Below, piece after piece: positions 1-64,000 of a stretch of DNA of 64,000 nucleotides. Position numbers and translations under genes: made by a program. The notes under the pieces are model-generated. The model did no database searches, was not told where the DNA came from, and worked only from the letters and a program-made list of their open reading frames with translations. Each line of letters begins with the position of its first letter. The stretch's first letter is position 1. Source of the stretch: Aquilaria yunnanensis (lineage: Eukaryota > Streptophyta > Magnoliopsida > Malvales > Thymelaeaceae); contig CM077594.1 of assembly GCA_039654915.1 (NCBI GenBank), forward strand, positions 111,676,893 through 111,740,892, in the 5' to 3' direction.

Positions 1-2060
1 GTACTTAGACCAACATCCCTCAAGGTTAGTTGAACTCGCTAGCTAAAACTAATTTATTATTCAATTAGAATTTTGTCAATATTAGGATTCTATAAGAAAA
101 ACAAAAAATAAAAATAAAAAGAACATACATTTTGACTAATTTTTCACTTTAATAGGCTTTAAATTTTATGAAAAATTACAACAAACAGGTCTTCAATTTT
201 TAATAGAATAAATCAAGCCCTTCAACGCAATATTTTATCAAATTTTCTTAGTTATCTTTAAATAATAAGTTAGTTTACACTTTTGATAAAAGCAAAATTT
301 GACAGTGAATGTTTATAATTTGCAATAATACCATAAAAATAAAAATATCTAATTGCATTACGACAAATTTATTGAGCTTTTATTTTACTTTATGAGTGAA
401 TTTTCTAAGTTTCCATTATTTTCAAATTTTACAACAAACATGCCCTTAAATTTTGTATGGCTATCAAATAGTTCAGTTAATAGAAACATTTCATCAAATT
501 AATTAATTTTATTTGGTTACTATTACCCTTAGATCATAAGGTTTGAAATTATTGAATATAATTAGCTAAAAATATTAAATTTTTCACATATAGCATTAAA
601 CATATTTTCTGGCAAGTCTTTAAAATTTAAACTCTATTAAAAATGAAATTTTACCAATAACCAAATTTGGTTTTCAATAAGTTGTAAAAATACAATTAAA
701 TCTTATGAATTGTATCCAATTGGAAGTAAGATGTTCGAGAAGAAGTTATAAATAAATTTATATTTTTTTGAATTATTTTTAGAAGTTTTGAATAAATTAA
801 TAATTTTAGAAGAGTGGTGAAAGATTTTGATTATGTGGTTCCGGGTTTATAGGATGAAAACTTATAATTAAATTACATATTAAAAAATTAAAATTCTTCA
901 ATATTCAAGAATTGTGTTGGCTAAATTATGCAACCAATCAATAATATTTTATTTCATTCCAAACTTTTGACTACTCTCTATATTCATTCTAAATTCATTA
1001 AAAACTTTCAATTTGGTTCCGCTAGAAATAATTCCTTCACCCAACAAAAGACCATTACATGAGTGCATTCATGGTGCACAATTAATATTTTATTTATGAG
1101 AAAAAAATCAGTTAATGTAAATTTTTATTAATTATAAAAAATATATTACCCAGTTCAAAATTTTTGGAAAATAGATTATCAGATAATTTAAAATAATTAA
1201 AAACTAGATATTACACATTAACTTAGAGTCAACAAATTTCATCTAATCGAGGACTAACATGAAATATTTAAAAATTTTAGAATCAAATGAAAATATTTAA
1301 TATGTTAAGGATAATAATGAAGCATGAATTAAAGGTTTGGTACTATTTACAAATTTTATTCTATTCTTTAAGTTACCAAATTTTCCTAAAAACTAAGGGT
1401 ATATTTAACAGTATTGTCTGCTTTTTATACCTATTATGTGCTTTTCTTTATTTATTTATGCCTATTGTGTTTTTCTCTTTTGATAAATTTATGGAAAAAT
1501 TTTAAATTTTGTAAATATAGTATTTAATATTTTTATTTAATTAATAAAAATTCCAATATATTTCAAATGTAAAAAAAATTCGTGTCAATTATACGCACTT
1601 TATTTACGTTAGAAAAATGTGTCAAATGTCTAGTGTGTGTATAAAATTACTTTATACATGGATTTGGATACACACACACACTCGTATATTTAATTATGGC
1701 TTAATTAATTAATAGCTGTACACATCGATACAACTAGGTAATTAACAAACACTAGCTACCACCATACTAGCTAGAGGGAAAGAAAGTAAAAGATGAAATT
1801 TATTAGAGTATTGCTGCAGCTTGTGTTGTGCTGGCAATATATATGGGGAGTTGAAGGGGCCCGGCCTGGGCAGGCAGATGCAGGCAGGCGGTCAAGACTT
1901 GACATTATTGAACAAGTGAACTGCATTCAAAGTTGAAGTATATATGTATAACGTGTGCTCTAATCCTGTACAGGTAAGGCAACAGAAACACAACCAATTA
2001 TCAAGTTGAAATTAAGCAAGTAATATATAATTAATACTCTACTACGTACGTAATTAATTT
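1..2060. other. AT-rich intergenic DNA, no gene seen
   Basis: This stretch is strongly AT-rich. The longest open frames (for example 1287-1505) are short, low-complexity and show no recognisable motif. A (CA)n-like run lies near 1671-1684. Nothing supports a gene or an intact element. Confidence 0.6.
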
Positions 2061-2065
2061 AAAAG

Positions 2066-2090
2066 CGAGGGAGGGAGGGAGAGAGACAGC
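2066..2090 (+). promoter_or_regulatory. GA-rich 5' leader of the GT14 gene
   Basis: A purine run of GAGGGAGGGAGGGAGAGAGA type sits 15-40 bases before the ATG at 2105. A TATA-like tatataat lies near 2024. GA-rich leaders are common GAGA-factor (BPC) targets in plants. Assigning this run to the 5' UTR is an inference from its position. Confidence 0.4.
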
Positions 2091-2104
2091 GAGCCTCAAT
2101 TTCC

Positions 2105-3337
2105 ATGGCGGCCGGTGCTACTGCTACTGGATCCAAATCCATGATCAGTCTCAACCCTCTCCTCATCCTCAATCTGAATCGTCTCCTCACTCATCTTCTC
2201 TCCTTCTTCATGGGCGTCTCCCTCTCCCTTCTCTTCTATCTCAAAACCTGCCCCTTCGACTTTCTGTTTCAGCCTCAGGCCGTCCAGCTCCTCAGCTCCG
2301 CTCCACCACCTTCACATCCCCCACTGCTATTTCCACCACCCCCATCCCTGCTCCCACTCCCACTCCCCCTCGCTGATGACAGACCATATTTGAGGACGAT
2401 GCACAACCTCACCGACCAGGAATTGCTGCGCATGGTATCGCTATCATCATCATCATCAGTAATTAATTATCATGATACAGCCGGCGCCGCAAAAATACTG
2501 AAGACTCGGCCAAAAGTAGCGTTTCTGTTCCTTACGGCTGGGCAGCTTCCCCTCTCGTTGCTCTGGGAGATCTTCTTCCGGGGACACCAAGGCCTCTGCT
2601 CCATCTACGTCCACCCCCATCCCGACTACAACGACACCACCACCCCACCCTCCTCCGTCTTCTATGGCAGACGCATTCCTTCCCAGCCCGTCTCTTGGGG
2701 CACCATCTCTGTGGTGGACGCCGAGAGGCGACTCCTCGCCAACGCCATTCTCGACTCCTCCAATCAGAGATTCGTCCTCCTCTCCGAGTCCTGCATTCCC
2801 CTCTTCAACTTCACCACCGTCTACCACTACCTCATCCACTCCAAGCACACCTTCCTCAGCCTCTACGACCTACCTTCAAAGGCGGGCCGCGGCCGCTACA
2901 ACTCCCAGATGTCGCCCCTCATCAACATCACCCAGTGGCGCAAGGGCTCCCAGTGGTTCGAGCTCAACCGCGAGCTGGCCCTCCAGGTTGTTTCGGATCG
3001 CAAGTACTACTCGGTGTTCAAGGAGAGGTGCGTGCCGCCGTGCTACAATGATGAGCACTATATCCCGACGCTGGTGAACATGTACATGCTGGCGGAGGGG
3101 GACGGGGAGAAGAGCGGGAACCGGAGCGTGACGTGGGTGAATTGGTCCAGGGGAGGGCCTCACCCCAAGAAGTATGGCGTCCGCGACATTACCCCGGAAT
3201 TCTTGAATTGGATCCGCTTCTCCTCCCAATGCCTTTACAACGGCAACACCACCAACCTCTGCTTCTTATTCGCCAGAAAGTTTGGCTATAATGCTTTGCG
3301 CCCTTTACTGCGCCACGCCCCACTCCTCTTCGGCTGA
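2105..3337 (+). CDS. GT14 / DUF266 (BC10-like) glycosyltransferase, core-2/I-branching type
   Basis: A single-exon gene encodes 410 aa. It belongs to the plant core-2/I-branching beta-1,6-N-acetylglucosaminyltransferase-like family (GT14, DUF266, BC10-like). Members are Golgi type II membrane proteins linked to cell-wall and arabinogalactan glycosylation; the acceptor of this one is unknown. Visible: a short cytosolic N-terminus, a hydrophobic anchor at about residues 27-46, a proline-rich stem at about 66-89, a serine run at 113-118, and a catalytic domain from about 137 (KVAFLFLTAGQLPL). Family hallmarks follow: SWGTISVVDAERRLL, FVLLSESCIPLFN, the SQWFELNRELA region, CYNDEHYIPT and VNWSRGGPHP. 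Several N-glycosylation sequons are present (NLT, NIT, NRS, NTT). The start sits in a strong plant context (CCATGG), and the length fits the family. The coding region is far GC-richer than its surroundings. No break was seen. Confidence 0.93.
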   Translation: MAAGATATGSKSMISLNPLLILNLNRLLTHLLSFFMGVSLSLLFYLKTCPFDFLFQPQAVQLLSSAPPPSHPPLLFPPPPSLLPLPLPLADDRPYLRTMHNLTDQELLRMVSLSSSSSVINYHDTAGAAKILKTRPKVAFLFLTAGQLPLSLLWEIFFRGHQGLCSIYVHPHPDYNDTTTPPSSVFYGRRIPSQPVSWGTISVVDAERRLLANAILDSSNQRFVLLSESCIPLFNFTTVYHYLIHSKHTFLSLYDLPSKAGRGRYNSQMSPLINITQWRKGSQWFELNRELALQVVSDRKYYSVFKERCVPPCYNDEHYIPTLVNMYMLAEGDGEKSGNRSVTWVNWSRGGPHPKKYGVRDITPEFLNWIRFSSQCLYNGNTTNLCFLFARKFGYNALRPLLRHAPLLFG

Positions 3338-3339
3338 AT

Positions 3340-6300
3340 ACGAATATATACATTCCCTTCTCTTATGATCATCATTAACAAGCGCTAGTGTTAACGACGA
3401 CCTTAAGTCCATTCAATTATATATATGTTTTATACTCTTTAGCTGGCTGGCTAGCTATCTGTAATTCCCCGTACTACTGCACTGAACTTAAAAGGAATCG
3501 CGATCGATAAATCCAATGTCCATATAACGATCCATGTCAGCAATCGTTGTGACCAACTCATCTTATAATTTGAGCTGTATGTCTACAAACAAGTCAATGG
3601 CTCAACTTGATTAATTAAAAGCCGCTCTATCACTCTATAAATTTTTTTTTAAATCTTCCTCATCATCTCACTTCTTTATCTCCTCATTCCTTTTTACCGC
3701 CTCCCTCACACCCAATCACTCACGATGAGCCGCAACATTCTCCTTTTCAAGGAATTTTCAAATCCTTTTGGTAAATTCAGCCACTATCTTTCTTCACTGA
3801 ACACATCCAGGTCCACTCGCTTCTCGGATCAACTAGATGAACTTCTCATCGCTCCGATGCAAATCAATAGCAATCTCGCTTATCTGTTCTTTGCATCTTG
3901 GTCGCCGTCGTCCCACGACTCTATTCCTCTATTTAATCTATTCCTCCATCCTATGATCGATATTAATAATGTTTTTGCTTTAGGCACTATGGCCAATTAA
4001 TTTTCACATAATTTTCACAGGATTGATGGATCCCAAGGGCCAGGATTCGTATTGACTCTACAGAGTCAAAATTATCAATCAAATTAAGAATGATTAACAA
4101 TCTTAGAATGATTAATATAAATGAGATTAGCCACCGAAATAAATAATAATCATTGTTAACCACAGAAATAAATGGTAGTCAGTAGCATTCATTTGCCTTG
4201 TTTTCCATATTTTGTTCACCTGATGGTGGTCACACCTCCGCAACCAGACTTTTACCCAAATTACAATCATTTTTTTCAGCTGACTAAAAGTTATTTCACC
4301 ACCATTTAGCCATTAAATGTTTGGTCGCTATAACTAGCTTCAGTTGTAGTGGAAGCGAGAGAAGAAAGAATAATTTATAAAGCGAAATGGGGATGAAGTA
4401 AATATTTTATTAACAATCATATAACTTATATTTTAATAAGAGTGTGCTAGATATATAGTTATGTACATTTTTTATAGTGAAGTAAATATTTTCTTAATAA
4501 AGATATCACAAAATATTTAAGGGTATAAATGTAACTAATAATGTTACTAATTTTTCTTTCAGCTAATTTATCAAACATTAAAAATACATGACGCTAATAG
4601 CTAAGTGCTAATAGCTAAAGTTAAATTTTAATACTAACATAAAACCAAACTTTAACGCTACTTACAGAAACATCTGAGGCTATTAGCCACTGCTATTAAT
4701 ATTGAATCTAACATCAATTTACATTTCAACCACTCACCGATCTTTTTACTGGACCAAATAATTTATTCATCCCAAATTCTATTAGCGACTTTCCATATTG
4801 ATATGCCCAAATTGATGATATATATATTTTTTTAAAATAAAAAAGAAATAACTAGATTGCCAATTCCCAATTTCTCCTAAAAAGTTGATGTATCACTTGT
4901 AATAAACACTTTTTATGAGGATAAATATTGGGAATGAGTGTTGAAAATTTAACAGCCTCTAAAATTATGCAAAAAGAAAATATATCACAAAAGAATAGAG
5001 TATGAAAGAAATTCAAATGATAAAACAAGCAAAGATTCATTAAAAAAAAGGGAGAAATTAAATCAAGTATCCTTAAAAAAAATTATTAGATGGATGAATT
5101 TGGCATCTGTGTCGTTGCAAGTGGTGTAGATAGCCATTGGTGTTGGTGAGGAGGCAATCGACAAGCGCAGACAAGCGGGAGAGGGTCCTATTTAGGGTGA
5201 GTTGTAGAAGAAAAAGAAGATTTTTTTTTTTTAGGATCGTATGATGAAGAAGTAGTGTATTTGGATGTAATTGTAAGAGAGCATTGGGAGGTTAGAGATG
5301 GTAGATTTCCATTTGGGACAATGGCAGAGGTGGATTAGGTTTAGAGAGACGGTTGTGGAGATATTTCCATACAAAAATGGAGGATTCACAACATTCTTTT
5401 GGCAAAACCCACTCTCTTAAGTGGTTTTCATCCTTTTTATCTAGGAAGTGGCTTTTGTATGTCGAATCTTTCATGCACCTTACCCCTATAATTACTCTTT
5501 TGTTCTCAATCCAATTTTGTAATTCCCCCCATATCCTTACCTCCCAACCACAACACTATCACGTTGATCGAGTAATCCCTTACATTAGTACCATCAACTA
5601 CCCCCTCCATTGCCACTATCCCACATCAGCTTGTGCCATTGTTTCTAGGCATTACCAACCACCAACAACAGTGATCATTGGTTGGGTTAGGCGAGCAATA
5701 GTAAGATTGATATGAGAAACCATCAACTCACCTTCTTCTAGACGCAGCGAAATTGGGAGAAGATATTAGGGTGATGGCATCTGGTTGATAACAACGGTGT
5801 CTAAAGTTTTGCAATTCATTACAATGGTTTGTGGTAGGTGATGAAGAATTGAAGTGACGATGGTGAGAGGAAATATGAACAATCAAATCCATTTTTTAGG
5901 GGGGGGGGGGGGGAGGATTATGTAAACTACCTCAATACTATCTAAAACTTGCAATACTACTATGGGATTCAGAAAGCTATTTTTTCTCCTCTACATTGGA
6001 TATTCAAATCGTATTTATATAAGATTTCTTATCTTTATAGTAATAAGTGAACAAAGGTAACATATCTGCAATATCTTTTTAACATATCTTTGATCTCATT
6101 TATGCATATGCAATATTATTTTGTACATATTCATCACTTGCTTTATACTTTAAGTTTTATACTTTAAGTTTTATACATATTTATCATTCAATTTGTACAT
6201 ATCTTTAATTTAAAGTGAAGTGGGATTTGACAAATTCACACATATTTTTTATGAGATGTTAAACTTATACATACTATTGGATATATTGATAACATATTTG

Positions 6301-6520
6301 TGATCTCATTTGTACATATGTCACACATTTTTTTACTAGATCTCTCATTCTCTTTGTACATCAAGTTTGTACATATCTGGTATTTGGTTTGTACATATCT
6401 CCAATTTGAAGAAAATATGAGATTTGATGTGTTCATACTTATTTTATATGATAAATAGTAATATTGGAATATAAATATCTAAACATAAAAGGTAGGATGC
6501 ACATTGGACTTACCTTTTTA
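3340..6520. other. Intergenic DNA with no supportable gene
   Basis: Only short open frames occur (3725-4000, 5353-5715), and none has a recognisable domain. A G13-14 homopolymer lies near 5899-5912. From about 6110 to 6400 the phrase ttgtacatat recurs several times as a loose degenerate repeat. No transposon ends were paired here. Confidence 0.55.
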
Positions 6521-6533
6521 TCTATGTTATTCA

Positions 6534-6770
6534 GGGTTAATTATACATTTGCACCATAACCTTTAATTATTATTTTTATTCTAACCCCAACCTTCATTTT
6601 ATTCGTAATGTGTTCCTAACCTTATTAAAAAAATCCATTTGACCCTTTTTCAGCTGAATTCATTATGTTAGATTGAACATGTCACATTAATATAAGATTG
6701 CATGTAGAGGAAAAAGTTAGTTTTAGCCCTCTAAAAATGTTTCCTTTGCCAAAAAAATCTTAAAACTTTG
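6534..6770. mobile_element. Possible terminal-repeat end of a non-autonomous MULE-like element
   Basis: From gggttaattatacatttgca onward the sequence has the style of a long MULE-type terminal inverted repeat, with alternating blocks such as aaccttta, ctaaccccaacc and ttcctaacctt. It resembles the paired ends at 9189 and 14452 in style. No matching inverted right end was found, so a relict single end is the most that can be claimed. Confidence 0.3.
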
Positions 6771-7080
6771 AAATCTAACAATCCAACCACCCTCTCACCT
6801 CCTTAATTAGCACTCACCTCCTTTACTACCCCTTTCTTCATTCTTCCACCTCTTTAGACTAATTTGATAGTGGTTGTTTATGGGTTTGAATTCCATGTGG
6901 TAGTGCCGCCTTGAGGATAAGTTTTCCAACGACGCTCTGAAAAAAGTCCAGAATTTTAATTGGCCTTTATGGTTTGGTAGCTTTTTTCTATCCTCCTTAA
7001 CTTTTTCTTTTGGTATTTATTTCAAAACTCAACTAATTTTTTGTAAATTAGATTTTAAAGATTTGGGTTTCACCGACATG

Positions 7081-7340
7081 TGATAACACTTATTGTTGTT
7101 CAAACTCAATTCACATCACATATTGTGCTTTTATTCATGGAAGCTATATGGACTGCTAATATTAATGATTGCATCCAGGGGAAAGTGTGGCTTGTCATAA
7201 GTGCTAGCTACCACACTATTCACCACACCAGATATCATCACAATTATGGCCATTATACTATGTGGATGGATCAGATGCTTGAAAGTCTCTGTGACCCTAA
7301 CCCTGATGGTGATCATTTGGTGGGAAGTCAAAAGATGTGA
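7081..7340 (+). pseudogene. STE1: Delta7-sterol C5(6)-desaturase, C-terminal exon fragment
   Basis: The frame encodes the C-terminal end of sterol C5-desaturase (STE1/DWF7; ER membrane, brassinosteroid and sterol pathway). [19 protein letters not shown] and the histidine box [20 protein letters not shown] match the last exon of the plant enzyme. The box HxxHH is intact. Changes from the family pattern include the Asp-Trp after WMD and a divergent tail. The upstream exons, holding the first histidine boxes and the membrane segments, were not found in the preceding kilobases on either strand, and no good splice acceptor frames the block. It therefore reads as a captured or relict gene fragment. 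A very distant upstream exon cannot be excluded. Confidence 0.82.
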
Positions 7341-9188
7341 TAGAAATGTGGTCATTGAGTTCTCAAAGTTTGATTGATTGATGATGTGTTGGCTTTTTAT
7401 ATGAACTTTGGCCTCAAAATTTAGACTCAATTCATCATTATTTTGCCGGTTTCTTGCTTATATTGTTCACTTTGAAGGTTTTAAGAGTTGTTAGAGGCAT
7501 GAGAAAGGAATGAAAGTAATTGGAGTAAAAATTAGAAAACTTGATGATAAAAAAAGCCAAGAAAAAATGTAACTTGCACGCCACTTTTTGGCATTTTCTT
7601 GGAATATTAAGGCTTTAGTAAAGCATAGAACTTGTAGCCATTCCTCTTAGCTTCACATGGGTTCTTGAATCACCTCAATTGGACACCAGTAGCAAAAATT
7701 ATGCCCAAAATATTAAGGATGTCAAACTTGTCGAAGTAGTGGTGCCACAGCGCCACAGTGCATTCAGCTCTGTCTGTTTTTTAGAATTTGACACTATGAC
7801 GCTGCTCCTAGCACCGCGGTGCACTTGGGGCCAAGAAAAATGGTCCCTTACATCCAATTTTGAACTCTAACTTGTAATTGGTGGAGGGTTTCTATCTTGT
7901 TTTGTGATAATGACCTAAAACCTTATCTTTAGTAGATAAAAAGGACTAAAGGGTTAAAAAATTAGGAGACTTTCATTTTGAGATCTAGGTTTTTATCTTC
8001 TTCCTCTTGGAGCCACTATGGCAGAAGTGGGAGTAAAGCTTGAAGCTTTGAGCCTATTGGAGGTTAGAAAAATAAGGCTTTAAAAGGAGTTTCTTGGTTT
8101 TTTCTTTCCTCTTTATTTCTATTTGGTTATGGATTTATTGGATATTATTTCTATGGATGTTTTTAGTGTGAACATGGAGTAGTCTTCAATTATCTCTCTA
8201 GTATGTACACTTGACTTTTGTTTCCTAATGTAAATTTGAGATATTTCATGGTATTTGTCTCTTGTGTTGCCCTTTCTCTTGAGCTTATTCTTGTATATTG
8301 TTGACCACTTCATGCTTGCATAAAATCTTTACTTGTCTAAGATAGAGAGTGTGTGTGGAGGTGAAACTAGAGAAGAGCAATGTGGCACCTTAGTTTAATT
8401 GGTGAGCTTGAAGAAACTCAATATTAGATTACTAGTGAGCAAAGTTTCATTTTAAGAAAAAGAAACTTTGACGCTAGAATCCTTACACCACATAGGAGGC
8501 AACAACCATTATACTTCAAGTTAACTTAAGTGGCTAGGTCAAGTAGTGCCATCATAAGGGGATAGTTTTACTTATAAGTCAATCCAACTTTGGTTAGTTT
8601 TGTTAGCTTAGTTAGTTGTGGATTGTATGTCTCACTTTTATTGCATTTCAATTCTTGTTTACATTTCACTTAGTCTATTGTTTGTGCGTAGCTTAACTTT
8701 TGTTAGTGGAGTATCCAAGACTTCAAATTCAATTGGAATCACAATTTTTTCTTGGGGTGACACTTGTATTTACCACTTACACACAACAACATCGTACACT
8801 CATAAATGAATAGGGGCTTACAAATTTAAAACTTTTATTTTTATAACAATTGATTTTTACCGTCATTTTAATGGCTTTTGATGCATGTAATTGAGTTTCT
8901 TTTCTTAGGAGATGAAGGAAGTAGCGAGCCATATTTTTATAGGGGATGCTATATTATTTGTAAAATTGAATTGAACAGACAATTGTGCATAATTGAAGTA
9001 GCAAAGTGATTAATTCAAAGCGAGGGAATGATTATTTCAGAGATGATGAAGATGAATACATTTTATAAATTATAACTCTTTCATTTTATGAATCAAAGAT
9101 TTACTGTTTGTACGAAACTGGACTAATGGTTTTTACAGACATTACAGTGCCTTGCCTTGCCTTGGTAATAATCATTTTTTCACTAAAA
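7341..9188. other. Intergenic DNA, no supportable gene
   Basis: Open frames are short and lack known domains. A locally GC-rich stretch near 7738-7840 carries imperfect inverted elements around gcgccacagtgca and gcaccgcggtgca. Nothing else stands out. Confidence 0.5.
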
Positions 9189-10167
9189 GGGTAAATTTCA
9201 TGGTTGGTCACCTTCCTTATTTTTTTGTTCTAACTGAGTCACATAACTCTATTTTGTACTATAAAGGTACTTTAACTTGTATTTCACATATTATTTGTGT
9301 CCTTTATATTAGTTGAGCAACTAATTTTAACTGAATTTTAATGAAATATGACAACTCCAACCCCTAGATTTCATTCATCCTACTCTTAGCACCATAAATT
9401 TTATTCATCTTGCTTCTAACACCCTAAAAGTTATGGATCTAACATATTAACCACTTTTCTCCCCCACATATGAATAAGAAGAAACCTAATTTTCTTATCC
9501 CAAATGAATAAAAAAAAACTTTCGTTTTCCCTCGACCCAAATTTTTCATGCTCTCTCGTTCCTCGCCTAAGTCCTCCCAAATTTCTCTATTGTGTTCTCC
9601 CAAATTATTTCTCCTCTGTTATTTTCGCTACTATCTTTGTCAGCAAGAAGCTCCCCAACGCCATGATCTTTTACCTTGACCCTACTGGTGAGCTTCAGAC
9701 AATCGTCATCTCCGCTCTCACCTTCATTAAGAAGGTCGTCCCTCTGCTAATTTTTTTATTTCTCTTAGCCCTTGCAAGCCCTTGCATTACCGCTTCTCGT
9801 CTATTGAGAAACAAAGAACTTACCCATGAATACACATAGCAAAGTAATGTCACTCATGGACCTTATTAATTCCCTTTTCTTTTTTCTTAGTTGAGTCTTT
9901 TCTACGCCCGTTGCTGTTTTCGTGCAGATCCAGATTAGTTTTCTGTGATCTATATGGGTTTATTTTAATAAATTTCTTTATTTTTTTTCTTTTTATCTGT
10001 TTGGGTTTATTTACCAAGAATTTCTTTTTGAAATTGTTTTCCGATAGCTTTTCTGGAATTTTTCTAGTTTCCCAACATTATGAAGACATCACGGCATGAT
10101 GAATAGTAGATTTGAACATTACGATGGCCCGTCTGTGTTGAGGAGGTGCAGTCACCGGCAAGGGCAA

Positions 10168-10520
10168 TTATACAAGCCAGATTTGAAGCGTCCATGTCAG
10201 CAACCACTTCAACTGCCACCTGGATACTTTGATTCATTATATATGTAATTAACAATTTAGTTGTTAATGATTAGTATAAGAAGTGGATTAGAATGAGATA
10301 GCTCTATATATATATCCCTAGGTTGTAATTGTTTTTTGGCATATTGAATGATGAAATGAAATATCCCATTTTGTTATTCTTTCTATCTCTCCTGAATTTC
10401 TTTTTCTAGATTCTTCTCTATTTTTTAAATCTCTCTACTACCTTTCTAATTTCTCCTTCTTCCCTCTGATTTTCTTCTGTCAATTAATTTGCAAGCTATG
10501 CTAAATTTAGGCATGTAACA
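10168..10520 (+). repeat. 5' LTR of the gag-only element
   Basis: This 353-bp copy matches 13531-13878 along its length with scattered substitutions, chiefly transitions. It starts at ttatac (tgatac in the 3' copy) and ends gcatgtaaca. The divergence indicates an old insertion. Confidence 0.88.
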
Positions 10521-10522
10521 TA

Positions 10523-10534
10523 TGGTATCAGAGC
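10523..10534 (+). promoter_or_regulatory. Primer-binding site, tRNA-Met type
   Basis: TGGTATCAGAGC lies two bases after the 5' LTR. It is the standard plant initiator-tRNA-Met priming sequence for reverse transcription. Confidence 0.85.
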
Positions 10535-10966
10535 TAGTGTTCCTTGATATCAATCATACCCGCTGATTCTTTCGACGACAAAGCCCCGTGCATAGCTTCA
10601 ATGGCAATGAGAATTAAGCTAATATTGAGGCAACTTGTTCTTAACACTCACCAACTGTTCAACGAAAAACCCCAACAAGTTTTGTTTTGGCCATGGCAAA
10701 AACATAACAATCGGCATGGTTAATAGAGTTCAATGAATGAGTTCAATGGATGGAGACTTAATGGCAGGTGACGGCGGAGCTACAGGCTGCTAATGCTCAA
10801 GCCATTGCTGGCCTCAAGTGAAAATTGGGTCTGTCGATTTATAGAGCTAGTGAATAGGACGAGTGCTAATTCTACAGCTACTACAAGAGTTTGGACTGAC
10901 TTTGAATGACAGGAACAAAGGGGTGGTGTTGGGTCTGAAGATGAATATGGAGCTTCTACTAGACTC

Positions 10967-11212
10967 ATGCAAGTAAGTTCTTCTATATTCAATTATGAGC
11001 TTAAGATGTTTCATGAAAAGGTTGATCAAAGCCATGAAGTTAGTCCCATTATGCCTATTTCAAGGCTCCTCAAGCTCAAACAAGAAGGCACTATTAGAGA
11101 ATATCAAAACCAATTTGAAGCTTTGTTGAACAATGTGATAGAGCCCGAAGAAGCAATTGTATCTTACTTCCTTATGGGATTAAGGGAAGAAATTCAAAAC
11201 CCAAGCATTTAA
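10967..11212 (+). pseudogene. Retrotransposon gag (capsid) fragment
   Basis: The frame contains REYQNQFEALLNNV followed by a PEE..IVSYFLMGLREEIQ stretch, the typical core of Ty3-type Retrotrans_gag. Further gag-like frames continue downstream (LAKLQELNF near 11250, and 11430-11684). Stops and frameshifts break the region, so no full gag is present. The piece at 11430-11684 was not identified with any family. Confidence 0.8.
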
Positions 11213-12249
11213 GCCTAAAACATTATTGGATGCTATAACATTGGCAAAATTACAAGAGCTCAATTTTAATGCCTAAAACAAGAAGGTTAATGCAATGGTA
11301 AGAGCTGCAGAAAATTCCATTGAACATAAAGGTTTAGGATCTATGCAAATTCAAGACCCACCAAAAAATTATGCTTTAATTTCTTGTAGTGGAGAACACT
11401 TTAGTACCTATGATCATTAAAAAGAAACAATGGCAGAAGTTATAATTAAAACTAATCGGGGTGTGGAGAACAAAGTGTATGAAGGAATGAACAAGGCTAT
11501 GAAAAAGGAATTCAAAGCATTAGGTGTAACAAGAGAATGCTCAAATATAGTTGTTGAACATTTGATAGAACAAACATCTTCAACCTCTATAAAGATACAA
11601 GACACAATTTTGTTTCATTGTTCAGTTCTCAAGAATAAAGAAGGTTCCCATGCTACTGCACTTGCAAAAGAACATGCAGCATAGGCTAGTGTTGAATTAG
11701 TTCACAATGTAGCCCAAAAATGGGACATTGATGACATAGCCAATGTCGTCAAAGTCAAGGGTTCTGTTATTATAAGATGGCTGTATTCTTAAAGCCATGA
11801 AATATGAGTCAAGAGAAAAATGAAAAGATGGACAGTAAGATTATAATCAAAGATATGAGAATAAATAACCAAGGGAAGCACAAGGAACAATAAAGCTTTA
11901 CTGAAGTTGGAATGGAAGGCTATTGTACTGATGGGAATGATTCTTCCAAAGTTGATCGCAAGATGGCTTTTCGAATTGCAAATTCAGAAGGGAAACAAAA
12001 TGGGAACTTTGATAGTTCAGGTCATGAAGCATTGAAAGGTTACAAATTAGCTTAAAGTGTTGATGAAGCAACTGGACAGCAGCTGCTATTGATCATAAAT
12101 GGATTTAAGAGTGGATACATCAATTACTTGAGCATTCCACGAACACCTTAACAACTAGAGCATCTAATTTTTGAATATTCTATAATTCCCTATAGTGGGC
12201 AAGGGTGATTATTCAATGAAGTAGGGTTCTTTATGTTATTAGCTAATAT

Positions 12250-13377
12250 GGGTAAAATCCATTCGCGGTCCCTTAACTTTCACGTTTGTCCTAAAGTGGT
12301 CCCTTACCTCTAAAAGTGTCTCTTAAGGTCCCTTACCTCGTAACGCGCGGCCCACCTGAGTCCCTTCTATCAATTTATCCGTTATCTCAAACAGAATTTG
12401 ATGATGTGGCACTTCCTAGGTCAACGTGGCATTCCATAGTGCCACGTGACATCCTGCAAATGACTATATTGAAAGAAAATTAAATTTTAGGCTAAAACTG
12501 ACACAAGAACATAATTGTATAGGCTTAAAATGTAGATTGACCCAAAATCATCTTCTTCCCAAAATCATCTCTGCAAAAAGGCCAATGAATCCAACCCCCA
12601 ATTTCCACCATCTTCGCCTTGATGTTCACTCCACTCCGCCCCAAGACAGTCCCCTCATATTGGCTCCGCTTCCGTCGCAGTCGCAGTCGCATTCGCAAGG
12701 AAGGCGCCTCCTGACGAAGAGGAAGGCGCGGAGGTCCGATTTCAATTTGAAGGGTTTCGATCCGTCGGAGAAATCTCCTTGACTTCTCGGTTGTCCCCGG
12801 TGGGCTAGAGGTAGGGAAGGAGAAGCTAGGTGGGTATCCAAAGGTGGAGGAATGGCAACCAGCTGGAGGGAGAAATCTCTTTGATTCGCTGGCGGGTTGG
12901 AGGTGATGGACGAGAGACGAGGTGGTTATCGAGAGATGGAGGAAGAACGATGGGCTGGAGGGAGGGCTGGCGGGAAAGTTCGCCACAGAAAGGGGCTGGA
13001 GTGGGGCGGAGTGGGCAGCGGATATGTCGGAGGTGGGTGGCAACGGCGTGGCTACTGTTAGAATAAGAGAAGATTTGGGGAAGACGAATTTTAGGGCTGA
13101 ATCTCATTTCAAGTCCTTAATATTATGTGTCAGCGTCAATTTTAGACTGATATTTATTGTTCTTTCATTTTGGCCACTTATTATTATGACATAGGATGCC
13201 ACATGGCAGAATAGATGCCACATAGGCTTTTTCTGTCAAAGATAACGACTTAATTGACGGAATTGACCAAAATAGGACATGATAAGGGAGATAAGGGACT
13301 TTAAGAGTCCCTTTTGAAGGTAAGGGACCACTTTAGGATGACTCTTAAAATTAGGGGACCATATTTGGATTTTACCC
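12250..13377. mobile_element. Non-autonomous MULE-like element with 10-bp target duplication
   Basis: The ends are inverted repeats of about 130 bp, from GGGTAAAATCC at 12250 to its complement ending at 13377, and share blocks such as cctaaagtggtcccttacct. The identical 10-bp sequence TAGCTAATAT flanks both sides (12240-12249 and 13378-13387). A 9-11 bp duplication with long TIRs is diagnostic of Mutator-like elements. No transposase is encoded. The interior (about 12540-13090) is much more GC-rich than the surroundings and open in several frames, as in elements that carry captured gene fragments (Pack-MULE type). No source gene was recognised. Confidence 0.88.
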
Positions 13378-13530
13378 TAGCTAATATTTTATTAAATACT
13401 TCCCCTTACAGATTTTAGATGCTTATGATATTACATTTATGTTGATTGCTGCTTAAGTTGCTTATGAAGTTAGATGGGTTCTAGATGCTTCTCATCCTTG
13501 AGGACAAAGATGTTCCAAAGGAGAAGGCAA

Positions 13531-13878
13531 TGATACATGCCATATTTGAAGCATCCATGTCAGCAGCCACTTCAACTACCACCTGGATACTTTGATTCAT
13601 TATATGTGTAATTAACAATTTAGTTGTTAATGATTAGTATGAGTGGTGGATTAGAAGGAGATAGCTCTATATATGTATCCCTAGGTTGTAATTGTTTTTT
13701 TGGCATATTGAATGATGAAATGAAATATCCCCCATTGTTATTCTTTCTATCTCCCTTGAACTTCTAGATTATTATCTCCTTTATGAATCTTTCTATTACC
13801 TCTTTGATTTCTCCTTCTTCCCTCTGATTTTCTTTTGCCAGTTGATCTGCAAGCTATGCTAAATTTAGGCATGTAATA
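13531..13878 (+). repeat. 3' LTR of the gag-only element
   Basis: This 348-bp partner of 10168-10520 begins tgatacatgcc directly after the purine tract, ends gcatgtaata, and is followed by the GGCAA target duplication. Confidence 0.88.
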
Positions 13879-14574
13879 GGCAACGACGTTGCAAGTAGCA
13901 AAAGCGGGTTTGAATGCAGGGGCGCTGTAGTGGAAGGAGATGTAGGTAACTGTGTAGATTCATTTACTAAATTAAGAAATTGTGTTATCATATCTAATTT
14001 TTTTGATTCATTTATTGGATTGAGGGATTGTGTTATTAGATCTGATTTTTTGGATTCATTTACTGGATTTTTTTTTCCGATTGGAATTGGATCAATTCAT
14101 TTACTAGATTTTTTTGTGTTTTGGATTGGAATTAGATCCAATTTGTTTTGTGTTTCATGGATTTTTAGGGTGTTTCCATACATCTTAGCAAAATATTTGT
14201 TAGTGTGTGAAGGAAAGAAGTGGTCAATGTGTTAGATCTAAACTTTTAGGGTATTAGAAGTAGGATGATGAAATCTAGGGGTTGGAGTTATCATATTTCA
14301 CCAAATTTTGTTAAAATTAACAATTTAATAAATGGAAATGACCAAAATAGGACACGAAATATAAACTAAAGGACTTTATTAGAATGAAATAGAGTCATGT
14401 GACCTGACCAGAACAAAAACATAAGAAATGGAACCCACAGTAGAGCTTACCCCTTCACCAATCATCAATTACCCCTGCGCCGATCCCAATATTGACCGGC
14501 TGGGCTGGGCTGGCATAGAATTTCGATCAACGCGGACCGGCCCGGCCGCAGAAACGTGGAAACTGATAAGGTTA

Positions 14575-14700
14575 TTAGGGCCGGGCCCAATGCAACTTAG
14601 CATGACTCAAAATCTCCGCTTCAGTCATCATCTACCCATCTTCAGGCTTCTGACACACCCTGTGCTGTGCTGTGCTGTGCCTGCTAAGCAATACCACTAC
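14575..14700 (+). promoter_or_regulatory. Proximal promoter / 5' leader of CFM3
   Basis: The palindromic GGGCCGGGCCC followed by CAATG occurs near 14578-14595, and ggctgggctgggc repeats lie at about 14499-14512. GGCCCA-type site II elements are typical of plant genes for organelle gene expression. A short tgtgc repeat run lies at 14660-14682. The right TIR of the old transposon ends only about 250 bases upstream of the start codon. Confidence 0.45.
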
Positions 14701-14702
14701 TC

Positions 14703-17700
14703 ATGCTTGCCGCTTCATCCGTCACGCATCATCTTCCCATCTCCTCTAAATCCTCTTCCTCCAACACAAGTCCAAATGTCCCCAGATCAAAGCGACCCCC
14801 GCAATTTCCTCACTCAAAAGGCGCCAATTCTCCTGCTTCTCAGCCCCCTCTTCAGATCCCCACTCCTCCATGGATGACCCGACCTCTTCTTCTGCAACCT
14901 CACCAACTCCCGGACCCGTTGAAGCCCACCCACAAGAATAGGCCCAGAAATCCCCAAGTCCTGACATCTGACATGGCCTTGTTCGGTAAGGAGAGTGGCG
15001 TTCGGGGTAACAAGGCCATGAAGAAGATCATTCTAAACCTCGAGAAGCTTCCACAATCCCAAGTTTTTGACAGCTCCCCTGCCGCTGATTTGGAGGCGGT
15101 TGATTGGTTAGATCATTTCGGTGGTGGGCATTCTGGAGAGGTGGAATTTGGCGGGAAATTGCCATGGTCGAGGGAGGAAGGTAGGGTTATCTTTAGGAGG
15201 GCGAAAAAAGACAAGGCGGTGACAGCGGCCCAAATGACGCTTGACAAACATCTGCTGGCAAGACTCAGAGGTGAGGCTGCCAGGATGAGAAATTGGGTCA
15301 AGGTGAAGAAAGCCGGTGTCATTCCGGCCGTGGTTGATGAGATTAGGTTGGTTTGGAGGCAGAACGAGTTAGCCATGGTCAAATTTGATGTTCCCTTGTG
15401 TCGGAATATGGACAGAGCCAGAGAAATTTTGGAGGTTAGTTCTGTTTCCACAAGTTTTACGTAATCGCTTATGCTGTGTAGCTGCGGCTTCGGACTAATC
15501 GTGAGAAAACTCTGCAAGTTAAGTCTGCCAATTCCTTAAAATCAGGGACTGCCTTTTGGTCTTTGAAATTTAGTCTGTCTCGTCCAGAATCGCTGTTTCA
15601 TTCCGCCAAATCCTGTTGCAGATAAGAATAGCGCCTTTTCTGGTTCAAGTTCTCTTTTGCTGTGTCCCTTTTTTCCCCAATTATTCTTCCCGTTCCCAGG
15701 AAACGAATGAAACTGCTCTAGACTAGTTTCTGGTCCGACGTCGCTTTATATTTCTTTCCTGGTCTGTAGCTTTTCCGAAGAGCAATTTGTTTGAATCTAA
15801 GTTCTTCAGGGTTTCTAACCATTATGTTCATCTTGTTCTAGTTGAAGACCGGAGGTTTGGTTGTCTGGAGTAAGAAAGATGTTCATGTTATATACAGAGG
15901 ATCTAGTTTCCAGTCCACTCCAAATTCTCTTATGCCAGGATCTCTCTTCTCTCAGGCTGGTCAAGTAAAATCTCCCCCAAGTCTGAGTGATCCTACTGCT
16001 AGAGAAGATTTTAGTTATTGTCAATTGCCTCCTAACCAAAGCTCTGAAGGTGGAAGTTCAGATAGAAAGGAAGGAGGACATGAACCTTTGCCAACCAGAG
16101 CTCACATGAAAGATGAAACTCACTCACTCTACAGGAGAGAAATGGATAGATTACTGCAAGGTTTAGGGCCTCGATATATTGATTGGTGGATGCAGAAGCC
16201 ACTCCCGGTTGATGCTGACTTGCTGCCAGAAGTGGTTCCTGGATTTAGGCCTCCGGTGAGGCGTGGCCCACCCAATACCAGAGTAAAATTGACCAATGAT
16301 GAGTTGACATACTTGAGGAAGCTAGCACATCCTTTGCCCTTTCATTTTGTCATTGGTAATATCTTTTTTAACTGAGAATCTATCTACAGGAATTCTGCCT
16401 TCCATGCATATCAAACACCCATGCTGCTTGTGTGAGAACCCATATACGTAAATTATTTTTCTAAGAAAAGAGGATGATGATAGCTAGAAACTACTTGTCA
16501 GTGATAAAACTGGAATATGCATGGTTGTAGCATAGTTGCTGAGGATATTGTATGCTTTTCCTCGGTTTCTGTCGTGTTAAATTCATATTGATACATCTCA
16601 GTTCTTGAGTTTACCTGTTATTAATCTAGGTCGAAACAGGAAACTTCAGGGATTGGCTGCTGCTATTCTGAAATTATGGGAGAAATGTCTCATAGCAAAA
16701 ATTGCTATAAAGTGGGGAATTCCAAATACCAACAATGCACAAATGGCACTTGAGCTCAAGGCAAGTTGGTACTCTCTTAAACTGTTAAGATGTACACATT
16801 CCAGGCTGGAATCCTTTTTACTCCTAGCCTAAGTCGATCCACAGTGTGTGGAGCTGCAATTGCCATGGTATTGTTATAGCATTTGTAAAATAAAAGCTCA
16901 AGCCTCAAGGCTTGCTGGGTCGAGGGTTTCTTTTGGAATTGGTGTTTTGAGTTACTTTATTGAAACATGTGGCTATATTGGTCTGCATGGATACCATATT
17001 TATGCTTGCCTTTTCTATCATTTGTCCTATTTAACAGTGCCTCACAGGGGGAGTTCTCTTGCTAAGAAATAAGTTCCTCATTATACTGTATAGAGGGAAG
17101 GACTTCCTTTCAGGTGGTGTAGCTTTTTTGGTGGCAGAAAGAGAGAACGAGCTCAAGAGATGTGAACTTGTTGAAGAAGGTGCAAGGCTGAAAGTTGCTG
17201 AAACATTTCATTTAGCCGATGAACCATCAATGGAGACCAGATCTGCTGGAACTTTATCAGAATTTCGGAGCATCCAGGTCAAATTTGGTGATCTGGCAAC
17301 TAGAATCAGGGATTCTGAACTTCAACTGGAAGCCAAGAAAGAAAAGTTAAAATGGGAACTAAGAAACCAAGGACGCAAGCTGGCAATTGTAACATTCATA
17401 TCCTCTATTTTTACTTCTTTGCCTCTCTTATATTTTTCAATCACACACCTCACTTTTCTGATGCGGAGAAACCTTAAAATTGGCTCATTGATTGCTCCTT
17501 TTTTGAACCCACACCCCCCCCCCCCCCCCCCCCCTTTTTCCTTCTCACTCAAGCGGTATACTTTAAATGATAGCTAGAGCTGGCATTTGGGAAGTCGAAA
17601 TAAAATAAAATCCCATGCTTCTGACTATTAACGTACTCATGTTGGTTCATGCAGCTAGATATTAAGATTGAGAAGTCAGCTAAAGAATTAGCAAAACTGG

Positions 17701-18932
17701 TTTCCGCATTGCAACCTGCAGAGCAGGAAATAGATCAGGAGATAATTACAGAGGAGGAGCGAGCATGCTTGCGGAAGATAGGACTGAAGCTTAATAGTCT
17801 CTTAGTTCTTGGTGAGGGAAAGATTGCTCCGTTGCTTTCATGGATAATCAAATTTGTTCTGCTTTATATTCTCTCTCTAAATGACTATTGTAATGCTTTT
17901 CTTTTTTCTATTACTTCACAACAGAAGTTAGGTCCCAGATTGGACACTAATGGCCCAGTTAGTTGGGAATTTTTTTTCCACTTTTCTTCTCCATATTCTC
18001 TTTAATAAGAATACAGGTGCATAGCCTATTTTAATAAGTTTCTTTATTTGTATTGTGTCTTTTCTTTTTCTTTTTTCTTTTTTGGGGGGGGGGGGGGGGT
18101 GTTGTGGAGGGGGAGAGGAGTGTTTTTATTGGCAGAGAACTGCAAACTTTAGAAAACCAAGGTTTTTCCAATCCCTTATAATATTTTGTGTGCCTCTACT
18201 TTTATCGAAGAAAATTTGAAGAAGAAACATAATAAAAATTTCCATAATTAAATGGCTCCGAGTTTGCTTATGTCTCTTTCTCTTGAATGATATTCTTTAG
18301 TATGGACTCAGGTAGGCGTGGTGTCTTTGATGGTGTCATTGAAGGCATTCACCAACACTGGAAGCACAGAGAAGTGGTTAAGGTGCTCACGATGCAAAAA
18401 TCATTTTCACAAGCTTCTTATACCGCAAAAATGCTTGAAACAGAGAGTGGTGGGATTTTAGTTTCTGTTGAAAAGCTAAAGGAAGGTCATGCAATAATAA
18501 TCTATCGTGGGAAAAATTACCAACGCCCTTCAAAGCTGTTGACTCGCAATCTCTTAAACAAAAGAGAAGCATTATGTAGATCTCTTGAAATGCAGAGGCT
18601 GGGAGTAAGCAAGATACCTTTCTAAAATATACTGACATCTTTCGTAAAATAATGCCATATATGGACAAATCCTAATTCTTCTTTTCTTTGGGGGATTTCC
18701 TTTGGTGTGTTCAGTCATTGAAGTTCTTTGCATATCAGAGGCATCAGAGTATATCAGACTTAAAACGCCAACTGGTGAGGCTTGGATTCTGGTGATCATA
18801 GTCATGTATGTTTTTGGTTGAGTAATTCTTAGACCTGGTTGTTTTCTCATCAATCAATTGGAACTATGTACCTGAATATAGGCAAATCTCCAGGACAGCA
18901 GCGATGGAACAAGCGCTATGGGGGTTCTCTAA
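14703..18932 (+). CDS. CFM3: CRM-domain containing factor CFM3 (organelle group II intron splicing)
   Basis: Eight exons were assembled by phase: 14703-15434, 15842-16355, 16630-16760, 17038-17388, 17655-17811, 18312-18604, 18715-18774 and 18882-18932. They total 763 codons including TAA, about 762 aa. The N-terminus (residues 1 to about 60) is Ser/Pro-rich and low in acidic residues, like a chloroplast/mitochondrial transit peptide, followed by the family block [12 protein letters not shown]. Three CRM RNA-binding domains follow at about 180-275, 393-483 and 607-698. They are marked by [33 protein letters not shown] and [21 protein letters not shown], with the GRRGVFDG loop in the third. A helical segment ([17 protein letters not shown]) links CRM2 and CRM3. 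CFM3 works with CAF-type factors in plastid and mitochondrial group II intron splicing. Intron 3 uses a GC donor. The start is the first in-frame ATG. The C-terminus is short, and an alternative 3' exon is possible. Confidence 0.92.
16761..17037 (+). other. GC-AG intron in CFM3
   Basis: Exon 3 ends ..GAGCTCAAG and the intron starts GCAAGT. No GT donor preserves the ELK-x-LTGG junction in this family. The acceptor is ttaacag, ending at 17037, and the next exon starts with the codons for C-L-T-G-G. The AG/GCAAGT context is exactly that of known functional GC donors. Confidence 0.82.
17513..17534 (+). repeat. Poly-C tract in CFM3 intron 4
   Basis: A near-pure cytosine homopolymer of roughly 20 bases lies inside intron 4. 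A G16-17 tract occurs at about 18084-18100 in intron 5. Such tracts are length-unstable and error-prone in sequencing. They do not affect the coding exons. Confidence 0.8.
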
Positions 18933-20549
18933 CTATTATCTCAGAGGTATGCTGGTGTGGGTGTGACTCTGCAATATTTCCTAGTATGTTTGATTTGGTA
19001 GCCTTGTATGCAGGCATGAGAGGGGGATGTGTATGTCCATCTATGTTTTCTTGTGTGCATCATATCCTTTGATCTGCACAGGCATATGTTTTGGGGTTAG
19101 TGATAACTTTTCCCATCTTTTCCAGCAGGGCAATCTTTGCGCAGCCTTGCAAGTGGTTTAAACATCATAACTCCCCCTGTCCTGCGGGAAATAACATGTT
19201 GTCATCCTTTGCTGTGTCAAATTTTGAATATCTCCATTTGCTGAGCTAAGGCAGCATGTGCAACTAGTAATTTTTTTGCGTAATATTCTGCAAAAGCAAA
19301 ACTAATTGTGCACAAACTTTTGCTTTGCCTTGTTCTTATAGTTCTGAGCTATTGCAGCTTTTTGTTCTAGGCTTAGGTGACTTGGCAAGGGAGGAGGATC
19401 TGCAGCATCGTTAACAATTGCCACCACCAAAATGTCACTTAGGTTATTAATATATATAGGTGCGTAAGTTGTTGAAAAATGGTCATCTGAAAGTACCACA
19501 TTTTTCTGCTATGATCATGTTGCTTGGCTCAGCGAGTGTTTGATTTAAAAAATCAGGCTGTCTTGGGGCAAACAGCAGCTTCAAAGTTGACTGAACAACT
19601 CCCAAGGATGATTTTTCCCTGGTTGGAATAATCCAAAGTAATCAAGTGGGAGAATGGACTATATCCTACGGTATCAGAATTTCCAAACCTTGCATTCCAG
19701 CCGATGATGTATTTCCTCATTTTCCTCCAGTAAGTGATGAATTCTGAAGGCACATGCACAACAGTTTTTTATGTAGTACATTCTTTTGGGATATATAATT
19801 TTTCGGCACTTGCATTGCATCAAACTTGAAAGATTCAAATTGATATTGGATGACAAATAAGTCTTAACAGTTTCATTGATGATGTGTGGCAGAATACTCT
19901 AGCTGAAGTTGGGCAGAATGCAGAATTAATTAGAAGAAACGTCAAAGGATGGAGGTTCCTGCCTAGCTGCAAGTCACCCGAAGTACAACCAATAAATTCT
20001 TCCGTCCCCGGATGATACCATTACCCTTGAAGGTTTAACTTGATCTACATGAATTTAAGTGCTTATATTTGCTTTTGTTTATGTCCAACAATCACGAAGA
20101 GGTGCTTGGGCCAGCTTGCAATTACAAACAAACATGATAGATAGGTGAAGCTGCTCATCCAGTCAAGTTGAAGTGGCTTCATTGCCCATAAAAATACAGA
20201 ACACCTCAAGCAGACAGTTGCTAGTCGCAGCACCAACAATCATGTAGTAAATCACTGTTTTATCCTTCATAGCACAACATGTACATCCAAGAACACAAGT
20301 GAAAACCATTTGAAGTGGTTTGTCGTGCAACTGTTTGTGGCTTACACTGCTCTACAAGATGTAATACAATATTATTTTTGTGCGAACTCAGGTAAACTAC
20401 CTGTTAAAACAGTTGTCTCCAGGAGCTCCAAAGTGCTGTAGCGTATTTTTGGGGCAATCCAGTGGTTTCTTTTTTATTTTCCATGGAGGGGAGAAGCAAG
20501 CAGTGTTATGGTCGATTGGAGTCTTATCTACAGTATCCAGAGACAATGA
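18933..20549. other. 3' region between CFM3 and the convergent AP2-NET gene
   Basis: No independent gene is supported. A segment at 19892-20016 follows a good acceptor (gtgtggcag) and is open for about 41 codons, so it could be a 3'-UTR exon or an alternative last exon of CFM3. The rest has short frames only. The two genes converge here, with about 1.6 kb between their stop codons. Confidence 0.45.
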
Positions 20550-23500
20550 CTACCGCCAGGAAGTGTTGGACTCTTGATATATGGCTTCATAATTCCAAGA
20601 CTGGTGATGTTGGGATTGAGTACCATACTCTGCAGCAAGCATTTTAGCTTTTCTAACTGCTTCAACATAGTAGTATAATCTCCAAAGCGTTACATTATCC
20701 TGAAAAGCATTCCCTTCTTAATATATCAAAATCCACGCCTCAAAAATTGCGTCTGCTTTAATTCATCATCAACTTTACCTGTTGTTCCAAGTCGATGAAA
20801 ATTTCATCGCAACCTAGCTTTTCTGCTGGCATGTTACGTTGTATTATTTCAGCTACTCGCACGAGACCTTCATCAGGGAGCCTCTGAATCAACTTAACAA
20901 GGTGCTGCTTCTCTGAGCATGTCATCTGCCTGCAGAACAAAAAATGGATTAGCTTCAAGACAAATATGGAGCTAGAAAAAGCACTATTGTTCTCCTGGTG
21001 CTTATCCACTTTGAGGATCTATATTTTGGTGGAAGCAAATTTACAGAGTAATCAGCTGTATCAAGGAAAACAAAACATCAATGCTTTCGAATACATACCT
21101 GCACGTGGGCATTACTGTATCAAGGACTTTGCTCAGCCTCCTTTCCATATGCACAAGCTGAAAACAATGTATTATAATCCAGTTCAGTTAGAAATCATCT
21201 GTAGCAAACGATCCATTCTTGCTTCTTGGTCATCATCGGTACAGATGTTTATATACAACAAAGGACATTTCACAAAACAAAACTTTGGAAAATCACCTTT
21301 TTGGATAGCTCATTTGAATATTTGTCGACAGCCTCCTCAACAAGAATGCTATCATTTTCCAGAAGGAATTGCAGATCATCATTCACCTGGATAGCGCAAA
21401 TATTACATTTCACTCATCAGGATATTCAGTATCAAACAAATAAATGCACCAACACACATAAAAGTTCTATCATTTGCCTATTACAAGTGCAGTGACAGTT
21501 TTCATTCGTGTGTAGATTCTCTACAAAATAACAAGGATTGCCACGGAGAGAGGGTGCCAAATCTCTATTTTCCCCCACCAAAGAACAGGAAATGATGACA
21601 AAAATTTTAGGATGTTGCGGCTGATAATCTTCAACTAATTGTCTCCTGGACCTGTTCTAGATTAACTCATGGGCATTATTTTCCTCCAAACCGGTTAGGA
21701 GGGAACTACTTCCTCAATGTGGCACCCAACCACAGAAGTAGATGAAAAATTAAACTTAGTTAAAAATTAAAAAAAAATGCAAATTTTTAATTTAAGTGGC
21801 TCAGGTTCTGTCTCACATGCAATGTAGGAGGAGTTTCCTTCTACCCAGGTTGGAGGAAAATATATTCCGAACTAAAAACTGTAAGAAACTCCATCGGAGC
21901 AATCACCTAAGGCAAGAATAATTCTGATATGTGTGAACATACGAATTGGGCTTCATAATGATCCATTGACATTTCCTAGTGAAACAAGAGAAAAAGGAAG
22001 AAGATTTTTTGGGGCCTGTGTTGGGAAGGGGCTCCACCTGGCTGAATATGTTAGAAAAGCTCAAAATATAAATGTTAGATTAATTTCTAGAAGAACAATG
22101 TACTGCTAACCTTGGGGCATGATCCTGTAGTGATGGAACTAGATGCTCCAAATTTGCTTCTGAGTCGACAACGTAATTGATGCAGTGCTAAAACAGGATT
22201 TAAAACCTGCACTGGTCCCAATCATATTGTTTAGCCCTTCATGGATTTTCAAGAATATAACAAGTGATAACTAGTCTGGCTAAAATGCAAATTCAGAAAG
22301 AGAAAAAACCAACAACCAAGGCAGAGAAAAGAATCGATCAGGACTCAAGATGCAAGTCCTAGGATGCGTAGAAGTGCACAAGCCACTAGCAAAAATAAAA
22401 ATAAGAAAAAGAACAAGACAGAAAAGAAAATAAAAGATACAAGTCTCCTGTAAGAAAAGAGATCAAAGCCCTAAAGTAAATGCATGTATATTACTATAAA
22501 TTATCAGATGAAAACAAAATTTTGTGTTATATTCAATGCAATGACGTCAAATCTGTGTGTCTCGCAGGAAAAGCCACCGGAAAGTCACTGGTCACTGGCC
22601 AAGGGGTAGCCGGAGGGCAACAGGGGGTAGTGGTGGGTGGCGGTCCACCCACAAGGCAGCACGAGGGACAACCCACCCGCACTAGCATTGGGGAGCACAA
22701 ATGGGGCATGTTCAGGCCCATGGAGGGCGACCGGAGGCTTTCTAGGGCTATGCCAAGATAAGATCTTAGCACATTATGAGTATTTGTGTCTCGCCAGAAA
22801 AGTTGCTTGTTGCTGCCAGGGGGCCATCGGAGGGACAGCGGGGGGTGATGGTGGGTGGCGGTCCACCCGCAAGGCAATACAAGGGACAACCCACCTGCAC
22901 TAGCATTAGGAAGCCTACCAGGGCACGGTGCCTGGAAGGCCCAGGGGGATCAGGGCTAGCACCTTCCCCCTAAAGAGATATATTTACTTTTATGGGTTAC
23001 CTAGCAAGAAACATAAAAAATTTGCGATGGTACCCCATTCATAAAATCTTATACAGGTTGTGTTTTGACACAATTTTTTGCAGAAATGCAAAGAATATTA
23101 TGAACTACCAAACTGCAAAATTTCAAGAGTTTTTTTATGAGCCAATTAATTAATATGATTTTTTATTTATTTTTAGGGTAAAAAATCATAATAATTCGAA
23201 AATAAATCCAAATGGTTTGAAACTTTGTCCAGGCCCTCATAAATCATTTAGAAATGATTGGCATCAAAACATTGCAAAGGGCACGGGGAAAATCAAGAGA
23301 TTTGTGAGAGCCATGGCGGAGAGTGCTGCTGCCGCGTGCCCTCACCGTGCCCCAATGTGCCCTCACCATGCCCCCAGCATGCCCTCATAATGCCCCCAGC
23401 ATGCCCTACCGTGCCCTCACTGTGCCCCAGCGTGCCCTCACCGTGCCCCTGTATGCCCTAGCTTGCTCTCACTGTGCCCTCAGCGTCCCCTCAGTGTGCC

Positions 23501-26500
23501 CCAATATGCCCCCAGCGTGCCCTCATGTGCCCTCACCGTGCCCCAGCATGCCCTCACCGTGCCCCCAGCATGCGCCACCGTGCCCTCACCGTACCCCCTC
23601 ATGCTTCCAGTGTGTCCTCACCGTGCCCCAGCATACCTGCAAACTGCAGCTATCTAAACATGATCAGGTTAACAAAGACAGCTCGTCCTTTATTATTTGT
23701 CCCATATAGACAGGAGAAAATGTCACTTCAAAATAGGGATAAGCATATGAGAACCAAAACAACAAGCATGAGACAAAGAAGGGCTTTTTGTTAATGATTA
23801 ATCTTTCCTGATAAAGATTATTGATCCATCTTTTAGGGAAGTGGAACATTCCAAGTGCATCATGATCCAAAAAGAGCTGAATGGCTATGGAATGAAGGAT
23901 TCTTTTTGTACTAACTTACAAGATAAAAAAAAAAAAAATTTGTTTAAAAATGCCATTTCCTCAAACACTTCTTACCTTGATAGACAATCAGCCATGACAA
24001 TATTACCTGGTTGAACTACATTATCTGGAACGAGTGTAAGTCTCTTTCTAAACACCCAGATTGCTTGAGTCCACTTGCACGAGGCATTTCAATATATGAA
24101 TACATCACCACGATTATTGAGAACTTGTTTAAACAATTACAATGTCAGATGGTTTTCAGCAGGCAAAAACATTACAGTGGGACTTATTAGGGACAGTATA
24201 TCCCTAGAAGAAAATTTAATTGCAATGGAGCCCTCTATCTATGAATACCAACTAAAGCAAAAAATGGATACCACTTGTAATCAACTCAAGAAGATTAGAT
24301 CACAAACAAACACTTGATAGGTATCAAAATTCTCAGTCCATGATACGTGTGTGCTCTCCTACACCATTCATTTGCAAGAGAAAATGAAAGAATTTGTACC
24401 TCATCAACTTCCGTCGCAAGATCTCTTACACTCTCCCTAAGTAGCAACTTCAGCCTTTCTTTTCTGAAATCCGACAGCCAGGCTCCCATGCTGCTACCAG
24501 CAAAGAGATCAGACCCATCACAACTGCCACCAATTGTCTTCTCTGTAAAACAAGTGACCTGTCCTTGGTATAACCTGGAGGCATTACAACAAGGCAAAAT
24601 ATCTTCTTTCTGTGACAACAAATCTGCTACTGCACAGGCATAATATCTGAAGTAGTCCGGGCCAACTCTATCCTGTGCAACTGATGTGCCTATTTCTAGG
24701 GCGTCTGGGGCAACAGAAACAGCACGGAACTGCAAACATTTCAGTATCTTAGCAGCAGATATAACAACCAAGGAAGATCACAACAATACACTGAGTTACT
24801 AACTAATTATTGTGATGTACTTTGTATTCAAATCTCCTTCCAAGGATAGAGTGGATGGAAATTGCATAGCAAATTGACATTAATGTTATCTGACAGAAAA
24901 TGGAAAAGAGTTCTTTGAATAAAACTTCATTTTGCTTTTGACACACAATATGCAGATTACAACTCTTGTGCATGCATGTCTCAAGAAAGCCATTTGAACA
25001 GTGCAGGAAGTCATTCTGAACAGGGGAAATCTAGGCAAGGATGATTGTAGAAATGCTGGTAATATAAGGCACGTAAAGTGTATTGTCCCCAGATGTTGTT
25101 GGCAGCTGTGGAAGGCTGTTCTGGAAGTAATCTGGTTCAGTTCTTGCCTTTTCACATGACGAATTTACATCTTTCAGAGGTTCTGGAGAAGCAGAAATAT
25201 TACCACACTGCATACAAGAACAGTATCTTAGCAGCAGAAATAACCACAAATAAAGAAGTCTATATTAGATACGTCAATCAATTGTCAGGAACATGTTTGT
25301 GTTTAGGTATCTTTTTTTTTTTAAGCATACCATGAACAGAATAAAGAGTAGACATTGTGAAACAGTTCTAAAAAAAATGGAAATTCCCTCCCCTCGCTGC
25401 TGAAACACAACATGCAGAATGAATGCCATTGTGTTCGAGCATTTCAATTTCCAAGAAAGTCATTTCAAACACCATCACATTAGGGAATAATTATTCTATA
25501 AAGAATGTGTTCAATACAAAGGTTCTCAACTCAAAATTCTACTAAAATGGGATTCATGGAAGTAATTTTTCCCAACTTTTAGGCAGGAAAAGAGATCGCC
25601 TGGCATGACGCCCCATCTTTTTTTTTCTTTTGATAGTTACACCAAGCCAGATTAAAAATTTTTTGAAGGAAATATATCACTTTTGAGAAGTAAGATTGCT
25701 GGAGAATTATTTTGCTAAATAAACCAAACACGAGAATCTTTGGAATGCTATTGCCCAAACTTGTCAGAGAAGCAAAATCCCCCCAGCCAAACTCTATTTT
25801 TATATGAAGCAAGCAAGGCTTATTTTTCCCCAAAAAGTTCTAACCTTGAAAATTGAAACATGTAGAACGAGAAAGTACATGATTGGTACCTCTCTCGGCC
25901 TTTTGGGTAGGCGCTCCAAATGAGAGTCGTTTTCTAAATGAGTGCTAGCGCCTACGGTTCCATCTGACCCCTGTAGACACAGACGACCGAATGGTCAGAA
26001 TACAGCAAATGATCCATTTAGCGTTAGCAAAACACTCTGCTACATGTACTCCCTTTACGTCACAAGGACAAAGTGGTGCTGACAACACATATAAGTTGCC
26101 AGAGAAGGGAGGTTGAGAATAGAACCCTGGCCGTAACTACATCAGTTGGTAACATAACGACTCCTGGTGATTGTGGACAAATTTTACTATCAAACGCGAA
26201 TTCACTCCCAAGGTAAAGAACAGCCCGGTTTCGCAATCCTACCTATCATAAATAGGGAACCCCTTCTCCTATTACATGGATTCAGACTCAGAAAGAGAGA
26301 AACTTACGAGGGGGAAGTTCGTGAAGGCATTGGGTCCATGGAGGCGAAGAGAGGCGAGGTCATAAGCGACGGCGGCGTCGTAGGCGGTGGTAAAAGAGCC
26401 AAGATGGAAGCGTCTGGAGCCCAGTCTGAGCTCGGCGTGCCACTTTCCCCAAGGCCTCTGTCGCACGCCTTTGTACTTCTTCTTCGGTCCGTGATCGGCC

Positions 26501-26658
26501 GCCGCTTGGGTGGAACCTACTATGGCTTGGCGCACAAATTTCTTGGGTTTGCCGAGCGGGCCGCGAAGGATGTCGGGCTCGTCATCGCTGGAGGAGTCGG
26601 TGGCGTCCGCATCGGCAACTGATATCCGTACAAGTCTCCGCCACGAGGGTGTGGTCAT
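20550..26658 (-). CDS. CRF-type AP2/ERF domain protein with C-terminal NET domain (reconstructed)
   Basis: Nine exons, in transcript order: 26658-26308, 25970-25890, 25207-25073, 24729-24400, 22206-22111, 21386-21297, 21157-21099, 20929-20779 and 20699-20550. Together they give 480 aa plus TAG. Residues 8-46 match the CRF motif ([18 protein letters not shown], then KKFV). Residues 62-116 form an AP2/ERF domain ([17 protein letters not shown]..). A middle region carries LPKRPRE, a possible nuclear signal, and two PDYF modules. Helical segments ([39 protein letters not shown]) lead to a NET domain at about 383-443: [19 protein letters not shown], a [12 protein letters not shown] stretch and [15 protein letters not shown] domains are the extra-terminal modules of BET bromodomain/GTE regulators, but no bromodomain is present. 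All junction phases agree. The weakest is the exon 3 donor (TAC/GTGCCT). Two adjacent genes remain possible but are disfavoured: exon 1 has a strong GTAAGT donor and exons 2-9 have no start of their own. Confidence 0.75.
20779..20929 (-). other. NET-domain core exon of the AP2-NET gene
   Basis: This 151-base exon begins with one base completing Arg381. It encodes the first two helices of the NET fold ([20 protein letters not shown], then AEIIQRN) and the acidic strand [12 protein letters not shown]. Donor CAG/GTAAAG. The next exon (20699-20550) supplies TLWRLYYYV, the conserved closing motif of NET domains, then a basic tail and the stop. Confidence 0.87.
22558..22975. repeat. GC-rich tandem duplication of about 225 bp inside the long intron
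   Basis: Two diverged direct copies (about 22558-22755 and 22785-22975) share ggtgggtggcggtccaccc, the following caaggca block and the cactagcatt block. They lie in the 2.2-kb intron between the exons at 24400 and 22206 of the AP2-NET gene. Open frames on both strands here are side effects of GC composition. Confidence 0.75.
23336..23635. repeat. C-rich minisatellite, about 21-bp period
   Basis: About 15 imperfect units built from TGCCCTCACCG and TGCCCCCAGCA half-units of 10-11 bases follow one another, in the same long intron. The strand asymmetry (C-rich on +, G-rich on the gene's sense strand) is marked. All three + frames stay open for about 100 codons simply because the repeats lack A-rich stops. 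Confidence 0.88.
24720..25500. repeat. Tandem duplication of an exon with its flanking intron (about 478-bp period)
   Basis: Sequence around the exon-4 acceptor (24720-24770) reappears at the exon-3 acceptor (25200-25250), including the run reading ctgctgctaagatactg on the - strand. The upstream intron portion is duplicated as well: cacacaatatgcaga near 24942 and acacaacatgcagaatg near 25408, each followed by a caagaaag(c/t)cattt block. The encoded parts align as ..SxSPEPL..PDYF and ..[12 protein letters not shown]. Confidence 0.75.
26308..26658 (-). other. First exon: CRF motif plus atypical AP2/ERF domain
   Basis: This exon encodes residues 1-117. The ATG at 26658-26656 is chosen because the CRF motif follows directly; the frame is open slightly upstream but has no ATG there. 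The AP2 domain keeps [12 protein letters not shown] and the C-terminal helix ([18 protein letters not shown], then NAFTNFP). Between these it is about two residues shorter than usual, and reads SRRFHLGSF where family members normally have a Trp before LG. The exon ends with a strong GTAAGT donor. Confidence 0.85.
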
Positions 26659-26744
26659 ACTGAAATTTGGCACTACGTCCTAAATCGTCATCTTACCGGT
26701 CAGGCTCCGGCGGAGAGCAATGCATTTCCTTGTCTACAACTAAT

Positions 26745-26756
26745 TTATATACCGCA
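26745..26756 (-). promoter_or_regulatory. Putative TATA box of the AP2-NET gene
   Basis: On the - strand the sequence reads GGTATATAAATT, about 90 bases upstream of the ATG at 26658. Position and sequence fit a plant TATA box. It has not been tested against transcript starts. Confidence 0.45.
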
Positions 26757-26964
26757 GTAGGATTAAAAAATGATCGAGTAAAACATATCAATCATTCATT
26801 AACATTATTAAAATTATCGTAAAATCTTATAATTGCAAAATTTAGAATAAAAAGTTCTGTAGAAATATAATTCGATGTAATAAATATTTTACAATTAAAA
26901 ATAATTCATTTGGTCTACAAATACAAAAGTTTGAAAGATTACGTGGTGTTCATGGTACAAACTT

Positions 26965-28660
26965 TGCATATCAAAGCAAGCAAGAGGGTTATGGTTTCCA
27001 TGATCTGCCAACTTTCAATAGGGCGGTGTTGGCAAAGCAATGTTGACACTTTATCCGTAATCCAACAAGCCTAGTATACCGGGTGTTCCGAAGGAAATAT
27101 TTACCTTTCACCTCGTTCTTGTGTGCTGCCCGGCCCTCAACCTTTTCAAATGTTTGGAAGGGCATGTTAGAAGGTCGGGAGGTCATTAAAGCTAGTGGGT
27201 TCTGGAGGATCGGCCAGGGTGTGGAGGTGTCTATATGGAATGATAATATTTTCCTTTCACCTCGTTCTTGTGTGATGCCCGACTCTCTACCTTTTCAAAT
27301 GTTTGGAAAGGCATCTTAGAAGGTCGGGAGGTCATTAAAGCTAGCGCGTTCTAGAGGATCGGTCAGGGTGTGGAGGTATCTATATGGAATGATAATTGGC
27401 TTCCAGGGCCTCATATAAAACCTGTGACATCTTTTCTTCCACATTTGTCTCATCTTTCAGCCGCTAACCTGATTAATCGGAGCACCTTTTCTTGGAAGGA
27501 AGGTGACATAGAAGCGCTTCTTCATCCCTCAAATGCAGCACTTATAAAGACATTCCTTTGAACCCCAGGTTTTTAGATGATCTCTTCACCTGGGGGATGA
27601 CCAATAATGGGCAGTTTTTAATCAAATCGGCATACTACCTTGCCTATGTTTTTCTTTATGGCCAAGACCCTCTTATTAAAACTGATTTTTGGAGATGGCT
27701 ATGGGGACTGAACCACCCTCATCGAGTACAAGTCTTCTTCTGGAGAGCGTGTGCTAATATTTTACTAACGAGAGATAACTTACAGACTTGAGGAATCCAG
27801 GTATCCCTTTCTTGCCATGTTTGTGACCAAGGAATTCAATCCAAACGTCATCTCTTCCTGGAGTGCCACTTTGCTTACTTAGTGTGAGATTTATGTGGTT
27901 TGAACATTCTACCCCTACCACATGATTGGGCTGAAGGCCTCCAAGGGTTCTTTCACAATGAGCCATTGAAATCCTTGAAGTTTGCGGTCACATGTTGGTT
28001 TCTTTGGCTCAATTGAAACAAGTTCGTCCATGAATCCTTTTGCCAAACTCCTGCCCAAATTTTACTCAGCGTTCATGCATGATTGGGCAACCGGTAGAGG
28101 GCAAATTCCAATCAAAAGACTCCAAAGATGTCAATGGCCAGAATGCCTATAAAATAAAGTTTGCTACCACAAGGGTTTACTAAAATTAATGTCGACGCAG
28201 CTTGGTGGAAGGAGGGATGACGTGCTGTCGCGGGTATGGCTGCATAAGACCAGTATGGCCATGTCCGCCTAGCCATCTCATATTGCTTTCCATACAACGG
28301 TTCTGACCCACTTTACTTTGAAATGCTAGCATTGTTGTGGGGATTGAAGGAGGCACATGGAATAAGATTCTTAGGTGTTGGTCTCTGAAATCCATAGCTC
28401 TCATTTTCCTTGTCTTTTCTACTTTGGAGCCATTGTTGATGAGGCTCGTACTCTTAAAGACATTTTTTTTAACTGCACATTCTCCTTTGTCAGTCGTTCA
28501 ATTAATGATGTTGCTCACTCTATCGCCTGAAAAGGGGTTAGAGTCCTTAGGCTGGTTGTCTTGGGGTGACCCTTTTCCCCCTTGGTTGTGTAATGCCTTT
28601 TTAAGTGATCAATATATTTGGCTTACGAGTCTTCCTTCAAAAATAAATAAATAAACATGG
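26965..28660 (+). mobile_element. 5'-truncated LINE (non-LTR retrotransposon), decayed
   Basis: Plus-strand frames give the RT C-terminal region (EGYGFHDLPTFNRAVLAKQC), then FWRIGQGVEVSIWNDNWLPG, then the zf-RVT region (FLIKSAYY, HRVQVFFWRACANILLTRDN; CHVCDQ near 27818 and a LFLECHF block). It ends in a plant LINE RNase H-like tail (GFTKINVDAAW near 28170; GLESLGWLSWGDPFPPWL near 28530). Stops and frameshifts are frequent. The 5' half, with endonuclease and RT core, is missing, as expected for truncated target-primed reverse transcription. The end carries an aataaataaataa tail at about 28637-28653. A 149-bp internal direct duplication lies at 27096-27396. Confidence 0.85.
27096..27396 (+). 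repeat. 149-bp direct tandem duplication inside the LINE
   Basis: The two units share ctttcacctcgttcttgtgt, the ccttttcaaatgtttgga block, a gaaggtcgggaggtcatta block and tatatggaatgataat, in the same order with an offset of 149 bases. They differ at several positions, so the duplication is old. Confidence 0.85.
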
Positions 28661-28689
28661 ACAGGATATGAAATATAATTTTTACAATA

Positions 28690-30720
28690 AAATTTAATTG
28701 AAATTTTTAAAAAAACTACAAAACTTTTATTATGTAATGTTTGATTAACATTATGCCAAATTTTCACAACTTATGACCTAACTCTACTAGACCCAAGGTT
28801 TAGCTTAGCTTGAGCTTCACCTGAGGTCAAGCCATCTCGTGATTGTATCGATTGGTCTAAAGCTCCTCCTTCATTGGCCTATGCCCTGTTAGGTGGAGCT
28901 TGGTTGAAGCTAGTTTAGCTAACTACACATCTCTAACATGTTCAATGGCCTAATAAACTATTGTAGTCATATTTTATCTACCACACCTACCAGGTTGTGT
29001 AACTCGGGCGTAGCCACTGAACTAAAAAAATTTTGAAATAAAAAATACTGTAATAGTTGGTAAGAACATAATTCATCTTGATAAATATTTTAAAATTGAA
29101 AATACACCATACATATATGTCATATAATTATCACAAAAATAAAAAATAAAACTTTCATGGTTTGTTGACATTAGGGCATTCGTTAACCTAGAACCCCAAC
29201 CCAAGATGAGGCCTAGCCTATGCACGACCTGTGGTTAACCCTAACTCATGATTATGTAGTTTGGTCTAGGGTCTCCCTCATCGACCCATGCCTGGTCAAG
29301 TTAAGACTGACTGAGACTAGTTTGGCCACAAATACATCTCTAACCTGGTTTTCCTATAAATTGCTATAGCATGTACTTTCTCCATCACCAGTATCTGGTT
29401 GTATAATTTGTAGACATGGCATCAACGCATAATAGTGGGTAAAGCAATGTTTCATCCTCTCTATCCACCTAAATAATATAAATTAATAACAACAACATAA
29501 ACATAATGAAAAAAAATACTTTCTAAATGATAGTTTTTTCATCATTCACTATGATATATAACAATTAGAACACATAATAACAAAAAAATCCAAAAAAAAA
29601 CTTATATTATCTATAAAAAGCCAACTATATCATACTACCGTAAAATTCACCAAAAAGTTATGATTATAAAAAATCTAATAGGTACCTAAGCTTAGATCAA
29701 AACCTGGTTAACCAAGTTAAAGTTCTCAATACGGTATTGTCACAGGATTTATAAAGTTTGAATAAAAATATTTTTTTTTTTTGAAAACTCATTTAAGAAA
29801 TTAAAAGTGAATAATAAGAATGTTAGAATTGGCATTTAACATTTTTAAATTTATTAAAAAAATGATAAATACTTGTATATCTACTGAAAAAATTTTGTCA
29901 ATGAGACTTTGCCCCTAACTTATAATGATATGAAATTATTTAGCACAACTATAACAAAAAATTGAAACAAACTTATATTATATATAGAAAAATCCACTAC
30001 TATATTGTATTATCAAATTCCACTAATTCTTTTATCATAATCAAGCTAATGGATCAACCTAAAGTTAGATAAAAATTTGATTAAACGGTCTAAAGTTCTC
30101 TTGAAATGTGAAGATAACCCAACTTATATGGCCAACCATGAATAAACTTAATCTAACCTAACATAAAGGTGAAAATTCACTTAACCTAAATCAACTTGAA
30201 TAAAAATAGTATTGCTTATTTATATCCATTAAAATCATGAAATCATTAATAAATTAAATCTAAACTTTGGCCTACCTACAAAATCATCACAATTATACAT
30301 TTTCCATCACTAATACCAGATGACGTAATTTCTATGTGCATCATGCTCATATAGAAGTAGGTAGGGCAATGTATTCATCCTACTAATGTGATTAAATAAT
30401 ATAAATTAATATGATTAACAAGGATATATTCAAAAGGCTTTTCAATTGCACTTGTTTTTTCTTCCATTCATTGCAATATACAATAACTTGACATAAATAA
30501 TAAGTAATAAAAATGCAAAGAAAGCTATGTTATATAGTACCCAAAAAATGTATGGGAGTATGATCAAACATTTTATAGTGCCTTTTAAAGAACTTAGACT
30601 AATTGTTTACAAAAATTTAGCACACAAACAAAACATCATAATATCATACTATGTAACCAACGTAAATTAGAAACTCAATTCAGATGTAATTTTTTTTAAA
30701 TAATTGTAATTAATTATTAT
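28690..30720. repeat. Ancient diverged tandem repeat array, about 360-420 bp period
   Basis: Similar blocks recur in order. One is a ctt(t/c)attatg..gttgacatta-like start near 28720 and 29145. Another is catctctaac followed by an atagtcat/atagcatgta stretch and ccagg/ccagtat near 28930 and 29340, again near 30290. A further block, cttatattat followed by a ctataaaaagccaa-like stretch, occurs near 29600 and 29970, and aaagttctc near 29722 and 30095. Identity is low and indels are common. No coding potential was seen. The unit was not recognised. Confidence 0.5.
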
Positions 30721-33020
30721 ATTTAAATGTCTAAGCATATGGAAGAATATATTCTTAAAATGCAAGTACTAATATAGAAGATTCTGAATCATTTCAGATT
30801 CAGTAGGCAGTAGCGTCTCACAAAGAATTAGAATGAATATAATTGTTTTTAAATTTGAAGGTAAATTATTAATTACACTAAGCCCCATAGATATAGGTGA
30901 AATCTTTACATGTGTTTCATTTCTTGCTACGCCCCTTCTCTCTAAAATTGTTTGCCTCTCCAACTCTTCCTTCTATCTAGAATTAGGAGATGCCGCAATC
31001 CCAATTACTATTGAGGCAGTTTTTTTGTGATTTTGTATAAACGTCTTTTTGGGTTTTTCCCACAAGTTAATGAATGCCGTCGTTTGGTTATCAGTCTAGC
31101 ATGTCAGATTCTTAAGCTCCTTAAGGGCCAATGATGGTTTAGGCCACTACCCACGGTTTGTTTTTAGTATTTTCCAATGTTTTGAACTATGGTTGTGTCT
31201 GCTATGTTTGTACCTGCCAGATTATTAGGCTCTGCCGGGATGATAAAGTTTATGGCCACCTTTCAAGGTGCTTTTTTTTTTCCCCTAGAATCTCAAACTT
31301 TGTTTGGATTTGGATTTGGATTTATTTTTCTATGATCTACAACTCTTTTAATAGAGTCATAATCAAAACTGTGTATGTTTTATGGTTCACTTATATTAGA
31401 AAAGCTTTGATACTCGCAACCATCTATGAGATTTTTTTTTCCCCAGATCTTTGCCCTATTCACCCTGTCCCTTGGATTTGTGAGTGAAATTATGACATAA
31501 GTTTTTTTTATTGATCAAACCAATGCTAGATTTGATAAAATCTGGCATAATTTTTTATTTGCCAAGAAGAAAAAAAATGGAGACCTAGAGTCATTTCCTT
31601 TTTATGGCTGTTGATCTATTTAAACTTTTTTTTTGTTATACTGCAAAAAAGTTGCAGACTATGGTTCTCCTATTCCAAATGCTAAAAGCGTCAAATTGGA
31701 GAGTCATTTTATGCTAAGAATGCATGTGTAGCATTCCGATACAAGCACTCAATCTGATTTTAATCAAAAATTGTGTGATGTTAATTGTATTGAGCTTGTT
31801 TATATATTGTTGCCACATCCTTTAATTAAGGTTTAATGCTTGTTGATTTTTGCCCAATATTATGTTTGACAACCGGGAATAAATGAAATTATGGCTATAA
31901 TTTGACTTTTTAATCTAATTATTGATCCACAAATTCTTAACTTTGGGTGTTGATTTGAGATTTCTATAATTGCATTCATTTTTTGAAATTGTTAACCAAT
32001 TTCCAAATAATGCCATTATTTCAAAATTATCATACAATCAAAAATAAAAAAATAAATTTATTAGTTGATTTATGTTAGTCCTTAATTTTGGCTATAAATT
32101 GGAATTTATGTAATATTATATATGGAAAAGATAAATTCATTGACGTAAATTGCATGTGATTTGGCCAGTTATTTTGTTGCTGGAATAATTGGTTTTATAT
32201 GAAAAAGTGTAAATAATTTACTTTACATTCTATATTAGCTTCTTCGATTGAATTGTAAAATTACATTTAATTGATTCCTTTCCATTTTTTTTTTCAAGAA
32301 TGAAATCAAATTCCTAATTACATGGTGAAGTGATGAGGAAACGAGAAAATGAGATGAGAAAGGGGTACGGATGTGAATAAATAATTCAGTTAATAGAAAA
32401 AAAAACTGAAATAGTTACAAAAATGAATTGGAAAATAAAAAGGATGGAGAAAGAAGATTAGATACGAAGGTACAAATGCAAACAAGCCTCTAGAAAGAGA
32501 GTTGACATTTCGAATGGGTCTTACATTATCTTGTCAAATTATCAATTAAAATTCTATTTTCGCCACTAATACATATTTTAGTGAAAGAAGATTTTGTAAA
32601 GATATCTAGTGTGTGTATTATAAACAAAAAGTTTGGGGTGATTTAGTAATTATAGAATTAATCGATATTCTAATTAAATGCCACCTCAAATTTTTATATA
32701 AAACCTCAATTTTACCTTTTAAATTGTTGACTGAATTTTGATCATTTTCCAAATTTACATTTTGATCACAAAATATCAACTCTATAATAAATAAAAAAAT
32801 TTTAGCTAGGTTCATGTGGACTTCTTTTTGGCAATTGGTTCATCTATTTCTAATCATAAAAATTTTTTAAATATAAAATTACTCATATACCTTGTTGATT
32901 TTTGTATAAAAAAAAAGTTGGCTCATAGTATAATACAAATAAATCATAGTATTAATTATTGATTTTGCTTAATATATTGTTGATTTATTAATAACTTTAA
33001 ATTATGACATTTGCATTAAT
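30721..33020. other. AT-rich intergenic DNA, no supportable gene
   Basis: Short open frames only (for example 30833-31030, 31158-31487) without domains. No paired transposon ends were found. Confidence 0.5.
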
Positions 33021-33035
33021 GCCTAAAATTAAAAA

Positions 33036-33200
33036 AAAGGGTTTTTTACAGCGACCCCTTGAACTTTAGTGGTTATTACACTTGCCCCATTGAGGTTCCA
33101 AAATCTACACTTACCCCTGAAAATATAAGGACATTGGTCTAACTGTCACTAGAGTTACTGTAGATGCATTGACCCCCTGATTTGTCATTATAATCCCTAC
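33036..33200 (+). mobile_element. Left terminal repeat-like end of a MULE
   Basis: Beginning at gggttttttacagcgacccc, the alternating phrases (cttgaacttta, acacttgccccattgag, acacttacccctga) have the style of a long MULE TIR. Frames for a GRF finger (+) and a MULE transposase (-) follow within 4 kb, which supports the reading. The mate was not found; the expected far side is rearranged by solo LTR insertions. Confidence 0.45.
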
Positions 33201-33476
33201 AATGCCCCTAGATAGTTGAACCAAAAGTAAATGAAACCAACCAACTTCTCCATTGTTAAATAAGTTGAAACCTGCTGCAAAATAAAAGAAAAAGAAGGAG
33301 GAAATAGCCATGGCTACAGTTGCATAAAAAGCAACGGCAAAAAGAAAGAGGAATGGAAGCATAGTCAGGAAAAGAAAAGAAGAAAATGTCAAGTAGAGGT
33401 ATGTCACCAATACTGAACCGTATTTCAAGAATAGAATATATATAACATGGGTTTTTTTTACGCATGTACAGAAATT

Positions 33477-33665
33477 ATGTCTTCCTCAAGTGTGAATGGA
33501 AGATGGATGGAAGAACTACGCTATAAGAACTTGTATAGGCATTGTGGAAAGATGGCAAGAGTGCAAATTTCAGAGTTAAAGAACAAGAGAAACAGGCTAT
33601 ATTACAATTGTGAGGATGATAAGTGTGGCTTTTTCAGGTGGTATTTACCTATGAATGACAACTAA
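33477..33665 (+). pseudogene. GRF-type zinc-finger peptide, transposon-associated
   Basis: A 62-codon frame contains HCGKMARVQISELKNKRNRL, then YYNCEDDKCGFFRWYL, the pattern of a GRF zinc finger. The first Cys of the usual C-x-C-G start is replaced by Arg-His. GRF fingers are widespread in plant transposon-derived genes. Start chosen at ATG 33477, since the longer frame begins in a poly-T run. It is probably cargo or a remnant of the surrounding MULE and not a host gene. Confidence 0.55.
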
Positions 33666-34544
33666 TTTGAGCTTCAATAGGAAAGCACAACAAGGAAGCA
33701 TAATGCATTGGCAAATAGTGAATTTGGTGGGAGATTGCAAAGGATAGAGAAAACTATCTCTTCCATTAGAGTATGGGTAGTTTGGGTCTTGGGTTTTAAT
33801 GTATCAGTGGTTGTGTTTATGATGGGTGTTGTGATGGGTAGGTAGAGTGGTTGTGGTAGACCTAGGTGGATTGGTCCATGTCTATTTTGAGTGATAATGT
33901 TTTTGTGTAGAAAGTGGATGGAGTTCCACTTAACCTGCAGATATAAGAAAATAATGTATATTTTCTAAACAAATGTAGAAGTAATGCAACCAAAATTTCA
34001 AATTCATTTGATCAAAATTCAACATCCATTCCACCATATTTAATTGGGGACCATACCTACGAACACTAACTTTTTTAAAAAAATCAGCCCTCAATACACA
34101 TCACAAGGCAACAAATGTGGTCTTCTGCACATGTGTTATGGCAAAAGATGTGCACTTCAACTTAACATCCAATTCACCATAAAAAAAATCACCTTTGTGG
34201 CCAAGCAATTTCCTTTAATGCCCATAACTACAAAAAACTGCACTATTTACATCCCCATTTCTATCAAATTTTTTTTCACATACCATGCTCCATGTTCAAC
34301 TATTCAGATGTCCAACTCCTCCATGGTTGCTTCTTCCCTAACTTGTTTATGCTGTAGAAGATCCAATCTGTTAAGCAACCGAAGGTTCCATCAAGTAATA
34401 AGTTAAATTCAAGTATAGATATTCACAAACTTTGCCTTTGTTACCTTTTTTTTCATTTTAGATTGTCCAACCTTCTTTTTTTGCTACTCGTGTTCTTTCC
34501 ATGCTTGTTGTTGGTTTCTTTGTTCCTAAAATACTTGGAAGTAG

Positions 34545-35241
34545 TTAGACAACCAAGCAATAAAAATTGAAATCCAGTTGGAAATTTTCATTTTTGTTAC
34601 TAGGATCTGCCATGCAAGTTCTTTTGTTATGCCCATATTGAAGGCAACAAGTACATTTTAGTGTGGTTGATCTCTTATTTAAAGCTGCCTCCTCCCTAAC
34701 TTTTCTTTTCCTTAATTTTCTTGGGCTACCAGCTAACCTTTTAACAAATAGAGGCTGAATTGCATATTCAGGTTTAGGGGGAGTGTAGTTAGTGGGTGGA
34801 ATGGGGTGGATAACCTTTTCATACACCTTTTTATACACATAAATAGTGTGGAATTCATCATAGAAGTCTTCAGGCTTCTTCCTCATGTGTGAGATGGGCT
34901 GAATTGCATGCTTGCATGGTATTCCACTCATCATCCATGCGTTGCAGGTACAAGTCCTCTCCACTATATCCATAACTTCTGTTTGTTGTTTACCACACAA
35001 AATCTGATATTCCCCCCTTTCCAGCAACAATCATTTTACATTTCCTCGAGGCTTGCACATTATTATCTAACATTTCCCTTGCTTTTGGAGTAAGTGTTCC
35101 ATCCCATGTGCACGAGGCAACATAATGTTTTTGGAATCTTGCCTTTTTCTTCATCCTTATACTTTCAAAAACTTAAAGAATGAGTTTACAGTACACCTTG
35201 CCCACCTAAGCATTAAAATGCTCTGTTATGTTGTTGGTCAT
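34545..35241 (-). pseudogene. MULE transposase, C-terminal part (SWIM and CCHC fingers)
   Basis: Reading the - strand, sequence directly after the solo LTR gives MTNNITEHFNA, the region following the MULE transposase core. It continues through KARFQKHYVASCTWDG into a frame at 35030-34545. There a SWIM finger (CTCNAWMMSGIPCKHAI; C-x-C..C-x-H) and a CCHC knuckle (CTCCLQYGHNKRTC) are intact. Stops near 35180-35215 show decay. This half is separated from the core at 36658-37280 by the solo LTR at 35242-36657. Confidence 0.87.
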
Positions 35242-36657
35242 TGTTAGTGTTGTGCCCAAAAAACCAATCATGAGATGATTGTATTTTTGCAAATTGAGTC
35301 ATGATATTTTATTGAGGCATTAATCCAGCAATTTTGTTTGTTGTTTTGTTTCTGCGTAACGTAATAAACATAATTGTAACCCTAGAATAATGATATTCTT
35401 AAACGTCCCTAGTATAGTATTATTGTGGAGCGGGTTGCAATAATACATAATGACTAGCATATGTGGAGACTAATATGAGATATGTAGTCTACATATGGGT
35501 ACAAGTTGGAGAACTTGTGTACTGGACCGACCCACCATGAGAACACTTCATGGATCGTTATATGAGTGTCATAAGTTATTCTCATAGTGATCATGGTATA
35601 TGTAGTCCTTCGACCTAAGATCATCAAGGTTCCCTACATGTGAGTCACATACTTTGATACTTTCCTTTGTTGCTCGTAACTGAGTGAACTTGAAGGAGGT
35701 CATTGGGTATGTCACATATCATGCGGAGGGATTTGTATGATCAAGATGGGATTTGTCCCTCCTATGTAACGGGAGTGATATCTTTGGGCCCCTTGATAGA
35801 GTGAGACTTAGAAAATGCATGGCCATGCTCCGATGAGTTGATATATGATATCAATGTCATCAGTTTAAGTTAGTCTACTCGGTAATCAAGAAACCAAAGA
35901 TTGGGCTATACGAGAGTGACACATTCCATGTCTCGTGCTTAGTCTTGATATCTTGGACAAAGGGACAATGGCATATATCGGTGATGATCATAAAGGTTTA
36001 GTCGATTCACCGACAATCTTGTCACTTGGGTAGCAATGATGTGTTGCTAGACACCGCTCATTGCTTATGATCATAAATGTGATTTATGATCATTGCCAAC
36101 ATGGCAAGAGCCTATTGGGTCGCACACGTAGAGCTATTTGGATCATTAGAGTGCATTGGCTAATTATTTGGGTTATGGTTTCACTTTAATTTCGTATTAA
36201 TAATGGGCCAAGGAGTTGAGCCATTATTAAGCCCGAAATTAAATCCTAATTGGATTAGGGCTTTGAAACCCATTAGGCCTGGAAGTTGAGTCTCACTATA
36301 AATACAACTTTTAAGTGAGAAATTCGCAGGTCTCCTTGCCCTAGCCTCCCAAAAGGACAGCCGCACTCTTCTCTTGCAATTCCTTGGAGGACGCAAGCTA
36401 GCACTGCGAGCGCAAGAGAAACGCATCTGCCGGGACGTGGTGGAAGCGTGGTGATCCCGAGAGGCTCGTGTGGATACCATAGAGAGCCTGAACACGTCAA
36501 CTGTTCAGGTTTTGTGATTCGACTCTACAGTTGAGTGAGAGATCTCAACCGAAAATTAGGTATGAAATTTTCGAACACCCGGTTTACCCCGTTTCACTTG
36601 GATCCTGGAGGGTTTCGGTTAAATTCCGCTGCGCTGTTTGGCTCCCGAAACCCAACA
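35242..36657 (+). mobile_element. Solo LTR (1416 bp) inserted in the MULE transposase
   Basis: The segment begins TGTTAGTG and ends CCCAACA (TG..CA type with TGTT/AACA ends). It is flanked by the identical GTCAT at 35237-35241 and 36658-36662. No internal retrotransposon region is present, so it is a solo LTR left by LTR-LTR recombination. A TATA box (ctataaata) near 36296-36304 would be its promoter, with a GC-richer transcribed part behind it. Removing it with one GTCAT reconnects the transposase frame on the - strand (..SDHM / TNN..). Confidence 0.9.
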
Positions 36658-37285
36658 GTCATATGGTCACTCTTTGATCAGAAATCAAACCCAACTTATG
36701 ACCACTGTGATACAGGTTTACCTTTCAACCATGCTTCAGCCTTCTCATTATGCATTTATGTTGTGATAGCCTTAAAATCCCTCTCATTATATGATTTGGC
36801 AGCCTTCTAAAACTAAAACCTCAGGTGCAACTTAGGGAATTTGGCCCTAAAGTCTGCATACAAATACCTAGCACAACCTTTGTGGTTAAAGTTAGGAAAT
36901 ATCATTGAAATTGCCTGTAACAAGCCCCGCATATAATAACTAGAATTTTTGGTTAATAATAGTAAACTGAAGTTTTTTAAATGAAGTTAAACACATTAAA
37001 CCAAATGTTTACCTTTTGTTTATTAGTCATAAAAACCCACTAACCATCACCAATGTAAGAATGAAGCTGTGTAAGAAACAAGGTCTAACTGTCCTTACAC
37101 TCGGCTCTACAACTCCAACTACCAAAGGTAGTATGCTATTGTTTCCATCTAGTGTTATAGCATTTAGAAGGATCATATCAAATGGTCCCTTAAGAAAGGC
37201 ACCATCCAGCACAATGAATGCCTACAACCACTTAGAAATCATTTTTTTCCTGGGAATTATAATTGGCAAAAGAGGCAAATAATTG
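36658..37285 (-). pseudogene. MULE transposase, central catalytic part
   Basis: The - strand frame at 37212-37027 reads LDGAFLKGPFDMILLNAITL, then DGNNSILPLVVGVVE. This is the MULE transposase core (LDGxFLKG..DGNN..P..A.VE) holding the first catalytic Asp. Downstream frames give pieces such as KAEAWLKGKPVSQW and KSDHM, up to the LTR junction. In-frame stops (for example before SKSDH) show it is dead. The N-terminal third was not recognised; the next solo LTR lies immediately on that side. Confidence 0.85.
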
Positions 37286-37350
37286 GCTCAGCTTTTTGTG
37301 ATGGCGGACATCACCTACTATATTTTTTTATAATTAAATCACACACTCAC

Positions 37351-40339
37351 TATTACGCCCCCAATTTTATGAACCTTAATTTTAAAAGATATCTTAAATT
37401 CCCAGAATTATAAAGCATTTAATTAAAAATAATTTAAGAAATATGAGGTAAAACATTTTATTTAAATTATTTTCCAAACAATGAGAGTATTAAATGAAAT
37501 CATAGTAGTTAAGTGACAATCCCAGGAAAACTAATATGCGCATAATGTGTCAACTTAAACCAAACCATATGTTTCTTTAGAAATCAAATAACACCAAGTT
37601 GAAATCCAATCCCAGCTAGTTCTACTTTCGAGGGGCTACAGTGTACCTTCACTCAATCTGCTCAATATCTTGAACCTCATTATATGGCTCAGTGTACTCT
37701 GTCTCCTCATAGTACTCATCTAAGAAAAACATGTCAAAATGAAGGGTGAGCACAACTTGCTCAGTAAGGGGGAAGTATCAGGCCCATCACGTGGGTCCTA
37801 ATATTCCCGTAACAAACAACAATGAATAATAAAATTTAAGTTGTAACAATTTAATTAAAGAACAATTCCATACAACATCATAACAACAATATCAAAGTCC
37901 TACTAGCATGCTTGAACTACCATGCATATGCATAATTCCTTTTTTTGATTAAATAATATCTTATTGATCGATCATTTAATCTAATACTTAAATGCTGTCG
38001 GACCAACCTAGGGTGGTGAGTGTGTACATCACCCACTCTCGGGATAACTCTTAGGCAGTGCCACTAGGGATGCCGCCAAGCCAGAGCCTCTCGGGATACC
38101 TACGCCGAGGTAGAGCCTATCGTGATACCAGCCATAAGCATGGTCACTCGCCAGCTATGGTCTGACAGCGCACAAATCATATCTCCATACTCCGTGTCAA
38201 TATCGGGTCATGACTAGGGACGGTTTGCCGCCACCCTAACATGCTTCTCGGGTTCGAATCGTCCGTTCCGAACCTCTCGTCTAAATTTACGGCTTGTTAG
38301 GTCATGTAGATATGGTTCGTCACCAACCTTGCATGCCTTGTATTTTGTCTTACTCTTCAAATCTTTTATTTAATGCAATCTTGTGTATGACAAACATCAA
38401 TCATATACAACAATCAATTGATGCATGACCATAGCTCATTTTATTTTAGCTCTTTTTAGTAGAATGCCACGATTCTAGTGCATCATATTTCTTTTATCGT
38501 GTTATCTTAGTTTAGTGTTACATGATGTCATGACAATTAATGATATCTTTTAAGTGTATTTGTGATAAATGTTCATCTCATTTCTCGTGAATTCTTTCTA
38601 AATTTGTCATTTAGCATTTACGCTCCTAATCCTTTATCTATCGGCTTATAATAATTTATTACGGTCCTAACATGCCACTAACGGTTGCTTCCAATCTCAT
38701 CATGTTGCTAGTGAGTTTGTCGGCCATAAACATGGTACTAGCGGTGTTTATTTAGGCGGTCCTAACATATTTTTAATTTAATTCTTGTTACAAGCAGTTC
38801 TAATATGATACTAGCGCCAAACATACATCATACATCACATCATTACAACCATACAACCAACCAACCAAAATTACATTTCAATGGAAAAGAACTAAAATAA
38901 AATAAAATAAGATAAAATAAAATTCTAGAAAAACTAATTAATGACCCTACCCATGTTGCCCACGCATTTAAAGATTTTGTTTAGTCCAATTACTTACTTA
39001 AAATTTATTATTCGGGTTGATGCTTATTTTGGGCCTAAGAGGGCCCATGAGAACTAACCCGTTCTTCCCCCTTACCTAATTTGGAATAATACGGTGAAAT
39101 AGGCGATTTCCTAGAATGGTCCTACAAAATGTTAGTAAGGAAAAAAAATCAGAAAATATGCTAAAATTTAGAAATTTTCCTAAATGGTACTTGGAAGGTT
39201 CATGTTCTCAACATCTAAGCTAAAATTTTACCTAGTGAGCAAAAAGGGTCTCGGGGTGTCTCCGGTGGCCTCGTGCTTATTCAGGATCGTGTCGGGAGCC
39301 TTCTTGATATTGATCCTAAAAATTACAGTCGCCACACACTAAGTTATATGCTCATTTAATGGATGTAAAAACTGATCTTGCAAGGGAATTTTTTTTTATT
39401 TCCGTTACCGATGTATTTTTGGGATCTCTAGCGCTCCGGGAGTCCAAGAAGCACTAAATCCTCAAGTAAGGAATTTCTAGCCTTTTGTAACAACATGGAC
39501 AGCAAGGAAAATAGAATTATTAGGGTTGTAAGATTTAAAAATTTACAGCCAAAATAATTTTAAAAAGGCTATGGTGGCTTACCGGGGCTTAGGAACAAGT
39601 ATGGACCTGATTGCACTAGAAATGAGTGCAAAAACCTAAAAGTTGGATTAACGATAACCTACCAAAAAATTACAGCAAAGATATAAGGCTTTTAGGTGCT
39701 AGAAAAAAAATTAAAAGAGTGATATAGAATGATGTGGACTCACACAAATGAATTTGGGATCATCAGTATGCATAGGATCGATTTTGGTATCCGGATGTGG
39801 TTTCCCTTCAACTTAATGAACCTAAGCAATAATAGGGAATTAAATAAAATAAAAATAAATAAATAAAATTGCTTGGATGATGGAGAATAAAGCCCAATGG
39901 TTGGACTTACGACGGTTCGACAAGGAACGGAATCGAGTTGACAACGATACACAATGGTGTGATGATGATTCTTCTAGTGCAACGACTTCTCCTCTCCAAA
40001 TAGCAAAACCAGCAATATTGGATCAATTAAATAGCTGTGTAGGTGGAGTAAGAAGAATTTCGGAGAGAAATATAGTAAAAATATTAGAAACTAATTCGTT
40101 TGGCAATAGTAGGATTAATGGCCATGGCGTTCGCCTGGGGTGGTGCGGCTTGGCGGCTGGAGAGGAAAAAGAAATAGTTGAAGGCAAAACGCATATGCCT
40201 AGGTTTTGTTTTTCGAGAGAAGGTTTCGGACCCTGACTTAGCTGTAGTTATGGGGAGAAGGGAAGAAATAAAAAAATAATAAGGTTAATGGGATAATTAG
40301 TCAAATAAGAAAAAGGTAAGTAGATTAAATCTGTTTAAT

Positions 40340-40382
<43 letters not shown>

Positions 40383-40909
40383 TATTCCAGACATATTCTA
40401 GTCTATCATGCGGCAGGAAGTTATATTTTTATACTAAGATAAAATTAGGGCTAAGTAAGAAATTATCTCATACAACAAAAGCACGAACCTGGTTTAAACT
40501 CTACCTGTGTGTAGGCTAAATTTTTGAAAACCTAAGCAAATGAATTCAGAATTGAGTGAGGTAAATTTCTTTTGACTCATTTTGTTAAGAAGAATCCAAT
40601 GGTGATTCCAGATTTTCCATCCGATGCTCGGTTGTAAATGACAAAAATGCCCCTAGCCTAAAGAAAATGACTTTGAGCTTCCGGTTTGGAATTTGACTTA
40701 ATAACCACTAAAGGAATCATCTAAGGATCAAGCTTCTTAATTTTATATTGATTTTCTAAATTGATAGGTAAAATTACAAAAATACCCTTGAGGACAAAAT
40801 GTTAATTAATTTATTTTTATTAATTTATTTTTTTTTTATTTATTTCTTTTTTTTATTTATTTAGGGTAATTTAGTAATTTTATTTTCCTTAATTTCTAGG
40901 GTTATTACA
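37351..40909 (-). mobile_element. Large solo LTR (3.56 kb) with 5-bp target duplication
   Basis: In - orientation it starts TGTAATAACCC at 40909 and ends GGGCGTAATA at 37351. Both sides carry the same 5-bp CTCAC (+ strand; 37346-37350 and 40910-40914). It contains no gag or pol. The - strand phrase cttactgagcaagttgtgct, near 37765-37745, is typical of chromovirus (Tekay/Del-like) LTRs as I know them. The frame at 39877-40236 is not recognisable. A (TA)n/(CA)n microsatellite lies at about 40346-40382. Confidence 0.8.
40346..40382. repeat. (TA)n(CA)n microsatellite
   Basis: About 13 TA dinucleotides are followed by acacacaca. It lies inside the large solo LTR. Confidence 0.9.
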
Positions 40910-41404
40910 CTCACATTTACGATCAAGAGAAATCTTACATTATTGTTTTAAATGTGGGCAAATTGGCCACTTATAAATTTAACAGAGAGCATATTATATT
41001 TTTTTAGCATATTTCGTTAAATAATGGAAATAAAAAGGCCACATAATCATCATTCTCGTGGCTAAATGACAACATTTATACCCGAATTACATTCATTGAT
41101 CACATAAGTCCTCGGACTAAAAATAATAACAACTTTCTCTATTCCCTTGATCTTTCCTCCTTCGCAACCTTCTACACCATCTCCTTCCATCTCCATGTCT
41201 CCCCCTCGACACATAGTGTCCGACCTTTGCTCTTTTTACTCTACAGAAAAACTCTCAAATTTTGTCTAATTTCAACTAAATTATTAGGTCAAGTTTGAAA
41301 TACATGTCACTGCCCAGAAGACTAATTCAACAAATAATAGTCCAAATCTTCTGAATAAAAAAATGGTCCTTTCTTATACTAGGTCCCTCTCTCTCCTAGA
41401 TCTA

Positions 41405-41700
41405 TGTTACATGTGCAAGCTAACGTGGATCTTTCCAGGTGCCACTGTGGATGTGTGTATGGGAAGAAGGAGAGGTGGTTAAGAATTTTTCTAAAAGGTT
41501 TATCATTTACATCAAGTACGATTGTTTTGCTTTTCATTTTCCTTTTAGTGGCATATTTTGATGTATTTAGGAGGATCCCTCCACCTGAATGAATCAAAGA
41601 AGAATTATTCCCATTTCTGTCTTTTTCTTCCAATTTTTTTATTCATTTCCCCTTAGCTTCCGAAACTAACTTATGTTGGGTTTCTCGAGCTAAGCCATTA
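41405..41700 (+). repeat. 5' LTR of the outer chromovirus
   Basis: This copy is 296 bp, the same length as the 3' LTR at 51537-51832, with shared blocks such as agaagaattattcccatt. It differs at many scattered sites, mostly transitions. Confidence 0.92.
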
Positions 41701-41819
41701 GTGGTATTAAAGTGGCATTCTTTGCACGATGGCTGACGAAACTCATTCCCAGGATTGGCACAAAGCAGTCGAAGAGTTCATGGAAGGCTCAAAGGAGCAA
41801 TCAGAGCGAACGAACAAAG

Positions 41820-44800
41820 ACATCGCCATATTGGGGATGAACTGGCTTAATGCCAACCGAGTAGTCATAGACTGCCATGCCAGGCAAATTTGTCTGCCTA
41901 GATATAGGCCCCAATCTTTGGAAAGATCATCTGGGTTAGTCTTAGAAAATCACTTAAAGGTGATGGAACACAAACCCCTGATAATAAAAGGTGAATACTT
42001 AGGATTAAATGGAACTAAGGTAGAAATAGAGCTGGGCAACATACCCATAATCCAGGAATTTCCTGGAGTGTTCCCTGCAAATCTCCCAGGACTCCCTCCT
42101 ATAAAAGAAGTTGAGTTTGAAATCAGATTGGTTCCAGGAGCTGCACCAGTGTCCATTGCTCTTTACAGTATGGCTATTCCTGAAATGGTAGAGCTAAGAA
42201 AGCAATTGGATGAATTGCTTGAGAAGGGTTTTATTAGGCCAAGTACATCTCCTTGGGGAGCACCTGTACTTTTTATGAAGAAAAATGATAGAACCCTTAG
42301 GTTATGTATTGAATACAGAAAGCTCAATGCATTAACCATTAAGAATAAATACCCCTTCCTGAAGATTGAGGATCTATTCGATTAGTTAAAGAGAGTTAGA
42401 GTTTTCTCCAACATAGACCTCATATCTGGATATTTTCAGCTAAGAGTCAAAGAAGAAGATATACCAAAGACAGCTTTTAGGACCAAATATGGTCACCTTG
42501 AGTACACGGTAATGCCGTTTGAGCTCACTAATGCCCCAACCTTTTTCATGGACCTCATGCAAAGAATGTTCAAGGCTTATTTGGACGACTTTGTTATGGT
42601 ATTTATCAATGATATACTTGTGTACTTAAAGGATAAAGAAGCCCATAAGGAGTACCTAAAAGTAGTGTTAGGCTTGCTAAATGAGCATAGGCTATATGGC
42701 AAGCTAAGTAAGTGCCAATTTTGGGGCTAAGGAAATTGGATTTCTCAAGCATATGATCAATGAGCATGGTTTAGATGTTGATCCCAAGAAAATTAAGGCT
42801 GTCTTAGAATGGAAGCAACCTCAGACTATGAGGGACATAAAAAGCTTATGAGGACTTGTTGGTTACTACAGGAGATTTATGCCCAAATTTTCTATACTAG
42901 CAGCTCCGCTCACTCAATTAACAATAAAGGACCAAAAATTTGAGTGGAACGAGCAATGTGAGGCTAGTTTTTAAGAACTTAAGAAAAGATTGACTACAGC
43001 CCCAATACTGGTTCTACCAGATCCTACTAAGGAGCATGAAGTGTTTACTGATGCTTCTCGAGTAGGGCTAGGCTGTGTCTTAATACAAGGGAAACAAGCC
43101 ATAGCTTATGGATCAAGGCAATTATGGTATCATGAAAAGAATTATCCACTTCATGATCTGGAGTTAGCAGTAGTGATCTTTGCTCTTAAGTAGTGGAGAC
43201 ACTACCTGCTAAAAGGAAAATTTCAAGTCTTCACAAACCATAAGAGTCTGAAATACTTGTTCACACAGAAAGACTTGAACATGAGGCAGAGAAGATGGCT
43301 TGAGTACTTAAAAGATTTTGAGTGCGTCATTGAGTATACAGCTGGGAAAGCTAATGTAGTAGCTGATGCTCTCAATAGAAAGTACACGGGAGTACTTAAA
43401 GCCACTGGAGAACCTGCTGAGGTAGAGGTACTAAGTATAACTAAGTTAGCCCAAGAATGGGGACAGTGGGAAATGGACCAAGTGAAGGCCCTAACTATTA
43501 GGTCTGAGTAGAATGAACTAATTCAGGAAGCTCAGATTCAAGATAGAGAGATCCCTAGAATCTCTGGGTAGAAACAAGGGAAATTATATCAAGGATTTTA
43601 CTTTAAGGTTGTAATACTATATTTCCAAAATAGGATTTATGTGCCTAATAAGGATGGACTTAGGCAACAAATCCTAGAAGAAGCCCATTCCTGTTTGATG
43701 AGTATACATCATGGAGCTCAGAAAATGTATAAAGATTTGAGATCTCATTTCTGGTGGCCATATATGAAACAAGAGATTGGTGCTTATATAGCTAAGTGTA
43801 TGACTTGTCAACAAGTCAAAGTGGAGCACCAGAGACCTAGTGGTAAACTACAAGGCTTGTCTATACCAGAAAGAAAATGAGGATCTATATCCATGGATTT
43901 TGTAGTGGGTATGCTGCTAACCCGAAGAAAATATAATGTAATCTAGGTCATAGTGGATAGATTGACCAAGGCAGCCCACTTTTTGCCCATAAACCTTGCG
44001 GACTCACTAGAGAAGTTAGCCCAATTATATGTTAAGGAGATAGTAAGGTTGCATGGTGTACCTGATGACATTGTCTTTGATAGAGACCCAAGATTTGTGT
44101 CCAGATTCTGGAAGTCCTTGCACCATGCCTTGGGCACTAAGCTAAAGTTCAGTTTTGCATACCATCCTCAAATAGATGGGCAGATTGAAATGACCATTCA
44201 AACCTTGGAGGATTTGTTAAGATGTGGTGCCATAGACTTCTAAGGAAAATGGGATAGACATTTGCCTTTAGTGGAGTTTTTGTACAACAATAGCCATCAC
44301 TCAGTGATCTACATAGCACCATACGAGGCACTTTATGGAAGAAGGTGTATAACTCCATATTGTTAGCATGAGCCGGGAGATAAATTGGAAATAGACCCAG
44401 AGTTCATAAGAGAGACTACTGGGAAAATTAAGCTAATCCAAGAAAAGATTAAGGCTGTCAATAATAGGCAAGAATCATATGCCAACCTTAAGAAAAAAAG
44501 GGACTTGGAGTTCCAGGTAGGAGATCGAGTATGGTTGAAAGTATTTCCTATAAAAGGAGTAATGAGGTTTGGCAAGAGGGGAAATGTAGCCTACAAGTTA
44601 GAGCTACCCCTTGAGCTAAGACATGTACATGACACTTTTCATGTAAGCTTGTTGAAGAAGTGTGTCTCTGATCCTAAACAATTGGTACATGTCACTAGTG
44701 TTCCCATTACCCAAAATCTCACATATAAAGAAGAACCAATTTAGGTATTGGCAAGAGACACTAGGAAGCTTAGGAGTAAATGGATTCTTATGGTAAAAGT

Positions 44801-44930
44801 CCAATGGACTAACCATTATGAGGACGAGGCCACATAGGAAGTAGAAGTTGAAATGCTTAAGAGCTATCCTGATATATTCCCTAAGCTTCTAGGAAATTTG
44901 GAGGACCAAATTTCTTAAGGAGGGGAGTGT
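41820..44930 (+). pseudogene. Pol of the nested chromovirus (RT, RNase H, integrase, chromodomain-like)
   Basis: The RT frame (to 42385, then 42400-42730) has the usual [14 protein letters not shown] and [14 protein letters not shown], but its catalytic box reads FINDILVY, with Asn for the first Asp. RNase H (42990-43420) shows [15 protein letters not shown] and GKANVVADALNR. Integrase (43640-44350) has the HHCC zinc region and the catalytic Asp (VDRLTKAAHF), Asp (FDRDPRFVSRF) and Glu (DGQIEMTIQTLED). The C-terminal VGDRVWLKV block leads to a chromodomain-like tail ending near 44920. At least nine stop codons and one frameshift near 42730 interrupt it. Confidence 0.9.
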
Positions 44931-47336
44931 TGTAATGCCTGCAAAATCCTAAGTAATTTAGCCTCGGGATATGAAGAATTTTTCCTAAATTAGGAATTAA
45001 GTTCATTGAATTCAGGAGACACTAAATTAAGTGGGACCGGGGAGTATGATGAGTGTTCGACACTCTCAGAATTTAAACTTGGCTTAGGCCAAACAAAATA
45101 ATGAAAATTTAATATGATGGACTCAATTGGACAAATGGGACTTTTGGTGTTGGGCTCAATTGCCCAAATGCTAGAAATTGAGGGACTAAGGGGGGATTAG
45201 CTAATTTTAAAGGCATTGGATGCCATGGCTGTCACCTTCCTCCATTTTCTATTATTTTAATCCACATCCCCTCAAACTCATCACTTAGGATTCCTTCCTT
45301 CACCTACTTGTCCCCCACTTTTGACAAATTATCCCAATTTTTACCAAAATTTTCTACCTTGTCTCCACTTTGTATCCCACTCACTCCCATGTGAATCACA
45401 TGATCACCCTTATTCTCTCCCCTCAAATTTCATCCATAGATGCCCAAATACACTCCCATTTACTTCATTTCACTCTTCCCCATCTCTCTCTACACTCTCT
45501 CACTACAACTCCCTCATTTTTTTCTCAAATTTTGCCTTAAACTCTAAAACACTATTCTAAACTTCTTCTTCATTCTAAATTCAGTCAATACTCATTCTTG
45601 AGCATCTTTGAGCTTTTACCAAGTGTTCTTGGTGTCTACAAACTCTTAAGAACACCCCAAGCAAGAATCAAGAAGCAAATTGAAAGAAGGAGATATTTTT
45701 TGAAACCATCAACCAAGAGGAGTTTTGGCCAAGTCTTGTTCTTGGCATTCTTATGTTTGAAGCTTGTGTTATTGATACACATAAGCTTCTAAAGCCTTCC
45801 AAGGCAAGGAATCAAGTGGTGGATTCAAGAAAAGACGAGCGAGAGCTTGAAGGAAATCAAGCGAAAGGATTCAGCCATACCTCTTCAGTTGAGGTATTGT
45901 GTGTTCCACCAAGTGTTCTTGGTATTTTCCATGTTTCTAAGTTATGTAAAGCAAGAATATGACTTGCTAACTTTCTGTCCTTATAGGATCTTAAGCTAGA
46001 ACACAAGTTCTAGTTATAACGAGCAAGGAAAAAAAAAGAGCTAAACTTCTAAAGCTTTTGGGCAACAAAAGTTGCTAACGGTTTTGGTAAGGATTCTTAT
46101 ACTCTTTGAGTATTCGGGCCCTTAGGTGATGGATATTGGATGCCATATGATCCTAAAAAGGCTACAAAGGGCTATGTTTTGTTGCTTCGGCAACTTTGTG
46201 ATAGTTAGCTATGTGCAAGTATTATGGCTAAGAATTGAGTCGACCAACTCAATTCCCAAGCATAAAGAGCTCAGATTAATAAAATGGTTAACCTAGGAAA
46301 TGAAAAATATGGATCATGCTTGATATGCCCGTCAAGGGAATAAGGTGTTAAGTGGTGTGTATGTTTGTGTGCTTCTATATTTAGTTGTACATGCTAACCT
46401 CTGATTATCATTATCATTGTTATATGCATGTATCTTGCGTTTTCTTTGTCTTAGTGTTTTCTTTGCAGGAGCATGGAATATTTTTCCATGTTATTCTTGG
46501 CTATGTTAGGCTTTGGAAGCCATATGTTAGGCTCTAGGAGCCATACAGAATCCTTACTGAGTTTATAACTTACCCGTCATTCTTTACTTTTGTAGGAAAA
46601 AAACTTACTTGAAAGGCACTAAGGACAAGAGTATTGTATACTCTTTCTGTTAGTAAAGGTTTGTGTACGTATGTATTTGCTCAATATTATAAGTATTCTA
46701 AGTATTATGGGTTGCTTGTGTAACAAGCTAATAAGTGTGGACTTTATGTGCAAGACTTGGAGTTTAGATTGTGGGAACAAAGTCTCTAAGGTGGAAAGTA
46801 TATTGTTTGGCTCTTTGTGTGGTTTGCCATATTTGCATATGTTTTATGATGTTGGTCTTGTCTAAATGACCAAACTTGTGTTAAAAATAGACTTTAAGAA
46901 TATTCGGCCATAATATGTGTTAATGGCTTGCACATGGACTATTGGACTTTTGGTGGTCGTGAACATTTTGGGCCTAAGAATGTTGATGATGGATTTGCAT
47001 AATCGTATGTTTATAAGTCCATGCTTGATTATGAAAAACATGTGCATAATAAACAAAGTTTTCAAAGCTTGATTTGGTGTTTTGGTTGCCATACATGTAT
47101 TTGGCTACATTTGATAACGAGCTTAAAATGAACACACAAGTTCCACATAAGTACTAGCTTGTTTCCGAGAACACAATATAAACCTTTTAAGTAAATAATT
47201 AATGAGCTAGTACTAGTAATATCCTAGGGCTTTTGTCCATATGTTTTGATAAGAAATAAATACCCCTTATATGAAATTCCGTTACATGGTTAAGTAATTG
47301 GGCCTGAATGGGCCAGGGGCTAGGTTGGGCATGACA
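44927..47336 (+). repeat. 3' LTR of the nested chromovirus (about 2.4 kb)
   Basis: It begins tgttgtaatgcctgcaaaat right after the purine tract and ends gttgggcatgaca, where outer gag sequence resumes. The palindromic phrase ccaagtgttcttgg occurs twice (about 45618-45631 and 45908-45921). Open frames inside are short and unrecognised. Confidence 0.75.
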
Positions 47337-47344
47337 GTTTTAAC

Positions 47345-48065
47345 CTGACCCGTCTCACACGGATTGACTTTCCCTGCTTTAACGACATGGATGTCGATGA
47401 TTGGATCTTTCATTGTGATCAGTTTTTCATAATGGACAATGTAATCAATGGAGTAAGGGTCCAGATTGCGGTGATTCACCTAGAGGGAGATGCTCTACAT
47501 TGGCATCAGGGATTCATGCATGGAAGAGCAGCAGGGATTCTGATCATCTGGCAGGAATACATTTCGGCTTAGGGGGCTAGCTTTGGCCCAACTTATGTAG
47601 ATCCCATAGGAGACCTTAAGAATCTAAAATAGAAGAACGTGGTGACTGAGTATCATAGACAGTTTGATACACTTCTTAACAAGGTAGAACACCTCCTTCA
47701 TAAGGACTTAATTGTTAGCTTATTCCTTACTAGGTTGTAACTTGATATACAGTTACTAGTACGAACGTTGTCACCATACACATTGGTTCAAGCTAGAGGG
47801 TTAGCCAAGCTACAAGAAATGGTTAACCTAACTAGGGGATGCAAAATCCAAACAAAGGGAATGGTTTACTACCGTTACCACCTAGACTTGGCCTCCATGC
47901 ACCACCACCTAGATTGGCTTTACCACCACCCCTTTCCCCAAAGCCACTTGGAAGGGGGTTAAAAGGCTCATAGACAAAGAAATGAATGAAAAAAAAGGCA
48001 AAAAATGAATGTTTTGGGTGCAACAAACAGTATACCCCTGGCCATCAATGTAAACATGGCTAACT
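47345..48065 (+). pseudogene. Gag of the outer chromovirus
   Basis: DVDDWIFHCDQFF, IHLEGDALHWHQGFM and TEYHRQFDTLLNKVEHL match Ty3-type gag, interrupted by stops. A zinc-knuckle relict near 47995-48060 keeps a CFGC..PGHQCK-like pattern. Confidence 0.85.
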
Positions 48066-48078
48066 CCATAAGATAGAA

Positions 48079-51000
48079 GTGGTTTTTGAAGATGAAGAAG
48101 TCTCTTGCGACATGGAGGTAGATGAGATGGAGCATACAGAGAAAGAAGAAGAAATTCCACCCATCATTTATTTGAATGCAGTATCAGGAGCTCTGGGCTA
48201 CAACACCATGCATGTAACTGGTAGAATCAATGGCAAGCCTGTCCGTATCCTTATTGACTCGGGAAGTACTCATGTCTTTCTTGACACATAGGTCACCAAA
48301 AGACTAGGATGTAGCATGGAGGCTATTGATTCTGTAGGAATCAAGGTTGCAGATGAGACAATCCTTAAGACAGGAACTTCATGCCCTAACTTGAAGTGGT
48401 CCATCCACGATGTCGAATTTTAGATTAAAGCATTGTTGCTACCTTTGGGGGGCTGTGAAATGATACTTGGGGTTTAATGGCTCAAAACTTTAAGGGACAT
48501 CTGTTGGAACTTTGAGGAACTTAAAATGTCCTTTAACTATCACAGTAGATGAGTGACCTTGAGAGGGTCACAAGACACAGCACTCAGGTATAGTCCCAAA
48601 AAGAAGACTCATAAGCTTGTGGAACAAGTTATAATAGGTCTTGGGGGATAAAGTTTTTGCTTTACAATTAGTGGGGAAACTAGTTAGAGTGCTTCAAAAT
48701 TTGTATAGACAGAGCTCTAACACCTAAAATGAAGGAGTTCTTGCTGAAGTTTGATGGATTGTTTGAGGAACCCATATTTCTCCTACTACATCGAGTATAT
48801 GATCATAAGATAAATCTCAAGGTAAGAATTGAGCCAATTAATGTAAGGGCTTTTCACTACCCCTATGTCCAAAAAGATATTATTGAAAAACTGATGGCTA
48901 AAATGATGGAGTCTGGGGTTATCTGACATAGCACTAGCCCGTTTTCATCACCTATAGTGCTAGTAAGAAAAAAAGACCACTCATAAAGGCTTTTCGTTGA
49001 CTACTAGAAGCTAAATAAGGCCACTACGAAAGATAAATTCCCTGTACCAATCATTGAGGAGTTGCTAGATGAATTACTTGGGGCAAAGTATTTCACTAAA
49101 CTTGATTTAAGAATAGGATATCATCAGATACGCATGAAGGATGAAGACATTTCCAAAATGACATTCTGTACTCACCATGGGCACTTTGAATTCTTAGTTA
49201 TGTCGTTTGGTTTAACAAATGCGCCTTCTACCTTCCAAGCATTGATGAATGATATATTTGGGCCATATTTGAGGAAGTTTGTGCTAGTCTTTTTTTATGA
49301 TATTTTTATTTATAGTTGAAGTGGGGACGACCACCTTAAACATGTGCAGCTAGTATTAGAGGTTCTCTAGAAGCATTCCTTGTTTGTAAAGAAGAGCAAA
49401 TGCAACTTTGGCCAGATTTTTGTTGAATATTTGGGTTATATTATCAGCCACCAAAGGGTAGCCACCGACCCCAAAAAGATAGAGAACATCCTTCAATGGC
49501 CAACCCCTCAAACCATTACACAACTAAAAGGGTTCCTGGACTTGGCAGGGTATTACTGCCGATTTATCCAACATTATGGCATGTTGGGTTACCCTTTAAC
49601 TTAGTTACTAAAAAAGAATAACTTTACATGGATGAAGAAAGCCACTATGGCATTTGAGAAGTTAAAGGAAGCTTTAGCTTTAGCCCTTGTTTTGGCTCTT
49701 CCTAACTTCCAGAAGACATTTATTATAGAGCTTGATGCAAGTAAAGAAAGAATCGAGGCTGTACTCCAATAGAATGGTCACCTAATTGCTTATTTAAGCT
49801 AGACTCTGTCCTCCAAACATTAGTCATTGGTCGGCCTATGAAAGAGAATTCCTAGCCATCATCATGGCAGTAGAGAAGTGGCGTCCATATTTGTTGGGAA
49901 GGCATTTTTGATAAAGACAGATCAGAGGAGCCTCAAATATCCCATGGAGCAGTGGATACTCACTTCATTGCAGCAAACGTTGGTGGTGATATTAATGCCC
50001 TATGACTATGAGGTTTATTACAAATGGGGAAAAGAAAATCAAGCTACATATGCCTTTTCACGAGTTGCTCATAGTGACCTAACTTGGATGGCTATAGTTG
50101 CTATGACACCACTCTTGGAAAAGATTCCTCAAAGTTGGCAATCAGACTCAACTCTATAGTAGCTTATTCAAAAGTTGGGATGGGATGGTGACACTTATCC
50201 CAAGTATTCTTTTGAAAATGGCATCTTGAAAAGGAAGTGCAAGCTAGTAGTAAGCATCGACTCTTAGCTACGTATAAAAATAATAAGGTTGATACATGAT
50301 GGGCTAGTTGGGGGTCACTCTGGAATGGATGCTACTACTAAAAAGTTGAAACATTGGTGTTATTAGCAGGGGCTTAGTAAGGATGTGAGGAATTTTATCC
50401 AGAATTGTGAGATATGTTAGAATTACAAAACCAAGAACGTCGCATGCCCAAGGTTGCTGCAGTCTATTCCTCTTCCTGAAACTGTTTGGTTAGATATGTC
50501 CATGGACTTTGTGGAGTAAAGATGTGGTTTTGGTCGTTGTGGATCGACTCAGTAAATACGCCCATTTCATTCCCTTTTCGCACCCTTACACTGCGATAGT
50601 GGTAGCCAAGACTTTCATGGATCACATTTACAAGCTTTATGGTATGCCAAATTCAATTATTAGTGATTGGGATCCTACCTTCCTCAGTACATTTTGAGAG
50701 GAAATGTTTAAGAGACGAGGTGTTGAGCTCCGAATGGCATCTGCATATCATCCCTAGTCAGATGGTCAGACGGAAGTTGTAAACAGGTGTTTGGAGTCTT
50801 ATCTCCGATGCATGATTACATGAAACCAGAGAGATTGGGTCGATTGGCTTCCCTTGGCCGAATAGTGGTATAACACCAACAGTTATTCGGCTACGCAATT
50901 TAGTTCGTATGAGGTCCTCTACGGTTAGAAGCCTCCAGTTCACGTTCCCTACATCCCAGGGGACTCAGTGGTAGAATCTGTTGATCGTAACCTTTGTGCT

Positions 51001-51510
51001 AAGGAAGAAATTCTAAGGAAGCTTAAGCAACATCTTCAGATGTCTCAGCAGCATATGAAGCATTAAGCTGATAGGGACGATCAGATAAGGAGTTCTCCAT
51101 TGGGGATTGGGTTTATCTTAAGTTACAAAAGCACAGGCAGACCTCACTCAATCAAATTGCAAGCCAGAAACTCAGGGCTAAGTACTACAAACCTTTCAAG
51201 ATTATAAAAAGAATTGGCAAGGTCACGTACAAGTTGCAGCTACCTTCAGAAGCTCGTGTTCATAACGTGTTCCATGTTTTGCTCTTAAAGAAAAAGGTCG
51301 ATTCCGCTTTTATGATTGCAACACTACCAGACTCTGAAAAGGAGGCCCCAAGATTCCTCTGGCTATGCTAGACAGGAAGATACAAAAAAAAGGTAACCAA
51401 GCTACAACCAAGGTACTAGTGCCTTAGTCTCATTCCAATTTGGAGGACACGACTTGGGAAGACTATGACAGCTTTATCTCTCAATTTCCAAGTTTCCGGG
51501 ACTCTTGAGG
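48079..51510 (+). pseudogene. Pol of the outer chromovirus
   Basis: Protease (about 48200-48290) shows VRILIDSGSTHVFLDT with the catalytic D-S-G intact. RT (48729-49320) has [19 protein letters not shown] and [18 protein letters not shown]. The catalytic box reads [10 protein letters not shown], with Tyr for one Asp. RNase H lies at about 49720-50160. The integrase (50280-50960) keeps VVDRLSKYAHFIPF, ISDWDPTFLSTF and SDGQTEVVNRCLESYL. The C-terminal region decays before the 3' LTR. Stop codons are frequent throughout, many at places where the family has Gln, Trp or Arg. Confidence 0.88.
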
Positions 51511-51536
51511 ACAAGAGTTATTTAAGGGGGATGGCT

Positions 51537-51832
51537 TGTTACATGTGCAAGCCGATGTAGATCTCTCCAAGCACCACCATGGACGTGTGCACGGGAAAAA
51601 GGTCAACTAGTCAAGAATTTTTCTAGAAGTCTTATCATTTACGTTAGTTACGGTTGTTTTACTTTTCATTTGTCTTTTAGTAGCATATTCTGATTTATTT
51701 AGGAGAATCCCTTCACTTAAATGAATTAGAGAAGAATTATTCCCATTACTATCTTCTTCCTCTAATTTTTTCATTCAATTTCTCTTAGCTTCCGAAACCA
51801 ACTTCTGTTGGGTTTCCCAAGCTAAGCTATCA
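51537..51832 (+). repeat. 3' LTR of the outer chromovirus
   Basis: A 296-bp copy preceded by tttaagggggatggct and followed by ctcta. See the 5' copy at 41405-41700. Confidence 0.92.
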
Positions 51833-51837
51833 CTCTA

Positions 51838-52103
51838 CTGGCTTTCTTCTTCATTTCTAATGGCAGACTGAGCCTTGACACAGTCTTTGACCTCTGCATG
51901 ACCTCGGAGAAGGATGCGCCGTCGAACTTCAACTCGTAGGAGTCGACTATTTGGCCATGTTTCAGGGGGAGGATAAAGGGCTGGCATTCAAGTGATTTTT
52001 CTTTTTGGAAGGCAACTAGAGTATCGCCATTATGATCAGTAACAAAAAATGGTTCTGAGTATTGAGAATAGAAACCTAGGAGACATGGCCTTGTTGAGGC
52101 ATT
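51838..52103 (-). pseudogene. Unidentified coding-like fragment interrupted by the chromovirus
   Basis: A continuous - strand frame of about 88 codons includes SEPFFVTDHNGDTLVAFQKE, then ECQPFILPLKHGQIVDSYEL, then KFDGASFSEVMQR. Composition and lack of low complexity suggest a real former coding sequence. I do not recognise the family. The frame runs into the 3' flank of the LTR element; on the other side (before 41405) no clear continuation was found. It may be a captured exon or part of an older transposon ORF. Confidence 0.4.
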
Positions 52104-52590
52104 TCATCGAACACGTAGGGCATCCTAAAGGAGACATAGCCGACAAAATGAACACAGGTTCTTCTGTAGTGAAATTGTTTTTTTGCTTGGAAAAAAAAAC
52201 TAAAGTAATTGTTATAGTGGAGAGCATAGTAGGACCAGGCGGCCAATTGTGTCAATGCAGTAAATGGAGATGGTTTTGGAGAAGAGAGAGAATGAAAGAA
52301 GGAAGAAGATGGTAGAGCAGGGAGGAAATAAATTTTGAGGGGATTTGCAGTACTGGACAAAAACTTAGGGGCTAAGTTAGAATAATTTATGCCACATCAT
52401 TATTCATATTTGGCAGCCACGTGGATAACATGTGCCATGTCTCTATCCTACATGAAGCATGTTACAGTAGTGGATAAATATGCACAAAAAATAACATTGA
52501 TGATTGATCGAACTGTAAGAAAACAATAATGTCTAATTTGCCTATTTCACAAACTTGGATGAGATATTTGTCTCTTTTACCTTTATTTTA

Positions 52591-53049
52591 GGGAAAATTA
52601 CAAAAGCTCTCCTATGATTTGGTATAACCTACACTTTGCATCATTTATTTTTAAAAACTTACATTTTACCTCATATTTGCCTCACTGTGTCCGACAACAA
52701 TTTCTGAAATCCTAATTAAAACTATCTGAAAATAATATTCCAATAATTTCAAGATTTTTGATATTTTTTTCACAGCCAACTGACCTTTAAATAAATATTG
52801 ATATGTATTTGTAAGGAGAAAAATACATTTACAAAAAGAAAAAAATGATAATTTAAAATGTCCATTAACTATAAAAATAATAATAAAGAGATTGAAATTA
52901 CTGGAAGATAACTATTTTATATTTTAAATACAGTTTTAGAAATTTTTATTAAATAATATAAAAAATATAGAAATAAAATATAAATTTTTAAAAATAAAGA
53001 AGATAAATTGTAGGTTAAGTCATACCTCAATTGTAATTGTAAGTTTCCC
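52591..53049. mobile_element. MULE-type MITE with 9-bp target duplication
   Basis: Inverted ends of about 80 bp: left gggaaaattacaaaagctct, then a stretch with taacctacactttgc and ttatttttaaaaacttacat. The right end read on the - strand gives gggaaacttacaattac, taacctacaattta and ttatttttaaaaatttat. Flanks tttatttta (52582-52590) and tttatttga (53050-53058) match at eight of nine positions. Length 459 bp and no coding capacity. Confidence 0.8.
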
Positions 53050-53099
53050 TTTATTTGATAAGGAGTGAAGTGAACCGGCTTCCGCGAACGAGTTGTGGG

Positions 53100-53434
53100 C
53101 TTCAGTTTTTTGGATTGTCGAGCATGGATTTGGGCTTGAAAGCCCAACAAAGGCACAAGCAACTCGGCGGTCATCTCTTTTCAGAAGTCGGTCTGGAAAG
53201 AACACCTTCCTTGCGCCGTATTCACTGGTCTTGCTCGAGTTGAGTTGCTTGCTTCCAAGTAACAGTCTGGTTTGGTTACGTTTCCTTCTTCCACACTGAT
53301 TAGCAAATTAGAAACTGCGCTGCTCCCTGATAATCATCTTGCCGAATTCACAAGCCAGGTTTTGGGGGAGGGGCTGGTTTATTTGTGCACAAAAGATAAA
53401 ACTCGCTTCTCTGTTTCAGCTGAGGCTCCTAATT
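53100..53434 (+). promoter_or_regulatory. Promoter / 5' leader of the mitochondrial ferredoxin gene
   Basis: The palindrome gggcttgaaagccc, followed by aaca, occurs near 53128-53145. Inverted TGGGCY/RGCCCA (site II-like) elements are common in promoters of plant nuclear genes for mitochondrial proteins. The MULE-type MITE ends only about 80 bases further upstream and may form part of the promoter. Confidence 0.4.
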
Positions 53435-55954
53435 ATGTTGATTTCTTCTAGGCTGTCCAGAGCCAGAGCTGGGTTTTCGCTTCTTAAACACCTCACCCCC
53501 CCAAGTATTGCCCTTTTTCGTTATTCTGCTTCTTTTACCAATATACTCCTTATAACCCGTTCCAGCATCCGTCACTGACAATTGCGTTATTTTCAGCAGG
53601 CCGATCCATTTCTAATTCTGTAGCAGGAACACGCCTCCAAAGGCCTCGTTGTCTAATCCACCACCTTTTGGTTGGCCTTTTTTCTTCTATATTTTCTCAA
53701 CATTTTTGTCGGAACCCCAAAAGTCATTCATTTTGTGCTGCAGTTGTTGCATGTTTGCTCATTTTGATCTTCACTGTGTCCTATATATGCCTGTGCCTGA
53801 TGCTTTTGGTCTACTCGGCATACATAAATTCGAAATCCTAAATGTTGCTGTGATATGTTTATTAGAGCTTTTTAGTTGTTATTTATCCCGAAAATGATTT
53901 TCTTTTTTAACTGTATGTCGAGCTTTTCACTATCTTTAATCAAAAGATATGGCAATAAAGAGTGGATAGGTTCAAATGCTTGCCATGGAGGAACCACTAT
54001 ATCTTGATTCTGACTACTCCTTGTCAACATGATTTGTGGAATGTCCTTATTTAACATTTCGTTCATAATCTTCTGTTTTGGGATCATATAATCTATTTCT
54101 AACCTTACACATGACTAATATGAAGCCTTGGGAGCTCAACATGTAGTCTATATTGTTCCTTTCTCACCGTTTCTGCATGTGGTCATTGCTCAACATTTTT
54201 CGTATCTTTCTGTATTCTTGGATGTCATATCGTGTCCACTGGCAGTTCAGGACTGTTTGTGTTTCTGATGCGGATGGTAGGACAAATATATGGAGTGTAT
54301 AGTCCACTTTGGCTAATTTCATCATTTTGTTTCTCAGTCTGTGGCTCTGCGATGCACTGAAGCTTTCAATGGTGCCATATTTGAGAACCATCACAAATTT
54401 TGTACCTCAGCCAACAAACCTTCTGGGGAAGGCAAGGAGCAAAAGGAAACGTAGCTCTCAACTCTCAATTTACAACAATGTTTTGGTGTTGACAATCATC
54501 TAATGCATATTTCTTAGATGCATGATGTGGCACTATACTCTGTAGAAATGCTTTTCTCTGTTCTTATAGTGAAATGCTTTGGCACGTGTTAGCTGGTCTG
54601 CTATTTTGTCAAAAATTGGATCTCATGTAGTCTGTACTAGCATTTGCACCACAGACGATATCTGCCTTTATTTTGTTCTTTCATTTGTGGCTGTTTTCCT
54701 GTGCTTCTGTGATGTTTTTATCCATCCAGTTCGATCTGTTCTGTAATTCTACTTTCTTAAGAATTCTTCTATCATAAATGTTCTGTTGATCAGTCGTGCC
54801 CCAAAAAGTCCAGCACAGAAGAGAATAATCTGGGAAAGGAAAATGGGGCTTGTTCACGAATGCCCTGTTAGAAACTAGTGGCTGAACCCTCCTTTCCTTC
54901 TTTCTTTACTCATGACTATTATTTTGTACTTATAATTTATGATCACAAGTGCTTGCCACGGAAACTGAGCAGGATTCTTACTGATTTGCAAAACTTGATT
55001 TGTCTATGCTTTGACCAGAGGCCAACATTTAAATTTATGGCAGTTGTTATTTTGTTAAATAAGAGTAGAGTGACTTTCTGCGGAAGTAAAACTTGGATCA
55101 GTTTATTTACATTCTTCATCCATTCTTCTGAGTTTTCTGGTACATCTTGCAGGATATCTGTGACATTTGTTAGTAAAGATGGAGAAGAAAAGCAGATCAG
55201 GGTACCTGTTGGGATGTCTATGTTGGAAGCAGCTCATGAAAATGATATAGAACTTGAAGGCAAAGAATTTCTTTTTGTTTCATGATTTGAGACTTTGTAA
55301 TTCCTTGGAAGACTTTTTTTTCTGAGTGGTTCTGTTAATTTGTGTATGTATCGATTTTGCAAATATTAAACCTTGCATCTCAGGCACTCCATATTTTTGT
55401 AGCTTGGTCCTTTGATTGTGATATGCTCAATTGTGGTTCTATTTCCAATGGGTTCTGACTAATTGATTTAGCTTGTCTGCTGGCAGCTCTCTTACATCCT
55501 GTGACTGACAGTAACTTTTATGCCCTTCAACTGTAATTTCAGGAGCATGTGAAGGCTCTCTTGCGTGTTCAACGTGTCATGTAATAGTGATGGTAGGTTT
55601 ATCATGTTATGTTCTGGAGCAAGTGTGGTATTTTCCATCTAAATGATTCAGACACTCACGCACCTGATAATTTCTTGATTAGGATGTGGATTACTACAAC
55701 AAAATAGAAGAGCCGGCTGATGAGGAGAATGACATGTTGGATTTAGCTTTTGGTCTTACAGAGACGTAAGTTAGATTGCTTATTTCACTGATATGTGTTT
55801 TCTGTTCACCAAATTTATATGTCAAATACTTAATTTCAGGTCCCGACTGGGATGTCAAGTGATTGCGAAGCCTGAACTTGACGGAATTCGATTAGCCATT
55901 CCTGCTGCCACTAGGAACTTCGCTGTCGATGGATATGTACCAAAACCACACTAG
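53435..55954 (+). CDS. MFDX: Mitochondrial adrenodoxin-type [2Fe-2S] ferredoxin
   Basis: Seven exons: 53435-53504, 53597-53670, 54338-54450, 55153-55259, 55543-55592, 55683-55765 and 55840-55954. They give 203 aa plus TAG, close to the usual length. The product is a matrix electron carrier; in plants it serves Fe-S cluster assembly and biotin synthesis with its own reductase. Residues 1 to about 48 are rich in Arg, Ser and Leu with no acidic residue near the start (MLISSRLSRARAGFSLLKHL), as in a mitochondrial presequence. The core starts ISVTFVSKDGEE and continues SMLEAAHENDIELEG. The cluster motif CEGSLACSTC gives Cys124, 130 and 133, with Cys171 in SRLGCQVI; the acidic EEPADEENDMLDLAFGLTET partner-binding stretch and the NFAVDGYVPKPH end are intact. 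The first two exons rest on phase and presequence character only; exons 3-7 are firm. The intron after 55259 has a GC donor. Confidence 0.92.
55260..55542 (+). other. GC-AG intron in the ferredoxin gene
   Basis: The coding sequence ends GAACTTGAAG and the intron begins GCAAAG. The acceptor aatttcag ends at 55542. The protein requires ELEG-ACEG across this junction, and no GT donor nearby gives that without adding residues. Confidence 0.82.
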
Positions 55955-56973
55955 TGATATTACAAGTTACAGAAGCTGCAACAAAGGAGATCGAAGTCAC
56001 TGGTCTTATAATTATAGCTTCAAAAGGCAACCATTCTTTTCTTTTTTTATTTTTCTTTTTCCCCCCTTCCCCGTGTATCAATGATCTTTTTGACTTGGAA
56101 ATAATCCCATCAAATAATACAGTATTATAAGAAGAATGGGCTGGAATGGAAGTTTTTAATATTCTCACATGACGAGTTCCTCTTGTTAGATCCAGTATCC
56201 TTGGTTATTTCGGGTTGCTGATTTGGATTGGACAGGTTAGGTTTGGACTTGTGTTTCCCGTCATTCCATCTCAAATTCTATGGGGTTAACAAGCAGCTGT
56301 TGTTTCCTGTCAGCACCGTGAGATGTTCTTGTAGACATGGGCATGGCAAAGGGGGGTTAAAATGTTAGCCATACAGTTGCTCCACAAAATACTGGTATTA
56401 TATTAGTCATGCATCAAACACAACTCTAATTTGGGCTTTTTTGGTACTTTATAATCATATGAAAGTTGCAGCTTAGTGATGGACATGCGATGACACAAAA
56501 TGGTGGGAATTGTAATGCCTCATGTCATGTTGGGCAAAAGTGGAGTGTGATGCAAGGTAAATTGGTCAATGGAAACTATGATTGATTGTATTGCAGAGAC
56601 CTGTCCAGCCGAAACTTGTGGCGCACCTCTGTTTCTTCTTCAAAGATGTATTTTGAACAGTGCAGTGAAGTTGAGATTAGAGGAGCCTACTGTCCGTATT
56701 TACAAAATACCAGGTGTTTCAAAGTGATTTTCTTTACCTCATAATTACGGGAAACACAAGAAGGAAGTGGTACCAAGAAAAACCGCGCAGGCACGGTGGA
56801 AGGAAGCCAACATCGAGCGGTCCTTTATCTGAAATTAAGCAGTAGGGCTTGGGAGTAGTACCAAGTTTACGGAACAAATAATATTTACTCTTTTTTAACA
56901 GTTGAAGGTTTAAAAGTAATTGATTCGGTAATGTTCAAATATTTATTTTTATAAATATTCACATATACATTAG
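55955..56973. other. 3' flank of the ferredoxin gene, no further gene seen
   Basis: The 3' UTR presumably occupies the first few hundred bases. Near 56825-56867 a stretch (ttaagcagtagggcttggga, then gtagtaccaag) faintly recalls the middle of plant 5S rRNA. It is too short and divergent to call. Confidence 0.4.
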
Positions 56974-57647
56974 TGTTGACACCCAATTTCGTCCGACTAT
57001 TTTTTTTATAAAAATAATAATTAAAAAAAATTTTAATTAAAAATTTAAAAATAATAATTATATAAAAATTATTATTAATTAATTATACAAAGAGAGAATT
57101 AAATTAAATACTTTTGGGGAAGAGGAATTTTGTTAAGTTAATATTTATGTGTGTATATCCAAAGAAATTAAAATTCAAAAAAAAATTAATTAAAAAAATT
57201 TATTATTATTAACTAATTAATTATTATTACTAAAAAAATTTTAATTAATTAGTTTAAAATATATTTTGTTTTATAAGGGTTTAGTTAAAAATAATATATG
57301 TGTGTATGTAGGTATGTAGAAATTACAAAAGAAAACTCCATAAAAAAAAAACAAACAAACAAAATTGAAAAGTTTGGGGTAAAAATGATAAAATTAAGAA
57401 TTTTTGAGAAAATTTGACAAAATATGAAAGTTCTAGGAGCATTTGGTAGTTTGTCACATGAATTTTGGGCCAAACCAACGGTTCTGGCCCAAATAGACAG
57501 AAAAAGACAAAATTGTCTCAATCAGAAGTTTCAGGAACATTCTCAAAGTCAAAAGAGACGGAAAGGACTGAAACTGTTATTTTACAAAATTAAGAGATAA
57601 GTTTGATTTTAATTATTTTTTAATTATGAACAGTCCATCACTCCTTC

Positions 57648-57663
57648 CCCTATAAATAGGGGT
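57648..57663 (+). promoter_or_regulatory. TATA box of the large LTR
   Basis: CCCCTATAAATAGGGG is a canonical TATA box inside a perfect short palindrome. It lies about 675 bases into the LTR and upstream of the GC-rich leader, as expected for the U3/R border. Confidence 0.65.
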
Positions 57664-58349
57664 CTAAATCTGTAAATAAAGGGAGAAAAAAATATAAATC
57701 AAGCTTAGAGCTCCGTTTTGAAAAAAGAAAAAATTACAGCCTAGGTCCCTGGCCCTCTTCTCTTCCTCCCCAGAAAACCTAAATTTTTTTAGTCCCCCCT
57801 ACCTCCCTGCCGTCTATCCCGTTTCTCTCCTCTCTCTCACTTCCCGACGCTCCTCTCGCCGTTGCTCGCCGCCGACACCGCCACAGCCACCGCCGTTCTC
57901 CCTCCAGCCGCACCGCTCGTCGTCGTCCACGCCGTCCACGCCGTCCCGTCGCTCCACGCTTCTCGGCCTCCCTTCTTCTCCCTCTCTTTATCCGCTCCGT
58001 TAGCGGTCTCCCGCTGCCGTCGCTCGGGCCGCCTCCACGCCGCAAGCCGGCCACCTCCCGTCGCACCGTCGTCGTGCCCACCTCCCTCCATCCCGCCGTC
58101 GCTAGCCGCCAGCCACCTCCCCTGCCGTTTTCCCGTCGCGTTTCTCTGGTTTTCGTCCCAGGAGATTCAAAATTTTAATTTTCAGGGTAAAACCTCTGTT
58201 TAACTCCTCATCTTTTCATTTCCCTTCATTTTGGTCACTAACCTTTTTTATTATTTTTGCAGAATTAACAATAATCTTTAACCTTTTTTATTATTATTGT
58301 TATTATTATAAGTCGCTAACCTTTTAATTTTTGCACAACTAACAACTAA

Positions 58350-58350
58350 A

Positions 58351-58387
<37 letters not shown>

Positions 58388-58470
58388 AACTAACTTTACT
58401 AACAATTAACTTTTATTATTATTATTAACAACTAATTACTAACAACTAACTATTATTATTATTATTATAA
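58350..58470. repeat. (TTA)n microsatellites
   Basis: Runs of ATT/TTA triplets occur at about 58352-58385, 58408-58424 and 58452-58468. Further AAT runs lie at about 58826-58850 and 61346-61368. Confidence 0.85.
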
Positions 58471-58507
58471 TTCATGGAAGGTTATACCTCCTATTTATTT
58501 ATCTTTT

Positions 58508-58737
58508 AAGTGGATGGCCAAAAAGCCCCATTTTCTTATTTATTTAATTTTCTGTAATTATTTAATTCATGCAATTTTATTTTTAAGTGGATGGCCAAAA
58601 GCCCCCACTTTATCTTTATTTATTTATTATCCTTTAATTTTCCTTTATTTACTTTATGTGCTTTATTTATTTATTTATTTGCTCATGTTATTTAATTTAT
58701 GCAATTTTTTTAAGTGGAATGCCAAAAAGCTCCACTT
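58508..58737 (+). repeat. Three copies of an AAGTGG..CCACTT hairpin
   Basis: Copies lie at 58508-58534, 58585-58610 and 58712-58737, each preceded by similar AT-rich sequence (tttaatt(c/t)atgcaattt in the last two). Each can fold with outer arms AAGTGG and CCA(C/T)TT around an A-rich loop (ccaaaaa). In copy 3 the arms are AAGTGGA and TCCACTT. Confidence 0.7.
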
Positions 58738-59148
58738 TATTTGCTCTTTTATTTACTTTATGCAATTTTAATTTTTTTTATATGTATAGTTAAACTTATT
58801 TCACCTATTTCACTTTTGACCAAAAATAATAATAATAATAATAATAATAATTTCTTTTTGGAACAATTAACTTTATTTTACTAGGGTTAAATAAGAATCC
58901 ATTTTTATTTTTACAACAAAGTCCCCCATCCTTTATTATTTTGGAATATATATATTATTTTATTTATTTCTTTTAAAAAAAATATTTCATTCATTTTATT
59001 AAAATTCACAATCAGATAAAATAATAAAAAATCAATTTTTGTTTAAGTATATCTTTAAAATCTATGGATTAAATGATTTATTTTTTAAAAATAATAAAAA
59101 TTCAATAAAAATCATGACCAAAAAAATAATTAAAAATTAAATTAAATT

Positions 59149-60270
59149 CCATATCCAAATGATCCGACAGGATCCATGGTTTGGAAAAATATCAAATTTT
59201 TTTTAAAATAAAATAAAGTATCCAAAATAATACTAAAAATATCAATTTTTTTTTAATAAATAAAATAAAGTATCCAAAAAAATAATAATAAAAGGATTTT
59301 ACCAAAAAAATTTTACTTAATTTTTAGACAATTACTTTAAAATATTTTATCAAAATATAAATATACGAATATCAAGATTATTTTTCTTTTACTTATTTTT
59401 TTGAAAAAAATATATAACTTTTTGGTTTCTTTATTAAATAAATAAAAATCTTGATATTAGATAATTAAATAATTACTTTTTGGTTCCTTTATAAATTAAG
59501 TAATTACTTAAAATTAAAAAAAGAGATCTTTTACCAAACAATCAAAAGAAAAAAAGAAGAATAAAAAAAAAAGAAAGAAAGAAAAGAACAAAGAGAAAAT
59601 ATAGAAAAAATAATAAAATAAAAAAATATTTTTTAAAAAAAGATTAAAATTTAGTCATCAAAAAATCCAAAAAAATTCATAAAAACTTATGATAAAATTA
59701 ATAATTAAATTAGTAATTAAACTAATAATTAATTAACTAAAAAAATAAGAATTAAAAAATTCAAATAATTAACAATAAATTAAAATATTAAACTAATTTC
59801 CATGACCGGGTGATCCGATAGGATTTATGGCTTGGAGAAGAAAAATAAAAGTTTAAAATAAAATTAAATTAAATTTCATGATAAAAATCCATATTCTGAT
59901 AATTCGGTAGAATTCATGATATGGATTGTTAATTAATTTAAATATTTAATAATTAACTAAAATTTCATTAAATTCCATGTCCAGGTGATCCGATAGGATT
60001 CATGGATTGGAAAAATATAAAGTCTTAAATGAAATAAAATTAAATTTCAGGATAATAATCCATATTCTGATAATTCGGCAGAATTCATGATATGGATTGT
60101 TAATTAATTAAAATTTCATCAAATTCCGTGTCCGGGTGACTCGGTAGAGTCCATGGTTCAGAAATATCCAATTTATTATAAAAATTATACAAATTAATTA
60201 CCAAAATTTTTGAAGTCCATATTAATTTAAAAATCCACATCCGACTAATTCAGTTAAAGTTTATGTTTGA
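59149..60270 (+). repeat. Seven dispersed copies of a 36-nt hairpin module with covarying stem
   Basis: Copies at 59149-59184, 59800-59835, 59889-59924, 59975-60010, 60060-60095, 60126-60161 and 60234-60270. Each has an outer arm CCAT(G/A) pairing with (C/T)ATGG, and an inner 5-bp stem closed by a GRYA loop. The inner stems are GATCC/GGATC, GATCC/GGATT, AATTC/GAATT, GATCC/GGATT, AATTC/GAATT and GACTC/GAGTC. The loops are GACA, GATA, GGTA, GATA, GGCA and GGTA. The seventh copy is decayed. Spacers between copies are unrelated AT-rich DNA. Confidence 0.75.
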
Positions 60271-60473
60271 AAATTAACTGAAATCATTTAAAAGCAAGCA
60301 AAGCAAAATTGAAATCAACTAAGGTACCAATTTTTGGGCGTTTTAACAAAGTTGTTTTAACGTAACCGTACTCCCGAACTCTCGCAAACCATATTTTTAA
60401 GGTATCCAATCGATCTGAGCGAAAACCGATTGGTGGCGACTCCCTTAAACGACCCACACGTTGCCACAATTAA

Positions 60474-62100
60474 GAATCAATATTCCAATGATTGGGACAA
60501 ATTACTCTATTTTATATAATAATGTCCTGTTTGCAATCTTTTAGAAGTAACAAATTCATGTATATACTCATAGATTGTGAACACCTTTTTAAAGAATTAT
60601 AAAGATAAATCAAAATCTCATGTAGCATGATCTTCATCATCTATCAATTTATATATAATATAGTTCTGCGGATTTATCACAGGAGGAGATAAAACATAAT
60701 TTGAAGAAGAATTACACAATCTTATTAAATCAATTAACAAAGTTTAAGTTGGTTTTTATGAGCACAATAAATCTTTTAGAAACAATTGTCACCGAGGGCG
60801 AGCAGTTGATAGGAGGGCGGATTGGGCAGGAAGAAGGTGAACTTGGCAGCAAGGGATGAAGTCAGTCCTCCCATAGCCTGTCAAAAAGTGTTGAGAAGGA
60901 GAATAGAGTTTCGTCCATCCCGTCCTATATGCCCCTGAACTCATAAGTTGGAGACAAGAGACGCAGCAAGTCTACTCACAAGTTACGGAGAAGAAAGGTA
61001 TCTTTTTTAGGAGGGGGGTTGTTTCATAGGTGAATAAAATTTAAGATTTAAAAATCATGAGACATTTATAATTAGCATAAGTAGGTACTACCTCCGTAAA
61101 AAAAAAATGAAATGTATCTTTTATTTTTTGCTATCCAAAAAAAAAAAGAAACATTTCCCTTATTGAAAGATTTTACATTCCAATTTCCTTTATTACCCTC
61201 ATCTAAACTCTAATTATACAAAACTAAATAAAGAATCTTTTTTTTCTTAATCTTAATTTAAACTCTCATTACACAAAACCTGTACTAACCCAAAATTTTA
61301 TTAAGTTTAGTTTGTTTAAGTTAATGATAGAAAAGGTAAGTTAAAATAATAATAATAATAATAATAACCATTAAAGAGTTGGTTGGTTATTAATGGGTAG
61401 CAAGAAGTAAAATGGAATAAAATAAAAAATAAAAATAAAAGAAGAAAATTAATGGAAGCTCAAATTACAACCAGAAGAAAATAATGAAAAAATGGGGACT
61501 TAAAACCAAAAGAAAGTATAGGAGAGAAACGTGGAAAAAACAGAACAGAAAATAAAACTAGAAAGAAAATAAAAATAAAGAGTTAGAAACACAATAGGAG
61601 AGGTTTAAGTAATATATATACCATTGTGGAAAAAAATATAATTTAATTTTCTACTCTTACGCTATTGTGGTTCATAAAGGAAGAGAAGTATTATGGAATG
61701 AAGATCAAGATTAAGGTTATAAGTTTAATTTTCAAGAGGAGTAGTTTGGTAAATTCTATTTTAGAGCTCTCTTGTTTATCTATGTCAAGGATATTTATAT
61801 AAATTCAAAAGAAGATAAAATTATTTGAAAAGAATTTTGACAGTTTTTTTTTAAATATTGAAAGAGATAATGGATGTTTGGTAATGTCTAGAATGAAATA
61901 TTCAGTAATGTTATGGTTAGGAAATAGTCAATTCGAATCTTGCAAGAGGTTGCGAAGAGAAGAAATGAAGATGTTCTTGTTCTGGGCATAAATTTTGGTT
62001 AATTCTAATATAAGGTCCCAAGTTATTAAGGCCCGTTTATTGATTAAGGAGTGCGGGAGAGTGAGAGAGAAGAATAAGAAGAAAGATGATGGAGAAAAGA
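60474..62100. other. AT-rich intergenic DNA
   Basis: No gene is supported. A ctacctccgt phrase near 61089 resembles a Stowaway MITE end, but no partner was found. Confidence 0.5.
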
Positions 62101-62132
62101 CACGAGAGAACTGAGAAAGGTCAAACTTGGCA

Positions 62133-63975
62133 CTAAGTATTATCATCACTATGATACTTATACAGGACAATACTGCCGTCATGAGGTGGAGAGGCAAATG
62201 GATCATTCGGGTTATAGACCGGGTTATGATTTGAATCTTTTGAATCATCTTCGGTCTGTCCTTCACACCAAAAATATGGGTCATTGATGCGGGGTTCATC
62301 CATGGACGGATCATCAGGATTATGACCATTAAGCTGTTTCCAATGAATGCAGATGAATCTGCAACCACAGTTAGGCATGATGAGGTGTTCAGCCGTTTGA
62401 GTTAGCGGGAGATCTTCTTCTTCTTCTATAGTAATTGAAGAAGATGATGCTGGTGCAGGATAGTTAATTTGCTCAAGAGCCTTTTGAGAGGCTTCTGTTC
62501 TTTCATGTCTTTCTCTTGCATAGCAAAGATGCTAAAGATCATCAAAGTACCGGAGGGCTTCATGGATCATTTCTTGATAGTCCATTGGGTAGGATGACCA
62601 CTCAGGAGTATCAAGAAGCCAAAACTCCATAGAGAACAAAGAGTGGTTGAACCGATAAGCGTCGTGAAGGAAGGCATGATAATCAGCAAGGAGCTGCCAA
62701 GGAACCCGAGCTAGGTTGTAGTCTAGGTTTTTAAAATGGTAGTAGGAGGGAGAAGGGAAGAAATTTAGGCCATTTTAGTTTTTGGGTTTATGAGGCTTTG
62801 GTGGTTCGAGGAAAGATTTTGATGGCCAGCTCAAGATATCGGCAAAAGTGTTGGAGGTGCCCTTTATATGCTTGATATCGAAGCTGAAGCTGATGAACCA
62901 CTGTTGCCAGCGAAGCAGTAAAGCATTTGGGAGTTGTTTCTGCCTGTAGTTGACCATTCGGAGAAATGCTGACATGTCCATCTCTAATAGGAAATGGTGA
63001 CCAATGAGGTGGAACTGGAACTTTTTAATTCCATGTTTGACAGCCAGGATTTTTTTGTAGATAGAATGATAATGTTTCTCTGACTTTTTGAATTCTCCAC
63101 TATTGTAGCAGCACACGTGTCGCACGTCATTGGATTATTCAAGGAGGACCGCTTCCCAATACTTGTCTGAGGTGTCCGTCTAGAGTATCCTTTTTCCTTT
63201 GTTGGGAATCTTGAGAGGTGGCAGATTCTAAACCATTTCTTTAAATTTGAGGATGGCTCGTCGGTGTAAGGCGGACCAGGGCAAAGAGTCCTTTCAGACG
63301 TATACATGTAAAGGATGGAGAATGGAGGACAGCTTCGGTATGAACTTGCGGATATAATTGACGAGTCCGAGAATTTGTTGGACTTGTTGTCTCGTGAGAT
63401 TATCATTCGAGAAATTAATGATTTTTGAAGCAATGCGAGGTTGCGGATGGTACTTGCTATCTTTGATTTGGACTCCAAGGAACTCGATGGATGGCTGACC
63501 AAGGACCATCTTGCTCTGGGAAAACATTACTCCATTATCTTTTACTATCTGGGCAAACTAAGCTAGTAACTTCAAATGAGAACCTGTATAAGGGGAAAAC
63601 AATAAAATATCATCAATATAAACAAGTGCTGATTGGAGGATCGGCTCGAATATTTGGATCATTGCCTTCTAGAACAATGAGGGTGTCATCTTCAGACCAA
63701 AAAGAAGTATCATCCATTAGTAATGGTGGTCTGGGATGCAGAAGGCAGTTTTGTACTTATCTGAATTTAAGGTCAAACTTGGAAAAGATCTTGGCATTTG
63801 TCAGGTTGGCGAAGAGAGTGTTCTTATGAGGTAATGTAAACTTAACGTCAACAAGAAACTCGTTTAAGGGCTTGTAATCAATAACAACGCTGGGCTTTTT
63901 CTTTTTTTGCTCTGAGTGTTTGTTGACATAAAAGGCTTGGCAGGCCCACAACAATAGTTTTTCAAATGTTTTCAA
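62133..63975 (-). pseudogene. Endogenous caulimovirid (Florendovirus-like) RT/RNase H region, decayed
   Basis: Read on the - strand from the window edge: an RT segment at 63975-63757 with VVIDYKPLNEFLVDVKF and AKIFSKFDLK; a second RT/connection segment at 63527-63294 with IEFLGVQIKDSKYHPQP and QQILGLVNYIRKFIPKLSS; an RNase H segment at 63125-62775 with KKILAVKHGIKKFQFHLIGH and IKHIKGTSNTFADILSWPS; and a C-terminal extension at 62378-62133. This order and wording are those of plant pararetroviruses, not LTR elements: no integrase follows and no LTR was seen. The last three segments share a frame but are separated by stops; the first lies in another frame, with disrupted sequence at 63528-63756 including the region of the RT active site. 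It is an old, inactive copy continuing beyond the window. Confidence 0.85.
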
Positions 63976-64000
63976 AATGTCTTCAGAAAAGGTTTATTAG

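Follow-up and report, generated by a model that had tools for sequence, protein, structure and literature searches.

A predicted gene combining a CRF-derived AP2/ERF exon with a bromodomain-free NET half in Aquilaria yunnanensis

Gene model and surroundings

The window (the whole stretch of DNA analysed, 64,000 nucleotides, C2:111676893-111740892) belongs to the 842-Mb genome of Aquilaria yunnanensis, in which all relatives described below were sought. On its minus strand, from 26658 to 20550, nine exons can be read in compatible phases, and the joined frame is free of stops until the terminal codon (Table 1). The original prediction, in which nine such exons led from an AP2 to a NET domain, was thereby reproduced. 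The chain encoded by this AP2-NET gene model is 455 aa long, with alternatives of 435, 448, and 480 aa that are set by the choice of exon 3. Donor and acceptor scores were obtained with hand-made matrices typed from general knowledge, and the Pfam domain search was run on the 455-aa version.

Table 1. Features of the predicted AP2-NET gene, in window coordinates.
Feature	Coordinates	Strand	Description
TATA-like box	26743..26751	-	93 nt 5' of exon 1 ATG; TATAWAW from 26751 and 26749
Exon 1	26308..26658	-	ATG, CRF motif (residues 8-47), AP2/ERF domain (61-108), GTAAGT donor
Exon 2	25890..25970	-	27-aa linker including basic PKRPRE; acceptor rank 4/368, donor rank 32/658
Exon 3 (uncertain)	25148..25207	-	Diverged tandem copy of exon 4 start
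Exon 4	24400..24729	-	NET-family half begins; no Met in first 80 codons
Exon 5	22111..22206	-	From splice scan; homologous exon in C1 paralogue; within 3-kb interval that also contains a minisatellite
Exon 6	21297..21386	-	90 nt; length and phase equal in C1 paralogue
Exon 7	21099..21157	-	59 nt; length and phase equal in C1 paralogue
Exon 8	20779..20929	-	First part of NET domain, with DEIFIDLE; Pfam BET 67.5 bits, residues 357-419
Exon 9	20550..20699	-	End of NET domain, C-terminal tail, stop codon; matched in C1 paralogue
AATAAA	20473..20478	-	72 nt 3' of stop codon

Of the three frames of exon 4, one is open and the others contain 5 and 6 stops; the exon is homologous to that with which the model of a paralogue on C1 begins (see below). 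A homologue of the exon 2 linker was sought and none was found; stretches of the grade of exon 2 (by splice scores, 45–150 nt, open and in phase 0) number two in 128 kb of both strands, with exon 2 itself counted. An eight-exon model without exon 5 (423 aa) was superseded by the splice scan, and exon 5 was then confirmed by the C1 paralogue. Other in-phase stretches of intron 4 score at least as high as the chosen exon (23636-23595, which is the scan's best, 22969-22895, and others) and are without a counterpart in the paralogue; the first of these was rejected also for its position at the edge of the minisatellite. The minisatellite itself, at 23334-23634, consists of CGTGCCCTCAC-like units of 11, 21, 32, or 53 bases. 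At third codon positions, G+C amounts to 0.68 in exon 1 and to 0.15–0.58 in the other exons, a contrast that would suit a separately derived exon 1 but also a common 5' bias.

The weak point of the model is exon 3, which copies the start of exon 4 together with the preceding intron (DNA score of 95, where 200 shuffles reached 42 at most; protein score of 46 against the exon 4 start, equalled in none of 500 shuffles). An exon 3 with its end at 25073 gives exactly the 480 aa originally predicted, but the donor used there has the worst score of the options (-0.5 with the hand-made matrix). With the same matrices, an end at 25148 yields 455 aa through a GC donor scoring 4.6, and an end at 25169 yields 448 aa through a GT donor scoring 4.4, while skipping exon 3 leaves 435 aa. 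None of the four versions contains a stop, and each stays in frame. Exon 1 can also be spliced directly to exon 4 in frame (408 aa), and the join of AP2 to NET is therefore independent of exons 2 and 3.

Elsewhere in the window, a glycosyltransferase of the Core-2/I-branching type is encoded by an open frame at 2063-3334 (PF02485, 258.4 bits), and a stretch at 15842-16372 is similar to a CRM (CRS1_YhbY) domain protein, with 21.2 bits where the cut-off is 27. Pieces of mobile elements lie at 34548-35030 and 41711-44741, and comprise a SWIM zinc finger on the minus strand and a retroviral-type protease and a Tf2-1-like SH3 domain on the plus strand. At 27096-27788, a 149-base unit is present in two copies, with a weak plus-strand match to zf-RVT (25.0 bits, below the cut-off of 27.5). 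This remnant of a retroelement lies a few hundred bases 5' of exon 1 and might have a bearing on how the exon arrived.

The AP2 half

Both domains that the original prediction had placed on one chain, AP2 (PF00847) and NET (PF17035), exceed their Pfam cut-offs in the predicted 455-aa chain. The AP2 match scores 36.5 bits (cut-off 33.3) over the residues given in Table 1. Among solved structures, the exon 1 part matches AtERF1 (E = 2.8e-14). AlphaFold, run on the single sequence of exon 1, gives a model of low overall quality (mean pLDDT of 58); residues 61-100 of this model form three strands and a helix, with block means of 74–82, and its top Foldseek match is again AtERF1 (1gcc; E = 9.7e-05, rmsd of 6.6 over 61 columns).

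To place the exon among its relatives, we compared 50 of the 105 AP2 matches of the genome, the window's own included. The CRF motif that had been predicted on the AP2 exon recurs in four of the 49 other compared loci (L019, L021, L023, and L031). The N-terminus of exon 1 scores 80–94 against these four, values that none of 200 shuffles reached in each case, whereas the best of the remaining 45 compared loci scores 33, which was reached by 8 of 200 shuffles. On the basis of this motif, we regard exon 1 as CRF-derived. In a tree of the 50 domains, exon 1 stands beside the four CRFs on a long branch, with weak support (53/70, from 56 columns).

The AP2 domain of exon 1 is very divergent: its branch in the tree measures 1.88 changes per column vs a median of 0.077. 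Aligned with AtERF1, it is identical at 34 of 58 residues and three residues shorter between AE-R and the third strand. At the 12 positions that we take to be the DNA contacts of AtERF1, nine residues are kept, among them arginines 150, 152, 162, and 170, and the changes are R147K, W172H, and T175S. WLG is present in 48 of the 50 compared domains, the exceptions being exon 1 (HLG) and L049 (WIG). The text of Rashotte and Goertzen (PMC3095348) calls WLG "absolutely required" for DNA binding and gives the core of CRF-type AP2 domains as AAEIRD...WLGT. Exon 1 reads HAELRL...HLGS instead, and we therefore describe it as CRF-derived and do not class it as a typical CRF. DNA targeting by this domain is a prediction.

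The NET half and its paralogue

The C-terminal part of the chain matches BET/NET (PF17035) with 67.5 bits (cut-off 24.5) over positions 1-63 of the 64-position profile, and Pfam finds no bromodomain in the 455-aa chain at E up to 10, as the original prediction of a NET domain without a bromodomain had it. Against solved structures, the last part matches the BRD4 ET domain (E = 4.9e-05 with the whole chain). Where BRD4 has a DEIEID strand, the AP2-NET gene has DEIFID, so that partner preference may differ.

The genome contains ten NET matches, the window's included. Six of the nine others (L001-L006) encode a bromodomain and a NET domain in one open frame and are thus BET-type genes, and the NET parts of two more (L007 and L008) align poorly with that of the AP2-NET gene. 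The closest relative is the C1 paralogue (at about C1:18.75 Mb; 18.744), modelled with six exons that correspond to exons 4-9, with 42 per cent identity over 268 columns (E = 6.6e-60) and with all five junction phases equal (0, 0, 0, 2, 0). Its 255-aa model has a NET domain (54.0 bits) and no bromodomain, and starts from an ATG that lies within the first of the six exons, with in-frame stops just 5' of it; phase-0 AG sites near this ATG leave room for a further 5' exon. No AP2 match was found within 29 kb upstream, and none of the 105 listed AP2 matches of the genome lies within 3.5 Mb of it.

At the level of sequence, the paralogue independently confirms exons 4-9. Because it shares their phases and the NET domain, and has neither a bromodomain nor a nearby AP2, we assign the NET half to a NET-only family. 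It also follows that the CRF-AP2 exon was either joined to the NET half or lost from the paralogue, and that the fusion is not constant across the NET family. The original prediction had the AP2 domain replacing the bromodomain as the targeting module. A swap of this kind within a BET protein is contradicted by the closest relative, a bromodomain-free NET gene with the same exon structure, which is the kind of gene that AP2 appears to have joined; an origin from a BET gene by bromodomain loss was put aside for the same reason.

A decayed 232-nt copy, 87 per cent identical, of window positions 20621-20851 (the region of exons 8-9) lies on C3 (C3:24009001-24011000). On C1, upstream of the NET-only paralogue, a long tandem-like array occupies about 2700-5900 of locus L014, and its open-frame piece SFSPSYNDRTFPIVRGSKDLS is repeated in all three minus-strand frames.

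One gene or two

The sequence is best read as a single gene that encodes both a CRF-type AP2 and a NET domain, and we consider this reading probable. Exon 1 has a TATA-like box, an ATG, and a GTAAGT donor immediately 3' of the AP2 domain, and exon 4 lacks a start codon, which together favour one gene. Left unspliced, exon 1 would encode 128 aa only. In a pattern scan, the region from exon 1 to exon 4 held neither AATAAA nor ATTAAA, and the AATAAA behind exon 9 also speaks for one gene. The first 80 codons of exons 4-9 include no Met, although the model of the C1 paralogue begins in the matching exon. Other features count against one gene. AATAAA occurs inside intron 4 at 23694, 23171, and 23167, and a TATA-like site lies inside the gene at 25804 (another is at 21255). 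Upstream of exon 4, 13 phase-0 stretches from an ATG to a donor are listed, 11 of which do not start from the exon 1 ATG, and the longest between exons 1 and 4 encodes 33 aa.

The same features bear on a rather unlikely alternative, in which the locus holds two same-strand neighbours: a CRF-derived AP2-only gene of 128 aa that ends in intron 1, and a NET-only gene that is driven from a separate promoter (e.g. near 25804) and has an unrecognised first exon. The NET-only C1 paralogue, the TATA-like site at 25804, and the phase-0 stretches at 25429-25331 (33 aa, donor score of 7.1) and 25880-25845 (12 aa, donor score of 7.7) all speak for such an arrangement, but these alternative first exons are short. 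The lack of a Met in the first 80 codons of exons 4-9 argues against it. The donor directly behind the AP2 domain, the lack of AATAAA and ATTAAA between exons 1 and 4, and the rarity of stretches like exon 2 also argue against two genes. A decaying gene or (incipient) pseudogene, whose fused frame would be without function, seems most improbable: nine exons without a stop or frameshift and a NET score above that of the C1 paralogue (67.5 vs 54.0 bits) weigh more heavily, in our view, than the likeness of exon 3 to a decayed duplicate, the decayed copy of exons 8-9 on C3, and the long AP2 branch.

Within the single-gene reading, and counted apart as a share of it, stands the possibility that AP2 is a passenger: the CRF-AP2 exon would supply the promoter and N-terminus and would have lost DNA binding, and the NET half would do the work. 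We give this a substantial minority share. HLG in place of the WLG that is kept in 48 of 50 domains and described as indispensable in the text of PMC3095348, the branch of 1.88, and the three residues absent relative to AtERF1 point in this direction. The intact frame of exon 1 and a Pfam AP2 score still above cut-off point the other way. So does the retention of nine of the 12 presumed DNA contacts, with all four arginines.

Proposed origin and function

Under the preferred single-gene reading, a CRF-type AP2/ERF exon would have been joined upstream, in phase 0, to a bromodomain-free plant NET-family gene. If expressed as one transcript with all exons, the gene would yield a product of about 435–480 aa that would presumably enter the nucleus. 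Promoters would be chosen by DNA binding of the AP2 domain, or by CRF partners bound through the CRF motif, and the C-terminal NET domain would select chromatin proteins and bring them to these promoters, with no reading of acetylated histones. Passages of PMC5133849 describe how the BRD4 ET domain brings in effectors such as NSD3 and JMJD6, and the CRF domain is regarded in the text of PMC3095348 as a possible protein–protein interaction domain; on these grounds, the product likely acts in the nucleus, where it would guide NET partners to sites that AP2 or CRF partners select. More tentatively, we suggest that in a plant lineage the splicing of a CRF exon onto a NET-only protein may have created a self-contained, DNA-targeted chromatin recruiter without an acetyl-lysine reader, a natural fusion of a DNA-binding domain with an ET domain, whose AP2 domain may be evolving fast toward a new specificity.

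If transcribed as one message, the gene would tie a hormone-response-type transcription factor directly to an ET-type recruiter in one chain, and would offer a system in which to test whether NET domains of plants can function independently of bromodomains and acetylated histones. The NET-only paralogue without AP2 provides a built-in control in the same genome.

Comparison with known systems

No family in NCBIfam was matched, and a scan of viral contigs gave eight pattern matches and no relative. In the limited literature consulted, the combination of AP2 with NET was not met with. The words NET domain, bromodomain, and BET are absent from the main text of PMC3095348. A survey of bromodomain proteins in Arabidopsis and rice names ET as the most prominent extra domain (PMC10030601); AP2 is unmentioned in the main text of that survey, which selected for bromodomains.

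Like the CRFs (ERF groups VI and VI-L), the AP2-NET gene carries a CRF motif at its N-terminus, ahead of an AP2 domain, as in the four CRF-motif loci of the same genome, but it differs from them in its C-terminal NET half, its nine exons, HLG in place of WLG, and the strong divergence of its AP2 domain. With BET/GTE proteins it shares the NET/ET domain, whose closest match among solved structures is the ET domain of BRD4 (E = 4.9e-06 with a 96-aa piece), whereas the bromodomain carried by six of the nine other NET loci of the genome is missing from its chain. The C1 NET-only paralogue resembles it throughout exons 4-9, in junction phases and in the lack of a bromodomain, and differs in having its own ATG and no AP2 upstream. 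The AP2-NET gene is probably a new combination of component domains from known families.
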